Assembly (NCBI RefSeq): GCF_000424625.1
Contig: NZ_AUKG01000001.1
Location: 1,736,001 to 1,800,000 of the forward strand
Length of the DNA stretch: 64,000 bases
From: Conexibacter woesei Iso977N
Lineage (GTDB): Bacteria; Actinomycetota; Thermoleophilia; Solirubrobacterales; Solirubrobacteraceae
Direction of reading: 5' to 3'
Below, piece by piece: positions 1-64,000 of the stretch. Under the pieces are notes generated by a model. That model was not told where the DNA came from. It did no database searches and worked only from the letters and a program-made list of their open reading frames with translations. The position numbers were made by a program, and so were the translations under genes. The first letter of the stretch is position 1; each line of letters starts with the position of its first letter.

Positions 1-2
1 TC

Positions 3-323
3 TGGGCGGTGCTCGGGTGGGACAACGCGCTGGTGTTCGGCGGCGGGTTCCTGGCCGGGTACTTGGCCTACGACATGCTCCATTACCACGTGCACCACCA
101 CAAGCCGCGCACGGCCGTGGGGCACAAGCTGCGCGAGCTGCACATGCGCCATCACTTCCAGGACGACGAGCGCGGGTTCGGGATCAGCGCGCCGTACTGG
201 GACTACGTGTTCGGGACCGCGTCGCATGCGACGGGCAACCGGAGCGTCCCGGCGCGCGAGCAGAACGGAGCGACAGCGACGGCCGCGACCGCCTCGACGG
301 ACCGCACGTCGGGCGCTCGCTGA
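3..323 (+). CDS. Fatty acid hydroxylase / sterol desaturase superfamily protein, C-terminal part
   Basis: This is the 3' end of a gene that begins before the window. The visible ~106 residues contain histidine boxes typical of membrane di-iron hydroxylases (HYHVHHH, then LHMRHHF) followed by a GFGIS..YWDYVFGT segment, which is the usual C-terminal signature of the family. These enzymes hydroxylate lipid chains (fatty acids, sterols, carotenoids) in the membrane using a His-bound di-iron centre. The last ~30 residues are Ala/Thr-rich and probably disordered. The substrate cannot be told from this fragment. Confidence 0.8.
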   Translation, partial: WAVLGWDNALVFGGGFLAGYLAYDMLHYHVHHHKPRTAVGHKLRELHMRHHFQDDERGFGISAPYWDYVFGTASHATGNRSVPAREQNGATATAATASTDRTSGAR

Positions 324-381
324 GCGTCGTTCGCGGACGTTGCTTCGCGGTCGTCGGGTCGAGTTGGCAGACTGGGTGGTC

Positions 382-759
382 GTGAGCGAGCCGCAGGATC
401 AGGAGACCGTCGCTGCCGAGTCCTACGAGGACGCGGAGGTGGTCGATGCCCTGCCCGTGCCTGAGCCGGGAGAGGTGGGCGCCGGAGCGGGTGCCGCCGC
501 CCGTTCGGTGCCGGCCGCGGTGGCGGATGCCGCGCGCGGTGGCGCGCGTGGGCTGGTCATCGGGGCGCCCGTGGCCGTGCAGGCCGCGGCGGTCGGCGTG
601 ACCGCGTTCGCGGCGGGCGCCGCGACGGTGGCGGTCGTGCGGCACCGGCGCGGGCGCAAGGCCGGGCGCCGTGCGCTGTCGCGCCGCACCAAGGCGGGCG
701 ACAGCGTCCTGGCGACGCGCTCGTTCCTGGTCGACGTCCACTTCCTCGGCCGGGACTGA
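382..759 (+). CDS. Small membrane protein of unknown function
   Basis: A 125-residue protein if the GTG at 382 is used; the reading frame is open further upstream, but that part overlaps the preceding gene and is low-complexity Arg. The first ~60 residues are acidic (SEPQDQE, YEDAEVV). They are followed by a long Ala/Val/Gly hydrophobic stretch of about 30 residues, which fits one or two membrane helices, and then a basic tail (RHRRGRKAGRR). It lies 13 nt before the glycosylase gene. I do not recognise a family. Residue composition suggests an anchored, cytoplasm-facing basic segment. Confidence 0.55.
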   Translation: MSEPQDQETVAAESYEDAEVVDALPVPEPGEVGAGAGAAARSVPAAVADAARGGARGLVIGAPVAVQAAAVGVTAFAAGAATVAVVRHRRGRKAGRRALSRRTKAGDSVLATRSFLVDVHFLGRD

Positions 760-772
760 CGCCACGTCTGCG

Positions 773-1696
773 GTGGCGCGCGCAGAGGCTCGCCGTGAGG
801 TGAGGCCTGCCTGGCCGTTCCGGTTGCCGGGCGGCGGGGGGATGGACGGCGTCGCGTCACGGCGCGGTGGCGTCTGGGAGCGGCTGGTCCATGTTGATGA
901 TGTCGCGGTCGTGGTGCGGGCGGCGCAGCCGTCGGCCGACCGCGTGGTGATCGGCGCGCGCTCGGAGGGCGGACGTGAGGCCTGCGAGGAGGCGATCGCG
1001 CGGGTCCGCGTCGCGTTCGGCGTCGACGAGTCGCTGCGCGAGTTCTACGAGCTGTTCCGGGACGACCCGCTGATCGGCGCGTCCGTCCGGTCGCGCCCGC
1101 ACCTGCGCGTGACGCGGCGGGTCGACCCGTTCGAGGCGCTCGCCTGGGCGATCTGCGAGCAGCTGATCGAGTACGAGCGCGCGGCGGCGATCGAGCGCCA
1201 GATCGTGTGGCGGCTCGGCCGTAAGGCGCCCTCCTGGGACGGGAGCCGGACGTTGCACGACCTGCCCTCGGCTGCGACCCTCGCCGGGACGGCACCCGCC
1301 CTGCTGCAGTCCTTCGACCTCAGTGCCGGCCGCGCGCTGTCGCTCGTGAAGGTCTCCCGCGAGGTCGCCTCCGGCCGCATCGACCTCTGGAGCAGCGACC
1401 ACGAGCGCGCGTGGGCCCGCCTCCGCGCGATCCCCGGGATCGGCTCCTGGACCATCGGCGTCCTCGCGCTGCACGGCCAGGGCCGCTACGACGTCCTGCC
1501 AGCGGGCGACCTCGCCTACCTGAAGCTGGTGGGTCGCGCCGCAGCCGACGGCCGCCCCTCGGCGCGCGCGACCGAGCAAGAGGTCCTCGACTTCTTCGCG
1601 CCCTACACGGGCTGGACCGGCCTGGCCGGCATCCACGCCCTCGGCGGCATGGCGACCGGCGGCGGCGCCGCAACCCGCTTCGCAGCCGCCGCCTAG
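773..1696 (+). CDS. AlkA-type DNA-3-methyladenine glycosylase (HhH-GPD)
   Basis: A base-excision repair glycosylase that removes alkylated bases from DNA. The C-terminal half shows the helix-hairpin-helix (LRAIPGIGSWTIGVLAL) followed by the Gly/Pro loop and the catalytic-Asp region (PAGDLAYLK). The N-terminal half (WPFRLP..GGMDGV..RRGGVWERLVHVDD) resembles the AlkA N-domain of actinobacterial homologues. The start is uncertain: GTG 773, GTG 800 and ATG 842 are all in frame. The WPFRLP segment looks conserved, so a GTG start is preferred. Length from 773 is 307 residues, close to family size. Confidence 0.85.
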   Translation: MARAEARREVRPAWPFRLPGGGGMDGVASRRGGVWERLVHVDDVAVVVRAAQPSADRVVIGARSEGGREACEEAIARVRVAFGVDESLREFYELFRDDPLIGASVRSRPHLRVTRRVDPFEALAWAICEQLIEYERAAAIERQIVWRLGRKAPSWDGSRTLHDLPSAATLAGTAPALLQSFDLSAGRALSLVKVSREVASGRIDLWSSDHERAWARLRAIPGIGSWTIGVLALHGQGRYDVLPAGDLAYLKLVGRAAADGRPSARATEQEVLDFFAPYTGWTGLAGIHALGGMATGGGAATRFAAAA

Positions 1697-1775
1697 CAGC
1701 GCGCCGCCTCCACGCTCCCGGCCTCGCCGCGGCGCAACCGGCTTCGCAGCGGCGGCCTGAGCGCTCGCGGTTTCC

Positions 1776-1781
1776 TACACT
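1776..1781 (+). promoter_or_regulatory. -10 box of mreC, leaderless arrangement
   Basis: TACACT lies 7 nt before the TTG start at 1789. No Shine-Dalgarno sequence is seen, so transcription and translation probably start at the same base. Confidence 0.5.
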
Positions 1782-1788
1782 TCGGGCC

Positions 1789-2667
1789 TTGCCGCAGCGC
1801 AACGTCATCCTCCGGCGCCGTCTCACGCTGGCCGCGTTCGTGGTCGTCGTGATCATCGCGCTCGCTGTCGCGGGCGGGCCGGCGAAGGACGTCCGGCGTG
1901 GGTTGAGCACGGTCACGTCGCCGATCGGGACCGGGGTCTCGACCGCGGTCAAGCCGTTCTCGAACCTGACCGGCTGGATCGGCGACACGGTCACCGCCAA
2001 GGGCGACCTCGGCGACGCGCGCAAGGACCGCGACGCCTGGCGCTCGCGGGCGATCGGCGGCGTCGCGCTGACCGCCGAGAACCGCCAGCTGACCGGGTTG
2101 TACAACATGGATCGCGAGCTGGCGCTCGCCGATTACAGGCCGATGACCGTCCGGGTCGTCGTGCGGTCGCCGTTCGACTGGTACGAGCACATCGGGATCA
2201 GCAAGGGCTCGATCGACGGCGTCAAGAGCGGGATGCCGGTGGTGGCCGCCAGCGGCGACGGCAACGACCAGCAGGGGCTGATCGGCAAGGTCTCGCAGGT
2301 CACCGAGGATTCCGCGATCGTCCAGCTGATCACGAACCGGGCGACGATCGTCGGGGCCAAGATCGCCGGCTCCGGGCCGCAGGGCAGCGTGTCGCGGAAG
2401 ATCAACGGGAAGCCGACCGACCTCGTCATGGACGGCGTCGACCCCCGCACGACGATCGACCACGGCGCGCTCGTCGTCACCCAAGGCACGATCTCCAGCC
2501 GCCCCGACCTCGACTCGCTCTACCCCAAGGACCTCCCGATCGGCCGCATCGCCGCGATCGACGACGCCGGCCAGAACGACCAGGTCACCCACGTGAGCCC
2601 CTTCGTCAACTCCCGCGTCCTCAGGTACGTGCAGGTGCTGACGAAGTCCGTCAACCACAACCGCTGA
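1789..2667 (+). CDS. mreC: Rod shape-determining protein MreC
   Basis: MreC links cytoskeletal MreB to the peptidoglycan elongation machinery from the outer face of the membrane. This 292-residue protein has a short basic N-terminus, one membrane helix (about residues 10-28), a helical stretch, then the beta-barrel region with the motif VRVVVRSPFDWYEHIGISKG and later PIGRIAAID. The TTG start is chosen because it gives the correct short cytoplasmic tail (PQRNVILRRR) and follows a -10 box. It stands alone: mreB, mreD and a PBP2 gene are not adjacent, which is unusual because mreBCD are normally clustered. Confidence 0.85.
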   Translation: MPQRNVILRRRLTLAAFVVVVIIALAVAGGPAKDVRRGLSTVTSPIGTGVSTAVKPFSNLTGWIGDTVTAKGDLGDARKDRDAWRSRAIGGVALTAENRQLTGLYNMDRELALADYRPMTVRVVVRSPFDWYEHIGISKGSIDGVKSGMPVVAASGDGNDQQGLIGKVSQVTEDSAIVQLITNRATIVGAKIAGSGPQGSVSRKINGKPTDLVMDGVDPRTTIDHGALVVTQGTISSRPDLDSLYPKDLPIGRIAAIDDAGQNDQVTHVSPFVNSRVLRYVQVLTKSVNHNR

Positions 2668-2690
2668 CCCCGGCCCGGCGCCCCGCCGGC

Positions 2691-3090
2691 CTCGGTACAC
2701 GCGCCTCGTCGTCTCTGGTTGCGCGGCCGTTGCAGGGCGGTCGGCGCCCGCCGATACGCCGTCACCTCGCCACCAATCCGCGGTCGTGTCTGGCACTTCG
2801 CGGCGGTCGCGCTCTCCGCGCTTCTCGGCAGACGTGTCTCGTCGTCTCTGGTCGCGCCGGTGTTGCGGGGCGGTGGGCGTCGGTTGCTGTGCGGTCGTCT
2901 CGCCACCAATCCGCGGTCGTCTCTGGCACTTCGCGACCGTCGCAGTCTCCGCGCTTCTCGGTACACGCTCTCGTCGTCTCTGGTTGCGCGGCCGTCGCTG
3001 GGCGGTTGGCGTTCGGTGTCGCGCCGGCGTTTCGCAACCGATGCGTCGTCGTCTCTGGCACCTCGCTGCCGTCCCGCTCTCCGCGGGCGG
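2691..3090. repeat. Three tandem copies of a ~133-bp intergenic repeat
   Basis: Copies start at 2691, 2824 and 2957, each opening with CTCGGYANACG and containing CTCGTCGTCTCTGGT, then (in the first two) TCGCCACCAATCCGCGGTCG, then CTCTGGCACYTCG and CTCTCCGCG. Unit length is 133 bp in the first two and slightly longer in the third. Because 133 is not a multiple of three, the copies fall in different frames, so the open frames here are not genes. A diverged fourth copy lies at 47831-47958. No gene is seen between 2668 and 3093. Confidence 0.8.
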
Positions 3091-3093
3091 GCG

Positions 3094-3507
3094 TTAGAGG
3101 TTGAGGGACATGCCGATGGAGTCGGGGGCGGTTTTGGTGAAGCCGTGGCGGGTGTAGAGGGGGCGGCCGGGTGGGTCGGCTAGGAGGTTGATCCAGGCGC
3201 CGGGGGGTGCGGAGGTGCGGATGCGGTCCAGCAGCGAGGTCAGGATCTGGTCGCCGAGGCCGCGGCGTTGGTGCTCGGGGAGGACGGCCATGTCGATGAT
3301 GTGGAAGTACCAGCCGCCGTCGCCGAGGACGCGGCCCATCCCGACGGTCGTCCCGGTGGTCTCCTCGACGATGTGGACGGCGAACCAGGCACCGTCGATC
3401 CCGGCGGTGGCCTGCTCGCGCGTCTTGGCCGACAGGCCGGCGCGCGCCCGGAGGTTCATGTAGTCCTCGACGGACGGCGGGCCTTCGACGAGGCGGTAGC
3501 CGGTCAC
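3094..3507 (-). CDS. GNAT family N-acetyltransferase
   Basis: A 137-residue acetyl-CoA-dependent acetyltransferase. The acetyl-CoA binding signature is visible as VLPEHQRRGLGDQIL, preceded by the beta-strand pair WYFHIIDMAV and followed by NLLADPPGRPLYTRHGF, typical of the fold's last strand. It starts with GTG whose bases overlap the stop codon of the PhzF-like gene (GTGA), so it is translationally coupled and is the last gene of the riboswitch-led operon. The acceptor substrate is unknown; its place after a PhzF-like enzyme suggests a small-molecule substrate (inference). Confidence 0.8.
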   Translation of the reverse strand: MTGYRLVEGPPSVEDYMNLRARAGLSAKTREQATAGIDGAWFAVHIVEETTGTTVGMGRVLGDGGWYFHIIDMAVLPEHQRRGLGDQILTSLLDRIRTSAPPGAWINLLADPPGRPLYTRHGFTKTAPDSIGMSLNL

Positions 3508-4337
3508 GCGATGACCTCCGCGCGCCCGCCGACCGCGACGTGGAGCTCGTCGCCGCCCTCGTCGAACCGCGCCGTGGCCGCCAGCAACGAGGGCCGGCCC
3601 ATCGCCCGGCCCTGGGCAACGCGTACATCTTGATCGGCGCCCCGCTCCCGTGCGAGCCACGCAACGAGCGCACCCGCGGCGACGCCGGTCGCCGGGTCCT
3701 CGTCGTAGCCCGCCCGGACCGGGAACTGGCGCGCGGCGACGTCCGCGTCGCGCGCGTCCAAGGTGTAGGCGTACACGCCGGTCGTCCTCAACGCATCGCA
3801 CAACGCCCAGAGCGAGTCGAAGTCGGGCGCCAGCGCGTCGAGCGCCGCCTCGTCGGCGAGCGGGACGAGCAGCTTGGGTCGCGCGACCGAGACCGACACC
3901 GCGACGCCCGTCACGGCTGCCGCGCCGCCGCCCAGCACAGCTGCGACGCGCTCCGCGTCGACCCCCGGCCCCACCTCGACCGCCCCCAGCTCCACGATCG
4001 CCTCGTCCGCCGCCGGCCGCCGTACGGTCCGCGTCGCCAGCGGCGTCTCAACGCGCGCGCCGTCCTCCACGCCGAGCAGGACGCTCGCCGCCACCGTCGC
4101 GTGCACGCACATCTCCATCTCGTGGTTCGGCACGAAGTACCGCAAGCGCGCCGCGACACCGCTCGACGGCGACGACGGCGGCAGGACGAAGCACGTCTCG
4201 TGCCCGAACCCCGCGGCGGCGGCGCGCAGCTCCTCGTCGCTCCAGCCCTCCGCGCCGAACACGACCGGGCACGGGTTCCCGCCACCCGGCCCATCCGCGA
4301 ACGCGACCGTGTGCGCGACCCGCACCCGCCCGCTCAC
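3504..4337 (-). CDS. PhzF family isomerase/epimerase-like protein
   Basis: PhzF-fold proteins (diaminopimelate-epimerase-like) catalyse hydrogen shifts and isomerisations. The 277-residue sequence has the catalytic-glutamate motif GHETCFV near residue 46, the second-lobe partner MEMCVHATVAA, and the DPATGVAAGAL loop near the C-terminus followed by QGRAMGRPS, all family hallmarks. It uses a GTG start 4 nt after the stop of thiY and overlaps the next gene by 4 nt, so it should be cotranscribed with the thiamine-precursor transporter. Its substrate is unknown; true phenazine synthesis genes are absent here. Confidence 0.85.
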   Translation of the reverse strand: MSGRVRVAHTVAFADGPGGGNPCPVVFGAEGWSDEELRAAAAGFGHETCFVLPPSSPSSGVAARLRYFVPNHEMEMCVHATVAASVLLGVEDGARVETPLATRTVRRPAADEAIVELGAVEVGPGVDAERVAAVLGGGAAAVTGVAVSVSVARPKLLVPLADEAALDALAPDFDSLWALCDALRTTGVYAYTLDARDADVAARQFPVRAGYDEDPATGVAAGALVAWLARERGADQDVRVAQGRAMGRPSLLAATARFDEGGDELHVAVGGRAEVIA

Positions 4338-4341
4338 GCGC

Positions 4342-5358
4342 TCAGATCCCGCGGCCGGGCAGGAACTCGTTCGTGATCGACGTCGGCGTCGGCAGCGTGC
4401 TCACCAGCCTGTTGGTGACCATCCACTGGCCGTACGCCCTCCACTCGTCGGCGTTCATGAAGCCCCACGGGTAGGCGGCGTTCGACGGGAAGTAGACCGG
4501 CAGCGTCGCCTTGACCTGGGCCAGCGTCAGCGCCGGCTCGAGGTCCCTGTCGGCGCTCGTCAACGCGTCGGCGCCCACCTGCGGGTCGGCCCTGACCGCC
4601 CTCGCGCCCCGCGACAGCGCCTGCATGAACCGCCGGATGATCGCCCCGTAGCCCTTCTCCTGCAGGCGATCCTGGCTCGCGACGAAGACGAGCTCGTTGT
4701 AGGTCGGCACGCCGGCCTCGTCCATCTTGATGATCGTCGGGTCCTTGTGCTGGCGCTGGAGCTGGACGCCCTCCACGTTCCAGAACGCTCCCAACGTCCC
4801 ATCGACCTTCTTGGACAACATGCTCGGGACGAGGTTGAACCCCACGTTGACCTCGTGGATCGACGACGGATCGACCCCGGCCTCCGTCGCGATCGTCCTC
4901 AGATACGCCGACTGGTACGGGATCCCCGCCGTGCCCATCCTCGCGCCCTTCAGGTCCTTCGGCGTCTTGATCTTCCCGTGCAGCGACATGATCGACGTCA
5001 GCGGCTTCTGGATCAGCGCACCCACCGCCGCGATCCTCGCGCCCTTGTCACGCGCCAGCAGGACCTCCGGCTCATACGAGATCCCGAGGTCGGCCTGCCT
5101 GGCCTCGACCTGCTTCAACGGCGCGGCCGGGTCGGTCGGCGTGACGATCTTCACATCCAGATGAGCGGCCTTGAACGCACCGATCCTCTGCGCGGCGTAG
5201 ATCGGCGCGTGGTCGGCGTTGGGCAGGTAGTCGAGGACCAACGTGATGTGGTCGACCGGGCCGCCGGTCGTGGTGACGTCCTGCTTGCTGCCGCAGGCGG
5301 CGAGCGGGATCGTCAGGGCAAGGGCGATGACAACGGCCGTGATGCGACGCGGCATCAT
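4342..5358 (-). CDS. thiY: ThiY/NMT1-like substrate-binding lipoprotein of thiamine-precursor ABC transporter
   Basis: A 338-residue periplasmic-binding-type lipoprotein: basic N-terminus, hydrophobic core and lipobox LAAC (Cys about residue 22). The body carries the NMT1/THI5-like pattern LDYLPNADHAPIYAAQ and DLGISYEPEVLLARDKGARI, as in ThiY proteins, which in studied bacteria bind pyrimidine precursors of thiamine. The start ATG overlaps the permease stop as ATGA. Upstream genes encode the permease and ATPase, and the operon begins with a TPP riboswitch, which strongly supports the assignment. The exact pyrimidine ligand is not visible from sequence. Confidence 0.88.
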   Translation of the reverse strand: MMPRRITAVVIALALTIPLAACGSKQDVTTTGGPVDHITLVLDYLPNADHAPIYAAQRIGAFKAAHLDVKIVTPTDPAAPLKQVEARQADLGISYEPEVLLARDKGARIAAVGALIQKPLTSIMSLHGKIKTPKDLKGARMGTAGIPYQSAYLRTIATEAGVDPSSIHEVNVGFNLVPSMLSKKVDGTLGAFWNVEGVQLQRQHKDPTIIKMDEAGVPTYNELVFVASQDRLQEKGYGAIIRRFMQALSRGARAVRADPQVGADALTSADRDLEPALTLAQVKATLPVYFPSNAAYPWGFMNADEWRAYGQWMVTNRLVSTLPTPTSITNEFLPGRGI

Positions 5359-6101
5359 GCGTCGGGGTCCTTTCGTCGGTGGGCCCACGGCGCCAGGCGG
5401 CGCTCGGCGAGGGCGAGGAGGGAGAAGCAGAGGATCGCCAGCGCGGCGAGGACGACCATCGTCGCCCACGCGCGCGCGGTCTCGAGCTGCGGGATCGACT
5501 GCAGCAGCAGGTGCCCGAGGCCGCTCTCGGAGCCCGAGTACTCGGCGAAGACCGCGGCGATCCCGCCGACGGCGACCGCGATCTTGGCGCCGCTCAGCGC
5601 GGCGGGAAGGGCGGCGGGCGCCTCGACCCAGCGGAACGTCTGCCCGCGGGTGGCGCCGAGCGTCTTCATCAGCTTGTGCTGCTCGGGGTCCACGGCGCGC
5701 AGGCCGTCGAGCGTCGTGACGACGATCGGGAAGAAGCAGACGAGCGCGACGATCACGAGCTTGGGCAGGATCCCGTAGCCGAACCACGCGGCCAGCAGCG
5801 GCGCGATCGTCACGATCGGGATCGCCTGTGAGCCGACGAGCAGCGGGTAGACCGCGCGGCGCAGCGGGCCGTAGCGGTGCAGCGCGAAGGCCAGCGCGGT
5901 CGCGCAGATCGCGCTCACGAGCAACCCCAGGACCATCTCCTGCGCGGTCACGAGCAGGTTGGACCACAACAACCCGCGGTCGTCCCACAGCGAGGCCGCA
6001 ACCTGGTCGGGCGCGGGGAGGATGAACGCGTCGACCGAGCCGAAGCGGGCGTAGAGCTCCCACGCACCGAGGAAGGCCACCAGGATGAGCGCGGCGAGCA
6101 T
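5355..6101 (-). CDS. thiX: ABC transporter permease ThiX
   Basis: A 248-residue integral membrane permease with about six hydrophobic segments, similar to the TauC/SsuC class. The cytoplasmic coupling loop (EAA motif) reads EAPAALPAALSGAKIAVA, where the ATPase docks. It lies 3 nt after the ATPase gene and overlaps the binding-protein gene by 4 nt. It should form the channel for thiamine-precursor uptake together with its neighbours. Confidence 0.88.
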   Translation of the reverse strand: MLAALILVAFLGAWELYARFGSVDAFILPAPDQVAASLWDDRGLLWSNLLVTAQEMVLGLLVSAICATALAFALHRYGPLRRAVYPLLVGSQAIPIVTIAPLLAAWFGYGILPKLVIVALVCFFPIVVTTLDGLRAVDPEQHKLMKTLGATRGQTFRWVEAPAALPAALSGAKIAVAVGGIAAVFAEYSGSESGLGHLLLQSIPQLETARAWATMVVLAALAILCFSLLALAERRLAPWAHRRKDPDA

Positions 6102-6104
6102 GGC

Positions 6105-6866
6105 CTACACCTCGCCCCTGGAGCGCAGCGCGGCCAGCGCCTCGGCGCGGACCGCGACGACCGCCGGGTCGGTGGGATCGCGCGGGCGCGGCAGGTCGGC
6201 GCGCAGGTCGGCGACGACCCGGCCGGGGCGTGCGGAGAGCACGACGATCCGGTCGGCGAGCACCGCGGCCTCCTCGACGTCGTGGGTGACGAGCAGGACC
6301 GTGCGCGGCTCCTGCGCCAGCACCTCCGCCAGCCACCGCTGCGTGTCGGCGCGCGTGATCGCGTCGAGCGCGCCGAACGGCTCGTCGAGGCACAGGATCG
6401 GCGCGCCCGCCAGCAGCGTCCGGGCGACCGCGACGCGCTGGCGCATCCCGCCCGACAGCTCCCACGTCCGGGCGCCCTCGAAGCCGTCCAGCCCGAGCTG
6501 CTCCAGCAGCGCATGGGCGCGCGACCGCGCCTCGTCGCGACCCACGCCCGCGATCCGCAGCGGCAGCGCCGCGTTGTCGCGCGCATCGAGCCACGGCAGC
6601 AGCAGGTCGCGCTGGGGCATCAGGACGGCGCGGCCGGCGACGACGGTCCCGGAGTCCGGCACCTGCAGCCCGCAGACCAGCTCCAGCAGCGTCGACTTCC
6701 CGCTCCCCGAAGGCCCGACGACCGCGACGACCTCGCCCGGCGCGGCGCGCAGCGACACGTCACGGAGCGCGACGACATCGCCGAACCGGCGCGTCACACC
6801 CGTGATCTGCACGTCGCCTTCAACGTCGCGAGGCTCCACCTCCGGAGCCTCGAGCCTCGTCGCCAT
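6105..6866 (-). CDS. thiZ: ABC transporter ATP-binding protein ThiZ
   Basis: A 253-residue ABC ATPase: Walker A GPSGSGKST, Q-loop LMPQRDLLLPWLDA, signature LSGGMRQR, Walker B ILCLDEP, H-loop VTHDVEEA. The start is the ATG at 6866: an upstream in-frame ATG (6884) falls inside the conserved TAATGCC segment of the riboswitch and cannot be the real start. A GGAGGG ribosome-binding site lies 4 nt before the chosen ATG and is itself part of the riboswitch closing stem. It energises import through ThiX. Confidence 0.9.
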   Translation of the reverse strand: MATRLEAPEVEPRDVEGDVQITGVTRRFGDVVALRDVSLRAAPGEVVAVVGPSGSGKSTLLELVCGLQVPDSGTVVAGRAVLMPQRDLLLPWLDARDNAALPLRIAGVGRDEARSRAHALLEQLGLDGFEGARTWELSGGMRQRVAVARTLLAGAPILCLDEPFGALDAITRADTQRWLAEVLAQEPRTVLLVTHDVEEAAVLADRIVVLSARPGRVVADLRADLPRPRDPTDPAVVAVRAEALAALRSRGEV

Positions 6867-6867
6867 C

Positions 6868-6980
6868 GCTCCCTCCGCGGGCATTACCCCACAGGTTCGA
6901 AGGGTCTGCGCCGGACGTTCCTAGGCGCCATCTCAGCCCGCGTCCGCGAGCCCCCCTGTGATTCCAGTCCCACGGAGGGT
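6868..6980 (-). promoter_or_regulatory. TPP riboswitch (THI box)
   Basis: On the minus strand the conserved elements appear in order: CTGAGA (6936-6931), ACCCTTCGAACCTG (6905-6892), GGGGTAATGCCC (6890-6879) and CGGAGGGA leading into thiZ. The stem before CTGAGA is CTCGCG/CGCGGG. A possible closing stem pairs CCCTCCG (about 6979-6973) with CGGAGGG (about 6877-6871), though the linker after it is longer than usual. The ribosome-binding site lies in the 3' strand of the closing stem, so TPP binding should block translation directly. The 5' boundary is approximate. Confidence 0.9.
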
Positions 6981-6993
6981 ACTACCGGCGACC

Positions 6994-7500
6994 ATGAGAC
7001 GCCTCGTCAGACTGCCCCTGCCGCTCGTCGCGGCCTGCGCCATCGTGCTCGCCCTGAGCGCGGTCGCGTTCGCGCACGGCAACAACGCCGACGGCCACGG
7101 CCCCAAGCACGGGGTCAAGGGTGGTGGCGGGCATGGCGGGATCGCCGTGATCGAGCACGCCGACACCGACGCGACGACCGACACCGGCGCCTCCGGCGAC
7201 AGCGCGGGCGACGTCCTGACGTTCGCCAACCCCGTCTTCGACGCCCAGGACAGGACCCAGGTCGCGACCGACCAGGGCTACTGCATCCGGACCGTCGCCG
7301 GCAGCGCCTACGAGTGCAACTGGACGACGTTCCTGCCGAAGGGCCAGCTCGTCGTCGAGGGCCCGTTCTACGACACCAAGGACTCGACGCTGGCGATCAC
7401 CGGCGGCACCGGGGCCTACAAGAACGCCCGCGGCACGATGGACCTCCACGCCCTGGACGGCGGCAAGAGGTACGCGTTCACCTTCCACGTGGTGGGGTAG
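6994..7500 (+). CDS. Secreted allene-oxide-cyclase-barrel-like protein
   Basis: A 168-residue exported protein with a clear signal peptide (MRRLVRL then a hydrophobic core ending AVAFAHG) and a Gly/His-rich segment after it. The mature part ends in a beta-barrel pattern (LTFANPVFDA, GYCIRTV, ECNWTTFLP, ITGGTGAYKNARGTM) as in the dirigent/AOC-like barrel family, which in bacteria is mostly of unknown role. Two Cys (in GYCI and YECN) could form a disulphide. Its 3' end overlaps the convergent gamma-glutamyltranspeptidase gene by 23 nt. Confidence 0.7.
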   Translation: MRRLVRLPLPLVAACAIVLALSAVAFAHGNNADGHGPKHGVKGGGGHGGIAVIEHADTDATTDTGASGDSAGDVLTFANPVFDAQDRTQVATDQGYCIRTVAGSAYECNWTTFLPKGQLVVEGPFYDTKDSTLAITGGTGAYKNARGTMDLHALDGGKRYAFTFHVVG

Positions 7501-9241
7501 GCGGCGGCGCGCTCGGCGGGACGGCGAGCGCGCCGCGGTCCGACCGGGAGTCGGAGACCGCGGTCGCCAGTCCCGCCGGGCCGGGCGCCAGGCCGGCGAG
7601 CTGCATGCGCGGGGCGACGCCGTACTCGCCCTGGCGGGTCAAGCTGTAGCCCTCGCTCGTCAACTGCGACAACACGCTCGGCGCGATCCGCGTGTCCTCG
7701 ATCATGAGCCTGTTGGTGCCCTGGTCGTCGAAGCGTTCGGCGTCGACCGCCTGGGGCAGTGTCATCCCGAAGTCCACCGTGTCGAGCACGGCGAGCGTCG
7801 GGCCCATGATGATCGTGCTGCCGCCCGCCGCGCCCGCGACCAGGACCGGCTTGCCGGACTGGACCATGATGGTGGGGTTGATCGAGGAGCGCGGGCGCTT
7901 GCCCGGCTGGGGCTCGTTGGCGGTGCCCGGGGCGCTGAAGTCGGTCAGCTCGTTGTTCAACAACAACCCGGTCCCGGGCGCGACGACCGCGCTGCCGAAC
8001 TCCTGCTCGATCGTGCACGTCACGCTGACCGCGCCGCCCCTGGCGTCGACCACATCAACATGGGTCGTCGAGCCGTGCGGGTTGAAGTCGGCGCCCGCGC
8101 CGAGCGCGGTCGGGCCGGCCGGGAACGAGCCGGGCTGGAACACCTGCGCCCTGTTGAGGTCGATCTGCGCGCGCCGCTGCGCCGCGTAGTCCTTCGACAG
8201 CAGCTGCGCCTCCGGCTGGCGGTCGAACGCCGGATCGGCGGTGTAGGCGCCACGGTCGGCCCAGGCGATCTTCTGCGCTTCGGAGATCGCCGTGATCGCC
8301 TGCGCGCTGCCCTCGCCCATCGCCCTGAGGTCGTAGCCCTCCAAGATGTTCAACAGCTCCAGCATCGTCGTGCCGCCGCTGGTCGACGGCGGCACCGCGT
8401 AGACGTCGCGCCCGCGGTAGGTGCCGTGCAGCGCCGTGCGCCAGAGCGGCCTGTAGGCCTTGAAGTCCTTGACGGCCAGCAGCCCCGCGTCGGTGGTCCC
8501 GGAGTCGCGCGGCGCGCGCATGTCGCGGACGATCAGCCGCGCGATCGGGCCGCCGTAGAACGCGCCGATCCCGTCGCGCATGATCATGCGGAACGTCCGC
8601 GCGAGGTCCCTGTTGACGAGCAGGTCGCCGGGCGCGTAGGGCGCCCCGTTCTTGAGGTAGATGCCGGCCGCCGCCCGGAACAACCTGATGTCCTTGGCCC
8701 GCCGTCCCATCGCGCCGCTCAGCGACGTCGTCACGTGGACGCCGTTCTGCGCCAGCCTCTCGGCCGGCGCCATCGCCTCGGGCAGCGTGATCGTCCCGAA
8801 CCGCTGCAGCGCGCTCGCCATCCCCGCCAGCGTGCCCGGGACGCCGACCGTCAGGTGCCCCGTGAACGTCTTGTGCAGCCCTGGCGGCACCAAGGTGTCG
8901 TTCCTGAACGCGGCCGGCGCGATCTCCCGGTAGTCCAGGGCCCGCACCTTGCCGTCGGGCGACCGGTACAACATGTACCCGCCGCCGCCGATCCCGCAGG
9001 ACTGCGGCCGCGCGGCGTTCAGCGCGAACACCGTCGTGACCGCCGCGTCGATCGCGTTGCCGCCCTTGGCCAGCACCGCCCGCCCGGCACGCGCGGCGGC
9101 GGGCGACTCGGTCGCGACGACCCCCGCGGTCCCGCTGACGCCCTCGTGGTAGCGCGATCCCTGCACGGCCCCGGCACCGCCGGGCACCACCAGCGCGGCG
9201 AGCATGCACAGCAGGGCGAGGGCGAAGAGCAGGCGCGGCAT
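7478..9241 (-). CDS. ggt: Gamma-glutamyltranspeptidase, secreted
   Basis: A 587-residue N-terminal nucleophile hydrolase that transfers or hydrolyses the gamma-glutamyl group of glutathione and related compounds outside the cell. The precursor has a signal peptide (MPRLLFALALLC). The autoprocessing site STTHVDVVD places the catalytic Thr near residue 392, as in known GGTs. Other family motifs are visible: PQSCGIGGGGYMLYR, PPSTSGGTTMLELLNILEGYDL, KRPRSSINPTIM and AGAAGGSTII. ATG 9241 is chosen because it starts the signal peptide, with GGGGAGGG directly before it; an in-frame TTG at 9268 is less likely. Confidence 0.92.
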   Translation of the reverse strand: MPRLLFALALLCMLAALVVPGGAGAVQGSRYHEGVSGTAGVVATESPAAARAGRAVLAKGGNAIDAAVTTVFALNAARPQSCGIGGGGYMLYRSPDGKVRALDYREIAPAAFRNDTLVPPGLHKTFTGHLTVGVPGTLAGMASALQRFGTITLPEAMAPAERLAQNGVHVTTSLSGAMGRRAKDIRLFRAAAGIYLKNGAPYAPGDLLVNRDLARTFRMIMRDGIGAFYGGPIARLIVRDMRAPRDSGTTDAGLLAVKDFKAYRPLWRTALHGTYRGRDVYAVPPSTSGGTTMLELLNILEGYDLRAMGEGSAQAITAISEAQKIAWADRGAYTADPAFDRQPEAQLLSKDYAAQRRAQIDLNRAQVFQPGSFPAGPTALGAGADFNPHGSTTHVDVVDARGGAVSVTCTIEQEFGSAVVAPGTGLLLNNELTDFSAPGTANEPQPGKRPRSSINPTIMVQSGKPVLVAGAAGGSTIIMGPTLAVLDTVDFGMTLPQAVDAERFDDQGTNRLMIEDTRIAPSVLSQLTSEGYSLTRQGEYGVAPRMQLAGLAPGPAGLATAVSDSRSDRGALAVPPSAPPPTPPRGR

Positions 9242-9307
9242 CCCTCCCCGATACCCACGGGCGCGCAAAGCGCAACCGCGCGGTCCGGCGGCGGCCGCGC
9301 CGCGCGG

Positions 9308-10660
9308 CTAGTTGCGGACCGGCTTGGTCAGCGCCTTCACGAAGTCCTCGAGCTGCTGGGTGGTCCAGCACTCGTAGGCGTCGCAGTGCTGCTCGTAGGC
9401 GGAGATCACGGAGTCGCCGTAGTTCCAGTACAGGCGCGGCTCCGGGTTGAGCCAGAAGGTGCGGCCGGCCTTGTGCGCGATCTGGGCGAAGAGGTCGGCG
9501 CGCGGGTCGCGGCCGTTGGTGCGGGCGTCGCCCAGGACGATGACCGTGGCGCGCGGGTGCAGGTCGTCCTCGACCAGCTCCTTGAACTCGCTCCAGACGC
9601 GCCCGTAGTCGGTGTAGCCGCTGATGTCGGCGACGCCGGAGTCGCGCCCGATCGCCTCGGCCACGGCCCTGAAGTCGCGCTCCTTGGCGAAGATCTCGGT
9701 GACCTCCGAGATCCGCTCGATGAACACGAACGATCGCATCTTGCGGAACGAGTCGTGCAGCGCGTGCAGCACCGACAGGAAGAACACGGACGCGCTCGTG
9801 ACGCTGGTCGAGACGTCGCAGAGCACGTAGATCTCCGGCCGCCGCGGGCGGATCGGCTTCTCCTTGATGACCGCGGGGACGCCGCCGAACTCCAGCGACG
9901 CGCGCATCGTCTTGCGCATGTCGACCGCGGCGTGGCGCTTCTGCCCGCGCATCTCGTTGCCCTGCGTCTTCAGCCGCCGCTTGAGCTGCGCGACCACGCG
10001 GTGCACGGCGGCCAGGTCCTGCAGCGGCCCGCTCGGCAACGCGCGGTCCAGCTCGTTCAGCGGCCGCGCGGGGGAGAGCTGCTCGGAGCGCTCGATCTGC
10101 CCGCGCTCCAGCTCCTGGCGCAGCAGCTGCTCGAAGCGCCGGATCTCCTCGCGCGGCAGCCCGTCGCGCCGCGGGTCCTCCTCGGGCAGCTGCGGCTGGG
10201 GATCGGTCCTCAGCGCGAGTGAGCGCCGGATCCGCTGCACGTCGACGCCGATCACGCCGGAGCCCTCGCCCTGGCGCCCGAACGCCGCGATCGCCATCCG
10301 CGCGAGGTCGCGCATCAGCGCCTCGTTGCCGTCCCGGACCGCCTCGGCGACCTGGCGGCGCAGCTCCTCCATGTCGAGCTGGCCGGCCTCGTCGGGCGAG
10401 ATCCCGCCCTGCTCGCGCACGCCCTCCTCGATTGCCGCCAGCTCCGCGGCGCGGAAGAAGAAGCGGTCGAAGACCAGCTCGAAGACGCGGCGGTCGTCCT
10501 GGGACTTCGCCAGCGTCGCGGCCAGCGCCTCCCGGAAGTCGACCTGGTCGGTCCACGGGACGTGCTGGAGCGCCACGAAGGCATCCAACAACTCCGACGT
10601 GCCGATCGCGACGCCCTCGCCGCGCAGCTCCTCGCCGAACTCGAGCAGCCGCCCGGCCAT
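9308..10660 (-). CDS. CoxE-like von Willebrand factor A domain protein
   Basis: A ~450-residue protein whose C-terminal half is a VWA domain with the metal-ion-dependent adhesion site DVSTSV and later TDYGRVWSEF and VIVLGDART. The N-terminal half is helical and charged. CoxE-type VWA proteins act with a MoxR ATPase as a metal-insertion or protein-maturation chaperone. It lies just downstream of the MoxR gene. ATG 10660 fits the family N-terminus (MAGRLLEFGEELRGEG); a GTG at 10732 overlapping moxR is an alternative. No obvious client enzyme is nearby. Confidence 0.82.
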   Translation of the reverse strand: MAGRLLEFGEELRGEGVAIGTSELLDAFVALQHVPWTDQVDFREALAATLAKSQDDRRVFELVFDRFFFRAAELAAIEEGVREQGGISPDEAGQLDMEELRRQVAEAVRDGNEALMRDLARMAIAAFGRQGEGSGVIGVDVQRIRRSLALRTDPQPQLPEEDPRRDGLPREEIRRFEQLLRQELERGQIERSEQLSPARPLNELDRALPSGPLQDLAAVHRVVAQLKRRLKTQGNEMRGQKRHAAVDMRKTMRASLEFGGVPAVIKEKPIRPRRPEIYVLCDVSTSVTSASVFFLSVLHALHDSFRKMRSFVFIERISEVTEIFAKERDFRAVAEAIGRDSGVADISGYTDYGRVWSEFKELVEDDLHPRATVIVLGDARTNGRDPRADLFAQIAHKAGRTFWLNPEPRLYWNYGDSVISAYEQHCDAYECWTTQQLEDFVKALTKPVRN

Positions 10661-10712
10661 GCCGGGGCGCTCGAGCTTGACCGTGCCGTGGACGCCGGCC
10701 CGGCGCGCGTTC

Positions 10713-11597
10713 CTATGGGGCAGCGGGGGCACTGAGCTTGACCCCGACACGCTCGGCGACGACGTCGAGGTCGGTCCGGTGCTTGACGATGACCGACAAG
10801 GTGTCGTTGAAGACCTGCCTGTCGATGTCCTGCGCGCCCAGGAGCAGCAGCGCGCGCGCCCAGTCGATCGACTCCGCGATCGACGGCGGCTTCTTGAGGT
10901 CCAGGTCGCGGACCATCGCGACGACCTCGACGAGCTTGCGGCCGACCGCGTCGGGCAGGTCGGGCGTGTGCAGCTTGACGATCTCCAGCTCGTGCTCGAG
11001 GTCGGGGTAGTCGAGCCACAGGTAGAGGCAGCGGCGCTTCAGCGCCTCGGTCAGCTCGCGCGTGTTGTTGGAGGTCAACAGCACGACCGGGTGCGACTTG
11101 GACGCGACGGTCCCGAGCTCGGGGATCGAGATCTGGAAGTCGGAGAGGACCTCCAGGAGCATCGCCTCGAACTCCTGGTCGGTCTTGTCGATCTCGTCGA
11201 TCAGCAGGACGACCGGGTCCGGCGACGCGATCGCGGTCATCAGCGGGCGCTGGAGCAGGAACTCCTCGCCGAAGATGTCGTCCTGGACGTCGTCCCAGCC
11301 CGTGCCCTGGCGTTCGGCCTGGATGCGCAGGAGCTGCTTGCGGTAGTTCCACTCGTACAGCGCCTTGGCCTCGTCGAGGCCCTCGTAGCACTGCAGGCGG
11401 ATCAGGTCGCGCTGGAGGTACTTCGCCAGCGCCTTGGCCAGCTCGGTCTTGCCGACGCCCGCGGGACCCTCCACGAGGATCGGCTTGCCGAGCTGCGCGG
11501 CGAGGTAGGAGACCAGCGCGGTGGCCTCTCCGGGCAGGTAGCCCGTGGCCCGCAGGCCCTCGTTGACGTCGCTGACGGAGTTCGGCTCGACCGGCAT
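10713..11597 (-). CDS. MoxR family AAA+ ATPase
   Basis: A 294-residue AAA+ ATPase: Walker A EGPAGVGKTELAKALA, Walker B VVLLIDEIDK, sensor LLTSNNTRELTEALKRRCLY. MoxR ATPases work with VWA proteins to remodel or activate enzyme complexes, and the VWA partner follows in the same direction. It is transcribed divergently from a small membrane protein, with only 40 bp between the two starts and a TAGACT -10 box 9 nt before the ATG, so the message is probably leaderless. Confidence 0.88.
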   Translation of the reverse strand: MPVEPNSVSDVNEGLRATGYLPGEATALVSYLAAQLGKPILVEGPAGVGKTELAKALAKYLQRDLIRLQCYEGLDEAKALYEWNYRKQLLRIQAERQGTGWDDVQDDIFGEEFLLQRPLMTAIASPDPVVLLIDEIDKTDQEFEAMLLEVLSDFQISIPELGTVASKSHPVVLLTSNNTRELTEALKRRCLYLWLDYPDLEHELEIVKLHTPDLPDAVGRKLVEVVAMVRDLDLKKPPSIAESIDWARALLLLGAQDIDRQVFNDTLSVIVKHRTDLDVVAERVGVKLSAPAAP

Positions 11598-11606
11598 GGG
11601 CGCTGA

Positions 11607-11628
11607 AGTCTACGAAGGACACTAGGGT
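11607..11628. promoter_or_regulatory. Back-to-back -10 boxes of the moxR / small membrane protein pair
   Basis: Minus strand: TAGACT (11612-11607), 9 nt before ATG 11597. Plus strand: TAGGGT (11623-11628), 9 nt before GTG 11638. Both genes are predicted leaderless and the promoters face away from each other within 40 bp. Confidence 0.55.
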
Positions 11629-11637
11629 GAGCGACCC

Positions 11638-11844
11638 GTGCTGCTCGTGTTGCTCCTGGGCGCCCTCTCCGCACCACCGATCTACGCGTTGATCGCGTTC
11701 GGCGTCGTGCTGGCGTTGATGGGGCACATCTTCCAGGACAGGCGGATCGTGGCGATCGGGCTGGCGATCCTGTTCCTGGCGACCGCGCTGCTGTTCTGGG
11801 GCGCGCACAGCGCCTACCAGGACCACGGGCCGCTCGACTTCTGA
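11638..11844 (+). CDS. Small two-helix membrane protein
   Basis: A 68-residue protein, mostly hydrophobic, with two likely membrane helices (about residues 3-28 and 37-55) joined by a short polar loop (FQDRR) and ending in a polar tail (HSAYQDHGPLDF). The GTG start fits the -10 box 9 nt upstream. No family is recognised and no function can be assigned. Confidence 0.6.
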   Translation: MLLVLLLGALSAPPIYALIAFGVVLALMGHIFQDRRIVAIGLAILFLATALLFWGAHSAYQDHGPLDF

Positions 11845-11848
11845 CGGT

Positions 11849-11900
11849 CGTTGTAGCCACATAACGATTGTGGTGCTATAACGGTTGTATGCCTACAACG
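11849..11900. promoter_or_regulatory. Probable MarR operator/promoter region of the MFS-marR operon
   Basis: Three overlapping symmetries surround the start of the pump gene. CCACA-N7-TGTGG is at 11857-11873. The direct repeats ATAACGATTGT (11861-11871) and ATAACGGTTGT (11878-11888) are 17 bp apart. CGTTGTAG (11849-11856) is mirrored by CTACAACG (11893-11900). A -10-like TATAAC (11877-11882) lies 6 nt before the ATG, inside the repeats, so a bound regulator would block transcription. Confidence 0.6.
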
Positions 11901-13328
11901 ACCGTCGATCTCGATCGCCGCGGACGGATCCGCGTCCTGGCGATCTGCTGCATGAGCCTGCTGATCGTCGGGCTCGACGTGACGATCGTCAACGTCGCGC
12001 TGCCGTCGATCCGCGCCGACTTCCACGCCTCGGTCTCCGAGCTGCAGTGGACGATCGACGCCTACACCTTGGTCCTGGCGTCGTTGTTGATGGTGTCGGG
12101 GTCGACCGCCGACCGGCTCGGGCGCGTCCGGGTCTTCCAGGTCGGGCTGACGATCTTCACGCTCGGCTCGCTGCTGTGCAGCGTCGCGCCGAGCACCGGC
12201 GTCCTGATCGGCGCGCGGATGCTGCAGGCCGTCGGCGGCTCGATGCTCAACCCGGTCGCGATGTCGATCATCCGCAACACGTTCGACGACCCGCGCGAGC
12301 GGGCGCAGGCGATCGGCGTCTGGGGCGGGGTCGTCGGGATCTCGCTGGCGCTCGGCCCGGTGATCGGCGGCGCCCTGGTCGGGATCAGCTGGCGCGCGAT
12401 CTTCCTGGTCAACATCCCGGTCGGGCTGCTGGCGATCGCGCTGACCGCGCGCTATGTGCCGGAGTCGAGGGCGGCGCGGGCGCGGCGCGTGGACCCGGTC
12501 GGGCAGGTGCTGGTGGTCGTGATGCTCGCCTCGTTGGTGTACGCGATCATCGAGGGGCCGGACAAGGGCTGGACGTCGCCGACGATCGTCGGGCTGTTCG
12601 TCGTCTCGGCCGCGGCGTTGTGCGGGTTGATCTTCTACGAGCCCAAGCGCAGGGAGCCGCTGATCGAGCTGCGCTTCTTCCGCAGCGCGCCGTTCGCGGG
12701 CGCGACGATCATCGCGGTCTGCGCGTTCGCGGCGATGGCCGGGTTCCTGTTCCTCAACACCCTGTACCTGCAGGAGGTCCGCGGCTACAGCGCACTGCAC
12801 GCGGGGCTGCTGACGCTGCCGATGGCGGGCATGGCGATGATCTTCGGGCCGGTGTCGGGGCGCGTCGTCGGGACCGTCGGGCCGCGGATCCCGCTGCTGA
12901 TCGGCGGCGTCGGGATCGGGCTGTCGGCGGTCCTGCTGGCGACGATCGAGCCGGACACCGCGATCGCGCACCTGCTGCTGGCGTACTTCGTCTTCGGGAT
13001 CGGCTTCGGCTTCATCAACACGCCGATCACGAACACCGCGGTCTCCGGGATGCCGGCCGACCAGGCGGGCGTGGCGGCGGCGGTCGCCTCGACGTCGCGG
13101 ATGGTCGGGCAGTCGCTCGGTGTCGCGGTCGTCGGCGCGGTGACCAGCGCGGCGGCGGGCGCGTCGCTGCACACGAGCTTCGCGCAGGCAAGTCATACCG
13201 CTTGGTGGATCCTGGCCGGCTGCGGCGCGGTGATCGTCGGGCTCGGCCTGCTGACCACCGGCGCGTGGGCGCGCGGGACCGCGGCCCGGACCGCCGACCA
13301 GCTGATGGGGACGGGGGTGGCGGCATGA
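11889..13328 (+). CDS. MFS drug efflux transporter, DHA2 (EmrB/QacA) family
   Basis: A 479-residue proton-coupled exporter with about 14 predicted membrane helices. Motif C-like and motif A-like segments are visible: LDVTIVNVALPSIRADF in helix 1, DRLGRVRVFQVG between helices 2 and 3, and VSGMPADQAGVAAAVASTSRMVGQSLG. The downstream marR gene overlaps its stop by 4 nt, so pump and regulator form one operon, likely self-repressed through the repeats around the start. Drug range cannot be predicted. Confidence 0.9.
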   Translation: MPTTTVDLDRRGRIRVLAICCMSLLIVGLDVTIVNVALPSIRADFHASVSELQWTIDAYTLVLASLLMVSGSTADRLGRVRVFQVGLTIFTLGSLLCSVAPSTGVLIGARMLQAVGGSMLNPVAMSIIRNTFDDPRERAQAIGVWGGVVGISLALGPVIGGALVGISWRAIFLVNIPVGLLAIALTARYVPESRAARARRVDPVGQVLVVVMLASLVYAIIEGPDKGWTSPTIVGLFVVSAAALCGLIFYEPKRREPLIELRFFRSAPFAGATIIAVCAFAAMAGFLFLNTLYLQEVRGYSALHAGLLTLPMAGMAMIFGPVSGRVVGTVGPRIPLLIGGVGIGLSAVLLATIEPDTAIAHLLLAYFVFGIGFGFINTPITNTAVSGMPADQAGVAAAVASTSRMVGQSLGVAVVGAVTSAAAGASLHTSFAQASHTAWWILAGCGAVIVGLGLLTTGAWARGTAARTADQLMGTGVAA

Positions 13329-13738
13329 GCGACCTGGGCCGGGACTGGCTGGCGCTGACCGAGATCGTCCGCGGCGACGACCGCCGCAAGCAGGTCAGCG
13401 ACGCGCTGGGCGGCATGTCCTACGTGCGCGTCAAGGCGCTGCGCTACCTGCTCGAGGGGCCGAAGACGGGGCGCGAGCTGGCGACCAAGCTGGCGACCGA
13501 CCCGCCGTTCGTCTCGGTGATCGTCGACGACCTCGAGGAGCGCGGGCTCGTCGACCGCAAGCCGCATCCGGACGACAGGCGCCGCAAGCTGATCGAGCTG
13601 ACGCCGGAGGGCGTGAAGGCGGCGAGGAGGGCGGAGGCGATCCTGTCGGAGCCGCCGCCCGGGCTGAGGACGTTGGCGCCCGCGGACCTGGAGGCGTTCG
13701 CGCGGATCGTCGCGGCGCTGCTCGCAGACCACGAGTGA
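13325..13738 (+). CDS. MarR family transcriptional regulator
   Basis: A 137-residue winged-helix regulator: recognition region GRELATKLATDPPFVSVIVDDLEERGLVDRK followed by the wing PHPDDRRRKLIELTPEG. MarR proteins are dimeric, usually repress an efflux or detoxification gene and let go on ligand binding. The ATG overlaps the pump's stop (ATGA), so it is cotranscribed with its probable target. The palindromic sequence at 11849-11900 is the likely binding site (inference). Confidence 0.88.
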   Translation: MSDLGRDWLALTEIVRGDDRRKQVSDALGGMSYVRVKALRYLLEGPKTGRELATKLATDPPFVSVIVDDLEERGLVDRKPHPDDRRRKLIELTPEGVKAARRAEAILSEPPPGLRTLAPADLEAFARIVAALLADHE

Positions 13739-13775
13739 TCCGCGAGCAGCCTGCCGCAGGCGTGGGGCGAAGCTT

Positions 13776-14636
13776 CTAGAGCGGGCGGTCGGGGTCGCCG
13801 GGCGCGACGGTCGTCGCGGGCTCGTCGTCGCGGACCGTCGTCCTCTGGGTGCGGGGTCCGTCGACGTAGGTCGGCTGGTCGTTCTCGCGCGGGCCGGGGC
13901 GGCCGAAGATCCTGCGGCGGCGGCGCGGAGCCGGCGCGGCGGCGTCGGCGACCGGCGTGGTGCGGTCGGCGACGGGCTCGCGGTCGGCGACCGTCTCGCG
14001 CTCCGCCATCGGCGTGCGGTCGGTCACGGCGGTGCGGTCGGCAGCGACCGGGCGATCGCGGTCGGCGGCGACGGTCCGGTCGGCCACGGGCTCACGGTCG
14101 TGGACGGTCGTCGCCGGCTCGGCGGTGGTGGTCCGGGCGGTCGCGGGCGCGGTCGTCGCCACCTCGCGGGTGTGGGTCCTGCGCGGCATCAGCGCGTTGA
14201 GCAGGATCACGCCACCGGCGATCGCGAACGCGGCCTTCGTCCAGGCGTTGGTGGCGGCGAGGCCGAGGACGTCGTCGCCGTCGATCAGCGCGATCACCGC
14301 ACAGGCCAGCAGCGCCAGCCCGACGATCGTCGACATCAGCTTGGCCAGGTGGTGCTGGGCGGCGCCGAACAGCATCAGCGCGCCCGCGGTGATCGAGAAG
14401 AACGCCGTCCAGCCGTTGACCTCGATGCCCAGGAAGTTCGTCCCCTGCGCGGTCCCGTCAGGGAACTGCTGCGAGAACGACGGGAAGTCGTTGTTCTTCA
14501 GCAGCGCGGCGAGCCCGAAGGCCACCAGCACGGAGCCCGCGATCAGAGCTGGACCCTTCGCGAGCGACGCGCCGTGCTCGACGACCACGTCGTGATCGTC
14601 CACATAGCGGTCCGTTGTCCTGCGTCGACCAAGCAT
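13776..14636 (-). CDS. Multi-pass membrane protein with repetitive disordered tail
   Basis: A 286-residue protein with about four membrane helices in residues 25-150 (for example GPALIAGSVLVAFGLAALL and STIVGLALLACAVIALI). It then has a ~120-residue tail rich in Thr/Ala/Pro and in Asp-Arg repeats (ADREPVADRT, TAVTDRTPMAERE). The helical part resembles small DUF4383-like proteins, but I am not certain. It lies 29 nt after another four-helix protein with a similar type of tail, suggesting a shared role at the membrane. Confidence 0.65.
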   Translation of the reverse strand: MLGRRRTTDRYVDDHDVVVEHGASLAKGPALIAGSVLVAFGLAALLKNNDFPSFSQQFPDGTAQGTNFLGIEVNGWTAFFSITAGALMLFGAAQHHLAKLMSTIVGLALLACAVIALIDGDDVLGLAATNAWTKAAFAIAGGVILLNALMPRRTHTREVATTAPATARTTTAEPATTVHDREPVADRTVAADRDRPVAADRTAVTDRTPMAERETVADREPVADRTTPVADAAAPAPRRRRRIFGRPGPRENDQPTYVDGPRTQRTTVRDDEPATTVAPGDPDRPL

Positions 14637-14638
14637 GT

Positions 14639-14655
14639 CCTCGGGGTTCCCGAGG
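14639..14655 (-). other. Hairpin overlapping the ribosome-binding site of the downstream membrane protein gene
   Basis: CCTCGGG-GTT-CCCGAGG is a perfect 7-bp stem between the two membrane protein genes. On the minus strand its last arm contains the GAGGA that precedes the ATG at 14636, so the stem could limit translation of the second gene. Confidence 0.4.
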
Positions 14656-14665
14656 TGCGCGAGCG

Positions 14666-15424
14666 CTATTCCTGTTCGTCGAACGAGAGCTGCGTGCCGC
14701 CGTCGATCTCCGGCCGGTCCGGAGCCGGAGCCTTCGTCGTCGGCTCCGCAGCCGGCGCGACCGTCGTGCGCTCCTCGCCGCGCCGCGCCGCGCGCTCCGC
14801 CCGCCGCCGCTCGCGCTCGAGCCGCGCGGCCTCCTCGTCGGGGACCGGCGCGGTCGTCGTCGCCGACTCCGCCGGCGCCTGCGTCGTCGGCGGCTCGTCG
14901 ATCGGCGCGACCGCGGTCGGCGCCTCGCCCGGCAGCGGCGGCTCGGCGACGTGCGCCAGGCGCAGCCGCGTCCCGCTGTAGATCAGGAACGCGGCGGCGA
15001 GCAGGCCGAAGAAGATCCCCCACGACAGGTCGTAGGTGTAGGCGAGGTTCTTCGACGTCCCGCCCGACGGCTGGTCGATGAAGCGGTAGAACACCAAGAA
15101 TGCGACCCACGCGCCCGCGGCGGTGCAGACGATCCCGTCGCCGAACGGCAGGTGGAACGCCCGCCCCTCGCCGCGGAAGAACATCAGCGCCAGGACCGCG
15201 ACGGCGACCAGGAAGATCGACGCCTCCACGAACGACGGCACGAGGATCGCCATCTTGGACTCGTGCAGGTTCGCCAGCCCGTTCCTGGTGATCGCGTTGG
15301 TCGACTTCGAGTACCAGGGCAGGAACATCGAGGCCAGCACGAGCAGGGCCGCGAGGCCGACCCGCCGCTGCTCGGTCGCGAGCCCGGCGTACGCGCGGCG
15401 AAGACGAGAGAGCGCCCCGGTCAT
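14666..15424 (-). CDS. Four-helix membrane protein with Thr/Pro/Ala-rich tail
   Basis: A 252-residue protein: basic N-terminus (MTGALSRLRRAYAGL), four likely membrane helices in residues 23-155, then a disordered tail (PPTTQAPAESATTTAPV) interrupted by an Arg/Glu helix (EEAARLERERRRAERAARRGEE). A perfect -10 box, TACAAT, lies 8 nt before the ATG, which predicts a leaderless mRNA. Function unknown. The next gene on the same strand encodes a protein of similar layout. Confidence 0.65.
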   Translation of the reverse strand: MTGALSRLRRAYAGLATEQRRVGLAALLVLASMFLPWYSKSTNAITRNGLANLHESKMAILVPSFVEASIFLVAVAVLALMFFRGEGRAFHLPFGDGIVCTAAGAWVAFLVFYRFIDQPSGGTSKNLAYTYDLSWGIFFGLLAAAFLIYSGTRLRLAHVAEPPLPGEAPTAVAPIDEPPTTQAPAESATTTAPVPDEEAARLERERRRAERAARRGEERTTVAPAAEPTTKAPAPDRPEIDGGTQLSFDEQE

Positions 15425-15432
15425 CGGGGCCG

Positions 15433-15438
15433 ATTGTA
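15433..15438 (-). promoter_or_regulatory. -10 box TACAAT, leaderless
   Basis: TACAAT on the minus strand, 8 nt upstream of ATG 15424. No ribosome-binding site is present. Confidence 0.5.
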
Positions 15439-15457
15439 GAAGCGGGGCACGGACGGC

Positions 15458-15814
15458 TCAGGCGATCGGGATGTCCTGGAGGTCCGGGCCGCCGCCGCTG
15501 CGGCGCTCCGCCCGCTCGCCCTCGGGCCCGAGCCGCTCGACCACGACGTCCAGCAGCGCGCGCAGGAGCAGCAGCAGGCGCCGGACGACCTCGCGGATCT
15601 CGTCCCACAGGTCCTCCGGGACGAGGTCGCGGAGCGCGTGCAGGATCCCGGCGAGCGCCTGGATCTCGGCCGCGGTCTCCTCGCGCTCGCTGCTGGTCGC
15701 CGACGCCCAGCCCTGCGGCGGCACGCGGCCCGCGAGCTTCTCGGCGGCCTCCTGCGTGGCGCGCAGGCGCTCGCGCAGCTCGCCGAGGTCGATCGGGTCG
15801 GCGGGGTCAGGCAT
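15458..15814 (-). CDS. Small helical protein of unknown function, coupled to ArsA-like ATPase
   Basis: A 118-residue, mainly alpha-helical protein (RERLRATQEAAEKLAGR, then IREVVRRLLLLLRALLDVVV), without a signal or clear membrane anchor. Its ATG lies inside the 3' end of the ArsA-like gene (8-nt overlap), so the two are very probably translated together and may be partners. I do not recognise a family. Confidence 0.65.
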   Translation of the reverse strand: MPDPADPIDLGELRERLRATQEAAEKLAGRVPPQGWASATSSEREETAAEIQALAGILHALRDLVPEDLWDEIREVVRRLLLLLRALLDVVVERLGPEGERAERRSGGGPDLQDIPIA

Positions 15815-17006
15815 CGGCGGCCGCCACGGCGCGTGCGAAGGTCACGATCAGCGCGCCGTCCTCGAAGGCGGCGCCGCTGGGCTGCAGGTCGTCGAGGGCG
15901 GGCGGGAGCAACATGGTGCGCTTGTGCCCATCCACGCGCACGATCAGCTCCTGGCCTGCGCGCTTGAGCGAGATGTCGCCGCGCTGGGCGAACGGCAGCT
16001 CCAGGCGCAGCGTCGCGCCGTCGGTGCCGAGCTCGAGGCGCTCGGAGACCGACGTGTGGTGGATCGCCTGCGCGGGCGGCGTGTCGTCGCCGCCGAAGAC
16101 CGCGTCGCCGAGGCGGTCGAGCATCGCCGGGCCGACGACCTCCTCCTCGAAGTACGGCGCCTGCAGGACCGGGACCGGCGCGAACGCGTCGCGGACGGAG
16201 ACCAACTGCGCCTGCTGGCGGTCGCGCCAGGCGCCGAAGTAGTCGCCGACCTCGGCGCCGAAGACGCGGTTGACGACGACCGCGTCGGTCAGGTACCCGT
16301 ACAGGTTGAGGTAGGTGAACGTGCGCCGCGCCTCGTCTACGACCATCCGGTCAGGGGTCATCACCAAACGCACGCTGACGTGCTCGTTGTCGCGGAGGAT
16401 CTCGTTCATCGCGATCAGGTTGCGCACGAGCCGCTGGACGTCGTCGAAGACCTCGTTGCCCGGCAGCGACACGTCGAGCACCGCGCGGGCGAACGGCCGC
16501 GCGGCGTCGAGGATCCGGCCCTGCTGCGGGAAGACCTTGTCCAGCCACCAGCGCGCGACGTCCGGGAAGGAGAGGAGGCGCAGCGTCTCGCCGGTCGGCG
16601 CGCAGTCGACGATCACCGCGTCGAACTCGCCGGACTCGTGGTGGCGCTTGATCGCCAGCAGGCTGAACAGCTCGTCCATGCCCGGCGGGACCGTCAGCTC
16701 CTCGGCGCTGATGCGGTCGACGCCGCGGGCGATCAGCAGCTCGCCGAGCCAGTCCTGGACGCCGGCCCAGTTGCGCTCCATCTCGTCCTGGGCGCTGACC
16801 TCCTGGCCCCAGAGCAGGTCGCCGACCGCGGTGGGCTCGCCGCCGAGCTTCGTCTCCAGCGAGTCGCTGAGCGAGTGCGCGGGGTCGGTGCTGAGCACGA
16901 CCGTGCGCAGGCCGGCGGCCGCGCAGCGGCGCGCGGTGGCCGCGGCGACCGACGTCTTGCCGACGCCGCCCTTGCCCGTGTAGAGGATCGTGCGCGGGGC
17001 TCCCAA
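15807..17006 (-). CDS. ArsA/GET3-like ATPase
   Basis: A 399-residue P-loop ATPase of the ArsA/GET3 group: deviant Walker A GKGGVGKTS at residues 11-19, switch I STDPAHSLSDSL, switch II VDCAPTGETLRLL. The last ~90 residues form a beta-rich segment like the HSP20-like tail of bacterial ArsA proteins. There is no arsenite pump gene nearby, so a role in protein targeting or chaperoning is more likely than arsenic resistance (inference). The TTG start follows a TAGGAT -10 box by 9 nt; the TAG of that box is the stop codon of the upstream gene. Confidence 0.85.
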   Translation of the reverse strand: MGAPRTILYTGKGGVGKTSVAAATARRCAAAGLRTVVLSTDPAHSLSDSLETKLGGEPTAVGDLLWGQEVSAQDEMERNWAGVQDWLGELLIARGVDRISAEELTVPPGMDELFSLLAIKRHHESGEFDAVIVDCAPTGETLRLLSFPDVARWWLDKVFPQQGRILDAARPFARAVLDVSLPGNEVFDDVQRLVRNLIAMNEILRDNEHVSVRLVMTPDRMVVDEARRTFTYLNLYGYLTDAVVVNRVFGAEVGDYFGAWRDRQQAQLVSVRDAFAPVPVLQAPYFEEEVVGPAMLDRLGDAVFGGDDTPPAQAIHHTSVSERLELGTDGATLRLELPFAQRGDISLKRAGQELIVRVDGHKRTMLLPPALDDLQPSGAAFEDGALIVTFARAVAAADA

Positions 17007-17015
17007 GAGCCCGGG

Positions 17016-17021
17016 ATCCTA
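17016..17021 (-). promoter_or_regulatory. -10 box of the arsA-like gene, fused to the upstream stop codon
   Basis: TAGGAT (17021-17016, minus strand) lies 9 nt before TTG 17006. Its first three bases are the TAG stop of the C5-epimerase-like gene. Confidence 0.5.
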
Positions 17022-18479
17022 GACCGCCGGGGCGGCGGCGCGCACGTGGATCGTCGCGGCGGTGGTGGTCGCGTTGCCGGCGAGGTCGGTGGCGGCGATG
17101 CGGAGGGTGAGCGGGCCGGCCTGCGCGGGCTTGAGTGAGACGGCGTGCCTGCCGCGGCCGAGGCGGGCGCTGCGGGAGAGGACGAGCCTGCCGGCGCGGG
17201 TCGCGGTGATGGTCACCGTGGAGACCTTGTCGAGCGTGTAGGCGACGTGCGCGTCGTGCTTGGCGCTGAGCGGCCTGGTGGGCGGCGTGAGCGTGAGCTT
17301 GGGCTTGGTGTGCAGGTCGGCGGTGAAGTCCGCGGCGGTGTCGCAGTAGAGCTTGGGGTCCGGGACCGTCGTGGTGCTGCCCGACGGCGGCGCCTCGACC
17401 TGCGCGAGGTGGCCGCGGGTGCGGTCGTCCTTGAGGCGGTCGCACAGACCGGTGAGGAAGTCGCGCAGGACCCTGTGGTAGCCGAGGTCGGACTCCGCGC
17501 CCGGCTTGGAGTACAGCGACCACGCGCCGGTGTCGAAGCCGGGCAGGACGCTGCGCAGGTGCGTCTCGCCGGCGCTGAACAGCGCGCGCCCGTCGGCGTC
17601 GTTGGCGAGCGTCGCGAAGTCGTGCAGGCCGTTGAGCGACTGCGTGAAGCCGTTGACGATCGTCAGCTTCGGCGCGTAGGAGTACTGCAGGTAGTTGGTC
17701 CCCGCCGCGGTCCTGACCGCGACGCCCGCGGGCGGCGGCGTCCGGAAGATCCCGAGCGCGGTGCGGGCGGCGTCGAAGTACTTGGTGTCCTTGAGACGGA
17801 CCGCGCCGCGCGCGAGCGCGCTCAGCCCCGTGCCCTGCGCGAGGCCCGAGACCCACGGCGGCCGCCCGCCGTCGAAGGTGAACAGGTACTCGAAGGCGAT
17901 CCCGCCCGCGCGCTGCGTCGCGAGGCCGAGCACCTCGTCGAGCAGCCGCTTCAGGTCGGCGTCGCGCGTCCTGACCATCCACAGGGCGTTGGCCTTGCCG
18001 AACGTCCCGAGCCACTGGATCTGCCAGCCCTGGCCGGGGTAGAACTGCCACACGACCTGCGAGGGCGGGAACGTCTTGCGCTCGCCCGCGTAGGGGATGG
18101 GCGCCGCGGCCCACCAGGCGCGGTTGCGCTGGAGCGTGAGGAACTCCGGCTTCAGGCGCGACGGGATGAACTGCCTGCGCGCCGCGAGCGCGTCGACGTT
18201 CCCGATCACCGCGCGCAGCTGCGCGTGCCGGAAGCCGTGGAGCTGCTTGAGCGTCTTGCGCGCGTCGTCGTAGGCGTTCTTGTAGGACTCGCTCGTGGCG
18301 GCGTCGAGCGAGCCGTCGGCCTGCAGCCGCGACAGCTCCGCCGCGACCGTCGGGCCCTTCGCGGAGGCGATCCCCGGGAGCGCGAGCGTCAGCAGGGCAA
18401 CGAGGAGAACCGGCGTTCGACGGCACCGTGATGCCGAGCATCGCCCCGGCGACGGCGCCGCAACTGGAGCTTTTGGCAC
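17019..18479 (-). CDS. Secreted D-glucuronyl C5-epimerase-like protein
   Basis: A 486-residue exported protein: basic N-terminus, signal helix (VLLVALLTLALPGIASA), an all-helical body and a C-terminal Ig-like segment (TVTITATRAGRLVLSRSAR, LRIAATDLAGNATTTA). The region QYSYAPKLTIVNGFTQSL, LPGFDTGAWSLYS and GYHRVLRDFL matches the C-terminal domain of glucuronyl C5-epimerases, which act on uronic acids within polysaccharides. The GTG start is 7 nt after a TAGCAT -10 box. It is divergent from a lipoprotein gene only 29 bp away. The actual polymer is unknown. Confidence 0.75.
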   Translation of the reverse strand: MPKAPVAAPSPGRCSASRCRRTPVLLVALLTLALPGIASAKGPTVAAELSRLQADGSLDAATSESYKNAYDDARKTLKQLHGFRHAQLRAVIGNVDALAARRQFIPSRLKPEFLTLQRNRAWWAAAPIPYAGERKTFPPSQVVWQFYPGQGWQIQWLGTFGKANALWMVRTRDADLKRLLDEVLGLATQRAGGIAFEYLFTFDGGRPPWVSGLAQGTGLSALARGAVRLKDTKYFDAARTALGIFRTPPPAGVAVRTAAGTNYLQYSYAPKLTIVNGFTQSLNGLHDFATLANDADGRALFSAGETHLRSVLPGFDTGAWSLYSKPGAESDLGYHRVLRDFLTGLCDRLKDDRTRGHLAQVEAPPSGSTTTVPDPKLYCDTAADFTADLHTKPKLTLTPPTRPLSAKHDAHVAYTLDKVSTVTITATRAGRLVLSRSARLGRGRHAVSLKPAQAGPLTLRIAATDLAGNATTTAATIHVRAAAPAV

Positions 18480-18486
18480 AGGGGCG

Positions 18487-18496
18487 ATGCTACGGT
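18487..18496. promoter_or_regulatory. Two opposed -10 boxes sharing one TA step
   Basis: The ten bases ATGCTACGGT read as TAGCAT on the minus strand (7 nt before GTG 18479) and TACGGT on the plus strand (12 nt before GTG 18509). They share the central TA, giving the symmetric pattern ANNNTANNNT. Both genes look leaderless. Confidence 0.6.
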
Positions 18497-18508
18497 CCGA
18501 CGCTTCTC

Positions 18509-19600
18509 GTGCCGCAACGCCTCGCCCAGCTCACCGCCCTGCTCGCCGCGCTCGCGCTCGCCGTCGGCCTTGCCGCCTGCGGATCGTCGTCCGACGACTC
18601 CGGCAGCGGCGGCAACTCCGCCGCCGCGCTGCTGAAGGACACCTTCGGCGCCGACCATCCGATCCGCTCGGGCCGGCTCGACGCCGACCTCGACGTCAAC
18701 CTGCCGCAGGTCCAGGCGCTCGGCAACACGCCGCTGAGGCTGCACATCAACGGGCCGTTCCAGTCCAACGGCGGCAAGACGCTGCCGGACTTCGCGCTCG
18801 GCGTCGACTTCGACGGCGGCACCAACCCGGTCACGGTCGGCGCGGTCTTCGCCCAGGGCGGCGGCTACCTGACGATCGAGGGCCAGGCGTTCACGCTCGG
18901 CTCCGACATCTACAGGGCGTTCGCCAACGGCTACCTGAACGCCAAGAGGGACGCCGACAGGAAGTCCTCCGCCAGGTCGCAGCCGACGCTGGCCGCGCTC
19001 GGGATCGACCCGCTGCGCTGGCTGACCGGCGCCAGGACGGTCGGCTCCGAGGACATCGCGGGCACCGACACCGAGCACGTCAGCGCCGGCGTCAACGTCC
19101 CGGTGCTGCTCGACGACGTCTCCAAGCTGCTGGGCAAGGCGAAGTCGGTGACCTCCTCGGCCTCCTCGGCGACCGGGACCAACGTCCCGACCCAGCTGAC
19201 CGCCGCGCAGCGCGCGTCGATCACCAAGGCGATCAAGTCGGCCAAGGTCGACGTCTGGACCGGCGCCAAGGACCACACGCTGCGCAAGGTCGCGGTCAAC
19301 GTCCAGCTGAACCAGGGCCACGTCGTCTTCGACGTCACGCTCGCCCAGCTCAACCAGCCGCAGACGATCAGGAAGCCCGCGGGCGCCAAGCCGATCAGCC
19401 AGCTGCGCACCGTGCTGTCCCAGCTCGGCCTGCTCGGTTCGTCCTCGACGACCACGCCGCAGACGACCACGACGCCGGACACCACGACCACCCCGGCGCC
19501 GAGCACGAGCAGCAGCACCCAGAGCGACTACGCGTCCTGCATCCAGGCGGCGGGCGAGGACCTGGCGAAGGTCCAGGCCTGCGCCAAGTACATCAAGTAG
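18509..19600 (+). CDS. Lipoprotein with Ser/Thr linker and Cys-pair tail
   Basis: A 363-residue lipoprotein: signal (LTALLAALALAVGLAAC, lipobox LAAC), a mostly beta-structured body of ~280 residues loosely reminiscent of LppX/LprG-type lipid-binding lipoproteins (uncertain), a ~30-residue Thr/Pro/Ser linker, and a C-terminal tail SCIQAAGEDLAKVQACAK. The same tail pattern closes the protein at 23667-24395. The GTG at 18509 is selected because it directly precedes the signal peptide. Function unknown. Confidence 0.7.
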   Translation: MPQRLAQLTALLAALALAVGLAACGSSSDDSGSGGNSAAALLKDTFGADHPIRSGRLDADLDVNLPQVQALGNTPLRLHINGPFQSNGGKTLPDFALGVDFDGGTNPVTVGAVFAQGGGYLTIEGQAFTLGSDIYRAFANGYLNAKRDADRKSSARSQPTLAALGIDPLRWLTGARTVGSEDIAGTDTEHVSAGVNVPVLLDDVSKLLGKAKSVTSSASSATGTNVPTQLTAAQRASITKAIKSAKVDVWTGAKDHTLRKVAVNVQLNQGHVVFDVTLAQLNQPQTIRKPAGAKPISQLRTVLSQLGLLGSSSTTTPQTTTTPDTTTTPAPSTSSSTQSDYASCIQAAGEDLAKVQACAKYIK

Positions 19601-19610
19601 CTCGACGCTC

Positions 19611-19616
19611 TAGGCT
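19611..19616 (+). promoter_or_regulatory. -10 box of the Ca2+/H+ antiporter gene, leaderless
   Basis: TAGGCT, 9 nt before ATG 19626; no Shine-Dalgarno match. Confidence 0.5.
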
Positions 19617-19625
19617 CCGGAGCGC

Positions 19626-20765
19626 ATGCAATGGCGCTCCTTCCTGACCAGCGGCGAGGGCTGGCCGTACCTCCTCGTCCCGCTGATCCCGCTGGCGATC
19701 GTGTTGGATGCGATCGGCGCGTCGGCGATCGCGATCTTCTTCGTGTCGGCCGGCGGGGTGATCCCGACGGCGGCGCTGATGGGTCGCGCGACCGAGGAGC
19801 TGGCGCATCGCAGCGGTCCCGGCATCGGCGGCCTGCTGAACGTCACGTTCGGCAACGCGCCCGAGATCATCATCGCGCTGTTCGCCCTCAACAAGGGGTT
19901 GCACGAGGTCGTCAAGGCGTCGCTGATCGGCTCGATGCTGGGCAACATCCTGCTCGTGCTCGGCGCGTCGATGTTCATCGGCGGCCTCGGGCGCGACCGG
20001 CAGAGGTTCGACCGCACGGCGGCCAGCTCGCAGTCGGCGATGCTGCTGCTGGCGGCGGTCGCGCTGGTCATGCCGGCGATCTTCGAGCTGGTCCAGGGCC
20101 AGGGCCTGCCGCTGCCCGGCGACGAGCGCGTGCACTACGACGCCAAGGTCGAGCACCTCTCGCTGGCCGTCGCGCTCGTCCTGATCGCCACCTACTGCGC
20201 CGGGCTGCTGTTCTCGCTGAAGACCCACCGCGACCTCTTCAACCCGCCGCACGACGAGACCGCCCAGCCCGACCCGGACGCGGAGGACGAGGGCGAGCCG
20301 TGGACGATCCGCAGGTCGATCTCGATGCTCGCGATCGCGGGCGTGGCGGTCGGCGTGATGTCGGAGATCCTCGTCGGCTCGATCTCGGAGGCCGCGAAGG
20401 GCGTCGGCCTGAGCGAGTTCTTCATCGGCGTGATCGTCGTCGCGATCGTCGGCAACGCGGCCGAGCACTGGGTCGCGGTCCTGGTCGCGCGCAAGGACAA
20501 GATGGACCTCGCGGTCAACATCGCGATCGGCTCGTCGGCCCAAATCGCGCTGTTCGCGGCGCCGGTCCTGGTGCTGTGCTCGTTCTTCCTCGGCCCGTAT
20601 CCGATGCCGCTGGTCTTCAACGGCTTCGAGCTCGGCGGGCTCGTGATGGCGGTCCTGATCGCCAACCACGTGACCAACGAGGGCGAGTCGACGTGGTTCG
20701 AGGGCCTGCAGCTGCTGGCGGTCTACGTCGTCCTCGGGCTGACGTTCCTGTTCGCCGGTTCGTAG
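19626..20765 (+). CDS. Calcium/proton antiporter (CaCA family, Cax type)
   Basis: A 379-residue membrane antiporter with about 11 helices and the two inverted alpha-repeats of the Ca2+/cation antiporter superfamily: VTFGNAPEIIIALFAL (first) and VAIVGNAAEHWVAVLVARK (second), carrying the ion-binding Glu residues. An acidic loop (DPDAEDEGEP) separates the halves, as in Cax proteins. It should export Ca2+ from the cytoplasm in exchange for protons. It follows the lipoprotein gene by 25 nt but has its own -10 box. Confidence 0.9.
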   Translation: MQWRSFLTSGEGWPYLLVPLIPLAIVLDAIGASAIAIFFVSAGGVIPTAALMGRATEELAHRSGPGIGGLLNVTFGNAPEIIIALFALNKGLHEVVKASLIGSMLGNILLVLGASMFIGGLGRDRQRFDRTAASSQSAMLLLAAVALVMPAIFELVQGQGLPLPGDERVHYDAKVEHLSLAVALVLIATYCAGLLFSLKTHRDLFNPPHDETAQPDPDAEDEGEPWTIRRSISMLAIAGVAVGVMSEILVGSISEAAKGVGLSEFFIGVIVVAIVGNAAEHWVAVLVARKDKMDLAVNIAIGSSAQIALFAAPVLVLCSFFLGPYPMPLVFNGFELGGLVMAVLIANHVTNEGESTWFEGLQLLAVYVVLGLTFLFAGS

Positions 20766-20808
20766 GAGCCGCTCAAGAACCGGTCGGTTCCGGCCGACGA
20801 CAGGGACA

Positions 20809-21351
20809 ATGGACAGCGTCAGCGCCGCCAACGCCGCATCCACCACCGCCAGGGCCGCCTCGACCACGTCTTCGACCAGCACGTCGAAGACCAGCGACGG
20901 CAAGGACTTCGCGACGCTGTTCGCCGACGCCAAGAGGGACCTGAGGAAGGGCGAGACGCTCTCCAAGGTCGACGGGCACGACTACGCCCGCATCAAGGGC
21001 GGCACGCGCGACGACCAGTGCGTCAACCTCTCGGGCAACACGCGCTCCGGCCAGGCGTTCGACCTGATCTGGCGCGACGGCCGTCAGTTCCACGTCTACG
21101 GCGGCAGGGGCGCGGACCACAAGGTGGTCGAAGTCGGCCACAAGGCCGCGTCGACGACCACCACCGGCGGGACCGACTCGACCACGGCGTCGACCGGGAC
21201 GACCGGCACGACGTCGACCGACGCCTCCGCCTCCACCGGCACCGCTTCCACGACCGGCACGTCGTCGACCGGCAGCAACGCCAGCGACGTCACCTCGTCC
21301 TACACCGCCGGCACCACCGGGACGAGCGACACCAGCTCGTCCACCAGGTAG
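20809..21351 (+). CDS. Ser/Thr-rich protein of unknown function
   Basis: A 180-residue protein with three parts. A Ser/Thr/Ala-rich N-terminus (~30 residues) comes first. A compact middle follows (FATLFADAKRDLRKGETL, then YARIKGGTRDDQCVNLSG and QAFDLIWRDGRQFHVYGG). A ~75-residue tail is made almost only of Thr, Ser, Gly and Ala. No signal peptide is evident. The central part looks like a small folded domain; the rest is disordered. No family recognised. Confidence 0.55.
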   Translation: MDSVSAANAASTTARAASTTSSTSTSKTSDGKDFATLFADAKRDLRKGETLSKVDGHDYARIKGGTRDDQCVNLSGNTRSGQAFDLIWRDGRQFHVYGGRGADHKVVEVGHKAASTTTTGGTDSTTASTGTTGTTSTDASASTGTASTTGTSSTGSNASDVTSSYTAGTTGTSDTSSSTR

Positions 21352-21357
21352 CTCGGG

Positions 21358-21681
21358 CTACAGCTCGTCCTCGTCGGGGTCCTGGACCTCGAAGCCGTCG
21401 AGGTCGTCCGGGTCCGCGTCGGCGGGCTCGTCGAGGTCGCCCGTGGCCAGCGCCGAGTGGCGCGCCTGGAAGCGCTCGATGAGGTCGTCGCGCTGGCGCT
21501 CGTCGACCGGCGCGTCGTCGGAGATCAGCACCCAGTCGGCGCCCTCGACCTCTTCGAGGTCGAAGATCTCGTTGTCGAGATCGGGCGAGTCGTCGACGAC
21601 GACCAGCACCTCGGTCTGGGGGTTGAAGTACGTCCCGGGTCGGTTGACGAGGTCGTCGAGCTCGAAGCGCCGCATGGCCAT
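21358..21681 (-). CDS. Acidic protein of unknown function
   Basis: A 107-residue protein, strongly acidic in its last 30 residues (DLDEPADADPDDLDG). The N-terminal part (RRFELDDLVNRPGTYFNPQTEVLVVVDDS) reads as alternating beta strands. A TACAAC -10-like box lies 7 nt before ATG 21681, favouring that start over the in-frame ATG two codons later. It converges on the preceding gene with 6 bp between the stops. Function unknown. Confidence 0.6.
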   Translation of the reverse strand: MAMRRFELDDLVNRPGTYFNPQTEVLVVVDDSPDLDNEIFDLEEVEGADWVLISDDAPVDERQRDDLIERFQARHSALATGDLDEPADADPDDLDGFEVQDPDEDEL

Positions 21682-21732
21682 GAGGCGGGTTGTATCGGAA
21701 CTGGCCGATCTCCGGCAACTTCACGTACGTGT

Positions 21733-22176
21733 TCAGGACAGGTCGCGGAGCTGCCGGGCGACCTCCTCGTCCACGTCCAGCGGCTCCTGACCCCTGCGCG
21801 CGCGGCGCGCGTTGCGGGCGACGACCAGCTCGCGGACCTCGGCGACCAGCGCGGGGTCGTGGACGATCGGACGGGCGGTCAGCAGCGATCGCAGCTCGGC
21901 CTCGACGTCGATCGGCTCCTGCCCGCGCCGCGCGCGGCGGGCGTTGCGGGCCTCGAGCATCTGGCGGATCTCGGCCTCGCGCTCGGCGGCCAGCGCGCCC
22001 GCGCTCGGTCCGCGCCCCGACGCGACGGAGCGCCCGTCCTCGCGGTCCTCGTTGAGCGACAGCCCGCCGCGCCCGATCCGCCCGTAGGGGTTGCGCGACG
22101 CGTAGCCCGCCCACGCGGCGGCGATCACGGCCCCGGCGAGGACCGCGATCAGCACGATCGGGAAGGCGTTCTGCAT
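21733..22176 (-). CDS. Membrane-anchored protein with two ARNARRARRGQEP repeats
   Basis: A 147-residue protein with an N-terminal membrane helix (FPIVLIAVLAGAVIAAAWAGY) and a cytoplasmic part that contains a duplicated motif. Copy one is LEARNARRARRGQEPIDVEA and copy two is VVARNARRARRGQEPLDVDE, about 40 residues apart, each preceded by a short helix (EIRQM, EVREL). The repeats are basic and could bind nucleic acid, membrane lipid or protein. No known family is recognised. Confidence 0.65.
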   Translation of the reverse strand: MQNAFPIVLIAVLAGAVIAAAWAGYASRNPYGRIGRGGLSLNEDREDGRSVASGRGPSAGALAAEREAEIRQMLEARNARRARRGQEPIDVEAELRSLLTARPIVHDPALVAEVRELVVARNARRARRGQEPLDVDEEVARQLRDLS

Positions 22177-22209
22177 CGCGTTCGCATTGTGACGTCGGTC
22201 CAGGTCCGC

Positions 22210-22266
22210 TTGACGGAGGTGGGGACTCCGGTACCCTTCGTCGCAGTGATTGACTGACCAGTCAAT
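22210..22266 (+). promoter_or_regulatory. Promoter and palindromic operator of the acyl-CoA dehydrogenase gene
   Basis: TTGACG (22210-22215), 16-bp spacer, TACCCT (22232-22237), and then, just past the expected start point, ATTGACTGACCAGTCAAT (22249-22266), a palindrome with 8-bp arms around AC. A repressor bound here would stop initiation. Its form is typical of TetR-family operators of fatty-acid catabolism (inference). The TetR gene is not adjacent. Confidence 0.7.
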
Positions 22267-22329
22267 CGAGCCGCGGCGGGGGTGTCCTCAACGAGTCCCC
22301 GCTCACCTGTCTTCAAGGAGAAACACCCG

Positions 22330-23502
<1,173 letters not shown>

Positions 23503-23518
23503 AGCACCAACATGGTTT

Positions 23519-23584
23519 GGCGGGCGCCGCGGCGTGCGGCGCCCCGCCTGTGTCCGACGCGAGGGCTGCCCGAAAGGGCAGCCC
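23519..23584 (+). terminator. Two hairpins after the acyl-CoA dehydrogenase gene
   Basis: First: GGCGGGCGCCGC with GCGGCGCCCCGCC (23519-23548). Second: GGGCTGCCC-GAAA-GGGCAGCCC (23563-23584), a perfect stem with a GAAA tetraloop followed by TTCGTCGTTCT. The second is a good intrinsic terminator. Confidence 0.75.
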
Positions 23585-23666
23585 TTCGTCGTTCTCCGTA
23601 AGCGTGAGCGCTCTGGGATGTCGTGAGGGGGACCCACCTCAACCCCCTCTCCCCAGGAGCAAGTAC

Positions 23667-24395
23667 ATGATCATCTTCGGTGGCCCGTTCCGGGTCCTCA
23701 CGCTGCTCGGCGTCGTCGGCGCCCTGGCCGGCATCTACTTCGGCGCCAAGGGCGTCGTCACGGCCAAGCACGCGGAGGACTCGGTCAACCGCAAGGGCGC
23801 AGACAGCAAGTCGATGTTCCACGCGGCGCGCCTGCAGGCCGGGCTGGACAAGGTCCGCGCCAAGGTCGGCAACGACGCCCAGCTGCTGTCGCTCGACGTC
23901 TACCCCGGCTACCTCGTGGTCGACGCGGCGGCGGGCTCGGAGGACAAGGGCCGGTCGTTCCGCGTCCAGGAGGACGGCAAGGTCCAGGAGCTGCCGGTCA
24001 ACCTCGTCGGCCCGGGCAAGTTGAAGGACAACGTGTTCCCCATCGACAAGGTCGACCCCAGGGCGGTCGAGCAGGTCGCCGTGCAGACCGCGGCCAAGCA
24101 GCACGTCGCTGGCCTGGACGGCGTGACGCACATCAACGTCGGCCTGGCGCCGGGCAACGGCGACGCGGGCATCGCGGTCTACACCAACAACGACAAGTTC
24201 ATGCGCGCGGCGCTCGACGGGTCCGGCCTGGCCGATCCGGTCCAGCAGGCGAAGGCGACGCTCGACGGCGCCGAGAAGACCGAGGCCGCGGTGTCGTCCC
24301 AGGCGTCCGCCGCGTCGTCGAGCGCGAGCAACGTCGCGACGTGCATCACGTCGGCGGGCGCGGACGCGGCGAAGATCGCGGCCTGCACGAAGTAG
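23667..24395 (+). CDS. Membrane-anchored exported protein with Cys-pair tail
   Basis: A 242-residue protein: one N-terminal membrane helix (VLTLLGVVGALAGIYFGA), an extracytoplasmic body (LDKVRAKVGNDAQLLSLDVYP, then YLVVDAAAGSEDKGRSFRV), a short Ser/Ala linker, and the tail TCITSAGADAAKIAACTK. The tail matches that of the lipoprotein at 18509-19600. A CAGGAG site lies 6 nt before the ATG. Both Cys are likely exposed outside the cytoplasm. Function unknown. Confidence 0.65.
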   Translation: MIIFGGPFRVLTLLGVVGALAGIYFGAKGVVTAKHAEDSVNRKGADSKSMFHAARLQAGLDKVRAKVGNDAQLLSLDVYPGYLVVDAAAGSEDKGRSFRVQEDGKVQELPVNLVGPGKLKDNVFPIDKVDPRAVEQVAVQTAAKQHVAGLDGVTHINVGLAPGNGDAGIAVYTNNDKFMRAALDGSGLADPVQQAKATLDGAEKTEAAVSSQASAASSSASNVATCITSAGADAAKIAACTK

Positions 24396-24436
24396 GCGCA
24401 TGACTGAACGGCTGCTCGGCGTGGCAAGCTGGAGGC

Positions 24437-24868
24437 ATGTCCAGCCGCCGCACCGAGCAGGCCGTCGCGGAGGCCGTCCCGCTCCGGGGCGGCGCGTCGG
24501 CCGCGGGCGCCGGCTCGGCGGATCCGCTGGCCGGCGAGCTGCGCCGGGCGGGCGTCCTGCCGCTGCTGGTCCTGCACTTCCTCGGCGACGGCCCGTCCTA
24601 CGGCGGGGCGTTGATGGAGAAGGTCGAGACGCTGTCGCGCGGGCTGATCGGCGTCAACCCGAACACGATGTACCCGCTGCTGCGCAGGCTGGAGGCCGAC
24701 GGCTTCGTCGCCGGCGAGTGGGAGCACCCGGAGCGCCGCTCGCGCCGCTTCTACCGCCTGACCGAGGCGGGCGCGGCCGAGCGCGACCGGCTGGCGGCGG
24801 GCGTCGGGCCGCGGCTCGACGCCATGGTCGCGGCGCTGGGCGACATCAAGTCCTCGCTCGGCGTGTAG
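24437..24868 (+). CDS. PadR family transcriptional regulator
   Basis: A 143-residue winged-helix protein of the PadR-N type: LPLLVLHFLGDGPSYGGALMEKV, NPNTMYPLLRRLEADGFV (recognition helix) and the wing RRSRRFYRLTEAGAAERD. The first ~30 residues are an unusual Ala/Gly-rich extension. GGAGG lies 3 nt before the ATG. It heads a tight four-gene run and probably regulates it. Its TAG stop forms part of the next gene's -10 box. Confidence 0.85.
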   Translation: MSSRRTEQAVAEAVPLRGGASAAGAGSADPLAGELRRAGVLPLLVLHFLGDGPSYGGALMEKVETLSRGLIGVNPNTMYPLLRRLEADGFVAGEWEHPERRSRRFYRLTEAGAAERDRLAAGVGPRLDAMVAALGDIKSSLGV

Positions 24869-24871
24869 GTT
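24866..24871 (+). promoter_or_regulatory. -10 box TAGGTT overlapping the padR stop codon
   Basis: TAGGTT lies 8 nt before ATG 24880 of the SRPBCC gene; its TAG is the padR stop. It suggests a second, leaderless transcript start inside the operon. Confidence 0.4.
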
Positions 24872-24879
24872 CGCCCGCC

Positions 24880-25332
24880 ATGGGACGCGTCAAGGCCGAG
24901 GTCACCGTCAGCGCGCTCGCGAGCGTCGCCGAGGAGCTGTGGTACGACACGTCGCGCTGGCCGACGTTCGTGGACGGGCTGGCGCACGTCGAGAAGGTCG
25001 AGGGCGACTGGCCCCACTCCGGGCGCGTGCTGTGGGACGCCAAGGTCGACGGCCGCGGCCGCGTCGACGAGCGCGTCGTCTCCCACGAGGCCCGCACCGG
25101 CCAGACGCTGGCGATCGAGGACGAGAAGCTCACCGGCACCCAGACCATCGAGTTCCACCCGACCGACGACGGCTGCCGCATCGTCCTGACGTTGTCCTAC
25201 AAGCTGAAGATGGACCCGCCGACCCGCCAGGTCATCGACTTCTTCGCCCGCCGCCCGCTCAAGGACTCGCTCAGGCGCACGCTCAGGCGCTTCCAGCAGG
25301 AGCTCGAGTTCGCGCCGGAGTCGCTCGTATGA
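24880..25332 (+). CDS. SRPBCC (polyketide cyclase/dehydrase-like) protein
   Basis: A 150-residue START/Bet v 1-type fold, which forms a hydrophobic ligand pocket: AEVTVSALASVAEELWYDTS, WPTFVDGLAHVEKVEGDWP, GTQTIEFHPTDDGCRIVLTL and a long C-terminal helix (LKDSLRRTLRRFQQEL). Such proteins bind or transform lipids and other hydrophobic compounds; the ligand is not predictable. It overlaps the next gene by 4 nt (ATGA). Confidence 0.8.
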   Translation: MGRVKAEVTVSALASVAEELWYDTSRWPTFVDGLAHVEKVEGDWPHSGRVLWDAKVDGRGRVDERVVSHEARTGQTLAIEDEKLTGTQTIEFHPTDDGCRIVLTLSYKLKMDPPTRQVIDFFARRPLKDSLRRTLRRFQQELEFAPESLV

Positions 25333-25814
25333 GCCCGGAGCAGGGACCGCCGCTCGGCGAGCGGCCGGTCGCCCTGTCGCTCGGCGTCACGCTCGCGCAC
25401 ACCGACGCGGTCGCGGTCCACATCGCCGGCGCCTACGCGTTCTCGACCGGCCTGACGTTCGGCGTCGCGCTGGTCCGCCGCGAGGGCGCGGCGCTGGAGC
25501 CTGGTCGGGACGCGTTCTTCTCGGAGCGGCCGCAGAGCGACGACGAGCCGCGCTTCGGTGTCGCCTTCGCCGACGGCCGGGCCGCGTCCCTGGACGGCCC
25601 GCCGTCGCCGGACATCCTCCTGGGCATGCGCGGCGGCGGTGGCGGCGGCGGGACCTACGAGACGCGGATGTGGCTGTGGCCGATCCCGCCGGAGGGCCCG
25701 CTGACCTTCACGTTCCGCTGGCTCGCCGAGGGGATCGAGGAGACGACGGTCGCCGTCGACACCGCGCCGCTGCGCGACGCGTCGGCGCGCACCGCCGTGT
25801 GGTGGCCCGCGTGA
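25329..25814 (+). CDS. Unknown protein of the PadR-SRPBCC operon (first)
   Basis: A 161-residue beta-rich protein (VALSLGVTLAHTDAVAVHIAGAYAF is hydrophobic but not a signal peptide). It contains a Gly run (MRGGGGGGGTYETRMWLWPIPPEG) and ends in FRWLAEGIEETTVAVDT. It is translationally coupled on both sides (ATGA and GTGA overlaps). The sequence pattern of paired strands suggests a small beta sandwich. No family recognised. Confidence 0.6.
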   Translation: MSPEQGPPLGERPVALSLGVTLAHTDAVAVHIAGAYAFSTGLTFGVALVRREGAALEPGRDAFFSERPQSDDEPRFGVAFADGRAASLDGPPSPDILLGMRGGGGGGGTYETRMWLWPIPPEGPLTFTFRWLAEGIEETTVAVDTAPLRDASARTAVWWPA

Positions 25815-26479
25815 CGTCGCTCGCCTGGGAGGACGGCCCGGAGGCGGGAGGCTGGATCGCCGGCCTGCTCGGGCCGTTCGGCCCGACCGTCGCCGGCGCC
25901 GTGCCGCGCGGCCATCCGGCGCACGCGATCGTCCCGGTGCCGCGCCCGGACGACGACACGCCGGAGGATCCGGGCCACGTCCCGACCCTCGAGGCGCTCG
26001 TCGGCGTCCTCGCGCCCGTCACGGGTCACCAGCAGGTCCACTGCGCGATCTGGGAGGGCTGGTCCTGGTGGTATCCGCACGGCACGGACCCGCGCACGGC
26101 GCCCGGCATGGGCGCCGGGGTCCTGTGGTCCGGCGACGGAGAGCCGACGCAGGAGGAGCGCGAGCGCGCGCTCGCGCAGGCCCGCGAGGCGATGGCCGCC
26201 GAGTGCATGGAGGCACCGGACGTCCGGCGCCTCGACCTGCCGTATCGCGCCTACTACGTGTGGCGCGGGCCGCTGGAGTCCATCACCGCGTTCCGCGATT
26301 ACCCGCCCAACCCGCCGTCGCTGATCTGGCCCGAGGACCGGTCGTGGTTCGTGGGCATCCCGATCTACAGCGAGGACATCGCGGTGGCCGGGAGCGACGC
26401 GCTCGTCGATGCGGTGTGCGCGGCGCTGCCGGCGGCGCGGCGGGCTGCGCCCGGCGACGTGCTCGACATCGACGACTGA
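25811..26479 (+). CDS. Unknown protein of the PadR-SRPBCC operon (second)
   Basis: A 222-residue soluble protein, rich in Trp and Pro (IWEGWSWWYPHGTD, LPYRAYYVWRGPLESI, WPEDRSWFVGIPIYSEDI). The C-terminal motif WFVGIPIYSEDIAVAGSD resembles a segment seen in uncharacterised actinobacterial proteins, but I cannot name the family. It starts with GTG overlapping the previous stop and ends the operon, followed by a hairpin at 26500. Confidence 0.6.
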   Translation: MTSLAWEDGPEAGGWIAGLLGPFGPTVAGAVPRGHPAHAIVPVPRPDDDTPEDPGHVPTLEALVGVLAPVTGHQQVHCAIWEGWSWWYPHGTDPRTAPGMGAGVLWSGDGEPTQEERERALAQAREAMAAECMEAPDVRRLDLPYRAYYVWRGPLESITAFRDYPPNPPSLIWPEDRSWFVGIPIYSEDIAVAGSDALVDAVCAALPAARRAAPGDVLDIDD

Positions 26480-26499
26480 ACCGGCCGGAGAACGACGCC

Positions 26500-26531
26500 G
26501 GCCGCCGCCGCTCCGAGGAGCGACGACGGCC
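26500..26531 (+). terminator. Hairpin after the PadR-SRPBCC operon
   Basis: GGCCGCCGCCGCTCC pairs with GGAGCGACGACGGCC (two mismatches) around a very short loop. No T-run follows. Confidence 0.45.
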
Positions 26532-26589
26532 GAGAGGAGGAGGAGCGTCGTACTGCTCGCCGCGTGGTAGCGGCAAGTTGGGGTTGTTG

Positions 26590-26742
26590 CTAGCGGACGT
26601 GCATGTGCGGGCGGTCGCAGCCGGTCGCGAAGCAGGCGGCGACGTTGCCCTGCGCGCCCTGGTGGAAGTGCGGGTCGTTGTGGATGGCGGCGGGCCGGGT
26701 GCTCAGGGCACGGCCGACCGCGGCGATGATGCGGCGGGTCAT
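26590..26742 (-). CDS. Small His/Cys-containing peptide
   Basis: A 50-residue protein: basic N-terminal helix (MTRRIIAAVGRALSTRP), then IHNDPHFHQGAQGNVAACFATGCDRPHMHVR. It has five His and two Cys spaced as C-x4-C in the second half, a pattern that could hold a metal. A GGAGG site lies 8 nt before the ATG, and CACAAT-like -10 sequence is seen farther upstream (about 26813-26818), so it is probably real. I believe similar small peptides occur in other actinobacteria but cannot name the family. Confidence 0.5.
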   Translation of the reverse strand: MTRRIIAAVGRALSTRPAAIHNDPHFHQGAQGNVAACFATGCDRPHMHVR

Positions 26743-26975
26743 TGGGGGTGCCTCCGGGGGAGTGGGGGGAGAGGGGTCTGCCGGGCGGCTTGCGCCTTCA
26801 CTCACCGACAGGGACATTGTGACACGTTTGTGACAGTTCTGGACATGCCTGTGACCGCCCTCACAGGAGTCCACGCCCGACCAGGTGCTTGACACCGTGT
26901 CGATAGCCCGATGTGGCTAGTCTTCGGCCCTTCGCAGGTCCGAAACGCCGCCAACCAGAAGGGTTCCCGAGACCA

Positions 26976-28985
26976 ATGTTCGTGTTCAAGGCCGCCGTCG
27001 TCGGCGCCGGGACGATGGGTGGGCAGATCGCGCAGACGATCGCCGCCGCCGGCATCCCCGTGGTGCTCAAGGACGTCAAGCAGGAGTTCGTCGACGCGGG
27101 CCTCACCGAGGCGCGCAACGTCACGGCGGGCCAGATCGCCCGCCTGGTCAAGAAGGGCAAGCTCACCGAGGAGCAGGCCGCCGCCGAGGTCGACCGCATC
27201 GTCGGCCTGATCGAGGGCGCCACCGACTACTCGTCCTTCGGCGACGTCGACTTCGTCATCGAGGCCGTCCCCGAGCGCATGGACATCAAGCAGGCGGTCT
27301 TCGCCGAGCTCGACGCCGTCACGCCCGGCCACGCGGTCCTCGCGTCCAACACCTCGTCGCTGTCGATCACCGAGATCGGCGAGGCGACGCTGCGCCCGGA
27401 GAAGGTCGTCGGGTTCCACTACTTCTACCCGGCGTCGATCATGCCGTTGATCGAGATCATCGAGGGCGAGGACACCGCCGCCGAGACGATCAACGCGTGC
27501 GTGACGTTCGCCCAGGCGATCAAGAAGCAGCCGATCACCTGCGCCGAGGTCCCGGGCTTCGTCGTCAACCGCATCCTCAACTCCGGCATCGCCGAGATCT
27601 GGCGCGACCAGGAGGAGCAGCAGCTGTCGATCAAGAAGATCGACGAGGGCGTCGGCGCGGCCAACGTCGTCCCGATGGGCCCGTACTTCCTCATCAACCT
27701 GCTCGGCCTGGACACCGTCCTGCACGTCGCCGAGCACCTCCACGAGTCCTACGGCGACCGCTTCTACGCGCCCGAGGGCATGCAGAAGCTCGTGGCCGAG
27801 GGCAAGCTGGGCGCCAAGACCGGCGGCAACGGCTTCTACGACACCGAGGGCAACGCGAACCTCACGGGCGACAACGACCCCAACATCGACGAGCTCGTCG
27901 AGAAGTTGGTGCTCAAGACGTTCGTGGAGGCCGCGCTGGTCCTGGAGGAGGGCGTCGCCACCCACCGCGACATCGACTTCGGGATGATGGCCGGCGCCGG
28001 CCTGGACCCGCGCCGCGGGCTGCTGCCGCCGTTCATGAAGGCCGACGTCGAGGGCCTCGACACGATCCTGGAGCGCCTGGAGAAGGCGCAGGAGAAGTGG
28101 GGCGACCGTTTCGAGCCGCCGACGATCCTGCGCCGCCTCGTCGCCCAGGGCCGCTTGGGGACCAAGAGCGGTCAGGGCTTCTACGCCTACCCGCAGCCGG
28201 ACGCCGAGCAGCCGGCCGGCGAGGCCGCCGTCGTCAAGCTCGAGTCGCGCGGCAACGTCGCGATCGCGTGGCTGGCCAACGGCATGATGAACTCGATCGC
28301 GCCGCAGGTCATCGAGGACCTCCGCAAGGTCTGGGACAAGGTCCAGGCCGACGGCGTCCGGGCGCTGGTGATCGCGTCGAGCAACCCCATGTTGTTCTCC
28401 GCGGGTGCCGACATCAAGGCGTTCACGCAGCTCGACGAGACGTCCGGCGCGAAGCTGATCGGCGACGCGCACACGCTCTTCCGCGAGCTGGAGACCAAGG
28501 GCGTCGCGACGATCGCGGCTGTCAACGGCCTCGCGTTCGGCGGCGGCTGCGAGCTGGCGATGGCGTGCGACGTCCGGATCGCCGCGCAGTCGGCGGTCTT
28601 CGGCCAGCCGGAGATCAAGCTCGGGATCATCCCCGGCTTCGGCGGCACGCAGCGCCTCCCGCGCCTGGTCGGCGAGAACAAGGCGCTGGAGATGAACACG
28701 ATCGGCGACCCGCTCGGCGCCGACGAGGCCTACGAGTTCGGCCTGGTCAACCGCGCGGTCGTCGACCACGAGCTGCTCGACACCGCGCTGCTGTGGGCGC
28801 GCAAGCTGTCGGAGGCGGCGCCGCTGGCGCTGGCCGAGGTCAAGGGCGTCAGCGCCGCGGGCGACCTCGACGAGGGCATCGAGAACGAGAAGGCCGCGTT
28901 CGGCCGCGTCTTCGCCAGCGCGGATGCCAAGGAAGGCATCAGCGCGTTCCTGGGCAAGCGCACGCCCAACTGGCAGGGCAAGTAG
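26976..28985 (+). CDS. 3-hydroxyacyl-CoA dehydrogenase / enoyl-CoA hydratase fusion (FadJ-type)
   Basis: A 669-residue bifunctional beta-oxidation enzyme. The NAD-binding Rossmann motif is at the N-terminus ([14 protein letters not shown]), then [12 protein letters not shown] and the catalytic-His region [14 protein letters not shown], two dehydrogenase C-domains (about 185-280 and 300-400), and finally an enoyl-CoA hydratase domain from about residue 420 ([46 protein letters not shown]). This is the reverse of the FadB/FadJ order, where the hydratase is N-terminal. The ATG at 26976 starts right at the Rossmann strand. Confidence 0.9.
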
Positions 28986-28997
28986 CCGCGCGGACGT

Positions 28998-29023
28998 CGC
29001 CGCGTCACCTCGGTGGCGCGGCG
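28998..29023 (+). terminator. Hairpin after the FadJ-type gene
   Basis: CGCCGCGTCACC-TC-GGTGGCGCGGCG, a 12-bp stem with one mismatch. It sits 13 nt before the next start codon and could end the upstream message. Confidence 0.45.
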
Positions 29024-29036
29024 GCGTTGTAGCGGC

Positions 29037-29627
29037 ATGACCCTTCTCCCCAAGAAGTCCCTCCTCTCCCTGGCGGCCGCGGCCGTCGCCTCCGCCGCGC
29101 TGGCGGGCAACGCCGCCGCCGCGCCCACCGTCAAGGTCCACTCCATCTTCGGCGGCAAGGGCATCCACGTCGGCCAGATCCTCGACGTCCGCGCCGCGGG
29201 CGCCGGCACGGGCAAGGCCAAGTCCATCTGCTGGGACCCGGCGCCGATCGGCCGCCCGGCCTGCAGCGCGTCCGAGAACGGCGCGCCGTCGGCGACCGGC
29301 ACGACCAAGCTGACCGTCAAGCTCGCCGACGGGACCACGCTGCACAAGTCGATCACGGCTGCGCCTGCGTTCAAGCATCGCGGCGGCGACGGCGGCTCCG
29401 ACGCCGCGCCCGGGCACGTCTGCTCGAAGGGCATCACGCTGTGGGGCAACGTCCCGCAGAAGGGCTCGACGGTCAGGAAGCCGGCCGACAAGGTCACCAC
29501 GCTCGACGCCGGCGCGCAGGTCGCGCAGTACAACCGCATCGGCGACTACGTCCTGTACTGGGAGTACGCCACCAACAAGGCCGGCTTCGGCAAGCTCGGC
29601 TGCGTGACCGACGGCCTGGGCTCGTAG
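29037..29627 (+). CDS. Secreted protein of unknown function
   Basis: A 196-residue exported protein: signal peptide (LPKKSLLSLAAAAVASAALAGNAAA), then a beta-rich body (VKVHSIFGGKGIHVGQILDV, TTKLTVKLADGTTLHKSI, NRIGDYVLYWEYATNKAG). It has four Cys in the mature part (ICWD, PACS, HVCSK, LGCV), which could form two disulphides. No family recognised. The ATG at 29037 precedes the signal peptide; an upstream in-frame start would put an Arg-rich extension on it. Confidence 0.6.
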   Translation: MTLLPKKSLLSLAAAAVASAALAGNAAAAPTVKVHSIFGGKGIHVGQILDVRAAGAGTGKAKSICWDPAPIGRPACSASENGAPSATGTTKLTVKLADGTTLHKSITAAPAFKHRGGDGGSDAAPGHVCSKGITLWGNVPQKGSTVRKPADKVTTLDAGAQVAQYNRIGDYVLYWEYATNKAGFGKLGCVTDGLGS

Positions 29628-29628
29628 C

Positions 29629-29634
29629 TACCCT
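29629..29634 (+). promoter_or_regulatory. -10 box of the Sir2 gene
   Basis: TACCCT, 6 nt before GTG 29641. The GGAG between them is too close to the RNA end to act as a normal ribosome-binding site. Confidence 0.5.
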
Positions 29635-29640
29635 GGAGCG

Positions 29641-30414
29641 GTGAGCGCTTCGTCGTCCGCCGCCGTCGACCACGAGCGCGTCGAGCGGCTCGCCGCCCTG
29701 ATCCGGGAGGCCGAGTCGGTCGTCGCGCTCACCGGTGCCGGGATCTCGGTGCCGTCCGGGATCCCGGACTTCCGCTCGCCCGGCACCGGGCTGTGGGAGA
29801 ACGTGAACCCGATGGAGGTCGCGCACATCGACGCGTGGCGCGCGGATCCGGAGCGGTTCTGGCACTTCTACGGCAACCGCTTCCAGACGCTGGAGGGCAA
29901 GGAGCCCAACGGCGCGCACCGCGCGCTGGTCGAGCTGGAGGCGCGCGGCAAGCTCGACGCGATCATCACGCAGAACATCGACCGCCTGCACAAGCGCGCG
30001 GGGTCGTCGCGGCTGATCGAGGTGCACGGGTCGATCGACACGTCGTCGTGCCTGACGTGCGGGACGGCGTACCCGATCGCCGAGGTGCGCGAGCGGCTGG
30101 AGCACTCCGCGATCTCGGTCCCGGAGTGCGACTGCGGCGAGCCGTTGAAGCCCGACGTCGTGCTGTTCGGCGAGTGGCTGCCGACGGGTGCGCTGGAGGA
30201 GGCCTACGGGCTGGCCGCGGGCGCCGACGTGCTGCTGTGCATCGGCTCGTCGCTGGAGGTGCACCCGATCGCGCAGCTGCCGTCGGTGACGCGCCAGACC
30301 GGCGGGGCGGTCGCGGTGATCACCGCGGGGCCGACGCCGTGGGACGCGCGCGCCGCGGTCAAGCTCGACGGCGACGTGGTGGCCGAGCTGGAGGCGCTGG
30401 TCGCAGCGCTGTAG
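29641..30414 (+). CDS. Sir2 family NAD-dependent protein deacylase
   Basis: A 257-residue sirtuin that removes acyl groups from lysines using NAD+. Signatures are GAGISVPSGIPDFRSP (NAD site), TQNIDRLHKRAG, the catalytic His in EVHGS, and a zinc-binding set CLTCG...ECDCG with four Cys (one pair spaced C-x2-C, the other C-x-C). The closing strand motif CIGSSLEVHPIAQLP is also present. It stands alone between a secreted protein and a convergent unknown gene. Confidence 0.92.
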   Translation: MSASSSAAVDHERVERLAALIREAESVVALTGAGISVPSGIPDFRSPGTGLWENVNPMEVAHIDAWRADPERFWHFYGNRFQTLEGKEPNGAHRALVELEARGKLDAIITQNIDRLHKRAGSSRLIEVHGSIDTSSCLTCGTAYPIAEVRERLEHSAISVPECDCGEPLKPDVVLFGEWLPTGALEEAYGLAAGADVLLCIGSSLEVHPIAQLPSVTRQTGGAVAVITAGPTPWDARAAVKLDGDVVAELEALVAAL

Positions 30415-30420
30415 TTGGTG

Positions 30421-31041
30421 TTATTGGATCCGCCGCGTGATGCGCCCGTGCGCATCGGCCTGGAACACGGCGCCGCTCTTGAAGTAGGCCGACCACGTCG
30501 GCCTGCCGAGGATCTTGAGCAGGACGACGTAGTCGATGGTCTTGCGCGAGACGTGCAGGCGGTGCGCGGCGGCGGTGATCAGGCGCTGCGGGGCGTGGGC
30601 GTCGACCGTCGACTTCGCGATCGTCCCGGTGCCCGGGGCGCTGACGAAGTCGGCGCCGAGCGGGTCGATCCGCAGGACCGAGACGCCGCCGTGGTGCTGG
30701 GCCAGCGCGCGCCGCACCTCGGCGGGGCGCAGGAGGCCGAGGCCGGCCGGCCTCGGCGGCGCGGCGGTCGTCGCCCTGGGCGTGGCGGGCGTGACGGTGT
30801 GCATCAGCGCCGGGACGTCGATCGCATGCGACCTCGCGTCGTGCAGCGACGTGTACGCGAACCACCCGCCGATCCCCAACGGGACGACGAACAGCAACAC
30901 CATGAACAACCCCGCCGCCTTGTCCCACAGGTCCCAGCTGCCCTGGACGCGCGGCGCAGGCGCGGCGGGTCGCGGCAGCGCGGCCGTCATGGCTTCGCCA
31001 GGGTTGTTGATGGTGTTGCCGAAGGCGTCGCGGTCGCTCAC
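30421..31041 (-). CDS. Single-pass membrane protein of unknown function
   Basis: A 206-residue protein with a Pro/Ala-rich cytoplasmic N-terminus, one membrane helix (GLFMVLLFVVPLGIGGWFAY, about residues 44-63) and an external domain. The end, TIDYVVLLKILGRPTWSAYFKSG followed by GAVFQADAHGRI, looks like a small alpha/beta domain. The GTG start lacks a clear Shine-Dalgarno sequence. It converges with the Sir2 gene, 6 bp between stops. No family recognised. Confidence 0.6.
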   Translation of the reverse strand: MSDRDAFGNTINNPGEAMTAALPRPAAPAPRVQGSWDLWDKAAGLFMVLLFVVPLGIGGWFAYTSLHDARSHAIDVPALMHTVTPATPRATTAAPPRPAGLGLLRPAEVRRALAQHHGGVSVLRIDPLGADFVSAPGTGTIAKSTVDAHAPQRLITAAAHRLHVSRKTIDYVVLLKILGRPTWSAYFKSGAVFQADAHGRITRRIQ

Positions 31042-31070
31042 ACCTGGAGAACGACCGCGGGCGCCTGCGC

Positions 31071-31448
31071 TTACGCGGCCCAGGGCGGCGTGAAGGGCGC
31101 GCCGTCGCCGACGGTCGCCTGGCCGCCGGCGGCCATCGAGGCGATCGCCTCGAACGGCTCGGCGCTGCGGTTGGCGATCCGGAAGTCGACGCCGGGCGGG
31201 ACCGAGAGGCTGTCGCCCGCCCGGACCACGACGTCCTGGCCGTCGAGCGTCGCGGTCAGCTCGCCGCGCACGACGACGAACGCCTCGTCACTCGTCAGCC
31301 GGTGCACGGGCGACGCGGCGCCCGGCTGGGCCCTGATCCTCCACGTGCTCAGCGTGCTGCAGCCGCGGCTGGGCGCGGCGAGGCCGGTCATGTCGAAGCC
31401 GTCCTGCCCGAAGCGCGGCGCGTCGGCCGCGGTGATGTGGTTCGCCAT
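31071..31448 (-). CDS. Cupin domain protein
   Basis: A 125-residue single-domain cupin. The conserved barrel strands are visible (SPVHRLTSDEAFVVVRGELTATLDG and GDSLSVPPGVDFRIANRS). Only one of the usual metal-binding His is obvious in motif 1 (VHRLTSDE), so metal binding may be altered. A GAGGAG site lies 6 nt before the ATG. It is divergent from a MarR gene across two palindromes, so it is the probable regulated target. Confidence 0.8.
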   Translation of the reverse strand: MANHITAADAPRFGQDGFDMTGLAAPSRGCSTLSTWRIRAQPGAASPVHRLTSDEAFVVVRGELTATLDGQDVVVRAGDSLSVPPGVDFRIANRSAEPFEAIASMAAGGQATVGDGAPFTPPWAA

Positions 31449-31467
31449 CTGGTGCTCCTCGAAGATC

Positions 31468-31500
31468 GTCAGTTCCAACTGACGGTCAGTGTAGACTGAC
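31468..31500. promoter_or_regulatory. Two tandem MarR operators with embedded divergent -10 boxes
   Basis: GTCAGTTCCAACTGAC (31468-31483) and GTCAGTGTAGACTGAC (31485-31500) are 16-bp palindromes repeated every 17 bp. The second holds TAGACT (31492-31497), 8 nt before the marR ATG, and on the other strand TACACT (31494-31489) for the cupin gene. Bound MarR would shut both genes. Confidence 0.75.
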
Positions 31501-31505
31501 GAACT

Positions 31506-31979
31506 ATGGATCCGCAAGAGCCCGATCTCGTCATCCTCGTGGCGGGCGCCTACACGGCGGTCACCGACCGCCTGCAGCGCGAGCTGGAGTCGCGCAGGAT
31601 CGACGGCATGCGCCCGTCGTACGGCTTCGTGATCCGGGCCGTGCACGCCGAGCGCCCGACGGTCAACCGGCTGGCGGAGCTGCTGGAGGTCACCAAGCAG
31701 TCGGCCTCCAAGCTCGCCGACGACATGATCCGCGCCGGCTTCCTGACCCGCGTCCCGGACGAGGAGGACCGCCGCCGCGTGCGGCTGGAGCTGACCGACC
31801 GCGGCGCCGCGGTCCGGCGCAGCGCGCTGCGGACCTCCGAGAAGCTGGAGGACGAGCTGGCCGCCGCGGCCGGCCCGCGCGCGGTGCCGGCGCTGCGCAG
31901 GGCGCTGCTGGCGTTGATCGAGGCCGAGGGCGGGCTGGAGGCCGTGGCGGCGCGCCGCCCGCGGCCGCCCCAGGGCTAG
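31506..31979 (+). CDS. MarR family transcriptional regulator
   Basis: A 157-residue winged-helix regulator: VNRLAELLEVTKQSASKLADDMIRAGFL (helix-turn-helix) and wing PDEEDRRRVRLELTDRG. It is divergent from the cupin gene and should bind the two palindromes between them, giving autoregulation. Its TAG stop shares CTAG with the stop of the convergent TetR gene. Confidence 0.88.
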   Translation: MDPQEPDLVILVAGAYTAVTDRLQRELESRRIDGMRPSYGFVIRAVHAERPTVNRLAELLEVTKQSASKLADDMIRAGFLTRVPDEEDRRRVRLELTDRGAAVRRSALRTSEKLEDELAAAAGPRAVPALRRALLALIEAEGGLEAVAARRPRPPQG

Positions 31980-32749
31980 GCGGGGTCCCTGCCGCCGGCG
32001 TTGCGGCGGCCGCGGTTCGGTGCGTCGTCGAGGCCCCAGCCCTGGGCCGAGAGGCGGTCGGAGGCCGGGGTGGAGAGCAGGCCGTTGATGATGATGTCGA
32101 GGCCGAGGGAGAAGCGCTCGTGGCCGTCGCCGCGGGTCATGAGCGGTGCGACGGAGGCCATCGTCGGGTAGCGGTCGGCGGGGATCGAGGTGAAGCGCTC
32201 CATGACGCGGGCCAGCTCGGACTCCTCGTGGCCCGGGTCGGCGTAGAGCTGCTGGTAGAGCGCCTGCTCGTAGGCGATCGCGGTCGCGTACATGCTGATC
32301 AGGTCGGCGGCGTAGGCGATCGCCTGGTCCTCGGCGCCGCCGGCCCGCAGCAGCGACATCATCGACTCGCTCACGCGCAGCGCGTTCTCGCCGGTCGGGA
32401 TCGTCGCCATGCCCATGATCGCGATGCCCGGGAACTCCTCGGACATCATCGACGTCAGCCGCGTGATCAGCCCGTGGAGCTGCTCGCGCCAGCGCCTCGG
32501 GTCGGTCGGCTCGACCTCCACGGTCCCGATCGCGGCGTCGAACAGCAGCGCGTGCAGCGCGTCGCGGTTCTCGACGTAGACGTACAACGACGCCGGCCCG
32601 GTGTCGAGCGCCTGCGCGACGCGCCGCATCGACAGCGCCTCGAAGCCCTCGCTGCGCAGGATCTCCAGCCCGGCGGCGACGATCGCCTCGCGGCTGAGCG
32701 CGGCCTTGGCGGGCCGGTCGCGGCGGCTGCGGGGACGGGCTTCGGACAT
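31976..32749 (-). CDS. TetR family transcriptional regulator
   Basis: A 257-residue regulator with an N-terminal helix-turn-helix (SREAIVAAGLEILRSEGFEALSMRRVAQALDTGPASLYVYVENRDAL region, about residues 20-65) and a long C-domain of the TetR_C (TetR/class A-like) type. ATG 32749 is chosen because TAGACT stands 10 nt before it; the earlier GTG at 32773 would start inside that promoter. Two CGAACG-N-CGTTCG operators lie between it and the divergent MFS gene, its likely target. Confidence 0.88.
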   Translation of the reverse strand: MSEARPRSRRDRPAKAALSREAIVAAGLEILRSEGFEALSMRRVAQALDTGPASLYVYVENRDALHALLFDAAIGTVEVEPTDPRRWREQLHGLITRLTSMMSEEFPGIAIMGMATIPTGENALRVSESMMSLLRAGGAEDQAIAYAADLISMYATAIAYEQALYQQLYADPGHEESELARVMERFTSIPADRYPTMASVAPLMTRGDGHERFSLGLDIIINGLLSTPASDRLSAQGWGLDDAPNRGRRNAGGRDPA

Positions 32750-32759
32750 CTGGCGCGGG

Positions 32760-32765
32760 AGTCTA
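32760..32765 (-). promoter_or_regulatory. -10 box of the tetR gene, leaderless
   Basis: TAGACT on the minus strand (32765-32760), 10 nt before ATG 32749, beside the first operator. Confidence 0.5.
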
Positions 32766-32772
32766 CTTGACA

Positions 32773-32817
32773 CGAACGTCGTTCGTTACGTACGGTGTTC
32801 GTAGCGAACGGCGTTCG
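32773..32817. promoter_or_regulatory. Pair of TetR operators CGAACG-N-CGTTCG
   Basis: CGAACGTCGTTCG (32773-32785) and CGAACGGCGTTCG (32805-32817) are identical apart from the centre base and are 32 bp apart centre to centre, i.e. on the same DNA face. A TACGGT -10-like box lies between them on the plus strand. Confidence 0.8.
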
Positions 32818-32849
32818 TTCGTGACCTCTCCCCAACCCAAGGACCCCTC

Positions 32850-34286
32850 TTGACCTCCTCCGCTCCCGCGGCGGCCGCGCCTCCCCAAGCGGCCGCCTAC
32901 AACCTGCGCTGGATCGTGCTCGCGATCGTGCTCGTCGCCGAGATCATGGACCTGCTCGACAGCACCGTCATCACGATCGCCGCGCCGACCGTCCGGCACG
33001 AGCTCGGCGGCTCGACCGCCACGATGCAGTGGTGGGCCGCCGGCTACACGCTCGCGTTCGGCGTGTTCATGATCATCGGCGGCCGGCTCGGCGACCTCTT
33101 CGGCCGCAAGCGGATCTTCGCGATCGGCATCGCGGGCTTCACGCTCGCCTCCGCGGCCTGCGCGCTCGCCCCCGACCCGGACGTCCTGATCGCCACGCGC
33201 GTCCTCCAGGGCGCCTTCGGCGCGCTGCTGATCCCGCAGGGCCTCGGCATGATCAAGACCGTCTTCCCGCCCGCCGAGATGGGCGGCGCGTTCGCCGCGT
33301 TCGGCCCCGTGATGGGCCTCGCCGCGGTCGGCGGCCCGGTCCTCGCCGGCTGGCTCGTCAGCGCCGACCTGCTCGGGACCGGCTGGCGGATGATCTTCCT
33401 CGTCAACCTGCCGCTCGGCGTGATCGGGCTGATCGGCGCGCTGCGCTTCTTCCCCGAGTCGCGCTCGCCGGAGCGGCTCAGGCTCGACCCGCTCGGCGTC
33501 GGCCTGATCGCCGCCGCGTCGTTCTGCCTGATCTACCCGCTGGTCCAGGGCCGCGAGCTGGGCTGGCCCGTGTGGACCTTCGTCATGATCGCCGCCGGCT
33601 TCGTCCTGCTCGGCGCGTTCATGGCCGTCGAGCGCCGCGGCCACGGCACGCCGCTGATCGAGCCGTCGCTCCTCCGGAACCGCGCGTTCACGTCCGGCCT
33701 CGCGGTCGGGATCGCGTTCTTCGCCGGGTTCGCCGGGCTGTTGTTGGTGTTGTCGGTCTTCTTCCAGTCGGCGCTGCAGTTCACGCCGTCCCAGGCGGGT
33801 CTGGCGTTCATCCCGACGACGGCCGCCTCGGCGGTCGCGGCCGGCGCGTCGTTCCCGCTGATGGCGAGGTTCGGGCGCGGCGTCCTGCAGACCGGGATCG
33901 TCGTGATCACGCTGTCGCTGGTCGGCCTGGCGCTGATCGTCGGCCACCACGGGACCGACACGACGACGTGGACGATGGTCCCGGCGCTGATCCCGTTCGG
34001 CCTCGGCCTCGGGTTCGTCTTCGGGCCGCTGTTCAACGTGATCCTGGCGGGCGTCGACGACCGCGAGGTCGGCTCGGCGTCGGGCACGCTGAACGCGGTG
34101 CAGCAGCTGGGCAACTCGATCGGCGTCGCGGTGCTGGCGACGATCTTCTTCTCGCTGACCGACCACGGCCACCTCGCGCCGGCCGCGCTGAAGACCACCG
34201 TGTTGATCTCGGCGGGGCTGTTCGCGCTGGCGTTGTTGTTGTCCTTCCTGCTCCCCAAAGAAGCCCGGATGGATGACCCGCACTAG
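32850..34286 (+). CDS. MFS drug efflux transporter, DHA2 family
   Basis: A 478-residue 14-helix exporter: DLLDSTVITIAAPTVRHELG (helix 1), GGRLGDLFGRKRIF (motif A), RVLQGAFGALLIPQGLGMI (motif C-like), and GSASGTLNAVQQLGNSIGVAV in the second half. The TTG start has AAGGA 8 nt upstream. It is divergent from tetR, across twin operators, and is presumably induced by a drug-like ligand. Its stop shares CTAG with the convergent fdhD. Confidence 0.9.
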   Translation: MTSSAPAAAAPPQAAAYNLRWIVLAIVLVAEIMDLLDSTVITIAAPTVRHELGGSTATMQWWAAGYTLAFGVFMIIGGRLGDLFGRKRIFAIGIAGFTLASAACALAPDPDVLIATRVLQGAFGALLIPQGLGMIKTVFPPAEMGGAFAAFGPVMGLAAVGGPVLAGWLVSADLLGTGWRMIFLVNLPLGVIGLIGALRFFPESRSPERLRLDPLGVGLIAAASFCLIYPLVQGRELGWPVWTFVMIAAGFVLLGAFMAVERRGHGTPLIEPSLLRNRAFTSGLAVGIAFFAGFAGLLLVLSVFFQSALQFTPSQAGLAFIPTTAASAVAAGASFPLMARFGRGVLQTGIVVITLSLVGLALIVGHHGTDTTTWTMVPALIPFGLGLGFVFGPLFNVILAGVDDREVGSASGTLNAVQQLGNSIGVAVLATIFFSLTDHGHLAPAALKTTVLISAGLFALALLLSFLLPKEARMDDPH

Positions 34287-35035
34287 TCGGTGAGGCGCCC
34301 GGTGTCCGCGTAGATGTTCACGCGGCCGCCGCGCGCGAAGCCGGCGAGCGTCATGCCGCGGTCGGCCGCGAGGTCGACCGCGAGCGACGACGGCGCGCCG
34401 ACGCCGACCAGGACCGGGCAGCCCGCGACCGCGGCCTTCTGGACCAGCTCGAACGACAGGCGGCCGGAGACGCAGAGGATCCGGTCGCCGAGCGGCAGCG
34501 CGCCGTCGAGCAGCGCGCGGCCGATCACCTTGTCCATCGCGTTGTGGCGCCCGACGTCCTCGCGCACGCAGAGCAGCTCGCCCTGCGGGTCGAACAGCCC
34601 GGTCGCGTGCAGCCCGCCGGTCACCTTGAAGCCCGGCTGGCGCAGGCGGTCCGGGAGCGACGCCAGCAGCGCGCGCGCCACGCGCGGCGTGCCGGGGGTC
34701 AACGGCTCCGCGTGGACCGCGACCTCCTCCAGCGCGCCCTTGCCGCAGACCCCGCACGACGACGTCGTGTAGAACCGCCGCTCGCGCGCCGCGCCGGTCA
34801 GCTCGGCGTCGACCTCGACGATGTTGTTGGCGAAGTCCTCGGTCGGCCCGGCGCCCAGGACGGGACCGCTCAGCAACCCCTCGCCGTGCAGGAACCCGAC
34901 GGCCAGCTCCTCGTCGTGGCCGGGCGTCCGCATCGTCACCGCCAGCGCGCGGCCGCGCACCCGGATCTCCAGCGGCTCCTCGACGGCGACGCGGTCCTCG
35001 ATCCCACCATCCCGCACCACGGGGGCGTGCATCAT
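34283..35035 (-). CDS. fdhD: Formate dehydrogenase accessory sulfurtransferase FdhD
   Basis: FdhD carries sulphur from a cysteine desulphurase to the molybdenum cofactor of formate dehydrogenase. The 250-residue sequence has the catalytic loop SSCGVCGKGALEEV (CxxC), LCVREDVGRHNAMDKVIG, and CVSGRLSFELVQKAAVAG, all FdhD hallmarks. The formate dehydrogenase subunits are not next to it here. Two ATG codons in a row open the frame; the first is used. Confidence 0.92.
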   Translation of the reverse strand: MMHAPVVRDGGIEDRVAVEEPLEIRVRGRALAVTMRTPGHDEELAVGFLHGEGLLSGPVLGAGPTEDFANNIVEVDAELTGAARERRFYTTSSCGVCGKGALEEVAVHAEPLTPGTPRVARALLASLPDRLRQPGFKVTGGLHATGLFDPQGELLCVREDVGRHNAMDKVIGRALLDGALPLGDRILCVSGRLSFELVQKAAVAGCPVLVGVGAPSSLAVDLAADRGMTLAGFARGGRVNIYADTGRLTD

Positions 35036-35048
35036 GGACCGAGTTCTA

Positions 35049-35876
35049 CTACTCGATGCCGCCGGCCACCCGGGCGGCCAGCGCCGCCTCCAGCCGCTCG
35101 ACCGTGCGCTGCACGTCCTCGATCTGCGCGGGCTCCAGCCCGCCCTCCAGCGCGCGGTTGGCGGCGGCGCCGATCGGGCCGCGCTCCTCGCGCAGCTCGG
35201 CGAGCCGCCGCGCCATCTCCTTGTGGTGCGTCCAGGCCTGCAGCTCGCTCAGCGCCGCCTCCAGCGCGACCCGGACCTGCAGCGCCGCCTCGCGCGTGCG
35301 GCCGCGGTCGAGGTCCAGGCGGGCGCGCAGCGTCAGCTCCTCGCAGGCCAGCGCGACGTCGCGCCCGGCCAGCAGCGCCGCGAAGCGCTCCTGCGGGCGC
35401 AGCGCGTGGAGGCGGCGCTCGACCTCCAGCGCGCGCGGGTCCACGTACTTCGCGTCCTCCCAGTGGCCGTGGGCGACCTCGTCGCCGGAGCCGGTGCCGA
35501 CCCGGATCGCCAGCGCCTGCTCGGCGGCGATCTCGCGCACGAACGGGTCGGCGCGGACGACGCGCTGGGCGTGCAGGACGCGGTTGAGGACGTCGACCGC
35601 CGTGGCGACCTCGGCCTCCAGGTCGACGCCGGTCAACCACGCGGCGGCGTCGTCCAGGTCGCCCAGCGGCTGCGCGCCGACGAGCGTCGCGACCGACACC
35701 GGGACCGACGAGATCGCGGGGGAGGGCTCGGCGCGGCCGCCGTCGCGCCTGCCGCCGCGGCCGAACATCCCGCGGCGCTTCTTGGCCGGCGCGCCGATCG
35801 TCTCGAGGACGAGGACGTGCTCCGGCTCGCCCGCGTGCCCGCGCAGGACGTAGCGCCCGTCGGCGGGGCCGAGCAC
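35049..35876 (-). CDS. Protein of unknown function, helical C-terminal half
   Basis: A 275-residue soluble protein: a beta-hairpin start (RYVLRGHAGEPEHVLVLETIGA), a basic Gly/Arg linker, and a helical remainder (WLTGVDLEAEVATAVDVLNRVLHAQRVVRADP, LELQAWTHHKEMARRLAEL-type helices). GTG 35876 is the first standard start codon, but the frame is open upstream to 35936 and those codons read like protein (FRFVQLELPW). A CTG start at 35936, 4 nt past the previous stop, is therefore possible. No family recognised. Confidence 0.6.
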   Translation of the reverse strand: MLGPADGRYVLRGHAGEPEHVLVLETIGAPAKKRRGMFGRGGRRDGGRAEPSPAISSVPVSVATLVGAQPLGDLDDAAAWLTGVDLEAEVATAVDVLNRVLHAQRVVRADPFVREIAAEQALAIRVGTGSGDEVAHGHWEDAKYVDPRALEVERRLHALRPQERFAALLAGRDVALACEELTLRARLDLDRGRTREAALQVRVALEAALSELQAWTHHKEMARRLAELREERGPIGAAANRALEGGLEPAQIEDVQRTVERLEAALAARVAGGIE

Positions 35877-35940
35877 CCAGGGCAGCTCCAGCTGGACGAA
35901 CCGGAACCGGGACCCTGGGGCGGGCGGCGCGTCCAGCGGA

Positions 35941-38586
35941 CTACTTCCCGGAGGACTTCTTGGCCGACGACTCGGTGGTCGTCGTCTTCGGCTTGGGGTC
36001 GTCGATCGCGTACTTCGACGGCGTGGTCGGCACCGTCGGGTTGTCGATCGAGCCGAGGCGGTTGATCAGCTTGATCCACTGCTTCGGCTTCAGGGCCGCG
36101 TTGAGCTGGCGGTCGGCCTTCGAGTCCGAGCCGAGCTCGGGGCGGAAGCCGACGTGGATGTGATCCGCGTGATCCGGCAGCGAGAGCGTGTTGTCCGCGC
36201 CGTCGAACGTCATCAGCGAGATGATCTGGTGCGGCTTCATCGTGCCCTGCAGCGTCAGCAGGCGGCGGATCGTCATGTCGGTGATCGAGCCCTCGCCCTG
36301 GTGGCCGAGGATCGGGATCCCGTTGATTGCCGCGATGTCGACCGCGTTGCCGGACGAGTGCTCGGACACGTTGCCCGAGGTCGTCATCAGGGAGTGGCCG
36401 CACTCCAGCGCGGAGACGGTGGGCTTCAGGCCCGAGGCGGCGAGGAACTCGAGCGTCGCGAGCACGCGGCGGTCGATGTTGCCGGCCTGGATGTCGCGGC
36501 GGCCGCAGTCGTAGACCTCGATGCGCGAGTCGTTGAGCACCTCGTGCTGCAGCGACTCCTTGCTCATCAGGAGGATCTGGCCGATCGACGGGTTCTTCGC
36601 GTCCGGGCCGAAGAACGGGTTCTTGCCCGCGGCGCGGTAGATCGCGGTCGACTCGAGCAGCTTCCAGCCGTCGAGGATCGGCTTCGGGTCGACCCGCGGC
36701 GCGCCCTTGCCCGCCGGGCGGATCTCGAAGAGGAGGTGGGGCGCGACGTGCTTCTCGGTCTTGCCGATGCGCCCGAGGAGCGTGCCCGCGACGACCTTGG
36801 AGCCGACCTTCAGCTTCTTGATCGTGACGTCCTTGGAGTCCAGGCCCAGGACCTTGGTGAACTGCGCCTGGTAGCTCGTCGAGCCGTTCTGGAACTCGCC
36901 GTTGAGGAGCTGCTCCTCGCCGCCGGACTGGTAGGAGGCGGGGCGCGACGGGTTGGCGAACGCGCGCTCCTTGGCGCCGCCGGTGACGTCGGCCGCGCTC
37001 AGGACCTCCTTGGTGCCGGTGCCGGTGGCCGCGGCGGGGGAGGTGGCCTCCTGCGCGTTGGTCTCGGTCCGGTCCTTGGCCTCGGCGTCGCTGGTCTTGG
37101 CGGCGGTCTTCGCCTTCGGCTGGCTGCCGGCGGACGCGGCCTGCGTCGGCTTGGCGTCCTTCCTCTTGGCGAGCCCGAGCTCCTTGTTGACCTCGGCCTT
37201 GGTGACCTTCTCGGCCTTCGGCACGGCGTACGCGTCGGCGACCTTCTTGAGGTGCGCGTACGTGTAGGTGTTGCCGTAGACGTCCTGGAGCTGGATGAAG
37301 CGGCCGAGGCGCTTGGTCTTGCCGACCTTGACGACCTTGCCGTCCTGCGTGGCGATCGCGGGCGAGCCGGCCTTGGCGTAGATGTTGATGCCGCGCCGGG
37401 ACGTGTTGGCGTCGACCGGGACCGCGGCGTTGTGACCCTTGGCGATCTTCCTGTTGATGTCGCGCTCGGTCAGGTCGTCCGCGTAGGTGGCCTTGGCGGC
37501 GACCGGGAAGCGGCCCTGCGTCAGGCCCGTGAGCGAGCCGACGAGGTCGGTCGGCATGCCGCCGATCAGGCGGGCGCGCATCAGGACCGAGTCGACGTAC
37601 CAGTCGGCGTGGTTGTAGGAGAAGATCGCCTTGCGGACGTCGGTGTCGGCGCCGGCGGCCTTCAGGTAGCGCGCGGCGGCGAAGATCGCGTCGACCGGGT
37701 TGTACGGGTCCTTCTTGCCGTCGTGGTTGGCGTCGACGCCGTACTGCTTCCACGTGGACGGCATGAACTGCATCCAGCCCAGGGCGCCGGCGGTCGAGAC
37801 GTTGAGGTTCCGGCCGTAGTCGGTCTCGATCTCGTTGATGCCGGCCAGGACCTCCCAGCGCACGCCGTACTCGATGCCGGCGGCCTGGTAGATCGGGAGC
37901 AGGAAGGGCGGGATCCGGAACTTGTCGATGAAGAAGTTCGGGACGCCGATCGCGGCGGCGCCCGGGAGCGCCTGCGAGAAGGTGGGGTTGGCGGCGGTCG
38001 GGACGCCGTCGGCCTGGCGGTCGTCGGTGGCGGTCGGCTGGCCGTCGGCCTTGTCCCTCTTGGACTTCGCGTCCTCGCCGGTCGCCTTGCGCAGCGCCTT
38101 GCCGATCGTGTCCTGCGCCTGCTGGCCGCCGGCGGAGGCCGAGGGGCCGGAGTCGGTCGCGCCCGGGACCGCGGAGGTCGCGGGGGACGACGACGTGCCG
38201 GGCGTGGCGGACGTCGGGTCGCTGCTGGGCGTCGCGCTCGTGGGCGCGGACGCGGGCGGCGTGGAGGTCTGGGTCGTCTGCGTGGCGTCCGCGGGCGCGG
38301 ACGGCGACGACGAGGTCCCGGTGTCCGCGGGGGCGGGCGCGGGCGTGTCCGCGGTCACCGACGCGACGGGCGTGGAGACGGACGGGCCCGTGGACGTGTC
38401 CGTCGGCGCCGCCGCGGGCGTCGTGGTGGAGGTGGTGTCGTCGACCTGGACCGTCACGGTCTGGCCGCCGAGCAGCGTCACCGTGATGGTGCGTAGGTCA
38501 GCCGACGCCGGGAAGACGGCAGCGCCAAAGCCCGCCGTGAATGCTCCGGCGGACATCAGTCCGATCAGCAGCTTGCGCCGTCTCAT
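35941..38586 (-). CDS. Secreted peptidoglycan hydrolase: SLT transglycosylase + degenerate M23 + M15-like peptidase
   Basis: An 881-residue exported cell-wall enzyme. After the signal peptide (LLIGLMSAGAFTAGFGAAVF) comes a ~150-residue Pro/Thr/Ser linker. A soluble lytic transglycosylase domain covers about 225-335 (GVRWEVLAGINEIETDYGR with catalytic Glu, then GALGWMQFMPSTW). A LytM/M23-like fold follows (YGNTYTYAHLKK, HLLFEIRP), split by a Lys/Ala-rich insert. An M15-type peptidase ends the protein (VSEHSSGNAVDIAA, PDHADHIHVGF). The M23 zinc residues are replaced (RGIN for HxGxD, HLL for HxH), so that domain is probably not catalytic; SLT and M15 motifs look intact. Confidence 0.85.
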   Translation of the reverse strand: MRRRKLLIGLMSAGAFTAGFGAAVFPASADLRTITVTLLGGQTVTVQVDDTTSTTTPAAAPTDTSTGPSVSTPVASVTADTPAPAPADTGTSSSPSAPADATQTTQTSTPPASAPTSATPSSDPTSATPGTSSSPATSAVPGATDSGPSASAGGQQAQDTIGKALRKATGEDAKSKRDKADGQPTATDDRQADGVPTAANPTFSQALPGAAAIGVPNFFIDKFRIPPFLLPIYQAAGIEYGVRWEVLAGINEIETDYGRNLNVSTAGALGWMQFMPSTWKQYGVDANHDGKKDPYNPVDAIFAAARYLKAAGADTDVRKAIFSYNHADWYVDSVLMRARLIGGMPTDLVGSLTGLTQGRFPVAAKATYADDLTERDINRKIAKGHNAAVPVDANTSRRGINIYAKAGSPAIATQDGKVVKVGKTKRLGRFIQLQDVYGNTYTYAHLKKVADAYAVPKAEKVTKAEVNKELGLAKRKDAKPTQAASAGSQPKAKTAAKTSDAEAKDRTETNAQEATSPAAATGTGTKEVLSAADVTGGAKERAFANPSRPASYQSGGEEQLLNGEFQNGSTSYQAQFTKVLGLDSKDVTIKKLKVGSKVVAGTLLGRIGKTEKHVAPHLLFEIRPAGKGAPRVDPKPILDGWKLLESTAIYRAAGKNPFFGPDAKNPSIGQILLMSKESLQHEVLNDSRIEVYDCGRRDIQAGNIDRRVLATLEFLAASGLKPTVSALECGHSLMTTSGNVSEHSSGNAVDIAAINGIPILGHQGEGSITDMTIRRLLTLQGTMKPHQIISLMTFDGADNTLSLPDHADHIHVGFRPELGSDSKADRQLNAALKPKQWIKLINRLGSIDNPTVPTTPSKYAIDDPKPKTTTTESSAKKSSGK

Positions 38587-38611
38587 GAAAAGTGGTGCTC
38601 TCCTCCCGCGA

Positions 38612-38672
38612 CCCGATCAGGACCGACCGCGCCGCTGTCGCGGCGTGACCCTACCAAGGGGATCCGATCGGG
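38612..38672 (-). ncRNA. Candidate structured 5' leader of the cell-wall hydrolase gene
   Basis: Within an ~88-nt leader, CCCGATC (38672-38666) can pair with GATCGGG (38618-38612), enclosing a perfect CGCCGC-GACA-GCGGCG hairpin (38645-38630). The GGGAGGAG ribosome-binding site lies just after. It does not match a riboswitch class I know. Confidence 0.35.
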
Positions 38673-38680
38673 GGTGCAGG

Positions 38681-38709
38681 ACGCTACTTGCATGTTTCTG
38701 GATGTGCAA
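38681..38709 (-). promoter_or_regulatory. Promoter of the cell-wall hydrolase gene
   Basis: TTGCAC (38709-38704), 17-bp spacer, TAGCGT (38686-38681) on the minus strand. The inverted repeat TTGCA-N12-TGCAA spans the -35 and spacer and may be an operator. Confidence 0.6.
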
Positions 38710-38884
38710 ACCGCAACCGACTCGTGGCTGGTACCCAAGTCGGGACCGGTCCAGGAGGGGCCGTCAGCTCGGAGATCGGCCGATGCGGCGCCGGACTTGA
38801 AGACTCGACGTCCGCACTCGGCGTGAAGTTGCGACGAGCTGAGCGCGGAATCGCGATGTGAGGCTCGACTTGAGCCTGAGGGTT

Positions 38885-38912
38885 TTGAGCGGACGCACGG
38901 GCCGGGTACGGT
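38885..38912 (+). promoter_or_regulatory. Promoter of the coiled-coil protein gene
   Basis: TTGAGC (38885-38890), 16-bp spacer, TACGGT (38907-38912), about 40 nt upstream of TTG 38955. Between 38710 and 38884 I see no gene. Confidence 0.5.
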
Positions 38913-38954
38913 CTGCCGTCCACGGGTGAGCATCCAACCGCAGAGGGCGGAACA

Positions 38955-39401
38955 TTGAGTGAACAGACTGAGAACACCGGCGCCGACGGGCTCCGCGGGC
39001 AGATCAAGAGGCAGGGCGAGGACGCGCTCGGGCAGATCGCCCAGCAGCTGATGGAGTCGCCGCTGGTCCACAAGGCGCTGGCCGGCGCGTTCGACGCGCG
39101 GGAGAAGGCCGTGCAGGCCCAGGAGGCCGCGATGGGCGCGCTGAACCTGCCGTCGGCCGCCGACCTGGAGCGCCTGACGCGCCGCGTTCGCTCGCTGTCG
39201 CAGCGGCTGGAGGGGATCGAGGACGGCGTCGACCGCCTCGACGAGCGCCTCGCCGCGCTGCAGGCCAGCGCCCAGCTGGACGAGCGCCTCACCGGGATCG
39301 AGGCCGCGCTGGAGAAGCTCGGCAACGAGGTCGAGGCCGTGCGCAAGAAGCTTCCGGCGACCCCGCCGAGGAGGAGCGCGGCCGCCAGGAAGTCTTCTTA
39401 G
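38955..39401 (+). CDS. Coiled-coil protein, phasin-like
   Basis: A 148-residue helical protein: heptad-patterned stretches (LERLTRRVRSLSQRLEGIEDGVDRLDERLAAL and RLTGIEAALEKLGNEVEAVRKKL regions) and a basic Lys/Arg/Ala tail. Its layout (helix, coiled coil, basic tail) is like polyhydroxyalkanoate phasins and like the protein at 40430, but no motif proves it. The TTG start has AGGGCGG upstream. No neighbouring PHA synthase is seen. Confidence 0.6.
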   Translation: MSEQTENTGADGLRGQIKRQGEDALGQIAQQLMESPLVHKALAGAFDAREKAVQAQEAAMGALNLPSAADLERLTRRVRSLSQRLEGIEDGVDRLDERLAALQASAQLDERLTGIEAALEKLGNEVEAVRKKLPATPPRRSAAARKSS

Positions 39402-39460
39402 CTGCTTCGGGGAGAGGGGAGTTCTCGGCGCCCGGGAATTCGGAGCCCGGGATTTCGGAG

Positions 39461-39676
39461 CCCGCCCGCCCGGGGGATGAAGCGGGCAGGCGGGCGCCGG
39501 TTGGCTGCAGCCAGTGGGTGTCGAGTTGGGGAGGAGCGCCGCCGCCGGGGTGTGACAGGAGGAGGAGGCTCCCCGGCGGCGGCTTGGATGCAGTGACTTG
39601 CTGCAACGGATAGTGCCGAAGGTCTGGTGACCGATCCATTCGGCGAACAGGTGTCGCGCGGTGCGGATAGCCGCAC
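39461..39676. other. Structured 290-bp gap between convergent genes
   Basis: No open frame is convincing between 39402 and 39689. It contains three hairpins: CCCGCCCGCCCG with CGGGCAGGCGGG (39461-39494); a perfect 13-bp stem GCCGCCGCCGGGG/CCCCGGCGGCGGC (39538-39583) whose 20-nt loop holds ACAGGAGGAGGAGG; and GTGCGG-ATAG-CCGCAC (39661-39676), just past the nucleoside phosphorylase stop. They may be terminators of both flanking genes or a small RNA. Confidence 0.4.
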
Positions 39677-39689
39677 GGCGGTGTGGTGA

Positions 39690-40379
39690 CTACCCGTCCA
39701 GGCCGAGCGCTGCGGCGGCGGCGCGGCCCGCGGCTTCGCCCGCCGCCGCCTGCTGCTCGTCGTCGAGGCGGGCGCCGGTCGCGTCGACCGCGATCGCGAC
39801 GACGGCGCCGAACGCGATCCCGTGCCGGTTGGCAAGGGTTGCCAGCGCACCGGTCTCCAGATCGGCCGCCAGGACGCCCGCGGCGAGCCACTCGGCGGTG
39901 CGCGCCTCGGCGTCGGGCGCGTAGAGGAGGTCGTGGGAGGCGACGAGGCCGGCGCGGTCGGTGGCGTCGGCGACGATCTCCAGGCGCAGCGGCGCGCCGT
40001 CGCCGTTGAAGCCGAGCGCGGACGACACGCCGTCCTGCGCGAGCACGCCGGTCACCGCGACCAGCTCGCCGAGCTTCAGCTCCGGGTCGACGGCGCGCGC
40101 GGTCCCGACGCGGACCATCGTCGCCACGCCGAGGCCGGCCAGCTCCTCGAGGACGATCGCGGCGCTCGGCCCGCCCATCCCGGTCGCCTGGATCGACAGC
40201 AGCTCCCCGTCGCTCGCCGTTCCCGTGTAGCCCCAGAGCCCGCGGTGATGGTTGAGCATCTTGCGGTCGTCGCCGAGCACGACCTGCGCGAGCGCCAGCG
40301 CGCGGCCCGGGTCGCCGGGCAGCAGCGCGCGGGGCGCGACGGTGGCGACGGGGCGGAGGTGGAACGGCGCGGCGGGCAT
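39690..40379 (-). CDS. Nucleoside phosphorylase (PNP/UDP family)
   Basis: A 229-residue enzyme that splits nucleosides with phosphate to a base and ribose-1-phosphate. Family motifs are ALLPGDPGRALALA (phosphate loop), LNHHRGLWGYTG, IQATGMGGPSAAIVLEEL, VRVGTARAVDPELKLGE and the ribose-binding EaadleTgaL-like AADLETGALATLA. Overall it is closest to the uridine/purine (DeoD/Udp) branch; the exact base preference is not clear. TACACT lies 10 nt before the ATG. Confidence 0.88.
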   Translation of the reverse strand: MPAAPFHLRPVATVAPRALLPGDPGRALALAQVVLGDDRKMLNHHRGLWGYTGTASDGELLSIQATGMGGPSAAIVLEELAGLGVATMVRVGTARAVDPELKLGELVAVTGVLAQDGVSSALGFNGDGAPLRLEIVADATDRAGLVASHDLLYAPDAEARTAEWLAAGVLAADLETGALATLANRHGIAFGAVVAIAVDATGARLDDEQQAAAGEAAGRAAAAALGLDG

Positions 40380-40389
40380 GAGGGCGGCG

Positions 40390-40420
40390 AGTGTACGGGC
40401 GGGCCGAGCGGGCATAGACT
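40390..40420. promoter_or_regulatory. Divergent -10 boxes, nucleoside phosphorylase / phasin-like pair
   Basis: Minus strand TACACT (40395-40390), 10 nt before ATG 40379. Plus strand TAGACT (40415-40420), 9 nt before ATG 40430. Only 50 bp separate the two starts. Confidence 0.55.
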
Positions 40421-40429
40421 CACCGAGCC

Positions 40430-40984
40430 ATGGCGAAGAAGTCCAAGAAGGAGAAGGCCGCCGCCGACGCGGCCACCTCGCGTGCCGACCAGCTGCGCGC
40501 CGCCGTCGAGGGCGCCTTCGGGGCGACCGCTCAGGGTGCCGCACCGGTCGGAAAGCGCGCGCAGGAGCTGGCCGACGAGCTCGTCGGTGCCGCGACGCGC
40601 CTGCGTGCGTCGCTGATCGCCGACGAGGACCTCGTCGCGGCCGCGACGAGGGTCCGGGAGACGCTCGGCTCGCCCGAGGCGGCCGCCGCGGCGACCCGCG
40701 TCCGCGAGGCGGTCGAGGGCCTGCGCAGCTCCGCGACGCCTGGGTCGGGCGGCGGCGCAACCGCGTCCGGCCCGACGTTCGACGACCTCACCGCGCTGCG
40801 CGCGCAGGTCGAGAAGCTCGAGGCGCGCGTCGCCGAGCTGGAGACCGCGGCCGCCGCGCCCAGGCCGGCGCCCAGGCGCCGCGCCCCCGCGCGCAGGCCG
40901 GCCGCCGGCGCCGCGAGGCCCACCGCACGCCGCACCGCCGCCCGCAAGCCGCCGGCGACCGGCGGCGACGAGCCCGCCGCCTAG
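40430..40984 (+). CDS. Phasin-like / granule-associated protein with basic tail
   Basis: A 184-residue protein: Lys-rich start (MAKKSKKEKAAADAA), amphipathic Ala-rich helices, a coiled coil (ALRAQVEKLEARVAELETAAA) and a ~45-residue tail of Arg, Ala and Pro (RRRAPARRPAAGAAR). This resembles histone-H1-like or PHA-granule phasin proteins that bind DNA or polymer granules; the choice is uncertain. It leads a run with the epimerase and acyltransferase genes (gaps 6 and -1 nt). Confidence 0.55.
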   Translation: MAKKSKKEKAAADAATSRADQLRAAVEGAFGATAQGAAPVGKRAQELADELVGAATRLRASLIADEDLVAAATRVRETLGSPEAAAAATRVREAVEGLRSSATPGSGGGATASGPTFDDLTALRAQVEKLEARVAELETAAAAPRPAPRRRAPARRPAAGAARPTARRTAARKPPATGGDEPAA

Positions 40985-40990
40985 CGCACG

Positions 40991-41974
40991 GTGGTGCTCC
41001 CGACGCGCCGCGTCCTCGTCACGGGCGTGTCCGGTCCGCTGGGCGCGCGCGTCGCCGCGCGCCTGGCCGCCGACCCGTCGGTCGAGCACGTCATCGGCCT
41101 GGACTCGCGCCGGCCGCCCGCGCCGCTGGCCGAGCGCATCACCTACGTCGAGGCGGACCTGCGCCGCTCCGACCTCCAGCAGATCCTGAAGGTGGCGGCG
41201 CCGCACGTCGTCGTCCACCAGGACATCGTCCAGTTCCCGGAGCCGGGGCGCAGCGCCCGCGCGCTGCACGACCTCAACGTCATCGGGACGCTCCAGCTGC
41301 TGGCGGCCTGCGACCACCTGCCCCAGCTGCAGGCGGTCGTCGTCAGGGGCAGCGCCGCGATCTACGGCTCGGCCCCCGACGCGCCCGCGTTCTTCACCGA
41401 GTCGCTCGCGCGCCGCGGCGTGCTGACCACGCGCTTCCAGCGCGACGTCGCCGAGCTGGAGCGCCTGATCGAGGCGTTCGCGCGCCGCCATCCCGCGGTC
41501 GTCTGCTGCGTACTGCGGATGCAGCCGATCATCGGCCGCGGGCTGACGTCGCCGATCATGAAGCTCTTCGCGGCGCCGGTCGTCCCGACGTTCCTGGGCT
41601 TCGACCCGCGCCTGCAGTTCCTGCTCGACGAGGACGCGATCGGCGCGCTGGCCGCCGCGGTCGACCGGCCGGTGCGCGGCGCGGTCAACGTGGCGGGCGA
41701 CGGCACGGTCTCGCTGGCGCGGTCGCTGCGGCGGCTGGGCAAGCGCGCGCTGCCGATCGCCGGGCCGCTCTACGCGCCGACGGTGAGCGCGCTGGCGCGC
41801 GCCGGGCTGGTCCCGGCGCTGCAGGACGACGTGATCCGCTACCTGCGCCACGGGCGCGGCGTCGACACCACGCGGATGAAGCGGGAGCTGAGGTTCGTTC
41901 CGACCCATACGACGGCCGAGGCGATCGACGCGGTCGCCTCCGCGATCAAGGACGACAACAAGGTGGTGGCGTGA
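40991..41974 (+). CDS. NAD-dependent epimerase/dehydratase (extended SDR)
   Basis: A 327-residue Rossmann-fold protein: RRVLVTGVSGPLGARVAARL (NAD motif, TGxxGxxG) and EADLRRSDL. The catalytic Tyr expected in a YxxxK motif is not obvious after RGSAAIYGSAP, so it may be a non-catalytic SDR or have another chemistry. Start is GTG 40991 (or 40994). It is coupled to the acyltransferase gene, suggesting a lipid or envelope role (inference). Confidence 0.78.
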   Translation: MVLPTRRVLVTGVSGPLGARVAARLAADPSVEHVIGLDSRRPPAPLAERITYVEADLRRSDLQQILKVAAPHVVVHQDIVQFPEPGRSARALHDLNVIGTLQLLAACDHLPQLQAVVVRGSAAIYGSAPDAPAFFTESLARRGVLTTRFQRDVAELERLIEAFARRHPAVVCCVLRMQPIIGRGLTSPIMKLFAAPVVPTFLGFDPRLQFLLDEDAIGALAAAVDRPVRGAVNVAGDGTVSLARSLRRLGKRALPIAGPLYAPTVSALARAGLVPALQDDVIRYLRHGRGVDTTRMKRELRFVPTHTTAEAIDAVASAIKDDNKVVA

Positions 41975-42816
41975 TGCTCGGCCTCGGGCTCGTCCGCGAG
42001 CTGGGCCGCGCGGCCGACGTCGTCGCCAAGCGCCTGCGCGGCGAGTACGACGAGGACGAGTGGGGCTTCGACCCCGAGTTCGCCGACGCCGCCGCGCCGT
42101 TGTTGTCGTTCTTGTACGACCGCTGGTGGCGCGTGACCGCGACGGGGACCGAGCACGTCCCGCGCGAGGGGCGTGCGTTGTTGGTGGCCAACCACGCGGG
42201 CGTGCTGCCGTGGGACGCGACGATGATGGCGCTCGCGCTGCGCCGCGCGGGCGTGTCGCGGGACCCGCGGTTCCTGGTTTTGGATTGGGCCTTCGGGCTG
42301 CCGTGGGCGTCGGTGGCGATCCGGCGCGGTGGCGGCGTCCCGGCCAGCCCCTACAACGCGCTGCGGCTGCTGGAGCAGGACCACCTCGTGATGGTCTTCC
42401 CGGAGGGCGCCAAGGGCGTCGGCAAGCCGTGGTCGGAGCGCTACCGCCTGCAGCGCTTCGGGCGCGGCGGGTTCGTGGAGCTGGCGCTGCGCACGGGCGC
42501 GCCGATCGTCCCGTGCGCGGTCGTCGGCAGCGAGGAGATCTACCCCAAGCTGGGCGAGATTCCGGGCGTGGCGAGGCTGCTCGGCGCGCCGTACATGCCG
42601 ATCACACCCACGTTCCCGCTGCTCGGCCCGTTCGGCGCGATCCCGCTGCCGTCGCGCTGGCGGCTCGCGTTCGGCGCGCCGATCGAGCTCGGCGGGCTCG
42701 GGCCGGAGGACGCCGACGACCGCGCGACGGTCCTGGAGATCGCCGAGGACGTGCGCGGCCGGATCCAGAGCATGGTGTACGACAACCTGATCGAGCGTCA
42801 GGGAGCGTTCCGATGA
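41974..42816 (+). CDS. Lysophospholipid acyltransferase (PlsC-like)
   Basis: A 280-residue acyltransferase of the PlsC/AGPAT superfamily: catalytic block ANHAGVLPWDATMM, second block RRGGGVPAS, third VMVFPEGAKGVGK, and IVPCAVVGSEEIYP. It transfers fatty acyl groups to a glycerolipid or related acceptor at the inner membrane. The ATG at 41974 overlaps the epimerase stop by 1 nt (TGATG); an in-frame GTG precedes it. The ending YDNLIERQGAFR is typical of actinobacterial members. Confidence 0.85.
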   Translation: MLGLGLVRELGRAADVVAKRLRGEYDEDEWGFDPEFADAAAPLLSFLYDRWWRVTATGTEHVPREGRALLVANHAGVLPWDATMMALALRRAGVSRDPRFLVLDWAFGLPWASVAIRRGGGVPASPYNALRLLEQDHLVMVFPEGAKGVGKPWSERYRLQRFGRGGFVELALRTGAPIVPCAVVGSEEIYPKLGEIPGVARLLGAPYMPITPTFPLLGPFGAIPLPSRWRLAFGAPIELGGLGPEDADDRATVLEIAEDVRGRIQSMVYDNLIERQGAFR

Positions 42817-42935
42817 CGTTGACTTCGCGCTCCGGTCGGAGTACCCATAGGAGTCAGAAGCAGGTCGCAAAGTGGGTGGCTCGATCACACCCGCAAGGTG
42901 CCGCCCAGTCGTGGACGAGCGCCGTCGGCCTCGTC

Positions 42936-42982
42936 GCGGGCCGTGCCCGCGGGCGGCGGGATCTCCACCGGGATCCCGCCGC
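42936..42982 (+). terminator. Two hairpins between the acyltransferase and MerR-cyclase genes
   Basis: GCGGG-CCGTG-CCCGC (42936-42950) is followed by a perfect 11-bp stem GCGGCGGGATC/GATCCCGCCGC (42953-42963 with 42972-42982). No T-run follows, and the second stem ends only 18 nt before GTG 43001, so it could end the upstream operon or control the next gene. The gap 42817-43000 holds no gene. Confidence 0.5.
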
Positions 42983-43000
42983 TGATATGAGGTGGGTCGG

Positions 43001-44224
43001 GTGAGCGACGAGCTGCCCGAGACGCTGACGCTGCCCGACGTCGCGCGCCGTGTCGGCGTGACGCCGTCGACGCTGCGGCGCTGGGTGTCGTCCGGGCTGG
43101 TGACGCTGGGCGACGACGGGCTGCCGTCCGCGGCGACGCTGGCGAGCGCGCGCGTGGTCGCGCGGCTGCGCGAGCGCGGGTTCTCGCTGCAGGAGATCCG
43201 GGAGGCGACGGAGTCCGGCAAGCTCGCGTCGTCCTACATCGAGGGCCTGCTGCCCGACGCGCCCGCGCACTGGACGCTGGAGCGCGCGGCGCGTGAGACC
43301 GGGCTGGAGCCGGCGCTGATCGAGCGCATCTTCATGTCGATGGGGTTCGGCGCGCAGGGCGGCCTGGACCATCTGACCGATGACGACGTCCAATTGCTCC
43401 GCTATGCCGCGGCGGTGCTGGCGGCGGGGCTGCCGCTGGTGGCGTTCCTGCAGCTGGTCCGGGTCTACGGGACCGCGATGTCGCAGATCGCCGACGCGGA
43501 GGTCCGGCTGTTCCACCTGTACGTGCACGAGCCGCTGATGCGCGACGGCGTCCCGGGGTGGGAGATGGCCGAGGAGATGGCCGGCCTGGCGCGGGAGATC
43601 CTGCCGCTGGCCTCGCCGATCATGGACCACGCGCACAACCGGTTCCTGCAGCACTTCATCGAGCAGGACGTGATCGGCCACATGGAGGCCGACCTCGGCG
43701 ACGGGCCGCTGGACCTCGGGCGCCTGCGCGTGGCGATCGCGTTCGCCGACCTCGCGGGCTACACGAGGCTGACCGAGGAGGTCGGCGACGAGGAGGCGGT
43801 CAGCGCCGTGGAGCGGTTCGTGGAGCATGTCGAGCTGTCGCTGCCCGACGACGCGCGGATCATCAAGACGATCGGCGACGAGGTGATGGTCGTCGGGTCC
43901 GATCCGGGCGCGCTGCTGGACTGGGCGGTGACGTTCCAGCGCGACGTCGCGCAGCGGCCGCTGCCGCGGATCGGCATGCACTACGGCGAGACGCTGTACC
44001 GCGACGGCGACTACTACGGCCGCGAGGTCAACCAGGCCTCGCGCGTGGCGGCGCGGGCGGCGGGCGGCGAGGTGCTGGTCACGCGGCCGGTCAAGGACGC
44101 TGCGCGTCCCGGGCTGGCCTTCGACCGGATCGGCGAGGTGCGCCTGAAGGGCTTCACGGAGGCGACCGAGCTGTTCCTGGCGCGCCAGGGGGAGCGGCGG
44201 CGGAGGGGACGCCGCCGTGGCTGA
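43001..44224 (+). CDS. MerR-type helix-turn-helix fused to class III nucleotidyl cyclase
   Basis: A 407-residue protein. Residues 1-70 form a MerR-like DNA-binding domain (LTLPDVARRVGVTPSTLRRWVSSGLV). A helical middle (~70-225) may sense a signal. The C-terminal class III adenylate/guanylate cyclase domain (~230-400) keeps the metal Asp residues (AIAFADLAGYT and TIGDEVMVV), the substrate Lys (IIKTIGDE) and the catalytic Asn/Arg pair (EVNQASRVAARA), so it looks active. GTG 43001 follows GAGGTGGG. It overlaps tilS by 8 nt. Confidence 0.85.
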   Translation: MSDELPETLTLPDVARRVGVTPSTLRRWVSSGLVTLGDDGLPSAATLASARVVARLRERGFSLQEIREATESGKLASSYIEGLLPDAPAHWTLERAARETGLEPALIERIFMSMGFGAQGGLDHLTDDDVQLLRYAAAVLAAGLPLVAFLQLVRVYGTAMSQIADAEVRLFHLYVHEPLMRDGVPGWEMAEEMAGLAREILPLASPIMDHAHNRFLQHFIEQDVIGHMEADLGDGPLDLGRLRVAIAFADLAGYTRLTEEVGDEEAVSAVERFVEHVELSLPDDARIIKTIGDEVMVVGSDPGALLDWAVTFQRDVAQRPLPRIGMHYGETLYRDGDYYGREVNQASRVAARAAGGEVLVTRPVKDAARPGLAFDRIGEVRLKGFTEATELFLARQGERRRRGRRRG

Positions 44225-45164
44225 TCTCGTCGAGCGCGTCCGGGCGACCGGGCTGCTCGACGGCCCGGTGGTGGTGCTGCTCTCGGGCGGGCGGGACTCG
44301 ACGGCGCTGCTCGACCTCGCGGTGGTGCTCCTGGGCGCGGAGCGCGTCCGCGCGGTGCACGTCGACTACGGGCTCCGGGGCGTCGCCTCGGACGCGGACC
44401 GGGAGTGGTGCGTCGCGTTGTGCGACAGGCTGGGCGTGCACCTAGATGTAGTACATGTCGCAAGGCCGGAAGGCTCAGGGAACCTCCAGGCCTGGGCGCG
44501 CGACGTCCGCTACGCGCGCGGCGCGGCGGCGGTCCAGGCGTTCCGGCCGGACGCGCGGCTCGCCGTCGGCCACACGCTCAGCGACCAGGTCGAGACCATC
44601 ATGTACCGGTTGGCCGTCTCGCCCGGGCGGCGGGCGCTGCTGGGGATGGAGGCCGCACGCGGCCTGCTCGTCCGGCCGCTGCTGGCCGCCGAGGTCACGC
44701 GCGCCGAGACCGCGACGTGGTGCCTGGACCGCGGGCTGGCGTGGCGCGAGGACGCGTCGAACCTCGACCGCGCCTTCGCGCGGGCGCGCGTCCGGGAGGA
44801 CCTCCTGCCCGCCCTGCGCGCGGTCGACGAGCGCGCCGAGGTCAACGTCCTGCGGACCGCGGCGCTGCTGCGCGAGGAGGCGGCGGTGCTCGACGAGGTC
44901 GTCGCGCGCGAGCTGGAGCCCGACGGCGCCTCGATCGCGCGTGATCGGCTCGCGGCGCTGCCACCCGCGCTGGCCCGGCTGGTCCTGCGGCGGCTGGCCG
45001 AGGACGCCACCGGGACGCTCTGCGCGCGGGCCGCGACGCGCCTTGACGACGTTCTTGCACTGGGCCCCAACGGCCTGCTGGACCTGGGCGACGGGGCCCG
45101 CGCGGCGGTGGTCTCCGGGACCGTCCGGGTGGGGCGCACCCCCGCGCGCGAGCCGAAGCGTTAG
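44217..45164 (+). CDS. tilS: tRNA(Ile)-lysidine synthase TilS
   Basis: TilS adds lysine to C34 of the CAU-anticodon isoleucine tRNA, so AUA is read as Ile. The PP-loop is LLSGGRDSTALLD (SGGxDS form), followed by VHVDYGLRG and AVGHTLSDQVETIMYRL, all family signatures. At 315 residues it lacks the larger C-terminal domains of long TilS forms. GTG start with GGAGGGGACGCC before it; followed by hpt and ftsH, the standard bacterial order. Confidence 0.92.
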   Translation: MADLVERVRATGLLDGPVVVLLSGGRDSTALLDLAVVLLGAERVRAVHVDYGLRGVASDADREWCVALCDRLGVHLDVVHVARPEGSGNLQAWARDVRYARGAAAVQAFRPDARLAVGHTLSDQVETIMYRLAVSPGRRALLGMEAARGLLVRPLLAAEVTRAETATWCLDRGLAWREDASNLDRAFARARVREDLLPALRAVDERAEVNVLRTAALLREEAAVLDEVVARELEPDGASIARDRLAALPPALARLVLRRLAEDATGTLCARAATRLDDVLALGPNGLLDLGDGARAAVVSGTVRVGRTPAREPKR

Positions 45165-45167
45165 CGT
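45162..45167 (+). promoter_or_regulatory. -10 box of hpt fused to the tilS stop codon
   Basis: TAGCGT, 9 nt before ATG 45177; its TAG is the tilS stop. Predicts an internal leaderless hpt transcript. Confidence 0.5.
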
Positions 45168-45176
45168 CCCCGGCCC

Positions 45177-45707
45177 ATGCGGGACCCACAGATCGGCGAG
45201 ATCCTCGTCCAGCCCGACGACCTCAAGCAGAAGGTGCGCGAGATCGGCCAGCAGATCTCGGCCGACTACGCGGGCAAGGACCTGCTGCTCGTGTGCGTCC
45301 TCAAGGGGGCGGTCTTCTTCCTGGCCGACCTCATGCGCCACATCGAGATCCCGTGCGAGGTGGACTTCATGGCCGTCTCGTCGTACGGGTCGGAGACCGA
45401 CTCCTCCGGGGTCGTCCGGATCCTCAAGGACCTCGACCGGCCGATCGCCGGCCGTGATGTCCTGATCGTCGAGGACATCGTGGACTCCGGGCTGACGCTG
45501 CAGTACCTGATGCGCAACCTCGGGTCGCGCAAGCCGGCGTCGCTGGAGGTGTGCGCGCTGCTGACCAAGCCGGACCGCCGGAAGGTCGAGCTGCCCACGC
45601 GGTACGTGGGCTTCGAGATCCCCGACAAGTTCGCGATCGGGTACGGCCTGGACGTGGCCGAGCGCTACCGCAACCTGCCGTATGTAGCAGCGTTGACGGA
45701 TGGCTAG
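45177..45707 (+). CDS. hpt: Hypoxanthine phosphoribosyltransferase
   Basis: A 176-residue purine salvage enzyme: hypoxanthine/guanine + PRPP to IMP/GMP. The PRPP motif reads DVLIVEDIVDSGLTLQYL; the N-terminal LLVCVLKGAVFFLADL and SSYGSETDSSG flexible loop and the C-terminal VGFEIPDKFAIGYGLD are characteristic. Neighbours tilS and ftsH match the classic cluster. Confidence 0.94.
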   Translation: MRDPQIGEILVQPDDLKQKVREIGQQISADYAGKDLLLVCVLKGAVFFLADLMRHIEIPCEVDFMAVSSYGSETDSSGVVRILKDLDRPIAGRDVLIVEDIVDSGLTLQYLMRNLGSRKPASLEVCALLTKPDRRKVELPTRYVGFEIPDKFAIGYGLDVAERYRNLPYVAALTDG

Positions 45708-45788
45708 ACGAACCGGACGGGCTTCCCAGATGCCCCTGGTACCCTCAAGCCTTTCCCGAGCGATGCGAAAGCAGTCCGCGTACCCCTC

Positions 45789-47780
45789 ATGAGCAGGTTC
45801 TTCAAGAGCGCCGCCTTCCCCATCCTGATCGTGGTGGTGCTGGCCTTCTTCGCCCAGAAGCTGATCTCCACGGGCGATCAGAAGGCGCCGCCCACGTACG
45901 GCCAGTTCGTCGCAGACCTTCAGACGAAGGGCGTCATCAAGAACGTCGACCTGAAGACCAAGGACAACGTGGTCGCGGTCACGCAGACGGATGGCAAGAA
46001 GTACGAGACCGGCTTCACCGACCAGGGTGTCTCGACGCTGCAGAACCAGCTGCAGGTCGCCAAGAAGAACGGGTTCATCCAGAACTACGACGTGGAGCCA
46101 CGCAAGTCGTCGGCTCTACTGGGGCTGCTGACGTACGTGCTGCCCTTCGTGATCTTCATCGCGTTCTGGATCTTCCTGATGAACCAGGTCCAAGGCGGCG
46201 GGTCGAAGGTGATGTCCTTCGGCAAGTCGCGGGCCAAGCGCATGTCGGTGGACTCGCCGAAGATCACGTTCCGCGACGTCGCGGGCGTGGACGAGGCGGT
46301 CGAGGAGCTCCACGAGATCAAGGAGTTCCTGGAGAACCCGAAGAAGTTCCAGGCGCTGGGGGCGCGGATCCCGAAGGGGGTCCTGCTGTACGGGCCTCCG
46401 GGCACCGGCAAGACGCTGCTGGCGCGCGCGGTCGCCGGTGAGGCGGGCGTGCCGTTCTTCTCGATCTCCGGCTCGGACTTCGTCGAGATGTTCGTCGGTG
46501 TCGGCGCCTCGCGCGTGCGTGACCTGTTCGAGCAGGCCAAGCAGAACTCCCCGTGCATCATCTTCATGGACGAGATCGACGCGGTGGGTCGCCACCGCGG
46601 TGCCGGTCTCGGCGGCGGGCACGACGAGCGCGAGCAGACGCTGAACCAGCTGCTCGTCGAGATGGACGGCTTCGAGATGAAGGACAACATCATCTTGATC
46701 GCCGCCACCAACCGCCCGGACATCCTGGACCCGGCGCTGCTGCGCCCGGGCCGCTTCGACCGCCAGATCGTCGTCGACCGCCCCGACCGCAAGGGCCGCT
46801 CGAAGATCCTCGAGGTCCACACGCGCGGCAAGCCGCTGGCCAAGGAGATCAACGTCGACGACCTCGCCGGTCAGACGCCAGGCTTCACGGGCGCGGATCT
46901 CTCGAACCTGGTCAACGAGGCTGCGCTGCTCGCCGCCCGCAACGGCAAGCGCGAGATCACGCAGAACGAGCTCGAAGAGGGGATCATGCGCGTGATCGCG
47001 GGTCCCGAGAAGAAGACCCGTGTGATGGGCGAGAAGGAACGGCTCATCACGGCCTACCACGAGATGGGCCACGCGATCGTCGGGCACTTCCTCGAGCACT
47101 CCGACCCGGTGCACAAGGTGTCGATCATCTCGCGCGGCCAGGCGCTGGGGTACACGATCTCGATGCCGCAGGAGGACAAGTTCCTCACGACGCGCGCCGA
47201 GCTGCAGGACACCATGGCGATGACGCTGGGTGGCCGCGCGGCGGAGGAGATCGTCTTCCAGGAGATCACGACCGGCGCCTCCAACGACTTGGAGAAGGTC
47301 ACCGCGACCGCGAAGCAGATGGTCATGCGGTTCGGCATGAGCGAGCGGCTCGGCCCGCGCGTCTTCGGCCACGACCACGGTCAGCCGTTCCTGGGTCGCG
47401 AGTTCTCGAGCGAGCCGGACTACTCCGACGAGATCGCTCGCGAGATCGACGACGAGATCCGCCGGATCGTCGAGAGCGCCCACCAGCGCGCGAAGGACAT
47501 CCTCGAGGAGCACCGCGAGCACCTCACCGTGATCTCGGAGATCCTCCTGAAGCGCGAGACGATCGAGAAGGAGGAGTTCGTCGCGCTCCTCGACGGCAAG
47601 ACCGAAGAGGACGTCTTCGGCCCCGACGAGACGCCCGACGAGTCCACCCCTCCGGGCACCGCGGCCCCGGCCGACAAGGCCGGCCGCGAAGCCCCCCGCC
47701 CCCTGCCCCGCCCGGGCCTGGCCGGCGGCGGCGTCGAAGCCCGCGGCCTCGACGCACCGGAGAGACCCGGCCTCGCATAG
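45789..47780 (+). CDS. ftsH: ATP-dependent zinc metalloprotease FtsH
   Basis: A 663-residue membrane AAA+ protease that degrades unstable and misassembled membrane proteins. It has two membrane helices (about 8-25 and 111-131), Walker A GPPGTGKT (202-209), Walker [14 protein letters not shown], the second region of homology [21 protein letters not shown], and the zinc site HEMGH (424-428) with later SNDLEKVT. The last ~40 residues are a Pro-rich disordered tail. It ends at a strong terminator. Confidence 0.96.
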
Positions 47781-47787
47781 CTTCACC

Positions 47788-47822
47788 CAACGCGCCCCGG
47801 CTTTGCCGGGGCGCGTTGCGTT
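47788..47822 (+). terminator. Intrinsic terminator of the tilS-hpt-ftsH operon
   Basis: AACGCGCCCCGGC-TTT-GCCGGGGCGCGTT, a perfect 13-bp stem with a 3-nt loop, followed by GCGTTT. Confidence 0.85.
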
Positions 47823-47830
47823 TAACGACC

Positions 47831-47958
47831 CTCGCTAGACGCGCCTCGTCGCTGGCGGTCGCGCGGCCGCCGCGGGGCGGTCGACGTCGACGGTGCTGCG
47901 GGCGTGTCGCCATCGGTGCGTGGTCGCGGGTGGTGACGCGGCCCTCGCGCTCTTCGCG
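47831..47958. repeat. Dispersed single copy of the 2691-3090 repeat
   Basis: It matches the ~133-bp unit in order and spacing: TAGACGCGCCTCGTCG, GGTCGCGCGGCCG, GCGGGGCGGTCGACGTCG, GTGTCGCCATC, GCGTGGTCG, CTCGCGCTCTTCGCG. It lies just after the ftsH terminator in a gene-free stretch of ~315 bp (47781-48095). Confidence 0.65.
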
Positions 47959-48095
47959 ATCGCAGCGGGGTGACATCAACGCTTCTTGCGGCACCGGCGC
48001 AGGAACGAGCTGCAAATGCGGAGACTTCGTGACGGCGCTGCATCGATCCGGCGTCAAACGCAGGAACTCTGAGCGACTGGTGGCATCGTGCGCTC

Positions 48096-48473
48096 GTGGC
48101 CGCCGCTCTCCATCTCGCGACGAAGGTCTTCGGACCGTTCTGTCGCCTCCGGACGCCCGGCGAGTCGCAGGACGATGCGACCGCCGTTCTGCAGGCGCTC
48201 AGCGGCGAGATCTGGGGGCGGATGCGGAATGGCGTCGCGATGCCGGCGGTGGAGGCCTATGGACGCGGGCTCCGGAGCGGCGAGCGCGGGATCGAGTTCT
48301 ATGCCTTGACGGCTCCCGATCGGGAGTGGGGCATGCGACCGTATTGGACCGTGCCCGGGTCGCACTTCCGCATCGAGCGGGACGCAGACGGTCGAGAAGT
48401 CGGCAAGCTGCAGGTAGCCTTCGTCCGGATCACCCAGGACCTCCTCGATGCCGCCGCCGTCATCAACCGCTAG
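48096..48473 (+). CDS. Protein of unknown function (first of a pair)
   Basis: A 125-residue soluble protein (LALHLATKVFGPF-like helix, then YGRGLRSGERGIEFYALTAPD, ending KLQVAFVRITQDLLDAAAVINR). GTG start with no clear ribosome-binding site. Codon use is a little less GC-biased than the neighbours. The next gene starts 26 nt before this one ends, so they look like a coupled pair. No family recognised; the reading is moderately uncertain. Confidence 0.5.
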   Translation: MAAALHLATKVFGPFCRLRTPGESQDDATAVLQALSGEIWGRMRNGVAMPAVEAYGRGLRSGERGIEFYALTAPDREWGMRPYWTVPGSHFRIERDADGREVGKLQVAFVRITQDLLDAAAVINR

Positions 48474-48864
48474 CACTTCGGTCGTCTGGGACGACCGGCA
48501 CGAGTCGCCGCCGGGCGACCAGGTTGCGGTCCTCGCGTTGACGCGGGCCGATTGGGAGGCGCTCGGCGCGAGGTTCTTCGCGTTCGAGGACTCGATCGGT
48601 GGGATCGGGCATCAGGCGACCGGTCGTATCGACCGTTCGGACGGTGAGAGCGTTCGCTTCGGTGTGCTCGACTACGACGGCGACTCGTCGTACCTGGTGG
48701 CGTCGTCGTGGGAGGACGCAGACGTGACGATCGTCGCGCTCGTCGCTGCGGGCGTGTCACCGGCGACGATCCTCGAGCGCATCCCGCCTTCCGAAAGGCA
48801 GATGCTCGAAGGCCGCGTCGCGGCGATCGAGCGGTGGATCGACGCGCAGCGCTCGCGCGCCTGA
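48448..48864 (+). CDS. Protein of unknown function (second of a pair)
   Basis: A 138-residue soluble protein with an alpha/beta pattern: DQVAVLALTRADWEALGARF, VRFGVLDYDGDSSYLVASSW, then a helical end (ILERIPPSERQMLEGRVAAIERWID). It overlaps the preceding gene by 26 nt. No family recognised; convergent with yaaA. Confidence 0.5.
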   Translation: MPPPSSTASTSVVWDDRHESPPGDQVAVLALTRADWEALGARFFAFEDSIGGIGHQATGRIDRSDGESVRFGVLDYDGDSSYLVASSWEDADVTIVALVAAGVSPATILERIPPSERQMLEGRVAAIERWIDAQRSRA

Positions 48865-48872
48865 GCCTAGGG

Positions 48873-49646
48873 TTACGCCGCTGCGATGACGTCGATGACG
48901 TGCGCGCCGCCGGGCTTGGCGGGTGGGGTCAGCTCGACGCGGCCGACGTCGGCGCCGCGTTCGGCGATGGTGGCGACGTCCTCGGGTGAGGTGATCGGCT
49001 TGGGCGACAGGAGCAGGTCGCGGGTCACGGAGCCGCGGACGGCCTTGGCCATGTGGGAGATCGGCTTGCCGGCGGCGGTCGAGGCCTTGACCTCGACCAG
49101 GGTGGACGCGCGCGGGCGCCAGGCCGCGGCGTAGCCGCCGGAGCGCATGTCGACCACGAGGTCGCCGGGTGCGTCGGGCAGGACCGACGTCAGTGCCGGG
49201 CGCCACCAGGCGGCGAGGCCGGAGCGGGTCAGCGCCGGGATCCGGGAGCCGATCGACAACCGGTAGGCGGGGATGTGGTCGTCCAAGGCCACGACGCCCC
49301 AGAGGGCGGAGGACACCAGCACGTGCTCGCGGGCGCGGGCCAGCGCCGCCTCGGGCAGTGAGGCCAGGTCCAGGTGCTGGAACAACACGCCGGTGTAGAC
49401 CTCGCCGGCCGGGCCGGCGGGCGCGTCGAGCAGCGCGGCGTCGCGGTCGACCTCGGCGCCCTGGCCGGCGCTCAGCCCCAGGTGCTCCAGCGCCCTCGTC
49501 CGGTTCCCCGACGCCATCCTCACCAGCGCCCGCAGCGCCTTCTCGCGGCGCGCTTCGAGCTCCGGGAACGTCAGCGACGAGACATCGACGGGCGCGCCGG
49601 ACGCGGGCGCGCGCTTGCCCTCGGAGGGCGGCAGGAGGACGAGCAC
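48873..49646 (-). CDS. yaaA: Peroxide stress protein YaaA family (DUF328)
   Basis: A 257-residue member of the YaaA/DUF328 family, which in E. coli lowers free iron during peroxide stress and has a DNA-binding fold. Signatures are LLPPSEGKRAP at the N-terminus, VLVSSALWGVVALDDHIPAYRLSI, VVDMRSGGYAAAWRP, and HMAKAVRGSVTRDLL. The GTG start is 8 nt after a TAGCGT -10 box, so it is predicted leaderless, and it is divergent from a small membrane protein gene 28 bp away. Confidence 0.85.
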   Translation of the reverse strand: MLVLLPPSEGKRAPASGAPVDVSSLTFPELEARREKALRALVRMASGNRTRALEHLGLSAGQGAEVDRDAALLDAPAGPAGEVYTGVLFQHLDLASLPEAALARAREHVLVSSALWGVVALDDHIPAYRLSIGSRIPALTRSGLAAWWRPALTSVLPDAPGDLVVDMRSGGYAAAWRPRASTLVEVKASTAAGKPISHMAKAVRGSVTRDLLLSPKPITSPEDVATIAERGADVGRVELTPPAKPGGAHVIDVIAAA

Positions 49647-49654
49647 GGCGCCGC

Positions 49655-49664
49655 ACGCTACAAC
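49655..49664. promoter_or_regulatory. Opposed -10 boxes sharing one TA step (yaaA / small membrane protein)
   Basis: ACGCTACAAC reads TAGCGT on the minus strand (8 nt before GTG 49646) and TACAAC on the plus strand (10 nt before ATG 49675), sharing TA at 49659-49660. Same layout as 18487-18496. Confidence 0.55.
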
Positions 49665-49674
49665 TCACGACACG

Positions 49675-49980
49675 ATGGATGACGGCCCGCGCACCGGAGG
49701 CCTGCAGGCGCTCCTGATCATCATCGGCGGCACCGCCGCCTACGTCACGTTCGGCGCCCACGCGTACGGCGCCGCGCCGTTCCTGATCGTCTGCGTCGGG
49801 CTGCTCGTGTGGTCCGAGATCTACGCCCGCCGCCGCGCGCGCGAGGACCGCGAAGAGCGCGAGCGCTACTTCCGCGACCGCCAGGTCCGGCGCATGGACT
49901 GGACCCGGAAGCCGGAGCTCCCGGGCCAGGACGCCGACTACGACGAGGGCTACGACCCCTTCAACGTCCCGGGCCGCTGA
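49675..49980 (+). CDS. Small membrane protein with charged tail
   Basis: A 101-residue protein with two membrane helices (LQALLIIIGGTAAYVTF and GAAPFLIVCVGLLVWSEIY), then a strongly charged helix (RRRAREDREERERYFRDRQ) and an acidic end (DADYDEGYDPF). Likely cytoplasmic tail. Function unknown. Confidence 0.6.
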   Translation: MDDGPRTGGLQALLIIIGGTAAYVTFGAHAYGAAPFLIVCVGLLVWSEIYARRRAREDREERERYFRDRQVRRMDWTRKPELPGQDADYDEGYDPFNVPGR

Positions 49981-50037
49981 CGCGCCCGCGGCGCCCGCCG
50001 CGCCCGCGCCCGCGCCGGCACTCGCGCGGCGCCGCGC

Positions 50038-50679
50038 TCAGCTCCCGAGCGCGGGCGGCAGCATCGCGTCGAGCAGCTCGACCAGCGCGCTGAGCTCGTA
50101 GTCCTGCAGGTCGCCCTCACGCGCCGCCAGCTCGGCGACGGCCTTCGGCCCGCCGATCAGGACGCCCTCGACGATCAGCGGCCGCAGCCGCTCGACGCTC
50201 TCCTCGCCGTCCAGGCACAGCGCGGCCGCGACCGGCGCGTAGTCGTCGAGCGCGGTCCGGATCGCCACCGCGCGCTGCCGCAGCGGCGCGACCAGCGCGG
50301 TCCGGTCCTCGAGGGCGCCGTCGCGCAGCAGCTCGGCCCGCGCGCCGAAGATCCCGCGCAGGCGCTCGACGGCCAGCGGCTGGATCACCTCCGCCAGGCT
50401 CCAGCCGCCGACGACCGTCACGCCGCCCGGTCCGACCGCGAGGTGCTCGGCGAGCAGCCCGCCCGGCAGGCGGCGGTCGTGCAGCATCACGACCGGCAGA
50501 TGGCGCAGCGCGCGCTGCAGCGACCGGGCCAGATCCCTGGAGCGGACGGCGTCCACGTCGCGCGCCTGCTCCAGCAGCATCCGCTCCAGCCCCCAGCGCA
50601 GGTCCGCTCGGTCGGTGGCGCTCAGCGGGTCACTTTCCCCTGCTGCAGACGCCGCGTCCCGGTGAGCGAAGCTGTCCAT
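50038..50679 (-). CDS. Protein with degenerate NERD-like segment
   Basis: A 213-residue protein. The middle, VMLHDRRLPGGLLAEHLAVGPGGVTVVGGW, resembles the core of nuclease-related (NERD) domains, where an Asp and other acidic residues normally follow, but key residues are not all present. The C-terminal half is helical and ends YELSALVELLDAMLPPAL. GAGG lies 5 nt before the ATG. It is divergent from folP. Role uncertain. Confidence 0.55.
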   Translation of the reverse strand: MDSFAHRDAASAAGESDPLSATDRADLRWGLERMLLEQARDVDAVRSRDLARSLQRALRHLPVVMLHDRRLPGGLLAEHLAVGPGGVTVVGGWSLAEVIQPLAVERLRGIFGARAELLRDGALEDRTALVAPLRQRAVAIRTALDDYAPVAAALCLDGEESVERLRPLIVEGVLIGGPKAVAELAAREGDLQDYELSALVELLDAMLPPALGS

Positions 50680-50742
50680 GTTGGCCTCGTCGGCGCCATC
50701 CCCCGATCGCGTGAGGCGAGGCGTCCAATCGTGGACACCTCT

Positions 50743-50748
50743 TATCGT
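50743..50748 (+). promoter_or_regulatory. -10 box of the folate cluster
   Basis: TATCGT, 9 nt before ATG 50758 of folP, predicting a leaderless message. An in-frame GTG lies two codons earlier. Confidence 0.5.
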
Positions 50749-50757
50749 CCCGTGGCG

Positions 50758-51576
50758 ATGGCAACAGCGTTCGAGATCATGGGCGTCGTCAACGTCACGC
50801 CGGACTCGTTCTCCGACGGCGGCGAGTGGTACGACCGCGACGCCGCGGTGACGCACGGACTCCAGCTCGCCCAGCAGGGCGCGGCGATCCTCGACGTCGG
50901 CGGCGAATCCACGCGCCCGCGGGCGCTGCCGGTCCCGGAGGAGGAGGAACTGCGCCGGACCACGCCGGTCGTCGCCGCGCTGGCGCGCGCGGCCGGACCA
51001 GACACCGTCGTCTCCATCGACACGACCAAGCTCCACGTCGCCGAGGCCGCGCTGCAGGCGGGCGCGACCTACGTCAACGACATCACCGCGTTCCGCGCCG
51101 AGCCCGACATGGCCGGCCTCACGGCGGATCGCGGAGCGCGCTGCTGCCTGATGCACATGCTCGGCGAGCCGCGCACGATGCAGGACGACCCGCGCTACGC
51201 CGACGTCGTCGACGACGTCAAGGCGTTCCTGACCGAGCGCGCCGAGTTCGCCGTGCGCGAGGGCATCAGGGAGGACCGGATCGACCTCGACCCCGGGATC
51301 GGCTTCGGCAAGACCGTCGCCCACAACCTCGAGCTGCTGGCGCGGACCGACGAGCTGGCGGCGCTCGGCTTCCGGATCGTCATCGGCGTCTCGCGCAAGG
51401 GCTTCATCGGCAAGCTGACCGGCACCCCGGACCCCCACGCACGCGTACCCGGGACGATCGCCGCCAACGTCCTCGCCTACGAGCGCGGCGCACGCGTGTT
51501 CCGCGTGCACGACGTCGCCGAGGCGTATCAGGCGTTGACGATCGCGAGTGCTACTTTGGGGCGCGATGGCGCCTGA
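50758..51576 (+). CDS. folP: Dihydropteroate synthase FolP
   Basis: A 272-residue TIM-barrel enzyme joining pABA to the pterin diphosphate in folate synthesis (sulphonamide target). Visible signatures are IMGVVNVTPDSFSDGG, ILDVGGESTRPRA, YVNDITAFRAEPDM and VIGVSRKGFIGKL. It leads a cluster with folB, a thioesterase and folK. folB starts 11 nt before its stop. Confidence 0.95.
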   Translation: MATAFEIMGVVNVTPDSFSDGGEWYDRDAAVTHGLQLAQQGAAILDVGGESTRPRALPVPEEEELRRTTPVVAALARAAGPDTVVSIDTTKLHVAEAALQAGATYVNDITAFRAEPDMAGLTADRGARCCLMHMLGEPRTMQDDPRYADVVDDVKAFLTERAEFAVREGIREDRIDLDPGIGFGKTVAHNLELLARTDELAALGFRIVIGVSRKGFIGKLTGTPDPHARVPGTIAANVLAYERGARVFRVHDVAEAYQALTIASATLGRDGA

Positions 51577-52027
51577 GAACGAGCCGGATGACGACCTCGA
51601 GCCCGACGACGTCGAAGACGATGACTTCGACGAGGACGGCGGCGACCAGACCGAGGTGACGATCGAGGTCCGGGGTCTGTCGCTGTACACGCACCACGGG
51701 GTGTCGGCCGCCGAGCGCGAGGTCGGCCAGCGGCTGGTGCTCGACATCCGGCTGGAGGTCGGCGACTGCGACGCGACGGTGACCGACATGGTCGAGGACA
51801 CCGTCGACTACGGCGAGGTCTGCAACACGGTCTCGCTCGTCGCCCAGCAGCGGTCGTACAAGACGCTGGAGCGGCTGTGCAGCGCGATCGCCGACCGGCT
51901 CCTTGACGAGTACAGCGCCGACGAGGTGTGGGTCAAGGCCGCCAAGCCCGAGCCGCCGATCCCGCTGCCGGTCGACGAGGTCTCCGTCGAGGTTTGGCGC
52001 CAGCGCGGCGGCGAAGACGACGACTGA
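51566..52027 (+). CDS. folB: Dihydroneopterin aldolase FolB with acidic N-terminal extension
   Basis: A 153-residue enzyme making hydroxymethyl-dihydropterin. The fold begins at about residue 32 (VTIEVRGLSLYTHHGVSAAEREVGQ) and continues with DTVDYGEVCNTV, the catalytic-Tyr/Glu region, and VWVKAAKPEPPIPLPVDEVSVE. The first ~30 residues are almost purely Asp/Glu (EPDDDLEPDDVEDDDFDEDG), which is unusual; FolB is normally ~120 residues. A TACTTT -10-like box lies 8 nt before the ATG, inside folP. Confidence 0.9.
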   Translation: MAPENEPDDDLEPDDVEDDDFDEDGGDQTEVTIEVRGLSLYTHHGVSAAEREVGQRLVLDIRLEVGDCDATVTDMVEDTVDYGEVCNTVSLVAQQRSYKTLERLCSAIADRLLDEYSADEVWVKAAKPEPPIPLPVDEVSVEVWRQRGGEDDD

Positions 52028-52052
52028 GCCGTACGGCGCACGCACTCACCGC

Positions 52053-52889
52053 ATGACGACGACGTTCGACGCGGACACCGCGGTCGCGCCCGCGGGCGCC
52101 CCGGGGGTCTACGACGCCACGATCTCCCCGCGCTGGGCGGTCCCGCGCGGCCCCAACGGCGGCTACATCGCGGCGCTGATGCTGCGCGCGCTGACCGACG
52201 CGGTCGGCGACCCGGACCGCGCGCCGCGCTCGCTGACGCTGCACTACCTGCGCCCGCCGGTCCCGGGCGAGCCGGCCGAGGTCCACGTGACGGTCGAGCG
52301 CGCGGGGCGGACGCTGACCTCGCTTTCGGCACGGATGGTCCAAGGCGGCAGGCCGATGGTCCTGGCGCTCGCCGCGTTCGCTTCTGACTTCCCGACCGCC
52401 GCCGACTACGCGCAGCCCGCGCCCGACGTGGGCCCGCCGCCGTCCGACCTGCACGTGGTGCCCGAGGCGCCCGGCGTCCCGGAGATCGCGCTGCGCACCG
52501 CACTGCAGCCGCTGTTCGGCGCGATGGCCGGTCCGGGCGGGCTGTCGATGGCCGCGGGCGGGGAGGAGGCGCTGGTCGGCGGCTGGCTGCGCCTCGCCGA
52601 GCCGCGCGTCGCGGACGCCGCGGCGCTCGCGTTCTACTGCGACGCCTGGCTGCCCGCGCCGTTCGCGCTGCTGAAGGCACCGGCGCCCGCGCCGACGATC
52701 GACCTCACGATCCACTTCCGCCAGCGCCTGCCGCTGGCGTCGATGTCGGCGACCGATCCCGTCCTCGCGCGCTTCACCTCGACGACCTCCGCGGGCGGGT
52801 TCTTCGAGGAGGACGGGACGATCTGGGCGCCGGACGGCACGCTGCTCGCGCAGAGCCGCCAGCTCGCGCTGCTGTTCCCGGGGTCATGA
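52053..52889 (+). CDS. Acyl-CoA thioesterase, double hotdog (TesB-like)
   Basis: A 278-residue double-hotdog protein: GPNGGYIAALMLRALTDAVG, RSLTLHYLRPPVPGEPAEVHV, then a second hotdog (YCDAWLPAPFALL, TIDLTIHFRQRL, GGFFEEDGTIWAPDGTLLAQSRQLAL). The closing motif WAPDGTLLAQSRQ is typical of the thioesterase-like superfamily. It hydrolyses acyl-CoA esters. It sits inside the folate cluster, overlapping folK by 4 nt, although it has no known folate role. Confidence 0.85.
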   Translation: MTTTFDADTAVAPAGAPGVYDATISPRWAVPRGPNGGYIAALMLRALTDAVGDPDRAPRSLTLHYLRPPVPGEPAEVHVTVERAGRTLTSLSARMVQGGRPMVLALAAFASDFPTAADYAQPAPDVGPPPSDLHVVPEAPGVPEIALRTALQPLFGAMAGPGGLSMAAGGEEALVGGWLRLAEPRVADAAALAFYCDAWLPAPFALLKAPAPAPTIDLTIHFRQRLPLASMSATDPVLARFTSTTSAGGFFEEDGTIWAPDGTLLAQSRQLALLFPGS

Positions 52890-53419
52890 GCGGCGGCGGC
52901 GCGCGCGCGTACCTCGGGCTCGGCGCGAACGTCGGCGACCCGCGCGCGCAGCTGCAGGCGGCGGTGGACGCGTTGCGCGAGCGGGGCGTGACGACCGTGC
53001 AGTCGTCGTCGGTCTACGAGACCGACCCGGTCGGCGACATCCAGGACCAGCCGGTCTTCCTCAACGCCTGCGTCGCCGTCGAGGTCGTCGATGGTGTCGA
53101 CCCCGACGCGCTGCTCGCGGCGTGCAAGGACGTCGAGCGCGCCCTCGGCCGCGTCACCGAGGGTCCCGGCTACGTCCACCACGGCCCGCGCCCGATCGAC
53201 GTCGACGTGTTGTTGTACGGGTCGACCGCGTGGTCATCCGACCGCCTGACGATCCCGCATCCCGGCCTGCTCGAACGCCGCTTCGTCCTGATCCCGCTGC
53301 TGGAGATGGACTACAACCTGCAGACGCCCGCCGGCGCCCGCCTCTCCGACGCCCTCGCCGCGCTGCCGGTGACCGAGGGCGTCCGCCGCAGCGGACCGCC
53401 GCTCACGCTCACGCTCTGA
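52886..53419 (+). CDS. folK: HPPK pyrophosphokinase FolK
   Basis: A 177-residue enzyme that pyrophosphorylates hydroxymethyl-dihydropterin with ATP, the step before FolP. Motifs are YLGLGANVGDPRAQL, VYETDPVG, QPVFLNACVAVE, HGPRPIDVDVLLYG, IPHPGLLERRFVLIPLLEM. The ATG overlaps the thioesterase stop (ATGA). It overlaps the convergent CDF transporter gene by 11 nt. Confidence 0.94.
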   Translation: MSGGGARAYLGLGANVGDPRAQLQAAVDALRERGVTTVQSSSVYETDPVGDIQDQPVFLNACVAVEVVDGVDPDALLAACKDVERALGRVTEGPGYVHHGPRPIDVDVLLYGSTAWSSDRLTIPHPGLLERRFVLIPLLEMDYNLQTPAGARLSDALAALPVTEGVRRSGPPLTLTL

Positions 53420-54371
53420 TCCGCGGGAGGCCTTCCTGGCAGTTGACCTCCAACTGCACCAGGTCGCCCCCCTCATGGTCCATCTGCAACGTCGTGTGCT
53501 CGATCCCGAAGCGGTCGCGGAGCACCTCGACGAGCTGCAGGCGCGCCGCGTGGCAGTCGCAGTCGCGGCCGACGATCACGTGCGCGGCCAGCGCCGGCAT
53601 GTCGGACGAGACCTCCCAGACGTGGAGGTCGTGGACCTCGACGACGCCCGGCTGGTGCACGAGCGCCTTGCCGATCTCCGGCACGTCCATGCCGCGCGGG
53701 GCGGCCTCCAGGAACACGCGGCCGGAGTCGCGCAGCAGGCCGTACGAGGCGTACAACATGATCGTCGCGACGATCAGCGCCGCGATCCCGTCCGCTTCCT
53801 TGAAGCCGGTCAGGATCACGATCAGCCCCGCGATCGCCGTGGCGATGAACGCCGCCAGGTCGGTCAGCAGGTGCTGGTAGGCGCCCTCGATGTTCATCGA
53901 GTCGCGGTTGGCGCCCGCGACCGCCCTGGTCGCCGCGAGGTTCACGGCGACGCCGATCAGCGCGACGATCAGCACCGCGGTGCCCTCGACGTCCGGCGGG
54001 TTGATGATCCGGCGCACGCCCTCGATGACGACGAGCACGCCGAGGACCAGCAGCGTCGCGCCGTTGAACTGGGCGCTCAGGATCTCCGCGCGCTTGAGCC
54101 CGAACGTGAACGCGCCGCGCGCGGGCCGCTGGGCGAGCGAGATCGCCAGCAGCGCGAGGGCGATCGCGGCCGCGTCGGTGAGCATGTGCGCGGCGTCGGA
54201 GAGCAGCGCCAGCGACGACGCCGCGATCCCGACCGCGACCTCGACGGCCATGAACCCCAGGATCAGCGCGAGGGCGACCGCGAGCTTGCCGCGGTCGGCG
54301 TCCGCGGAGATCTCGTGGCTGTGGCCGTGGCCGGCGCCTCCGTTGTGGCTGTGATCGTGCCCGTGACCCAC
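53409..54371 (-). CDS. Cation diffusion facilitator (CDF) metal exporter
   Basis: A 320-residue Zn2+/Co2+-type proton antiporter with a His-rich N-terminus (GHGHDHSHNGGAGHGHSHE), six membrane helices and a cytoplasmic C-domain. Metal-site motifs: LALLSDAAHMLTDAAAI (HxxxD) and AYQHLLTDLAAFIATAIA (second HxxxD). The C-terminal VVEVHDLHVWEV is the usual dimer-domain motif. The GTG start follows TACCCT (54388-54383) by 11 nt; that box lies inside the upstream acetyltransferase gene. Confidence 0.92.
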   Translation of the reverse strand: MGHGHDHSHNGGAGHGHSHEISADADRGKLAVALALILGFMAVEVAVGIAASSLALLSDAAHMLTDAAAIALALLAISLAQRPARGAFTFGLKRAEILSAQFNGATLLVLGVLVVIEGVRRIINPPDVEGTAVLIVALIGVAVNLAATRAVAGANRDSMNIEGAYQHLLTDLAAFIATAIAGLIVILTGFKEADGIAALIVATIMLYASYGLLRDSGRVFLEAAPRGMDVPEIGKALVHQPGVVEVHDLHVWEVSSDMPALAAHVIVGRDCDCHAARLQLVEVLRDRFGIEHTTLQMDHEGGDLVQLEVNCQEGLPRIRA

Positions 54372-54379
54372 TTGCGACC

Positions 54380-54883
54380 TCAAGGGTACGCCGCGTACAC
54401 GAGCATCTGCTCGTCGTAGGCGTGGCGCTCGCCTTCCGGCATGAGACCGAGCTTCTCGGCGACGCGCTGCGAGGCGATGTTGTCGTGCTTGATCACGGCG
54501 ATCACGCGGTCCAGCGACCACTCGCCGAACGCGCGGGCCAGGACCGCCCGCGCCGCCTCGGTCGCGTAGCCGCGGCCCCACGCGTGCGGCGCGAGGTCCC
54601 AGCCGATCTCGATCTCCGGGCCCTTCATCTCCAGCGGCTGCAGGCCGCAGTCGCCGAGCAGCACGCCGGTCGCGCGGTCCTCGATGGCGAACATCGAGAA
54701 CCCGCGCGCGGCCTGCAGGGCGATCTGCTCCTGCACCGACCTGTCGAGGTCGGCGGCCAGCTCGGGCCCGATCCAGCGCTCGACATCCGGGTGGGCGTAG
54801 ATCGCCTGCAGTGGCTCGACGTCGGCGGGCGCGATCGGCCGCAGGCGCAGGCGCTCGGTCTCGATCGGGAACGTCGTCGTCAT
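54380..54883 (-). CDS. GNAT acetyltransferase (RimJ/RimL type)
   Basis: A 167-residue acetyltransferase: TERLRLRPIAPADVEPL, IGWDLAPHAWGRGYATEAARAVL (acetyl-CoA loop) and ASQRVAEKLGLMPEGERHAYDEQMLVYA. RimJ/RimL relatives acetylate protein N-termini or small molecules. It starts inside the stop of the tetR gene (ATGA) and is therefore cotranscribed with that repressor. Confidence 0.88.
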   Translation of the reverse strand: MTTTFPIETERLRLRPIAPADVEPLQAIYAHPDVERWIGPELAADLDRSVQEQIALQAARGFSMFAIEDRATGVLLGDCGLQPLEMKGPEIEIGWDLAPHAWGRGYATEAARAVLARAFGEWSLDRVIAVIKHDNIASQRVAEKLGLMPEGERHAYDEQMLVYAAYP

Positions 54884-55482
54884 GCCGCGAGCCCGTCGAT
54901 CATGCGGTCCAGGATCCCGACGACCTCGGCGCGCGCGACCTCCGGACCCTCCGCGCGGGCGACGTAGAGCGCGCTCTCGTCGAGCGCCCCGATCAGGACG
55001 TGCGCCAGCGGCGTCGCGGGCTGGGGCGCGATCAGCCCCGCGTCGATCCCGGCCTGGATCGTCCCGGCGACGAGCCCGAGCCCGTGGCGCAGCCCGATCG
55101 CCCGCCAGCGCTCCCAGCCCAGGACGGCGGGCGCGTCGAGCAGGACGATCCGCTCGACCTCGGGCTCGGCGCAGACGGCCAGGAACGCGCGGGCGCCGGC
55201 GCGCAGCGCGGCCACCGGGTCGGTCGCGCCGCCGAGCGCCTCGTTGGCGATCCGCTGCGTGGTCCGCGCCTCGACCTCCTCGAAGACCGCTTCGAACAGC
55301 TGCTCCTTGTCCTTGAACTGGTGATAGAGCGCGCCGCGGGTGACGCCCGCGTGGCGGACGATCTCCTCGGTCCCGACCGCCGCGTAGCCGCGCTCGCCGA
55401 AGAGGCCGCGGGCGGCCTCGAGCAGCGCCCTGCGGGTGATCGCCGAGCGCTGGACCTGCTTGTTGGTGGTCTTGAAATCCAT
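54880..55482 (-). CDS. TetR family transcriptional regulator
   Basis: A 200-residue regulator: helix-turn-helix RRALLEAARGLFGERGYAAVGTEEIVRHAGVTRGALYHQF region (about 17-56) with the standard FKDKEQLFEAVFEE that follows. It overlaps its own first operator at the start codon and faces a hydrolase gene across a second one, so it should repress both itself and the hydrolase. Confidence 0.9.
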   Translation of the reverse strand: MDFKTTNKQVQRSAITRRALLEAARGLFGERGYAAVGTEEIVRHAGVTRGALYHQFKDKEQLFEAVFEEVEARTTQRIANEALGGATDPVAALRAGARAFLAVCAEPEVERIVLLDAPAVLGWERWRAIGLRHGLGLVAGTIQAGIDAGLIAPQPATPLAHVLIGALDESALYVARAEGPEVARAEVVGILDRMIDGLAA

Positions 55483-55519
55483 ACAGCCTGTATGTAAGTT
55501 GCGTACTGCCTGTACGCAA
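55480..55519. promoter_or_regulatory. Two TetR operators, tetR / hydrolase intergenic region
   Basis: CATACAG-C-CTGTATG (55480-55494, a perfect 15-mer that includes the tetR start codon) and TTGCGTAC-TGCCT-GTACGCAA (55499-55519). Centres are 22 bp apart, two helical turns. Shared core: TAC-N5-GTA. Confidence 0.8.
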
Positions 55520-55542
55520 AGCTACCCGGAGGGCCCGACGAG

Positions 55543-56409
55543 ATGCCCGAAGTGACGCTGGACCAGGGGACGATCCGCTATCGCGACGAGGGCTCTTCCA
55601 GGGGCCCGACGGTCGTGTTCATCCACGGCGCGCTGGTCGACGGGCGCCTGTGGGACCCGGTCGTCGAGCGGCTGCGCGGGTCCTGCCGCTGCGTGGTGCC
55701 GGAGCTGCCGCTGGGGTCGCACGAGCTCCCGCTGCGCGCGGACGCCGACCTGTCGCCGCACGGGGTCGCCGAGCTGATCGCTGCGTTCCTGGAGGCGCTG
55801 GAGCTGACCGACGTCGTGCTCGTCGGCAACGACACCGGCGGCGCGCTGTGCCAGCTCGTCGTGACCGGCCGCGCGGCGCCGCGCGTGGGCAAGCTCGTGC
55901 TGACGCCGTGCGACGCGTTCGAGGACTTCCCGCCGAAGGCGTTCGCGGGGCTGTTCAGGGCGGCGAAGCTGCCGGGCGGGCTGGCGGCGCTACTGCAGCC
56001 GATGCGGAGCCGCCGCGTGCGGCGGCTGCCGCTGGCCTACGGCTGGCTGACGCGGCGGCCGGTCCCGGACGACGTCACCGACGGCTGGGCGCTGCGCGCG
56101 CTGCGCGACCGCGACGTGATGCGCGACCTCCGCAAGGTCCTGGCGGGCATCAGGCCGAGCGTGTTGCTGGACAACGCCGCGAAGTTGTCGTCCTTCACCA
56201 AGCCGGTGCTGATCGTGTGGGCGCGTGAGGACCACTTCTTCAAGCTCGCCAACGCGCACCGGCTGGCGGCCGTGTTCCCGGACGCGCGCGTCGAGGAGCT
56301 GACCGACGCCTACACCTTCGTGTCGTGGGACCAGCCGGACCGCGTGGCGGCGCTGGTCGGCGCATTCGCGGGCGCGGAGGCTCAGTTGGCGGGGAGCGTG
56401 GCCGCCTGA
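55543..56409 (+). CDS. Alpha/beta hydrolase with Asp nucleophile, catalytic His not evident
   Basis: A 288-residue alpha/beta hydrolase: oxyanion strand VVFIHGALVDGRLWDPV, nucleophile elbow LVGNDTGGALCQLVV (Asp, as in haloalkane dehalogenase/epoxide hydrolase types), acid region LIVWAREDHFFKL. Where the family has a His near the end, this one reads DAYTFVSWDQPDRVAAL, so the triad seems incomplete. GGAGGG lies 9 nt before the ATG. It is divergent from tetR and probably repressed by it. Confidence 0.82.
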   Translation: MPEVTLDQGTIRYRDEGSSRGPTVVFIHGALVDGRLWDPVVERLRGSCRCVVPELPLGSHELPLRADADLSPHGVAELIAAFLEALELTDVVLVGNDTGGALCQLVVTGRAAPRVGKLVLTPCDAFEDFPPKAFAGLFRAAKLPGGLAALLQPMRSRRVRRLPLAYGWLTRRPVPDDVTDGWALRALRDRDVMRDLRKVLAGIRPSVLLDNAAKLSSFTKPVLIVWAREDHFFKLANAHRLAAVFPDARVEELTDAYTFVSWDQPDRVAALVGAFAGAEAQLAGSVAA

Positions 56410-57137
56410 GCGGCGCTCTCGACCGGCAGCCCGCCTGGCGGGACGCTCGCGACCGGGCGCGGGAACCAGCGGAAGGCGAACTCCTCGGCGGGGCGCCCGG
56501 CGATCAGCGGCCGCACGTCCTCCAGCGCCCAGAGCAGGGCGATCGACGGCGCGATCTGGAGGTCGGCGGCGTTGGGCTGCTCACCGTTCAGCGTTCCGGC
56601 GGCGATGTACGCGTCGATCTGGTCGAGCATCAGCGGCAGCTCGGCGAGGTCGGCCCGGACCCGCTCGTCGGTGACACCGTTCATCTTGCGCTCGATCGGG
56701 AGGATCAGATGCGAGGCGGCGACGACGACGGGCTTGGGTAGCTTGGGGGAGGACTGGCCCTCCTGGAAGCCGTGCATCGCGGCGCGGTGCTTTGTGAAGG
56801 CGGGCCAGAGCAGGCGGCGGGGGACGGACTGGAAGACCTCGTCGCCCCACTGCTCGGCCTCGAGGATCGCCGAGGCGCCGGCCGGGCCCGCGTAGAGCGG
56901 CGGCGTCGGGACGCGGTCCTCCAGCGCGCGGAGGATCCTGCGGGAGCCCTGGACCTTCTCGCCGTCGTCGAACTTGACGCCGGGAACGGTCCGGCCGCTG
57001 AAGACGACGCTCATGACCAGCGGCTGCGACGAGGCGGGCAGCTCGACCCGCTTGAACGGGACGCCCTTGATCTCGAAGGCCTTGATGACCGTCTCGCAGG
57101 GGTGCGAGCCGTGGACCATGTAGAGGCGAGCGGGCAT
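56382..57137 (-). CDS. Glutathione S-transferase-like protein
   Basis: A 251-residue protein with a thioredoxin-like N-domain (ARLYMVHGSHPCETVIKAFEIKGVPFKRVEL; SHPC in place of the usual Ser/Tyr region), the cis-Pro motif RTVPGVKFDDGEKVQGSRRIL and a helical C-domain (LDQIDAYIAAGTLNGEQPNAADLQIAPSI). The family uses glutathione-like thiols; in actinobacteria the thiol may differ. TAGGGT lies 6 nt before the ATG, so leaderless. Its 3' end overlaps the hydrolase gene by 28 nt. Confidence 0.82.
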   Translation of the reverse strand: MPARLYMVHGSHPCETVIKAFEIKGVPFKRVELPASSQPLVMSVVFSGRTVPGVKFDDGEKVQGSRRILRALEDRVPTPPLYAGPAGASAILEAEQWGDEVFQSVPRRLLWPAFTKHRAAMHGFQEGQSSPKLPKPVVVAASHLILPIERKMNGVTDERVRADLAELPLMLDQIDAYIAAGTLNGEQPNAADLQIAPSIALLWALEDVRPLIAGRPAEEFAFRWFPRPVASVPPGGLPVESAAQAATLPAN

Positions 57138-57143
57138 GGGCGG

Positions 57144-57149
57144 ACCCTA
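57144..57149 (-). promoter_or_regulatory. -10 box of the GST-like gene, leaderless
   Basis: TAGGGT (57149-57144, minus strand), 6 nt before ATG 57137. Confidence 0.5.
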
Positions 57150-57195
57150 CCCGGGCGGGCGACCGGTCGGCGCGGGTTGGCATGATGCCCGCCTG

Positions 57196-57972
57196 ATGCT
57201 CCTCGTGGTTGACGTCGGCAACACGCAGACCCACTTCGGGACGTTCCGTGGGGACGAGCTGGTCGAGCACTGGCGCTTCGCGACGGTGCGGACGTCCACG
57301 TCCGACGAGCTGGGCGCTGCTCTGCGGAACCTCCTGGAGCTGCGCGGGGTCGGCCTGGCGGACCTGAGCGCGTCGATCGTGTCGTCCACGGTGCCGCAGC
57401 TCGAGCCGGAGTGGCTGGCGATGGCCGAGCACTACCTCGGGCACCGCATGCTGGCGGTCGGGCCGGGGATCCGGACGGGGATGCCGATCAAGATCGACAA
57501 CCCGCGCGAGCTGGGCGCGGACCGGCTGGTCAACGCGGTCGCGTCCTACGAGCGGCTGGGCGGGCCGTGCATCAGCGTGGACTTCGGGACCGCGGTGAAC
57601 TTCGACGTCGTGTCGTCGGCGGGCGAGTACATCGGCGGCGTGCTGATGCCGGGCGTGGAGATCTCGCTGGACGCGCTGACGTCGCGCGGCGCGAAGCTGC
57701 CCCGCATCGACCTGGTCGCGCCGAGGCGCGCGATCGGGAAGGGCACCGTGGACGCGATCCGCTCCGGCGTGGTCTTCGGCTTCGCCTCGGCGGTGGACGG
57801 CCTGCTGGGCCGCATCCAGGAGGAGCTCGGCGAGGAAGCCGCGACGATCGCCACCGGCGGTCTGGCCGGCGTGGTGGTGCCCTACACCGAGTCGATCGAC
57901 GTCGTCGACGACCTCCTGACCCTCAAGGGCCTGAAGCTCCTCCACGAGCGCAACGCGTCGCCGGCCGGCTAG
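57196..57972 (+). CDS. coaX: Type III pantothenate kinase CoaX
   Basis: A 258-residue ASKHA-fold kinase for the first step of coenzyme A synthesis. Motifs are LLVVDVGNTQTHFGTFRGDE (phosphate 1), GADRLVNAVASYERLGGP and ISVDFGTAVNFDVV (phosphate 2), and GGVLMPGVEISLDAL, ATIATGGLAG. The ATG at 57196 begins directly at the first motif. Its stop shares CTAG with the convergent lipoprotein gene. Confidence 0.94.
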   Translation: MLLVVDVGNTQTHFGTFRGDELVEHWRFATVRTSTSDELGAALRNLLELRGVGLADLSASIVSSTVPQLEPEWLAMAEHYLGHRMLAVGPGIRTGMPIKIDNPRELGADRLVNAVASYERLGGPCISVDFGTAVNFDVVSSAGEYIGGVLMPGVEISLDALTSRGAKLPRIDLVAPRRAIGKGTVDAIRSGVVFGFASAVDGLLGRIQEELGEEAATIATGGLAGVVVPYTESIDVVDDLLTLKGLKLLHERNASPAG

Positions 57973-58643
57973 GGCGTCGCGAACGCGCTGCGGTGGCGGG
58001 CGATGTACTGCGCGAGGACGTGGGCGAGCGAGGTGTCGCGGTGGCGCTGGAGCGTGGCGTAGCGGGCGTCGAAGCGCGCCCAGTCGTCGCGGGTGCGGGG
58101 CTTCGAGCGGACCCTCTGCGCCAGGGCGATGAGGCCGGCCAGCGGCGCGGGCGCGCCGACGCGCACGGCGGTCGCGTGCAGGTCGCGCAGCAGCGGGGCG
58201 GCGGCGTTGTCGCCGGCGAGCTGGAAGAAGCCGCCGTAGTCGAGGTCCACGCCGGCCCACGCGAGCGCGTACACCGCGCGCTGCTCGGCGTCGAGCGTGC
58301 GGAGGCTGTCGCCGCCAGGATCGACGTCCGTCCAGATCTCCGCGATCGCCGCGCGGACGAGCCCCGCGTCGTGTCGCCCCTGGAGCAACCGCATCGGGAC
58401 CCGGTGGTCGGCCCGCCGCCCGGACCGCGCGGCCAGCGCGAGGATGGCGTCGTCGTCGCCGAGCCGCAGGGACCACCGCGCGTCGCCCGGATCGATCGCG
58501 GGGCCGAGGTCCTCCGCGGGCTCCGGGCGCTGGGCCGCAGTGACCGTCCTCGCGGGCGCCGGGGCGTCCTGCGTGCCGCACCCGGCCGGCCCCACCGCGG
58601 CCGCGGCGAGCGCGACCACCATCACAACGCGACGCCTCAGCAA
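57969..58643 (-). CDS. Lipoprotein with DUF4375-like domain
   Basis: A 224-residue lipoprotein: basic start (LRRRVVM), hydrophobic core and lipobox-like PAGC, then a domain whose AVYALAWAGVDLDYGGFFQLAGDNAAA segment resembles DUF4375 (DMP19-like) proteins. TTG 58643 is used to keep the Arg cluster of the signal; the ATG 7 codons later is an alternative. An 18-bp repeat with 41-bp offset overlaps its start region. Confidence 0.62.
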   Translation of the reverse strand: MLRRRVVMVVALAAAAVGPAGCGTQDAPAPARTVTAAQRPEPAEDLGPAIDPGDARWSLRLGDDDAILALAARSGRRADHRVPMRLLQGRHDAGLVRAAIAEIWTDVDPGGDSLRTLDAEQRAVYALAWAGVDLDYGGFFQLAGDNAAAPLLRDLHATAVRVGAPAPLAGLIALAQRVRSKPRTRDDWARFDARYATLQRHRDTSLAHVLAQYIARHRSAFATP

Positions 58644-58670
58644 CGCGGGCGTGCGACCACCATCACAACG
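58612..58670. repeat. 18-bp direct repeat with 41-bp offset
   Basis: GCGACCACCATCACAACG occurs at 58612-58629 (inside the lipoprotein signal-peptide codons) and again at 58653-58670, in a different frame. Confidence 0.75.
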
Positions 58671-58703
58671 AGTCGTCCCATCGCCGGATGCGTGTACCCA
58701 GCG

Positions 58704-59075
58704 CTACGGCTTGCGGACGCCGAAGTCCGGCCGCAGCGCGACGCCGTCGTAGCCGGCCACCTCGCGCTCGCCGCACAGCAGCGCGGCGACGAGCGCCAGC
58801 GCCTCCGAGGCGGTCCCGCGCTCCTCGTGCATCGCCGAGCACCCGACCAAGATGGTGTCCTTCTCCGCCTGGACCCAGACCGAGTACGCGATCACCTCCG
58901 CATGCGCGATCACGACCTCGACGCCCTCACCCCGCACCGACGCCCTCGTCATCTCCCGATCCACCAACGGCGGCGCCAACACCTCCAACAACGCACTCAC
59001 CGCCCGGAAGAGCTCCCGCGGCAGGGGGGCGAGTTTCTCCGGCTCGGGACCTAGTAGCGACATGAGCCCGACCAT
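58704..59075 (-). CDS. Small protein of unknown function, start overlapping DUF192 gene
   Basis: A 123-residue alpha/beta protein (FRAVSALLEVLAPPLVDREM, VIAHAEVIAYSVWVQAEKDTILVG, ALALVAALLCGEREVAGYDGV). ATG 59075 has GGGGAG 7 nt before it; ATG 59063 is also in frame. Either way the first codons overlap the divergent DUF192 gene head to head. No family recognised. Confidence 0.6.
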   Translation of the reverse strand: MVGLMSLLGPEPEKLAPLPRELFRAVSALLEVLAPPLVDREMTRASVRGEGVEVVIAHAEVIAYSVWVQAEKDTILVGCSAMHEERGTASEALALVAALLCGEREVAGYDGVALRPDFGVRKP

Positions 59076-59418
59076 CACAGCACTCCCCGCGGCGGGACCG
59101 CCCGGGCTGGACGACGTCCCGATCTGCGACGCCACGACCCGCCGCGCGCGCTTGCGCGGCCTGCTCGGCCACCGCGACCCGCCGCCGTTCGCACTGCGGC
59201 TCGCGCCCTGCCGCTCGATCCACACCTTCGGGATGCGCTTCCCCCTCGACCTCCACTGGCTCGACGCGGGCGGCCGCACGATCCGGGTCGATCGCGACGT
59301 CGGGCCCGGGCGGCTCCGCGCCTGCCGCTCGGCGCGGGCGGTCGTCGAGGTGCCGTCGGTCGAACGGCCCGTGCGCGGGCGGTCGTCGAGGTCGCGTCTA
59401 TCCTGGAGGCCCTCGTGA
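59062..59418 (+). CDS. DUF192 family protein
   Basis: A 118-residue protein with the DUF192 pattern: RRARLRGLLGHRDPPPFALRLAPCRSIHTFGMRFPLDLHWLDAGGR (about 31-75) and RLRACRSARAVVEVP. The function of the family is unknown. Near the C-terminus a 20-bp sequence is repeated with a 41-bp offset, which puts the last ~15 residues in a different frame from the first copy, so the end may be altered relative to relatives. It overlaps dus by 4 nt. Confidence 0.78.
   Translation: MSPTITALPAAGPPGLDDVPICDATTRRARLRGLLGHRDPPPFALRLAPCRSIHTFGMRFPLDLHWLDAGGRTIRVDRDVGPGRLRACRSARAVVEVPSVERPVRGRSSRSRLSWRPS
59332..59392 (+). repeat. 20-bp direct repeat with 41-bp offset at the end of DUF192
   Basis: GCGCGGGCGGTCGTCGAGGT at 59332-59351 and 59373-59392. 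The offset is not a multiple of three, so the second copy is read in another frame. Confidence 0.75.
59399..59404 (+). promoter_or_regulatory. -10 box of dus
   Basis: TATCCT, 10 nt before GTG 59415. A GGAGG follows it directly, so either leaderless or very short-leader translation is possible. Confidence 0.45.
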
Positions 59419-60416
59419 CGTCTCGTCCTGCTCTCACCGATCCCTGGGAACTGGCCGGCCTGCGTCTGCCCAACCGTGTGCTGCTCGCCCCGTTGGCGGG
59501 CATCGGCAACTGGTTCGTGCGGTTGCAGGCGGCGCGGCACGGGGCGGGGATGGCCTACAGCGAGATGGTGTCGTCGTTCGCGATCCACTACGGGAACGAG
59601 AGAACGCTCACCGAGCTGCTGCGGGTCCATCCCGACGAGGGGCCGACCGCGTTGCAGCTGTTCGGCCAGGACCCCGAGGTCATGAAGTCGGCGGCGGCCT
59701 ACGTGGCCGAGCACGTCCCGCAGGTCGACGTCATCGACCTCAACATGGGCTGCCCGGTCCCGAAGGTCTGCAAGACCGGCGCGGGCGCGGCGATGCTCAA
59801 GGACCCGGACACCGCGGTCGCGGTCGCGCGTGCGGCGCGCGAGGGCAGCGGCAAGCCGGTGACGGTCAAGCTGCGCTCGGGCTCGGTGCCCGGCGACCGG
59901 ACGTCCGGGATCGAGCTGTCGCACCGCCTCGTCGAGGAGGCCGGCGTCTCGGCGATCACCTTCCACCCGCGCTCGGCCAAGGTCCATCACAAGGGCGTGC
60001 CCGACTACGACCTCGCCGCCGAGCTGGTGGCGTCGCTCCCGGTCCCGGTGATCCTGACCGGCGGCATGCAGAGCGTCGAGGAGGTCCAGGCGGCCTACGA
60101 GCACACCGGCGCGGCGGCGGTCATGCTCGCCCGCGGGTCGCTCGGCAACCCGTGGCTGTTCGAGCAGCTGCTCGGCCTGCGCTCCGGCGACCCCGAAACT
60201 GACGAGATCCTGACGGAGTGGCACTGGATCCTCGACCGCGCCGAGGAGCACCTCGGCTCCGAGCGCGGCGGGCGCTACCTGCGCAAGTTCCACCCCTGGT
60301 ACGTCGAGCGTCTCGACGCCGGGAAGGACCTCCACACCCTGATGCAGCAGACGTCGTCGGTGGCCGAGGCACGCGCCGCGATCGACGCCTACGCCGCCTC
60401 GCTGCTGGCCGCCTGA
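59415..60416 (+). CDS. dus: tRNA-dihydrouridine synthase
   Basis: A 333-residue FMN enzyme reducing uridines in tRNA loops. Motifs are LPNRVLLAPLAGIGNWFVRL, VIDLNMGCPVPKVCKTGAGAAM (with the catalytic Cys in KVCKTGAG), FHPRSAKVHHKG and ILTGGMQS, plus MLARGSLGNPWLF for FMN phosphate. It is coupled to the DUF192 gene by a GTGA overlap. Confidence 0.92.
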   Translation: MTSRPALTDPWELAGLRLPNRVLLAPLAGIGNWFVRLQAARHGAGMAYSEMVSSFAIHYGNERTLTELLRVHPDEGPTALQLFGQDPEVMKSAAAYVAEHVPQVDVIDLNMGCPVPKVCKTGAGAAMLKDPDTAVAVARAAREGSGKPVTVKLRSGSVPGDRTSGIELSHRLVEEAGVSAITFHPRSAKVHHKGVPDYDLAAELVASLPVPVILTGGMQSVEEVQAAYEHTGAAAVMLARGSLGNPWLFEQLLGLRSGDPETDEILTEWHWILDRAEEHLGSERGGRYLRKFHPWYVERLDAGKDLHTLMQQTSSVAEARAAIDAYAASLLAA

Positions 60417-60516
60417 CCCCGCGGCACGAGCGCCGCTCGACGCACCGGGTTCTGGACACGTACGAGGTCCCGAAACCCCGCGCCCAACACGGCTCAGCAG
60501 GTCGTTCGCGCGACGC

Positions 60517-60522
60517 TATACT
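60517..60522 (+). promoter_or_regulatory. -10 box of greA (leadered)
   Basis: TATACT, about 71 nt before ATG 60594; no convincing -35. The gap 60417-60593 holds no gene. Confidence 0.45.
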
Positions 60523-60593
60523 GCCGCGCTCGCTGGGCCGGGGATCGCGCGAGATGCCGTTTCCGGACCGGACCGCGCTAACTCCCTCACTGA

Positions 60594-61076
60594 ATGCCTC
60601 GAGACGTCATCCTCACCCCCGAAGGCCTCACCAAGCTCAAGGACGAGCTGGACCACCTCCAGAGCGAAGGCCGCCGTGAGGTCGCCGAGCGGATCAAGGA
60701 GGCGCGCGAGTTCGGCGACATCTCCGAGAACTCCGAGTACGACGACGCGAAGAACGCGCAGGCGATGCTCGAGTCGAAGATCGCCCAGCTCGAGGAGCGC
60801 ATCCGCGCCGCGACCGTCGTCAACCCCGACGAGATCTCCTCGGACGTCGTCGGCGTCGGCACGACCGTCCACGTCAGGGACGAGAAGACCGGCAGGTCGC
60901 AGAAGTTCACGATCGTCGGTTCCGCCGAGGTCAACCCGGCCGAGTCGAAGATCTCCAACGAGTCGCCGGTCGGCCGCGCCGTCATCGGTCACAGGCGCAA
61001 CGACACCGTCTCCGTGCCGGTCCCCAAGGGCCCCGCGCGGAAGCTCAAGATCACGAAGATCGACATCGGGCTCTAG
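60594..61076 (+). CDS. greA: Transcription elongation factor GreA
   Basis: A 160-residue factor that rescues backtracked RNA polymerase by stimulating transcript cleavage. The N-terminal coiled coil is visible (LTPEGLTKLKDELDHLQSE, AREFGDISENSEYDDAKNAQ with the tip acidic residues) and the C-domain ends SPVGRAVIGHRRNDTVSVPVP. It directly precedes lysS, a common actinobacterial order. Confidence 0.95.
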   Translation: MPRDVILTPEGLTKLKDELDHLQSEGRREVAERIKEAREFGDISENSEYDDAKNAQAMLESKIAQLEERIRAATVVNPDEISSDVVGVGTTVHVRDEKTGRSQKFTIVGSAEVNPAESKISNESPVGRAVIGHRRNDTVSVPVPKGPARKLKITKIDIGL

Positions 61077-61079
61077 GCT
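61074..61079 (+). promoter_or_regulatory. -10 box of lysS fused to the greA stop codon
   Basis: TAGGCT, 11 nt before ATG 61091; its TAG is the greA stop. Confidence 0.4.
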
Positions 61080-61090
61080 CTCGAAGCGAG

Positions 61091-62605
61091 ATGGCCGAGC
61101 CCGACGCGACGCCGGGCGAGACGCCCGAGCCCGAGACCACCCAAGCCGAGCACGACGAGCTGCTGGCGGTTCGCCGCCGCAAGCTCGAGGCGCTGCGCGA
61201 CGCCGGGATCGACCCGTTCCCGCCGTCGTTCCCCGGCGTGGTCGCGACGAGCACCGTCCACGACGAGAACCCCGGCCTCGAGGCCGGCGCGGAGACCACC
61301 AACACCTACCGCGTCGCCGGCCGCCTCACGCAACGACGCGGCCAGGGCAAGATGGCGTTCCTGGACCTCGTCGACCGCTCCGGCCGGATCCAGCTCCAGG
61401 CGCGCATCGACGTCCTCGGCGACGAGAAGATGGCGCGCCTCCTGGACGCCGTCGACCTCGGCGACATCCTCGGCATCGATGGCACCGCGTTCGTCACCCG
61501 CCGCGGCGAGCTCTCCCTGCTCATCAACGACTACACCGTCCTCGCCAAGGCCCTGCGCCCGCCGCCCGACGCGCACTACGGCCTCAAGGACGTCGAGACC
61601 CGCTTCCGCCAGCGCGAGCTGGACCTCATCTCCAGCGAGGAGACCCGGAAGCTCTTCATCAAGCGCGCCAAGATCGTCGCGGCCGTCCGCGCGTTCCTGG
61701 ACGAGCGCGGCTTCGTCGAGGTCGAGACGCCGGTGCTGCAGCCGCTCTACGGCGGCGCCGCCGCGCGCCCGTTCACGACGCACCACAACCAGCTCGACCG
61801 CGACTTCTACCTGCGGATCGCCACCGAGCTGTACCTCAAGCGCCTGATCGTCGGCGGCCTGGAGCGCGTCTACGAGCTGGGCAAGGACTTCCGCAACGAG
61901 GGCGTGTCCTACAAGCACAACCCCGAGTTCACGATGGTCGAGTGGTACGAGGCCTACGCGGACTACGAGGACATGATGCGCGAGGTCGAGGAGCTGCTGC
62001 CGCGCCTGGCGCAGGCCGCTGACTACGAGGGCGAGATCGACTTCGACGCGACGCCCTACCGCCGCGTCCCGCTCGCCGACGTCATCAAGGAGGCGACCGG
62101 CGTCGACATCATCGAGAACGACACGGTCGAGTCCCTCGTCGCCGCGATCAAGGCCGCGCCCAACCTGGAGGACATCCCGACCGACGGCCTCGAGTGGCCC
62201 GGCCTCGTCGACGACCTGTTCTCCAAGCGCGTCGAGCCCCAGCTGATCCAGCCCACGTTCGTCACGGACTACCCCAAGGCGCTCAGCCCGTTCGCCAAGG
62301 ACCACCGCAGCAAGCCGGGCCTGGTCGAGCGCTTCGAGGTCTTCGCCAACGGCATGGAGCTCGGCAACGCCTTCACCGAGCTCAACGACCCCGACGAGCA
62401 GCGCGCCCGCTTCGAGGCCCAGGTCCGCCTCGCCGAGGCCGGCGACGAGGAGACCACGCCCTACGACGAGGTCTTCGTCCAGGCCCTCGAGCACGGCATG
62501 CCGCCGACCGGCGGGATCGGCGTCGGCATCGACCGCCTGGTCCTCCTGATGACCGGCCACCACTCGATCCGCGAGATCGTGCTCTTCCCCGCGATGCGGG
62601 ACTGA
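61091..62605 (+). CDS. lysS: Lysyl-tRNA synthetase, class II
   Basis: A 504-residue class II synthetase. The OB-fold anticodon domain (about 65-165) is followed by the catalytic domain with motif 1 (VEVETPVLQPLYGGAAARPF), motif 2 (FRNEGVSYKHNPEFTMVEWYEAYADY) and motif 3 (GGIGVGIDRLVLLMTG). A ~20-residue acidic N-terminal extension precedes the usual start. Confidence 0.96.
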   Translation: MAEPDATPGETPEPETTQAEHDELLAVRRRKLEALRDAGIDPFPPSFPGVVATSTVHDENPGLEAGAETTNTYRVAGRLTQRRGQGKMAFLDLVDRSGRIQLQARIDVLGDEKMARLLDAVDLGDILGIDGTAFVTRRGELSLLINDYTVLAKALRPPPDAHYGLKDVETRFRQRELDLISSEETRKLFIKRAKIVAAVRAFLDERGFVEVETPVLQPLYGGAAARPFTTHHNQLDRDFYLRIATELYLKRLIVGGLERVYELGKDFRNEGVSYKHNPEFTMVEWYEAYADYEDMMREVEELLPRLAQAADYEGEIDFDATPYRRVPLADVIKEATGVDIIENDTVESLVAAIKAAPNLEDIPTDGLEWPGLVDDLFSKRVEPQLIQPTFVTDYPKALSPFAKDHRSKPGLVERFEVFANGMELGNAFTELNDPDEQRARFEAQVRLAEAGDEETTPYDEVFVQALEHGMPPTGGIGVGIDRLVLLMTGHHSIREIVLFPAMRD

Positions 62606-62679
62606 CGCGTCGGCGGAGACCGCACGCGATGTCCCCGCTTCGCCATCGATGCAGGGACTGACCCGACAAGTCCGCGGTC

Positions 62680-62685
62680 TAGACT
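62680..62685 (+). promoter_or_regulatory. -10 box of the toxin-antitoxin pair
   Basis: TAGACT, 8 nt before ATG 62694, within the palindrome GTCTAGAC, which could let the antitoxin autoregulate. Confidence 0.5.
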
Positions 62686-62693
62686 TCGCGTCG

Positions 62694-62900
62694 ATGAGCG
62701 CGCGACCGATCACCGAGGAGCTCGTGCAGCAGGTGAGCGAGGATCTCCGCGCGCGCTACGCCCTCGACGACGAGGACGTGCGGATCCTCGGCGCGCGACT
62801 CGCCGATCAGGATCGCGCGGGGCGTCACGACGAGAACATCGCCTTCGCCCAGGAGTTCACGGCGAAGCACCGCGAGACGTTCGACCGTCTCGGCCGGTAG
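62694..62900 (+). CDS. Putative antitoxin of the Fic/Doc-type pair
   Basis: A 68-residue, highly charged protein (ITEELVQQVSEDLRARYALDDEDVRI, then DENIAFAQEFTAKHRETFDRL) placed 10 nt before a Doc-like gene, as antitoxins are. It does not look like Phd or AbrB-type antitoxins and has no obvious helix-turn-helix. Assignment is by position and size. Confidence 0.6.
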   Translation: MSARPITEELVQQVSEDLRARYALDDEDVRILGARLADQDRAGRHDENIAFAQEFTAKHRETFDRLGR

Positions 62901-62910
62901 GACCGCCGGC

Positions 62911-63306
62911 GTGGCTCCACCGCGCTGGCGGCCGACGCTGGAGGACTACATCGATCTCGCGGCGTTCCTGCTTGCCGCGTCGCCGGAGGCGGTGCGCAGG
63001 CTTCCGCGCATGGGTTCAGCCGAATCCGCGATCAACGCTCCGTTCGCCTCGTTCGAGGGCCAAGAGCCCTATCCGGAGCTGCACGACCAGGCTGCGGTCC
63101 TCATCGCTCATCTCGTTCAGAACCACCCGCTCCCCGATGGCAACAAGCGATCGGCGTTCCTGCTGACGGCGCGGTTCCTGGACGCCAACGGCCTGACCTG
63201 GGCTGAGCAGGACACGGAGCGCGACGCGTCGATGGTCGAGCGCATCGCGGCGCGCGACGCGCAGCACGAGGAGATCGTCGGCTGGCTCAGGGCACGCACG
63301 AAGTGA
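62911..63306 (+). CDS. Fic/Doc (death-on-curing) family toxin
   Basis: A 131-residue Fic-fold protein: core motif NHPLPDGNKRSAFLLTARFL, a Doc variant of HxFx(D/N)GNKR, with the family's preceding AAVLIAHLVQ helix and LHDQAAVL. Doc proteins phosphorylate EF-Tu, and other Fic proteins AMPylate targets; the exact reaction here is unknown. GTG start, 10 nt after the antitoxin gene. Confidence 0.85.
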   Translation: MAPPRWRPTLEDYIDLAAFLLAASPEAVRRLPRMGSAESAINAPFASFEGQEPYPELHDQAAVLIAHLVQNHPLPDGNKRSAFLLTARFLDANGLTWAEQDTERDASMVERIAARDAQHEEIVGWLRARTK

Positions 63307-63372
63307 GGATCGAACCCGGCGCTCGCGCGCCAAATCGCGCCGACGCACCCCATGACGGTCCGGCAGAAGACC

Positions 63373-63397
63373 GGAACGCGCGTGTCTGCAGGCGGTT
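63373..63397 (+). promoter_or_regulatory. Candidate stress-sigma (SigR/SigH-like) promoter upstream of clpC
   Basis: GGAAC (63373-63377), 17 bp, GTT (63395-63397), the spacing of actinobacterial SigR/SigH promoters. The inverted repeat TTGAC-N5-GTCAA at about 63534-63548 may be an operator nearer the gene. Confidence 0.35.
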
Positions 63398-63440
63398 CAC
63401 ACCCCGTCAGGCTCCATCGGACCCTGCGGTAAACTGCCTC

Positions 63441-63512
63441 ATGCCCGCCGAACGGACCCGATTCGCTCATCTTCTCGGCCGCAACGGTCGAATAGACGGG
63501 CAGATCGGGTAA
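63441..63512 (+). CDS. Possible 23-residue leader ORF before clpC
   Basis: ATG 63441 lies 5 nt after a TAAACT -10-like box (63430-63435) and opens a 23-codon frame (MPAERTRFAHLLGRNGRIDG...) ending in TAA at 63512. It may be a leaderless leader peptide or chance. Otherwise the 319-bp gap 63307-63625 has no gene. Confidence 0.25.
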   Translation: MPAERTRFAHLLGRNGRIDGQIG

Positions 63513-63625
63513 CTCGGTGACCTCCAGCGCCGTTTGACCTTGCGTCAACGAATTTCCATCCGGACCACCTCTTCGACCGACCAACTCGCGACACTCCCCC
63601 CGCAGTAGGAAGGACGTTCCCCAAG

Positions 63626-64000
63626 ATGTTCGAGCGATTCACAGAGCGAGCCCGCCAGGTGGTCGTGCTCGCCCAGGAAGAGGCAAGAACGCTCAAGCAC
63701 AACTACATCGGCACCGAGCACATCCTGCTCGGCCTTCTCCGTGAGGAGGAGGGGCTGGCCGCGCGTGTGCTGGAGTCCCTCGACATCACCGTGGAGCGCG
63801 TTCGCGCCCAGGTGGTGCGGATCGTCGGCTCCGGCGAAGAGGTCACGTCGGGCCAGATCCCGTTCACGCCGCGTGCGAAGAAGGTGCTGGAGCTGGCGCT
63901 CCGCGAGGCGCTGAGCCTCGGCCACAACTACATCGGCACCGAGCACATCCTGCTCGGCCTGGTCCGCGAGAACGAGGGCGTCGCCGCCCGGATCCTCCTG
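63626..64000 (+). CDS. clpC: ATP-dependent Clp protease ATPase ClpC, N-terminal part
   Basis: The first 125 residues of a ClpC unfoldase; the gene runs past the window end. Both Clp-N repeats are present ([34 protein letters not shown], then [29 protein letters not shown]). ClpC with ClpP degrades damaged and regulatory proteins. AGGAAGG lies 13 nt before the ATG. Confidence 0.94.

What the first reader, a model, noticed from the sequence alone, without database searches (positions are those of the whole stretch)
43001..44224. MerR DNA-binding domain fused to an apparently active nucleotidyl cyclase
Seen: HTH at the N-terminus and intact cyclase residues (two Asp, Lys, Asn, Arg) at the C-terminus of a 407-residue protein, followed directly by tilS. 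A protein that could both bind DNA and make cAMP/cGMP is rare; it might be a self-contained second-messenger switch.
Basis: partly seen in the sequence, partly recalled or inferred. Interest (0 to 1): 0.55.

Follow-up and report, generated by a model that had tools for sequence, protein, structure and literature searches.

The report
cAMP-making enzyme built onto gene regulator
This soil-bacterium protein joins a MerR-type DNA-binding gene regulator to an enzyme expected to make the signal molecule cAMP, and it suggests that a known acid- and fat-sensing domain of tuberculosis-type cAMP enzymes began as a gene regulator that lost its DNA-reading part.

Summary
Window 43001-44224 encodes 407 aa: MerR HTH (10-71), Rv1264-type regulatory domain (39-217) and class III cyclase (243-391) with all six catalytic or adenine-selecting residues; ATP is the expected substrate. 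Matches over 400 bits occur in 35 of 53 genomes of its order, with tilS just downstream in 70 of 75 loci. The closest solved relative, mycobacterial Rv1264, matches all but the HTH. The regulatory half is homologous end to end with stand-alone tandem-MerR regulators (hhalign E 4e-22; best of 20 shuffles 0.07), and so are HTH-less Rv1264-type domains (E 8e-16). The HTH is basic and conserved in this order, acidic on average in cyclases of other groups, truncated in Rv1264 types. Papers name fatty acids as ligands of Rv1264, Rv2212 and Rv1828. Best reading: a fatty-acid/pH-sensing adenylyl cyclase that kept its ancestral MerR head. DNA binding is plausible, untested; this genus lost a wing tryptophan. 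A conserved structured RNA, not in Rfam, precedes the gene.

The parts
43001..44224 (+). MerR HTH - Rv1264-type regulatory domain - class III adenylyl cyclase, 407 aa
43025..43213 (+). First MerR-type HTH (residues 9-71; recognition helix about 22-30 with T24, R26, R27, W28)
43262..43525 (+). Second MerR-like HTH plus long helix (residues 88-175)
   Evidence: profile match of this segment of the family to HTH2 (E 3.7e-12) and to HTH1 (E 7.7e-6) of stand-alone MerR regulators; helices
43556..43699 (+). Long linker helix (residues 186-233), counterpart of the Rv1264 alphaN10 switch; H218 aligns with an Rv1264 histidine in that helix
   Evidence: helix; alignment; switch histidine described in PMC4174876 passage, (its number is not given there)
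43721..44188 (+). Class III cyclase catalytic domain (residues 241-396)
43748..43750 (+). D250, metal-binding Asp
   Evidence: 79/79; role from knowledge of class III cyclases
43865..43867 (+). K289, adenine-selecting Lys
   Evidence: 79/79; role from knowledge of class III cyclases
43877..43879 (+). D293, second metal-binding Asp
   Evidence: 79/79; role from knowledge of class III cyclases
44009..44011 (+). D337, adenine-selecting Asp
   Evidence: 79/79; role from knowledge of class III cyclases
44030..44032 (+). N344, transition-state Asn
   Evidence: 79/79; role from knowledge of class III cyclases
44042..44044 (+). R348, transition-state Arg
   Evidence: 79/79; role from knowledge of class III cyclases
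42990..42995 (+). AGGTGG, likely ribosome-binding site, 5 nt before the GTG start
   Evidence: sequence
42857..42985 (+). Conserved structured RNA element: three-way junction P1-P3, hairpin P4, strong terminal hairpin P5; no Rfam match
   Evidence: Rfam
42819..42848 (+). Sigma-70-like promoter of the RNA: TTGACT, 17-bp spacer, TACCCA
44217..45164 (+). tilS, downstream neighbour in 70 of 75 loci with enough sequence
   Evidence: TIGR02432 110.3 bits, cut-off 93.6
45177..45707 (+). hpt (hypoxanthine phosphoribosyltransferase)
   Evidence: conserved position in 51 of 55 loci; gene name recalled, not searched
45789..47780 (+). ftsH (AAA protease)
   Evidence: conserved position in 43 of 45 loci; gene name recalled, not searched
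41974..42816 (+). Acyltransferase (plsC-like), upstream neighbour, not conserved in this place
   Evidence: Pfam PF01553

Best explanation
It is an adenylyl cyclase of the Rv1264 type that kept the whole MerR-type transcription-factor module from which, in my reading, that cyclase family's regulatory domain descends. SHOWN by sequence and predicted structure: the first 230 residues are a tandem-MerR module homologous with stand-alone FtsR/Rv1828-like regulators; the rest is a class III cyclase with complete ATP-type catalytic residues; among the cyclases compared, the DNA-reading head is basic and nearly invariant only in this order's family. INFERRED: the protein works as a homodimer, as MerR regulators and homodimeric class III cyclases do; the module binds a fatty acid or senses pH next to the alphaN10-like linker helix; that signal flips the linker and so switches the catalytic dimer; the same change alters how the paired HTH heads sit on DNA. 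The cell would get cAMP (read by its CRP-type protein) and a direct change at one or a few promoters from one lipid or pH signal.
For: HTH, PF16701 and cyclase all above Pfam cut-offs. Rv1264 holoenzyme 1y10 matches 37-400, E 1e-24; 1y11 Z 24.4, rmsd 7.6, 345 aligned, 31-397. N-terminal model (pLDDT 89.3): best matches are Rv1264N (Z 11.4, rmsd 4.2, 181 aligned), then MerR proteins including DNA complexes (Z to 9.6). hhalign to stand-alone MerR regulators E 4e-22 over 206 columns and of HTH-less Rv1264 types to the same regulators E 8e-16 over 172; best of 20 column shuffles 0.072 and 0.012. HTH net charge +5.1 (79 rows, all at least +2) against -2.1 in 24 cyclases of other groups. Six active-site residues 79/79. 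CRP-type protein in the genome: cNMP_binding plus HTH_Crp_2. Fatty acid named as ligand or activator for Rv1264 and Rv2212 and Rv1828. H218 aligns with an Rv1264 linker-helix histidine.
Against: No activity, ligand or DNA binding was or could be measured. In the window protein the wing residue W42 (76/79 rows) is P and P35 (73/79) is T; close relatives L001 and L092 have M and L at 42. Stand-alone regulators are not uniformly basic there either (33 rows, mean +3.3, range -7 to +8), and the other-group cyclases keep R27 in 21 and R51 in 19 of 24, so charge and erosion are partial markers. No operator was found; the one promoter in front has a normal 17-bp spacer, not the 19-20 bp usual for MerR targets. 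H218 is H in only 51 of 79 rows and 6 of 24 Rv1264 types. Rv1264 works without the HTH. Pocket residues of the Rv1264 lipid site were not compared. pTM of the full model is only 0.54; no dimer was modelled.
Confidence: 0.55

Rival explanations
1. The MerR head is a structural relic. The protein is an ordinary Rv1264-type pH or fatty-acid-gated adenylyl cyclase; the HTH only helps folding or dimerisation and binds no DNA.
For: Rv1264 and the 24 Rv1264-type relatives aligned here lack helices 1-2 of the head. Cyclases of other groups keep a head with a changed recognition helix. The window copy has lost W42 and P35.
Against: In this order's family T24, R27, W28, R51 and R57 are at least 78/79 and the segment is basic in 79 of 79 rows; in the 24 cyclases of other groups it is acidic on average and W28 is gone in all 24.
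Confidence: 0.33
2. It is mainly a transcription factor; the cyclase part is a nucleotide sensor with little turnover.
For: The N-terminal half is a full transcription-factor module.
Against: All six catalytic residues are invariant in 79 rows and in all 70 rows of the three cyclase groups, which is not expected for a mere sensor.
Confidence: 0.07
3. Chance match or frame artefact: two neighbouring genes read as one.
For: None found.
Against: No internal stop in any of the 80 frames; 78 of them align from the HTH on, with conserved residues at both ends (two of these are cut by the contig at the C-terminus). PF16701 and the MerR match overlap in sequence.
Confidence: 0.01

Closest known systems
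Rv1264 pH-sensing adenylyl cyclase holoenzyme (PDB 1y10, 1y11; regulatory domain 2ev1-2ev4)
   Same: Regulatory domain, linker helix and cyclase align over 345 residues; same catalytic residues; a linker-helix histidine aligned with H218
   Different: Rv1264 types start just before the end of the recognition helix ('DFxAEGLL') and lack helix 1, most of helix 2 and the wing of the MerR head
FtsR / Rv1828 (NF050798; PDB 5ydc) and related stand-alone tandem-MerR regulators
   Same: Two MerR-type HTHs and the long-helix region; regulator family A3 aligns with the cyclase N-half end to end; a member, L121, matches FtsR over 16-223
   Different: No cyclase; the window protein scores 29.4 bits against the FtsR cut-off of 150, and L121 53 bits, so neither is FtsR itself
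SCO5550 (PDB 2dg6), a MerR regulator with an unusual dimer
   Same: 172 residues aligned with the N-half, 9-219 (rmsd 7.8, Z 7.8); recorded as having a different dimerisation domain (PMC5045206 passage)
   Different: Stand-alone regulator; the structural match is weak
LuxR-type HTH plus cyclase fusions of mycobacteria (CHD+LuxR)
   Same: DNA-binding domain and class III cyclase in one chain (PMC3466318 passages)
   Different: HTH of another family and, as recalled, at the other end with an ATPase between
Mycobacterium avium Ma1120 cyclase domain (PDB 4wp9)
   Same: Best catalytic-domain match, Z 24.9, rmsd 1.6, 160 aligned, 36% identity
   Different: No MerR or Rv1264-type regulatory part in the solved chain (165 residues)

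Membership tests
Class III adenylyl cyclase (PF00211) | Two metal Asp, Lys/Asp adenine pair, Asn and Arg | tested here: met
   D250, D293, K289, D337, N344, R348 all 79/79
Class III adenylyl cyclase (PF00211) | Catalytic fold | tested here: met
   Z 24.9, rmsd 1.6, 160 aligned to 4wp9; 44.9 bits, cut-off 21.9
Class III adenylyl cyclase (PF00211) | Makes cAMP as a homodimer | not testable with these tools
   needs an enzyme assay
Rv1264-type cyclase (PF16701 + PF00211) | PF16701 regulatory domain joined to the cyclase | tested here: met
   44.8 bits, cut-off 28.6; match to 1y10/1y11 over 37-400 and 31-397
Rv1264-type cyclase (PF16701 + PF00211) | Switch histidine in the alphaN10 helix | tested here: inconclusive
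   H218 present in the window protein, H in 51 of 79 rows, in 6 of 24 Rv1264 types
Rv1264-type cyclase (PF16701 + PF00211) | Activity controlled by pH or fatty acid | not testable with these tools
   needs an assay; reported for relatives
MerR family | MerR winged HTH by profile and fold | tested here: met
   MerR_1 41.5 bits, cut-off 21.6; CadR-DNA 6jni Z 9.6, rmsd 2.2, 68 aligned
MerR family | Conserved recognition helix | tested here: met
   T24 78, R27 78, W28 79 of 79; R or K at 26 in 70 of 79; exceptions L012 (S24) and L077 (D27)
MerR family | Intact wing | tested here: inconclusive
   W42 in 76 of 79 rows but P in the window protein, M in L001, L in L021
MerR family | Binds a palindrome in a promoter with a 19-20 bp spacer | tested here: inconclusive
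   only the promoter in front of the gene was looked at; its spacer is 17 bp; the true target is unknown
FtsR (NF050798) | Score over the curated cut-off | tested here: not met
   29.4 bits against 150
Any Rfam RNA family (for the upstream RNA) | Match over a gathering score | tested here: not met
   0 in the whole window; only matches far below gathering scores in window 42600-43200 (one) and L005 (five), none in L010

The most novel reading that the evidence does not exclude
The protein is a DNA-bound adenylyl cyclase: operator binding by the MerR heads and cyclase activity are coupled through one fatty-acid/pH-sensing dimer, so that cAMP is made at, and depends on, a promoter. It is the surviving intermediate that shows how the pH- and lipid-sensing domain of mycobacterial cyclases arose from a tandem-MerR transcription factor.
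Probability: 0.3. Interest if true: 0.82.

Novelty: new variant of a known kind. Interest (0 to 1): 0.6.

Why it matters
Rv1264 is the well-known case of a cyclase gated by pH. Here its regulatory domain turns out to be homologous with a family of MerR transcription factors, and much of an order of soil actinobacteria still carries the DNA-reading part on the enzyme. That would explain why FtsR/Rv1828-type regulators and Rv1264/Rv2212 cyclases are both reported to take fatty acids, gives a direct hypothesis for a shared pocket, and offers a natural system in which to ask whether DNA binding and second-messenger synthesis can be coupled in one molecule.

Tried and rejected
Operator search: upstream regions of 77 sequences were gathered and 19 named for printing. 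What caught the eye is a conserved structured RNA, not a palindrome; GC-rich palindromes seen by eye in promoter spacers differ between loci, and I did not count them. No systematic operator search was run.

RNA as a cyclase riboswitch: rejected as an exclusive role. The RNA occurs in G100, G356, G376 and G380, which have no match over 400 bits to the cyclase. In three of them tilS follows, about 470, 640 and 130 nt on (L176, L183, L184); in the fourth an antiparallel frame follows (L175), which I read as a response regulator from its sequence, not from a search. Conversely G340, G420 and G165 have the cyclase and no RNA match up to E 1, and G346 only one at E 0.47. The order and class searches used stricter filters that lose weak matches.

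First pairing of helix P1 was one column off (model R1); corrected, model R2. R1 was not used further. In R2, helices P1 and P2 pair in only 86% of cells; some rows look shifted there.

Cyclase-domain tree (quick method) is weak: outgroup not one clade, long branches; only the order group is well supported (97). I do not use it to claim a single fusion event.

A name for the conserved 140-aa upstream neighbour seen in L175, L176 and L184: none, no Pfam match for the L175 copy.

Papers: direct searches were Rv1264 with MerR: one paper, a mammalian lipid study, listing only; PF16701 by accession, name or description: none. Searches were wider; I saw their listings (5 to 20 rows, mostly of longer lists) and read passages of eight papers; of PMC2447327 I saw only the abstract and outline. 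Most subscription papers are not held; the two Rv1264 structure papers were seen only as references, so the link may be in print there.

Full report
WHAT IS THERE. The window frame 43001-44224 (+) gives 407 residues from a GTG start. Pfam finds MerR_1 at 10-71, Ad_Cy_reg (PF16701) at 39-217 and Guanylate_cyc at 243-391, all above curated cut-offs. PF16701 begins inside the HTH, so the two are not separate domains set side by side. AlphaFold on a 63-row alignment gives mean pLDDT 89.6 but pTM 0.54: the parts are sure, their mutual placing is not. The chain holds HTH helices 11-18 and 22-30, helices 44-58 and 63-71, a second pair 93-100 and 104-114, long helices 127-141 and 146-181, and a 47-residue linker helix 186-232 before the cyclase.

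CATALYTIC PART. D250, K289, D293, D337, N344 and R348 are invariant in 79 rows and in all 70 cyclase rows of three groups. The Lys/Asp pair is the ATP-type pair (PMC4886424 passage); a title among the structural matches (Ma1120 triple mutant KDA to EGY, with GTP) fits the same rule. I therefore expect cAMP, not cGMP. The genome has eight Guanylate_cyc matches and a CRP-type protein, cNMP_binding plus HTH_Crp_2, so cAMP can be read.

In 199 genomes of the class, matches over 400 bits number 35. All lie in the own order, of which the listing shows 53 genomes by my count; none lies in the other 146. tilS starts within 600 nt downstream on the same strand in 70 of 75 loci with enough sequence, hpt follows in 51 of 55 and ftsH in 43 of 45; the five without tilS there are L002, L003, L005, L007 and L011. 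The upstream side varies.

THE MIDDLE AND THE HEAD ARE ONE OLD REGULATOR. A phylum search with the family profile also hit three short frames of 246-262 aa covering only the first half. The two scanned are stand-alone regulators with two MerR_1 stretches each; both also touch PF16701 below its cut-off (E 3.5e-5 and 0.0023). Residues 10-226 of one of them (L121) find the window protein in its own genome with E 1.8e-12, 31% identity; the genome also has a stand-alone relative at G000:C2:46907-47527. Profile against profile: cyclase N-halves (A2, 63 rows) against regulators (A3, 33 rows) E 4e-22 over 206 columns. HTH-less Rv1264-type domains (A5, 24 rows) against regulators: E 8e-16 over 172 columns; against A2: E 9e-29 over 194. 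With columns shuffled 20 times the best E-values were 0.072, 0.012 and 0.035 in that order. Split by HTH, the second HTH of the Rv1264 type matches the second HTH of the regulators (E 2.3e-12) and, weakly, the first (E 9e-6); the regulators' own two HTHs match each other (E 5.8e-7) (no shuffles were run on these pieces). The regulators are FtsR-like: L121 matches NF050798 over 16-223 (53 bits, cut-off 150), and the profile finds Rv1828 5ydc (E 0.0017) and many MerR structures, Rv1264 itself only at E 0.1.

STRUCTURE AGREES. The N-terminal model alone (pLDDT 89.3) matches the Rv1264 regulatory domain best (2ev2 Z 11.4, rmsd 4.2, 181 aligned, model 26-222) and then MerR proteins over about 6-87, several solved with DNA (6jni Z 9.6, rmsd 2.2, 68 aligned; 1r8d Z 8.9, rmsd 1.7, 67 aligned). 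By Foldseek's own E-values only Rv1264 entries reach 0.001; the MerR rows start at 0.017. Z below about 13 can be uninformative for helical proteins; the weight comes from agreement with the sequence tests.

A GRADIENT OF DNA-READING. In the order family the HTH segment 9-60 carries +5.1 net charge on average (79 rows, range +2 to +11; the window protein +4). In 24 cyclases of the same build from other groups it is -2.1 (range -9 to +3), with W28 replaced in all 24 (20 by L), T24 mixed and R57 E or D in 20; they do keep R27 in 21 and R51 in 19. Stand-alone regulators average +3.3 but range from -7 to +8, so charge alone does not prove DNA binding. Rv1264 types begin with 'DFxAEGLL', which hhalign lays on residues from 26 on, the end of the recognition helix: what is missing is helix 1, most of helix 2 and the wing. 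A tree of the regulatory domain, rooted by my choice on the regulators, separates regulators from all cyclases (99/96), with the order family as one group (98/95) and the Rv1264 type as one group (92/85); the join of order and other HTH-bearing groups is weak (85/48). The simplest story is one fusion of a cyclase to such a regulator, with the head kept in this order, worn down elsewhere and lost in the Rv1264 line. The cyclase-domain tree was too weak to test it.

SIGNAL. Rv1264 holds oleic acid between its regulatory and catalytic domains and Rv2212 is activated by oleic acid (PMC12505454 passage; PMC11606603 passage). A MerR review's table lists fatty acids for Rv1828 (PMC9909328 passage). 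Homology now ties the three. A histidine of the Rv1264 alphaN10 switch is said to touch the catalytic aspartate in the inactive form (PMC4174876 passage); the Rv1264 linker-helix histidine aligned with H218 is, I believe from recall of its number, that residue. H is found at 218 in only 51 of 79 rows. So fatty acid is my first guess for the signal, pH the second; both are inference.

AGAINST DNA BINDING BY THIS COPY. The window protein has P42 where 76 of 79 have W and T35 where 73 have P; its near relatives L001 and L092 have M42 and L42. The recognition helix is intact. Any bench test should include orthologs with W42.

THE RNA NEXT DOOR. Between plsC and the gene lies a conserved element (42857-42985). 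On 26 sequences a three-way junction with two further hairpins has 93.1% of cells paired, 12 pairs with changes on both sides and 40 such cells against 12.4 in shuffles (0 of 500), and sliding the partners brings pairing down to 38-54%. The window copy alone folds the same way, z -3.78. Rfam has no family for it. Of 76 cyclase loci with at least 280 nt upstream, 21 carry it at E up to 1e-3, each just before the cyclase; two weaker hits (L074, L078, E 0.03) lie farther up. In 61 order genomes 13 have one copy each; in a class sample of 61, four, all in the own family and the own genome among them. A promoter-like TTGAC-N16-18-TA precedes 19 of 28 copies looked at, a few of which are the same genome twice. 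Because four genomes have it without the cyclase, it is probably its own RNA gene or an operon leader rather than a cyclase riboswitch. G473 carries only a remnant of the cyclase beside it.

VERDICT. The direct searches and the wider ones found no held paper that says so, but the key structure papers were not read.

Noticed in passing
window 42857-42985 (+); also L001, L002, L005, L009, L010, L038, L049, L059, L175, L176, L183, L184: Conserved structured RNA with covariation and, mostly, its own promoter; one copy per genome where found, no Rfam family; precedes the cyclase or tilS, once an antiparallel frame. Possible new non-coding RNA of Solirubrobacterales.
   Followed up: partly
G000:C2:1746470-1747564 (L083, L089): Second PF16701 cyclase in the same genome, Rv1264-type without the MerR head: a natural control for the function of the head.
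   Followed up: partly
L121, L122, L123, L134-L167: Widespread family of stand-alone MerR regulators of about 250 aa, FtsR-like, without a cyclase; two HTHs in those scanned from L121 and L122.
   Followed up: partly
G000:C1:1802446-1802688 (L211): A cNMP-binding domain in a 157-aa frame about 2.4 kb past the end of the window.
   Followed up: no
L187 (G473:C190): Remnant of the MerR-cyclase gene between the RNA and tilS: the frame of the head ends early and only part of the cyclase is recognisable.
   Followed up: no
L039, L043, L047, L050: Records titled Bifidobacterium breve hold typical Solirubrobacterales loci; the record titles look wrong.
   Followed up: no
window 39704-39797 (+): ARAGORN reports tRNA-Ala (cgc); it is 94 nt long in a GC-rich stretch inside long frames and may be false.
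   Followed up: no
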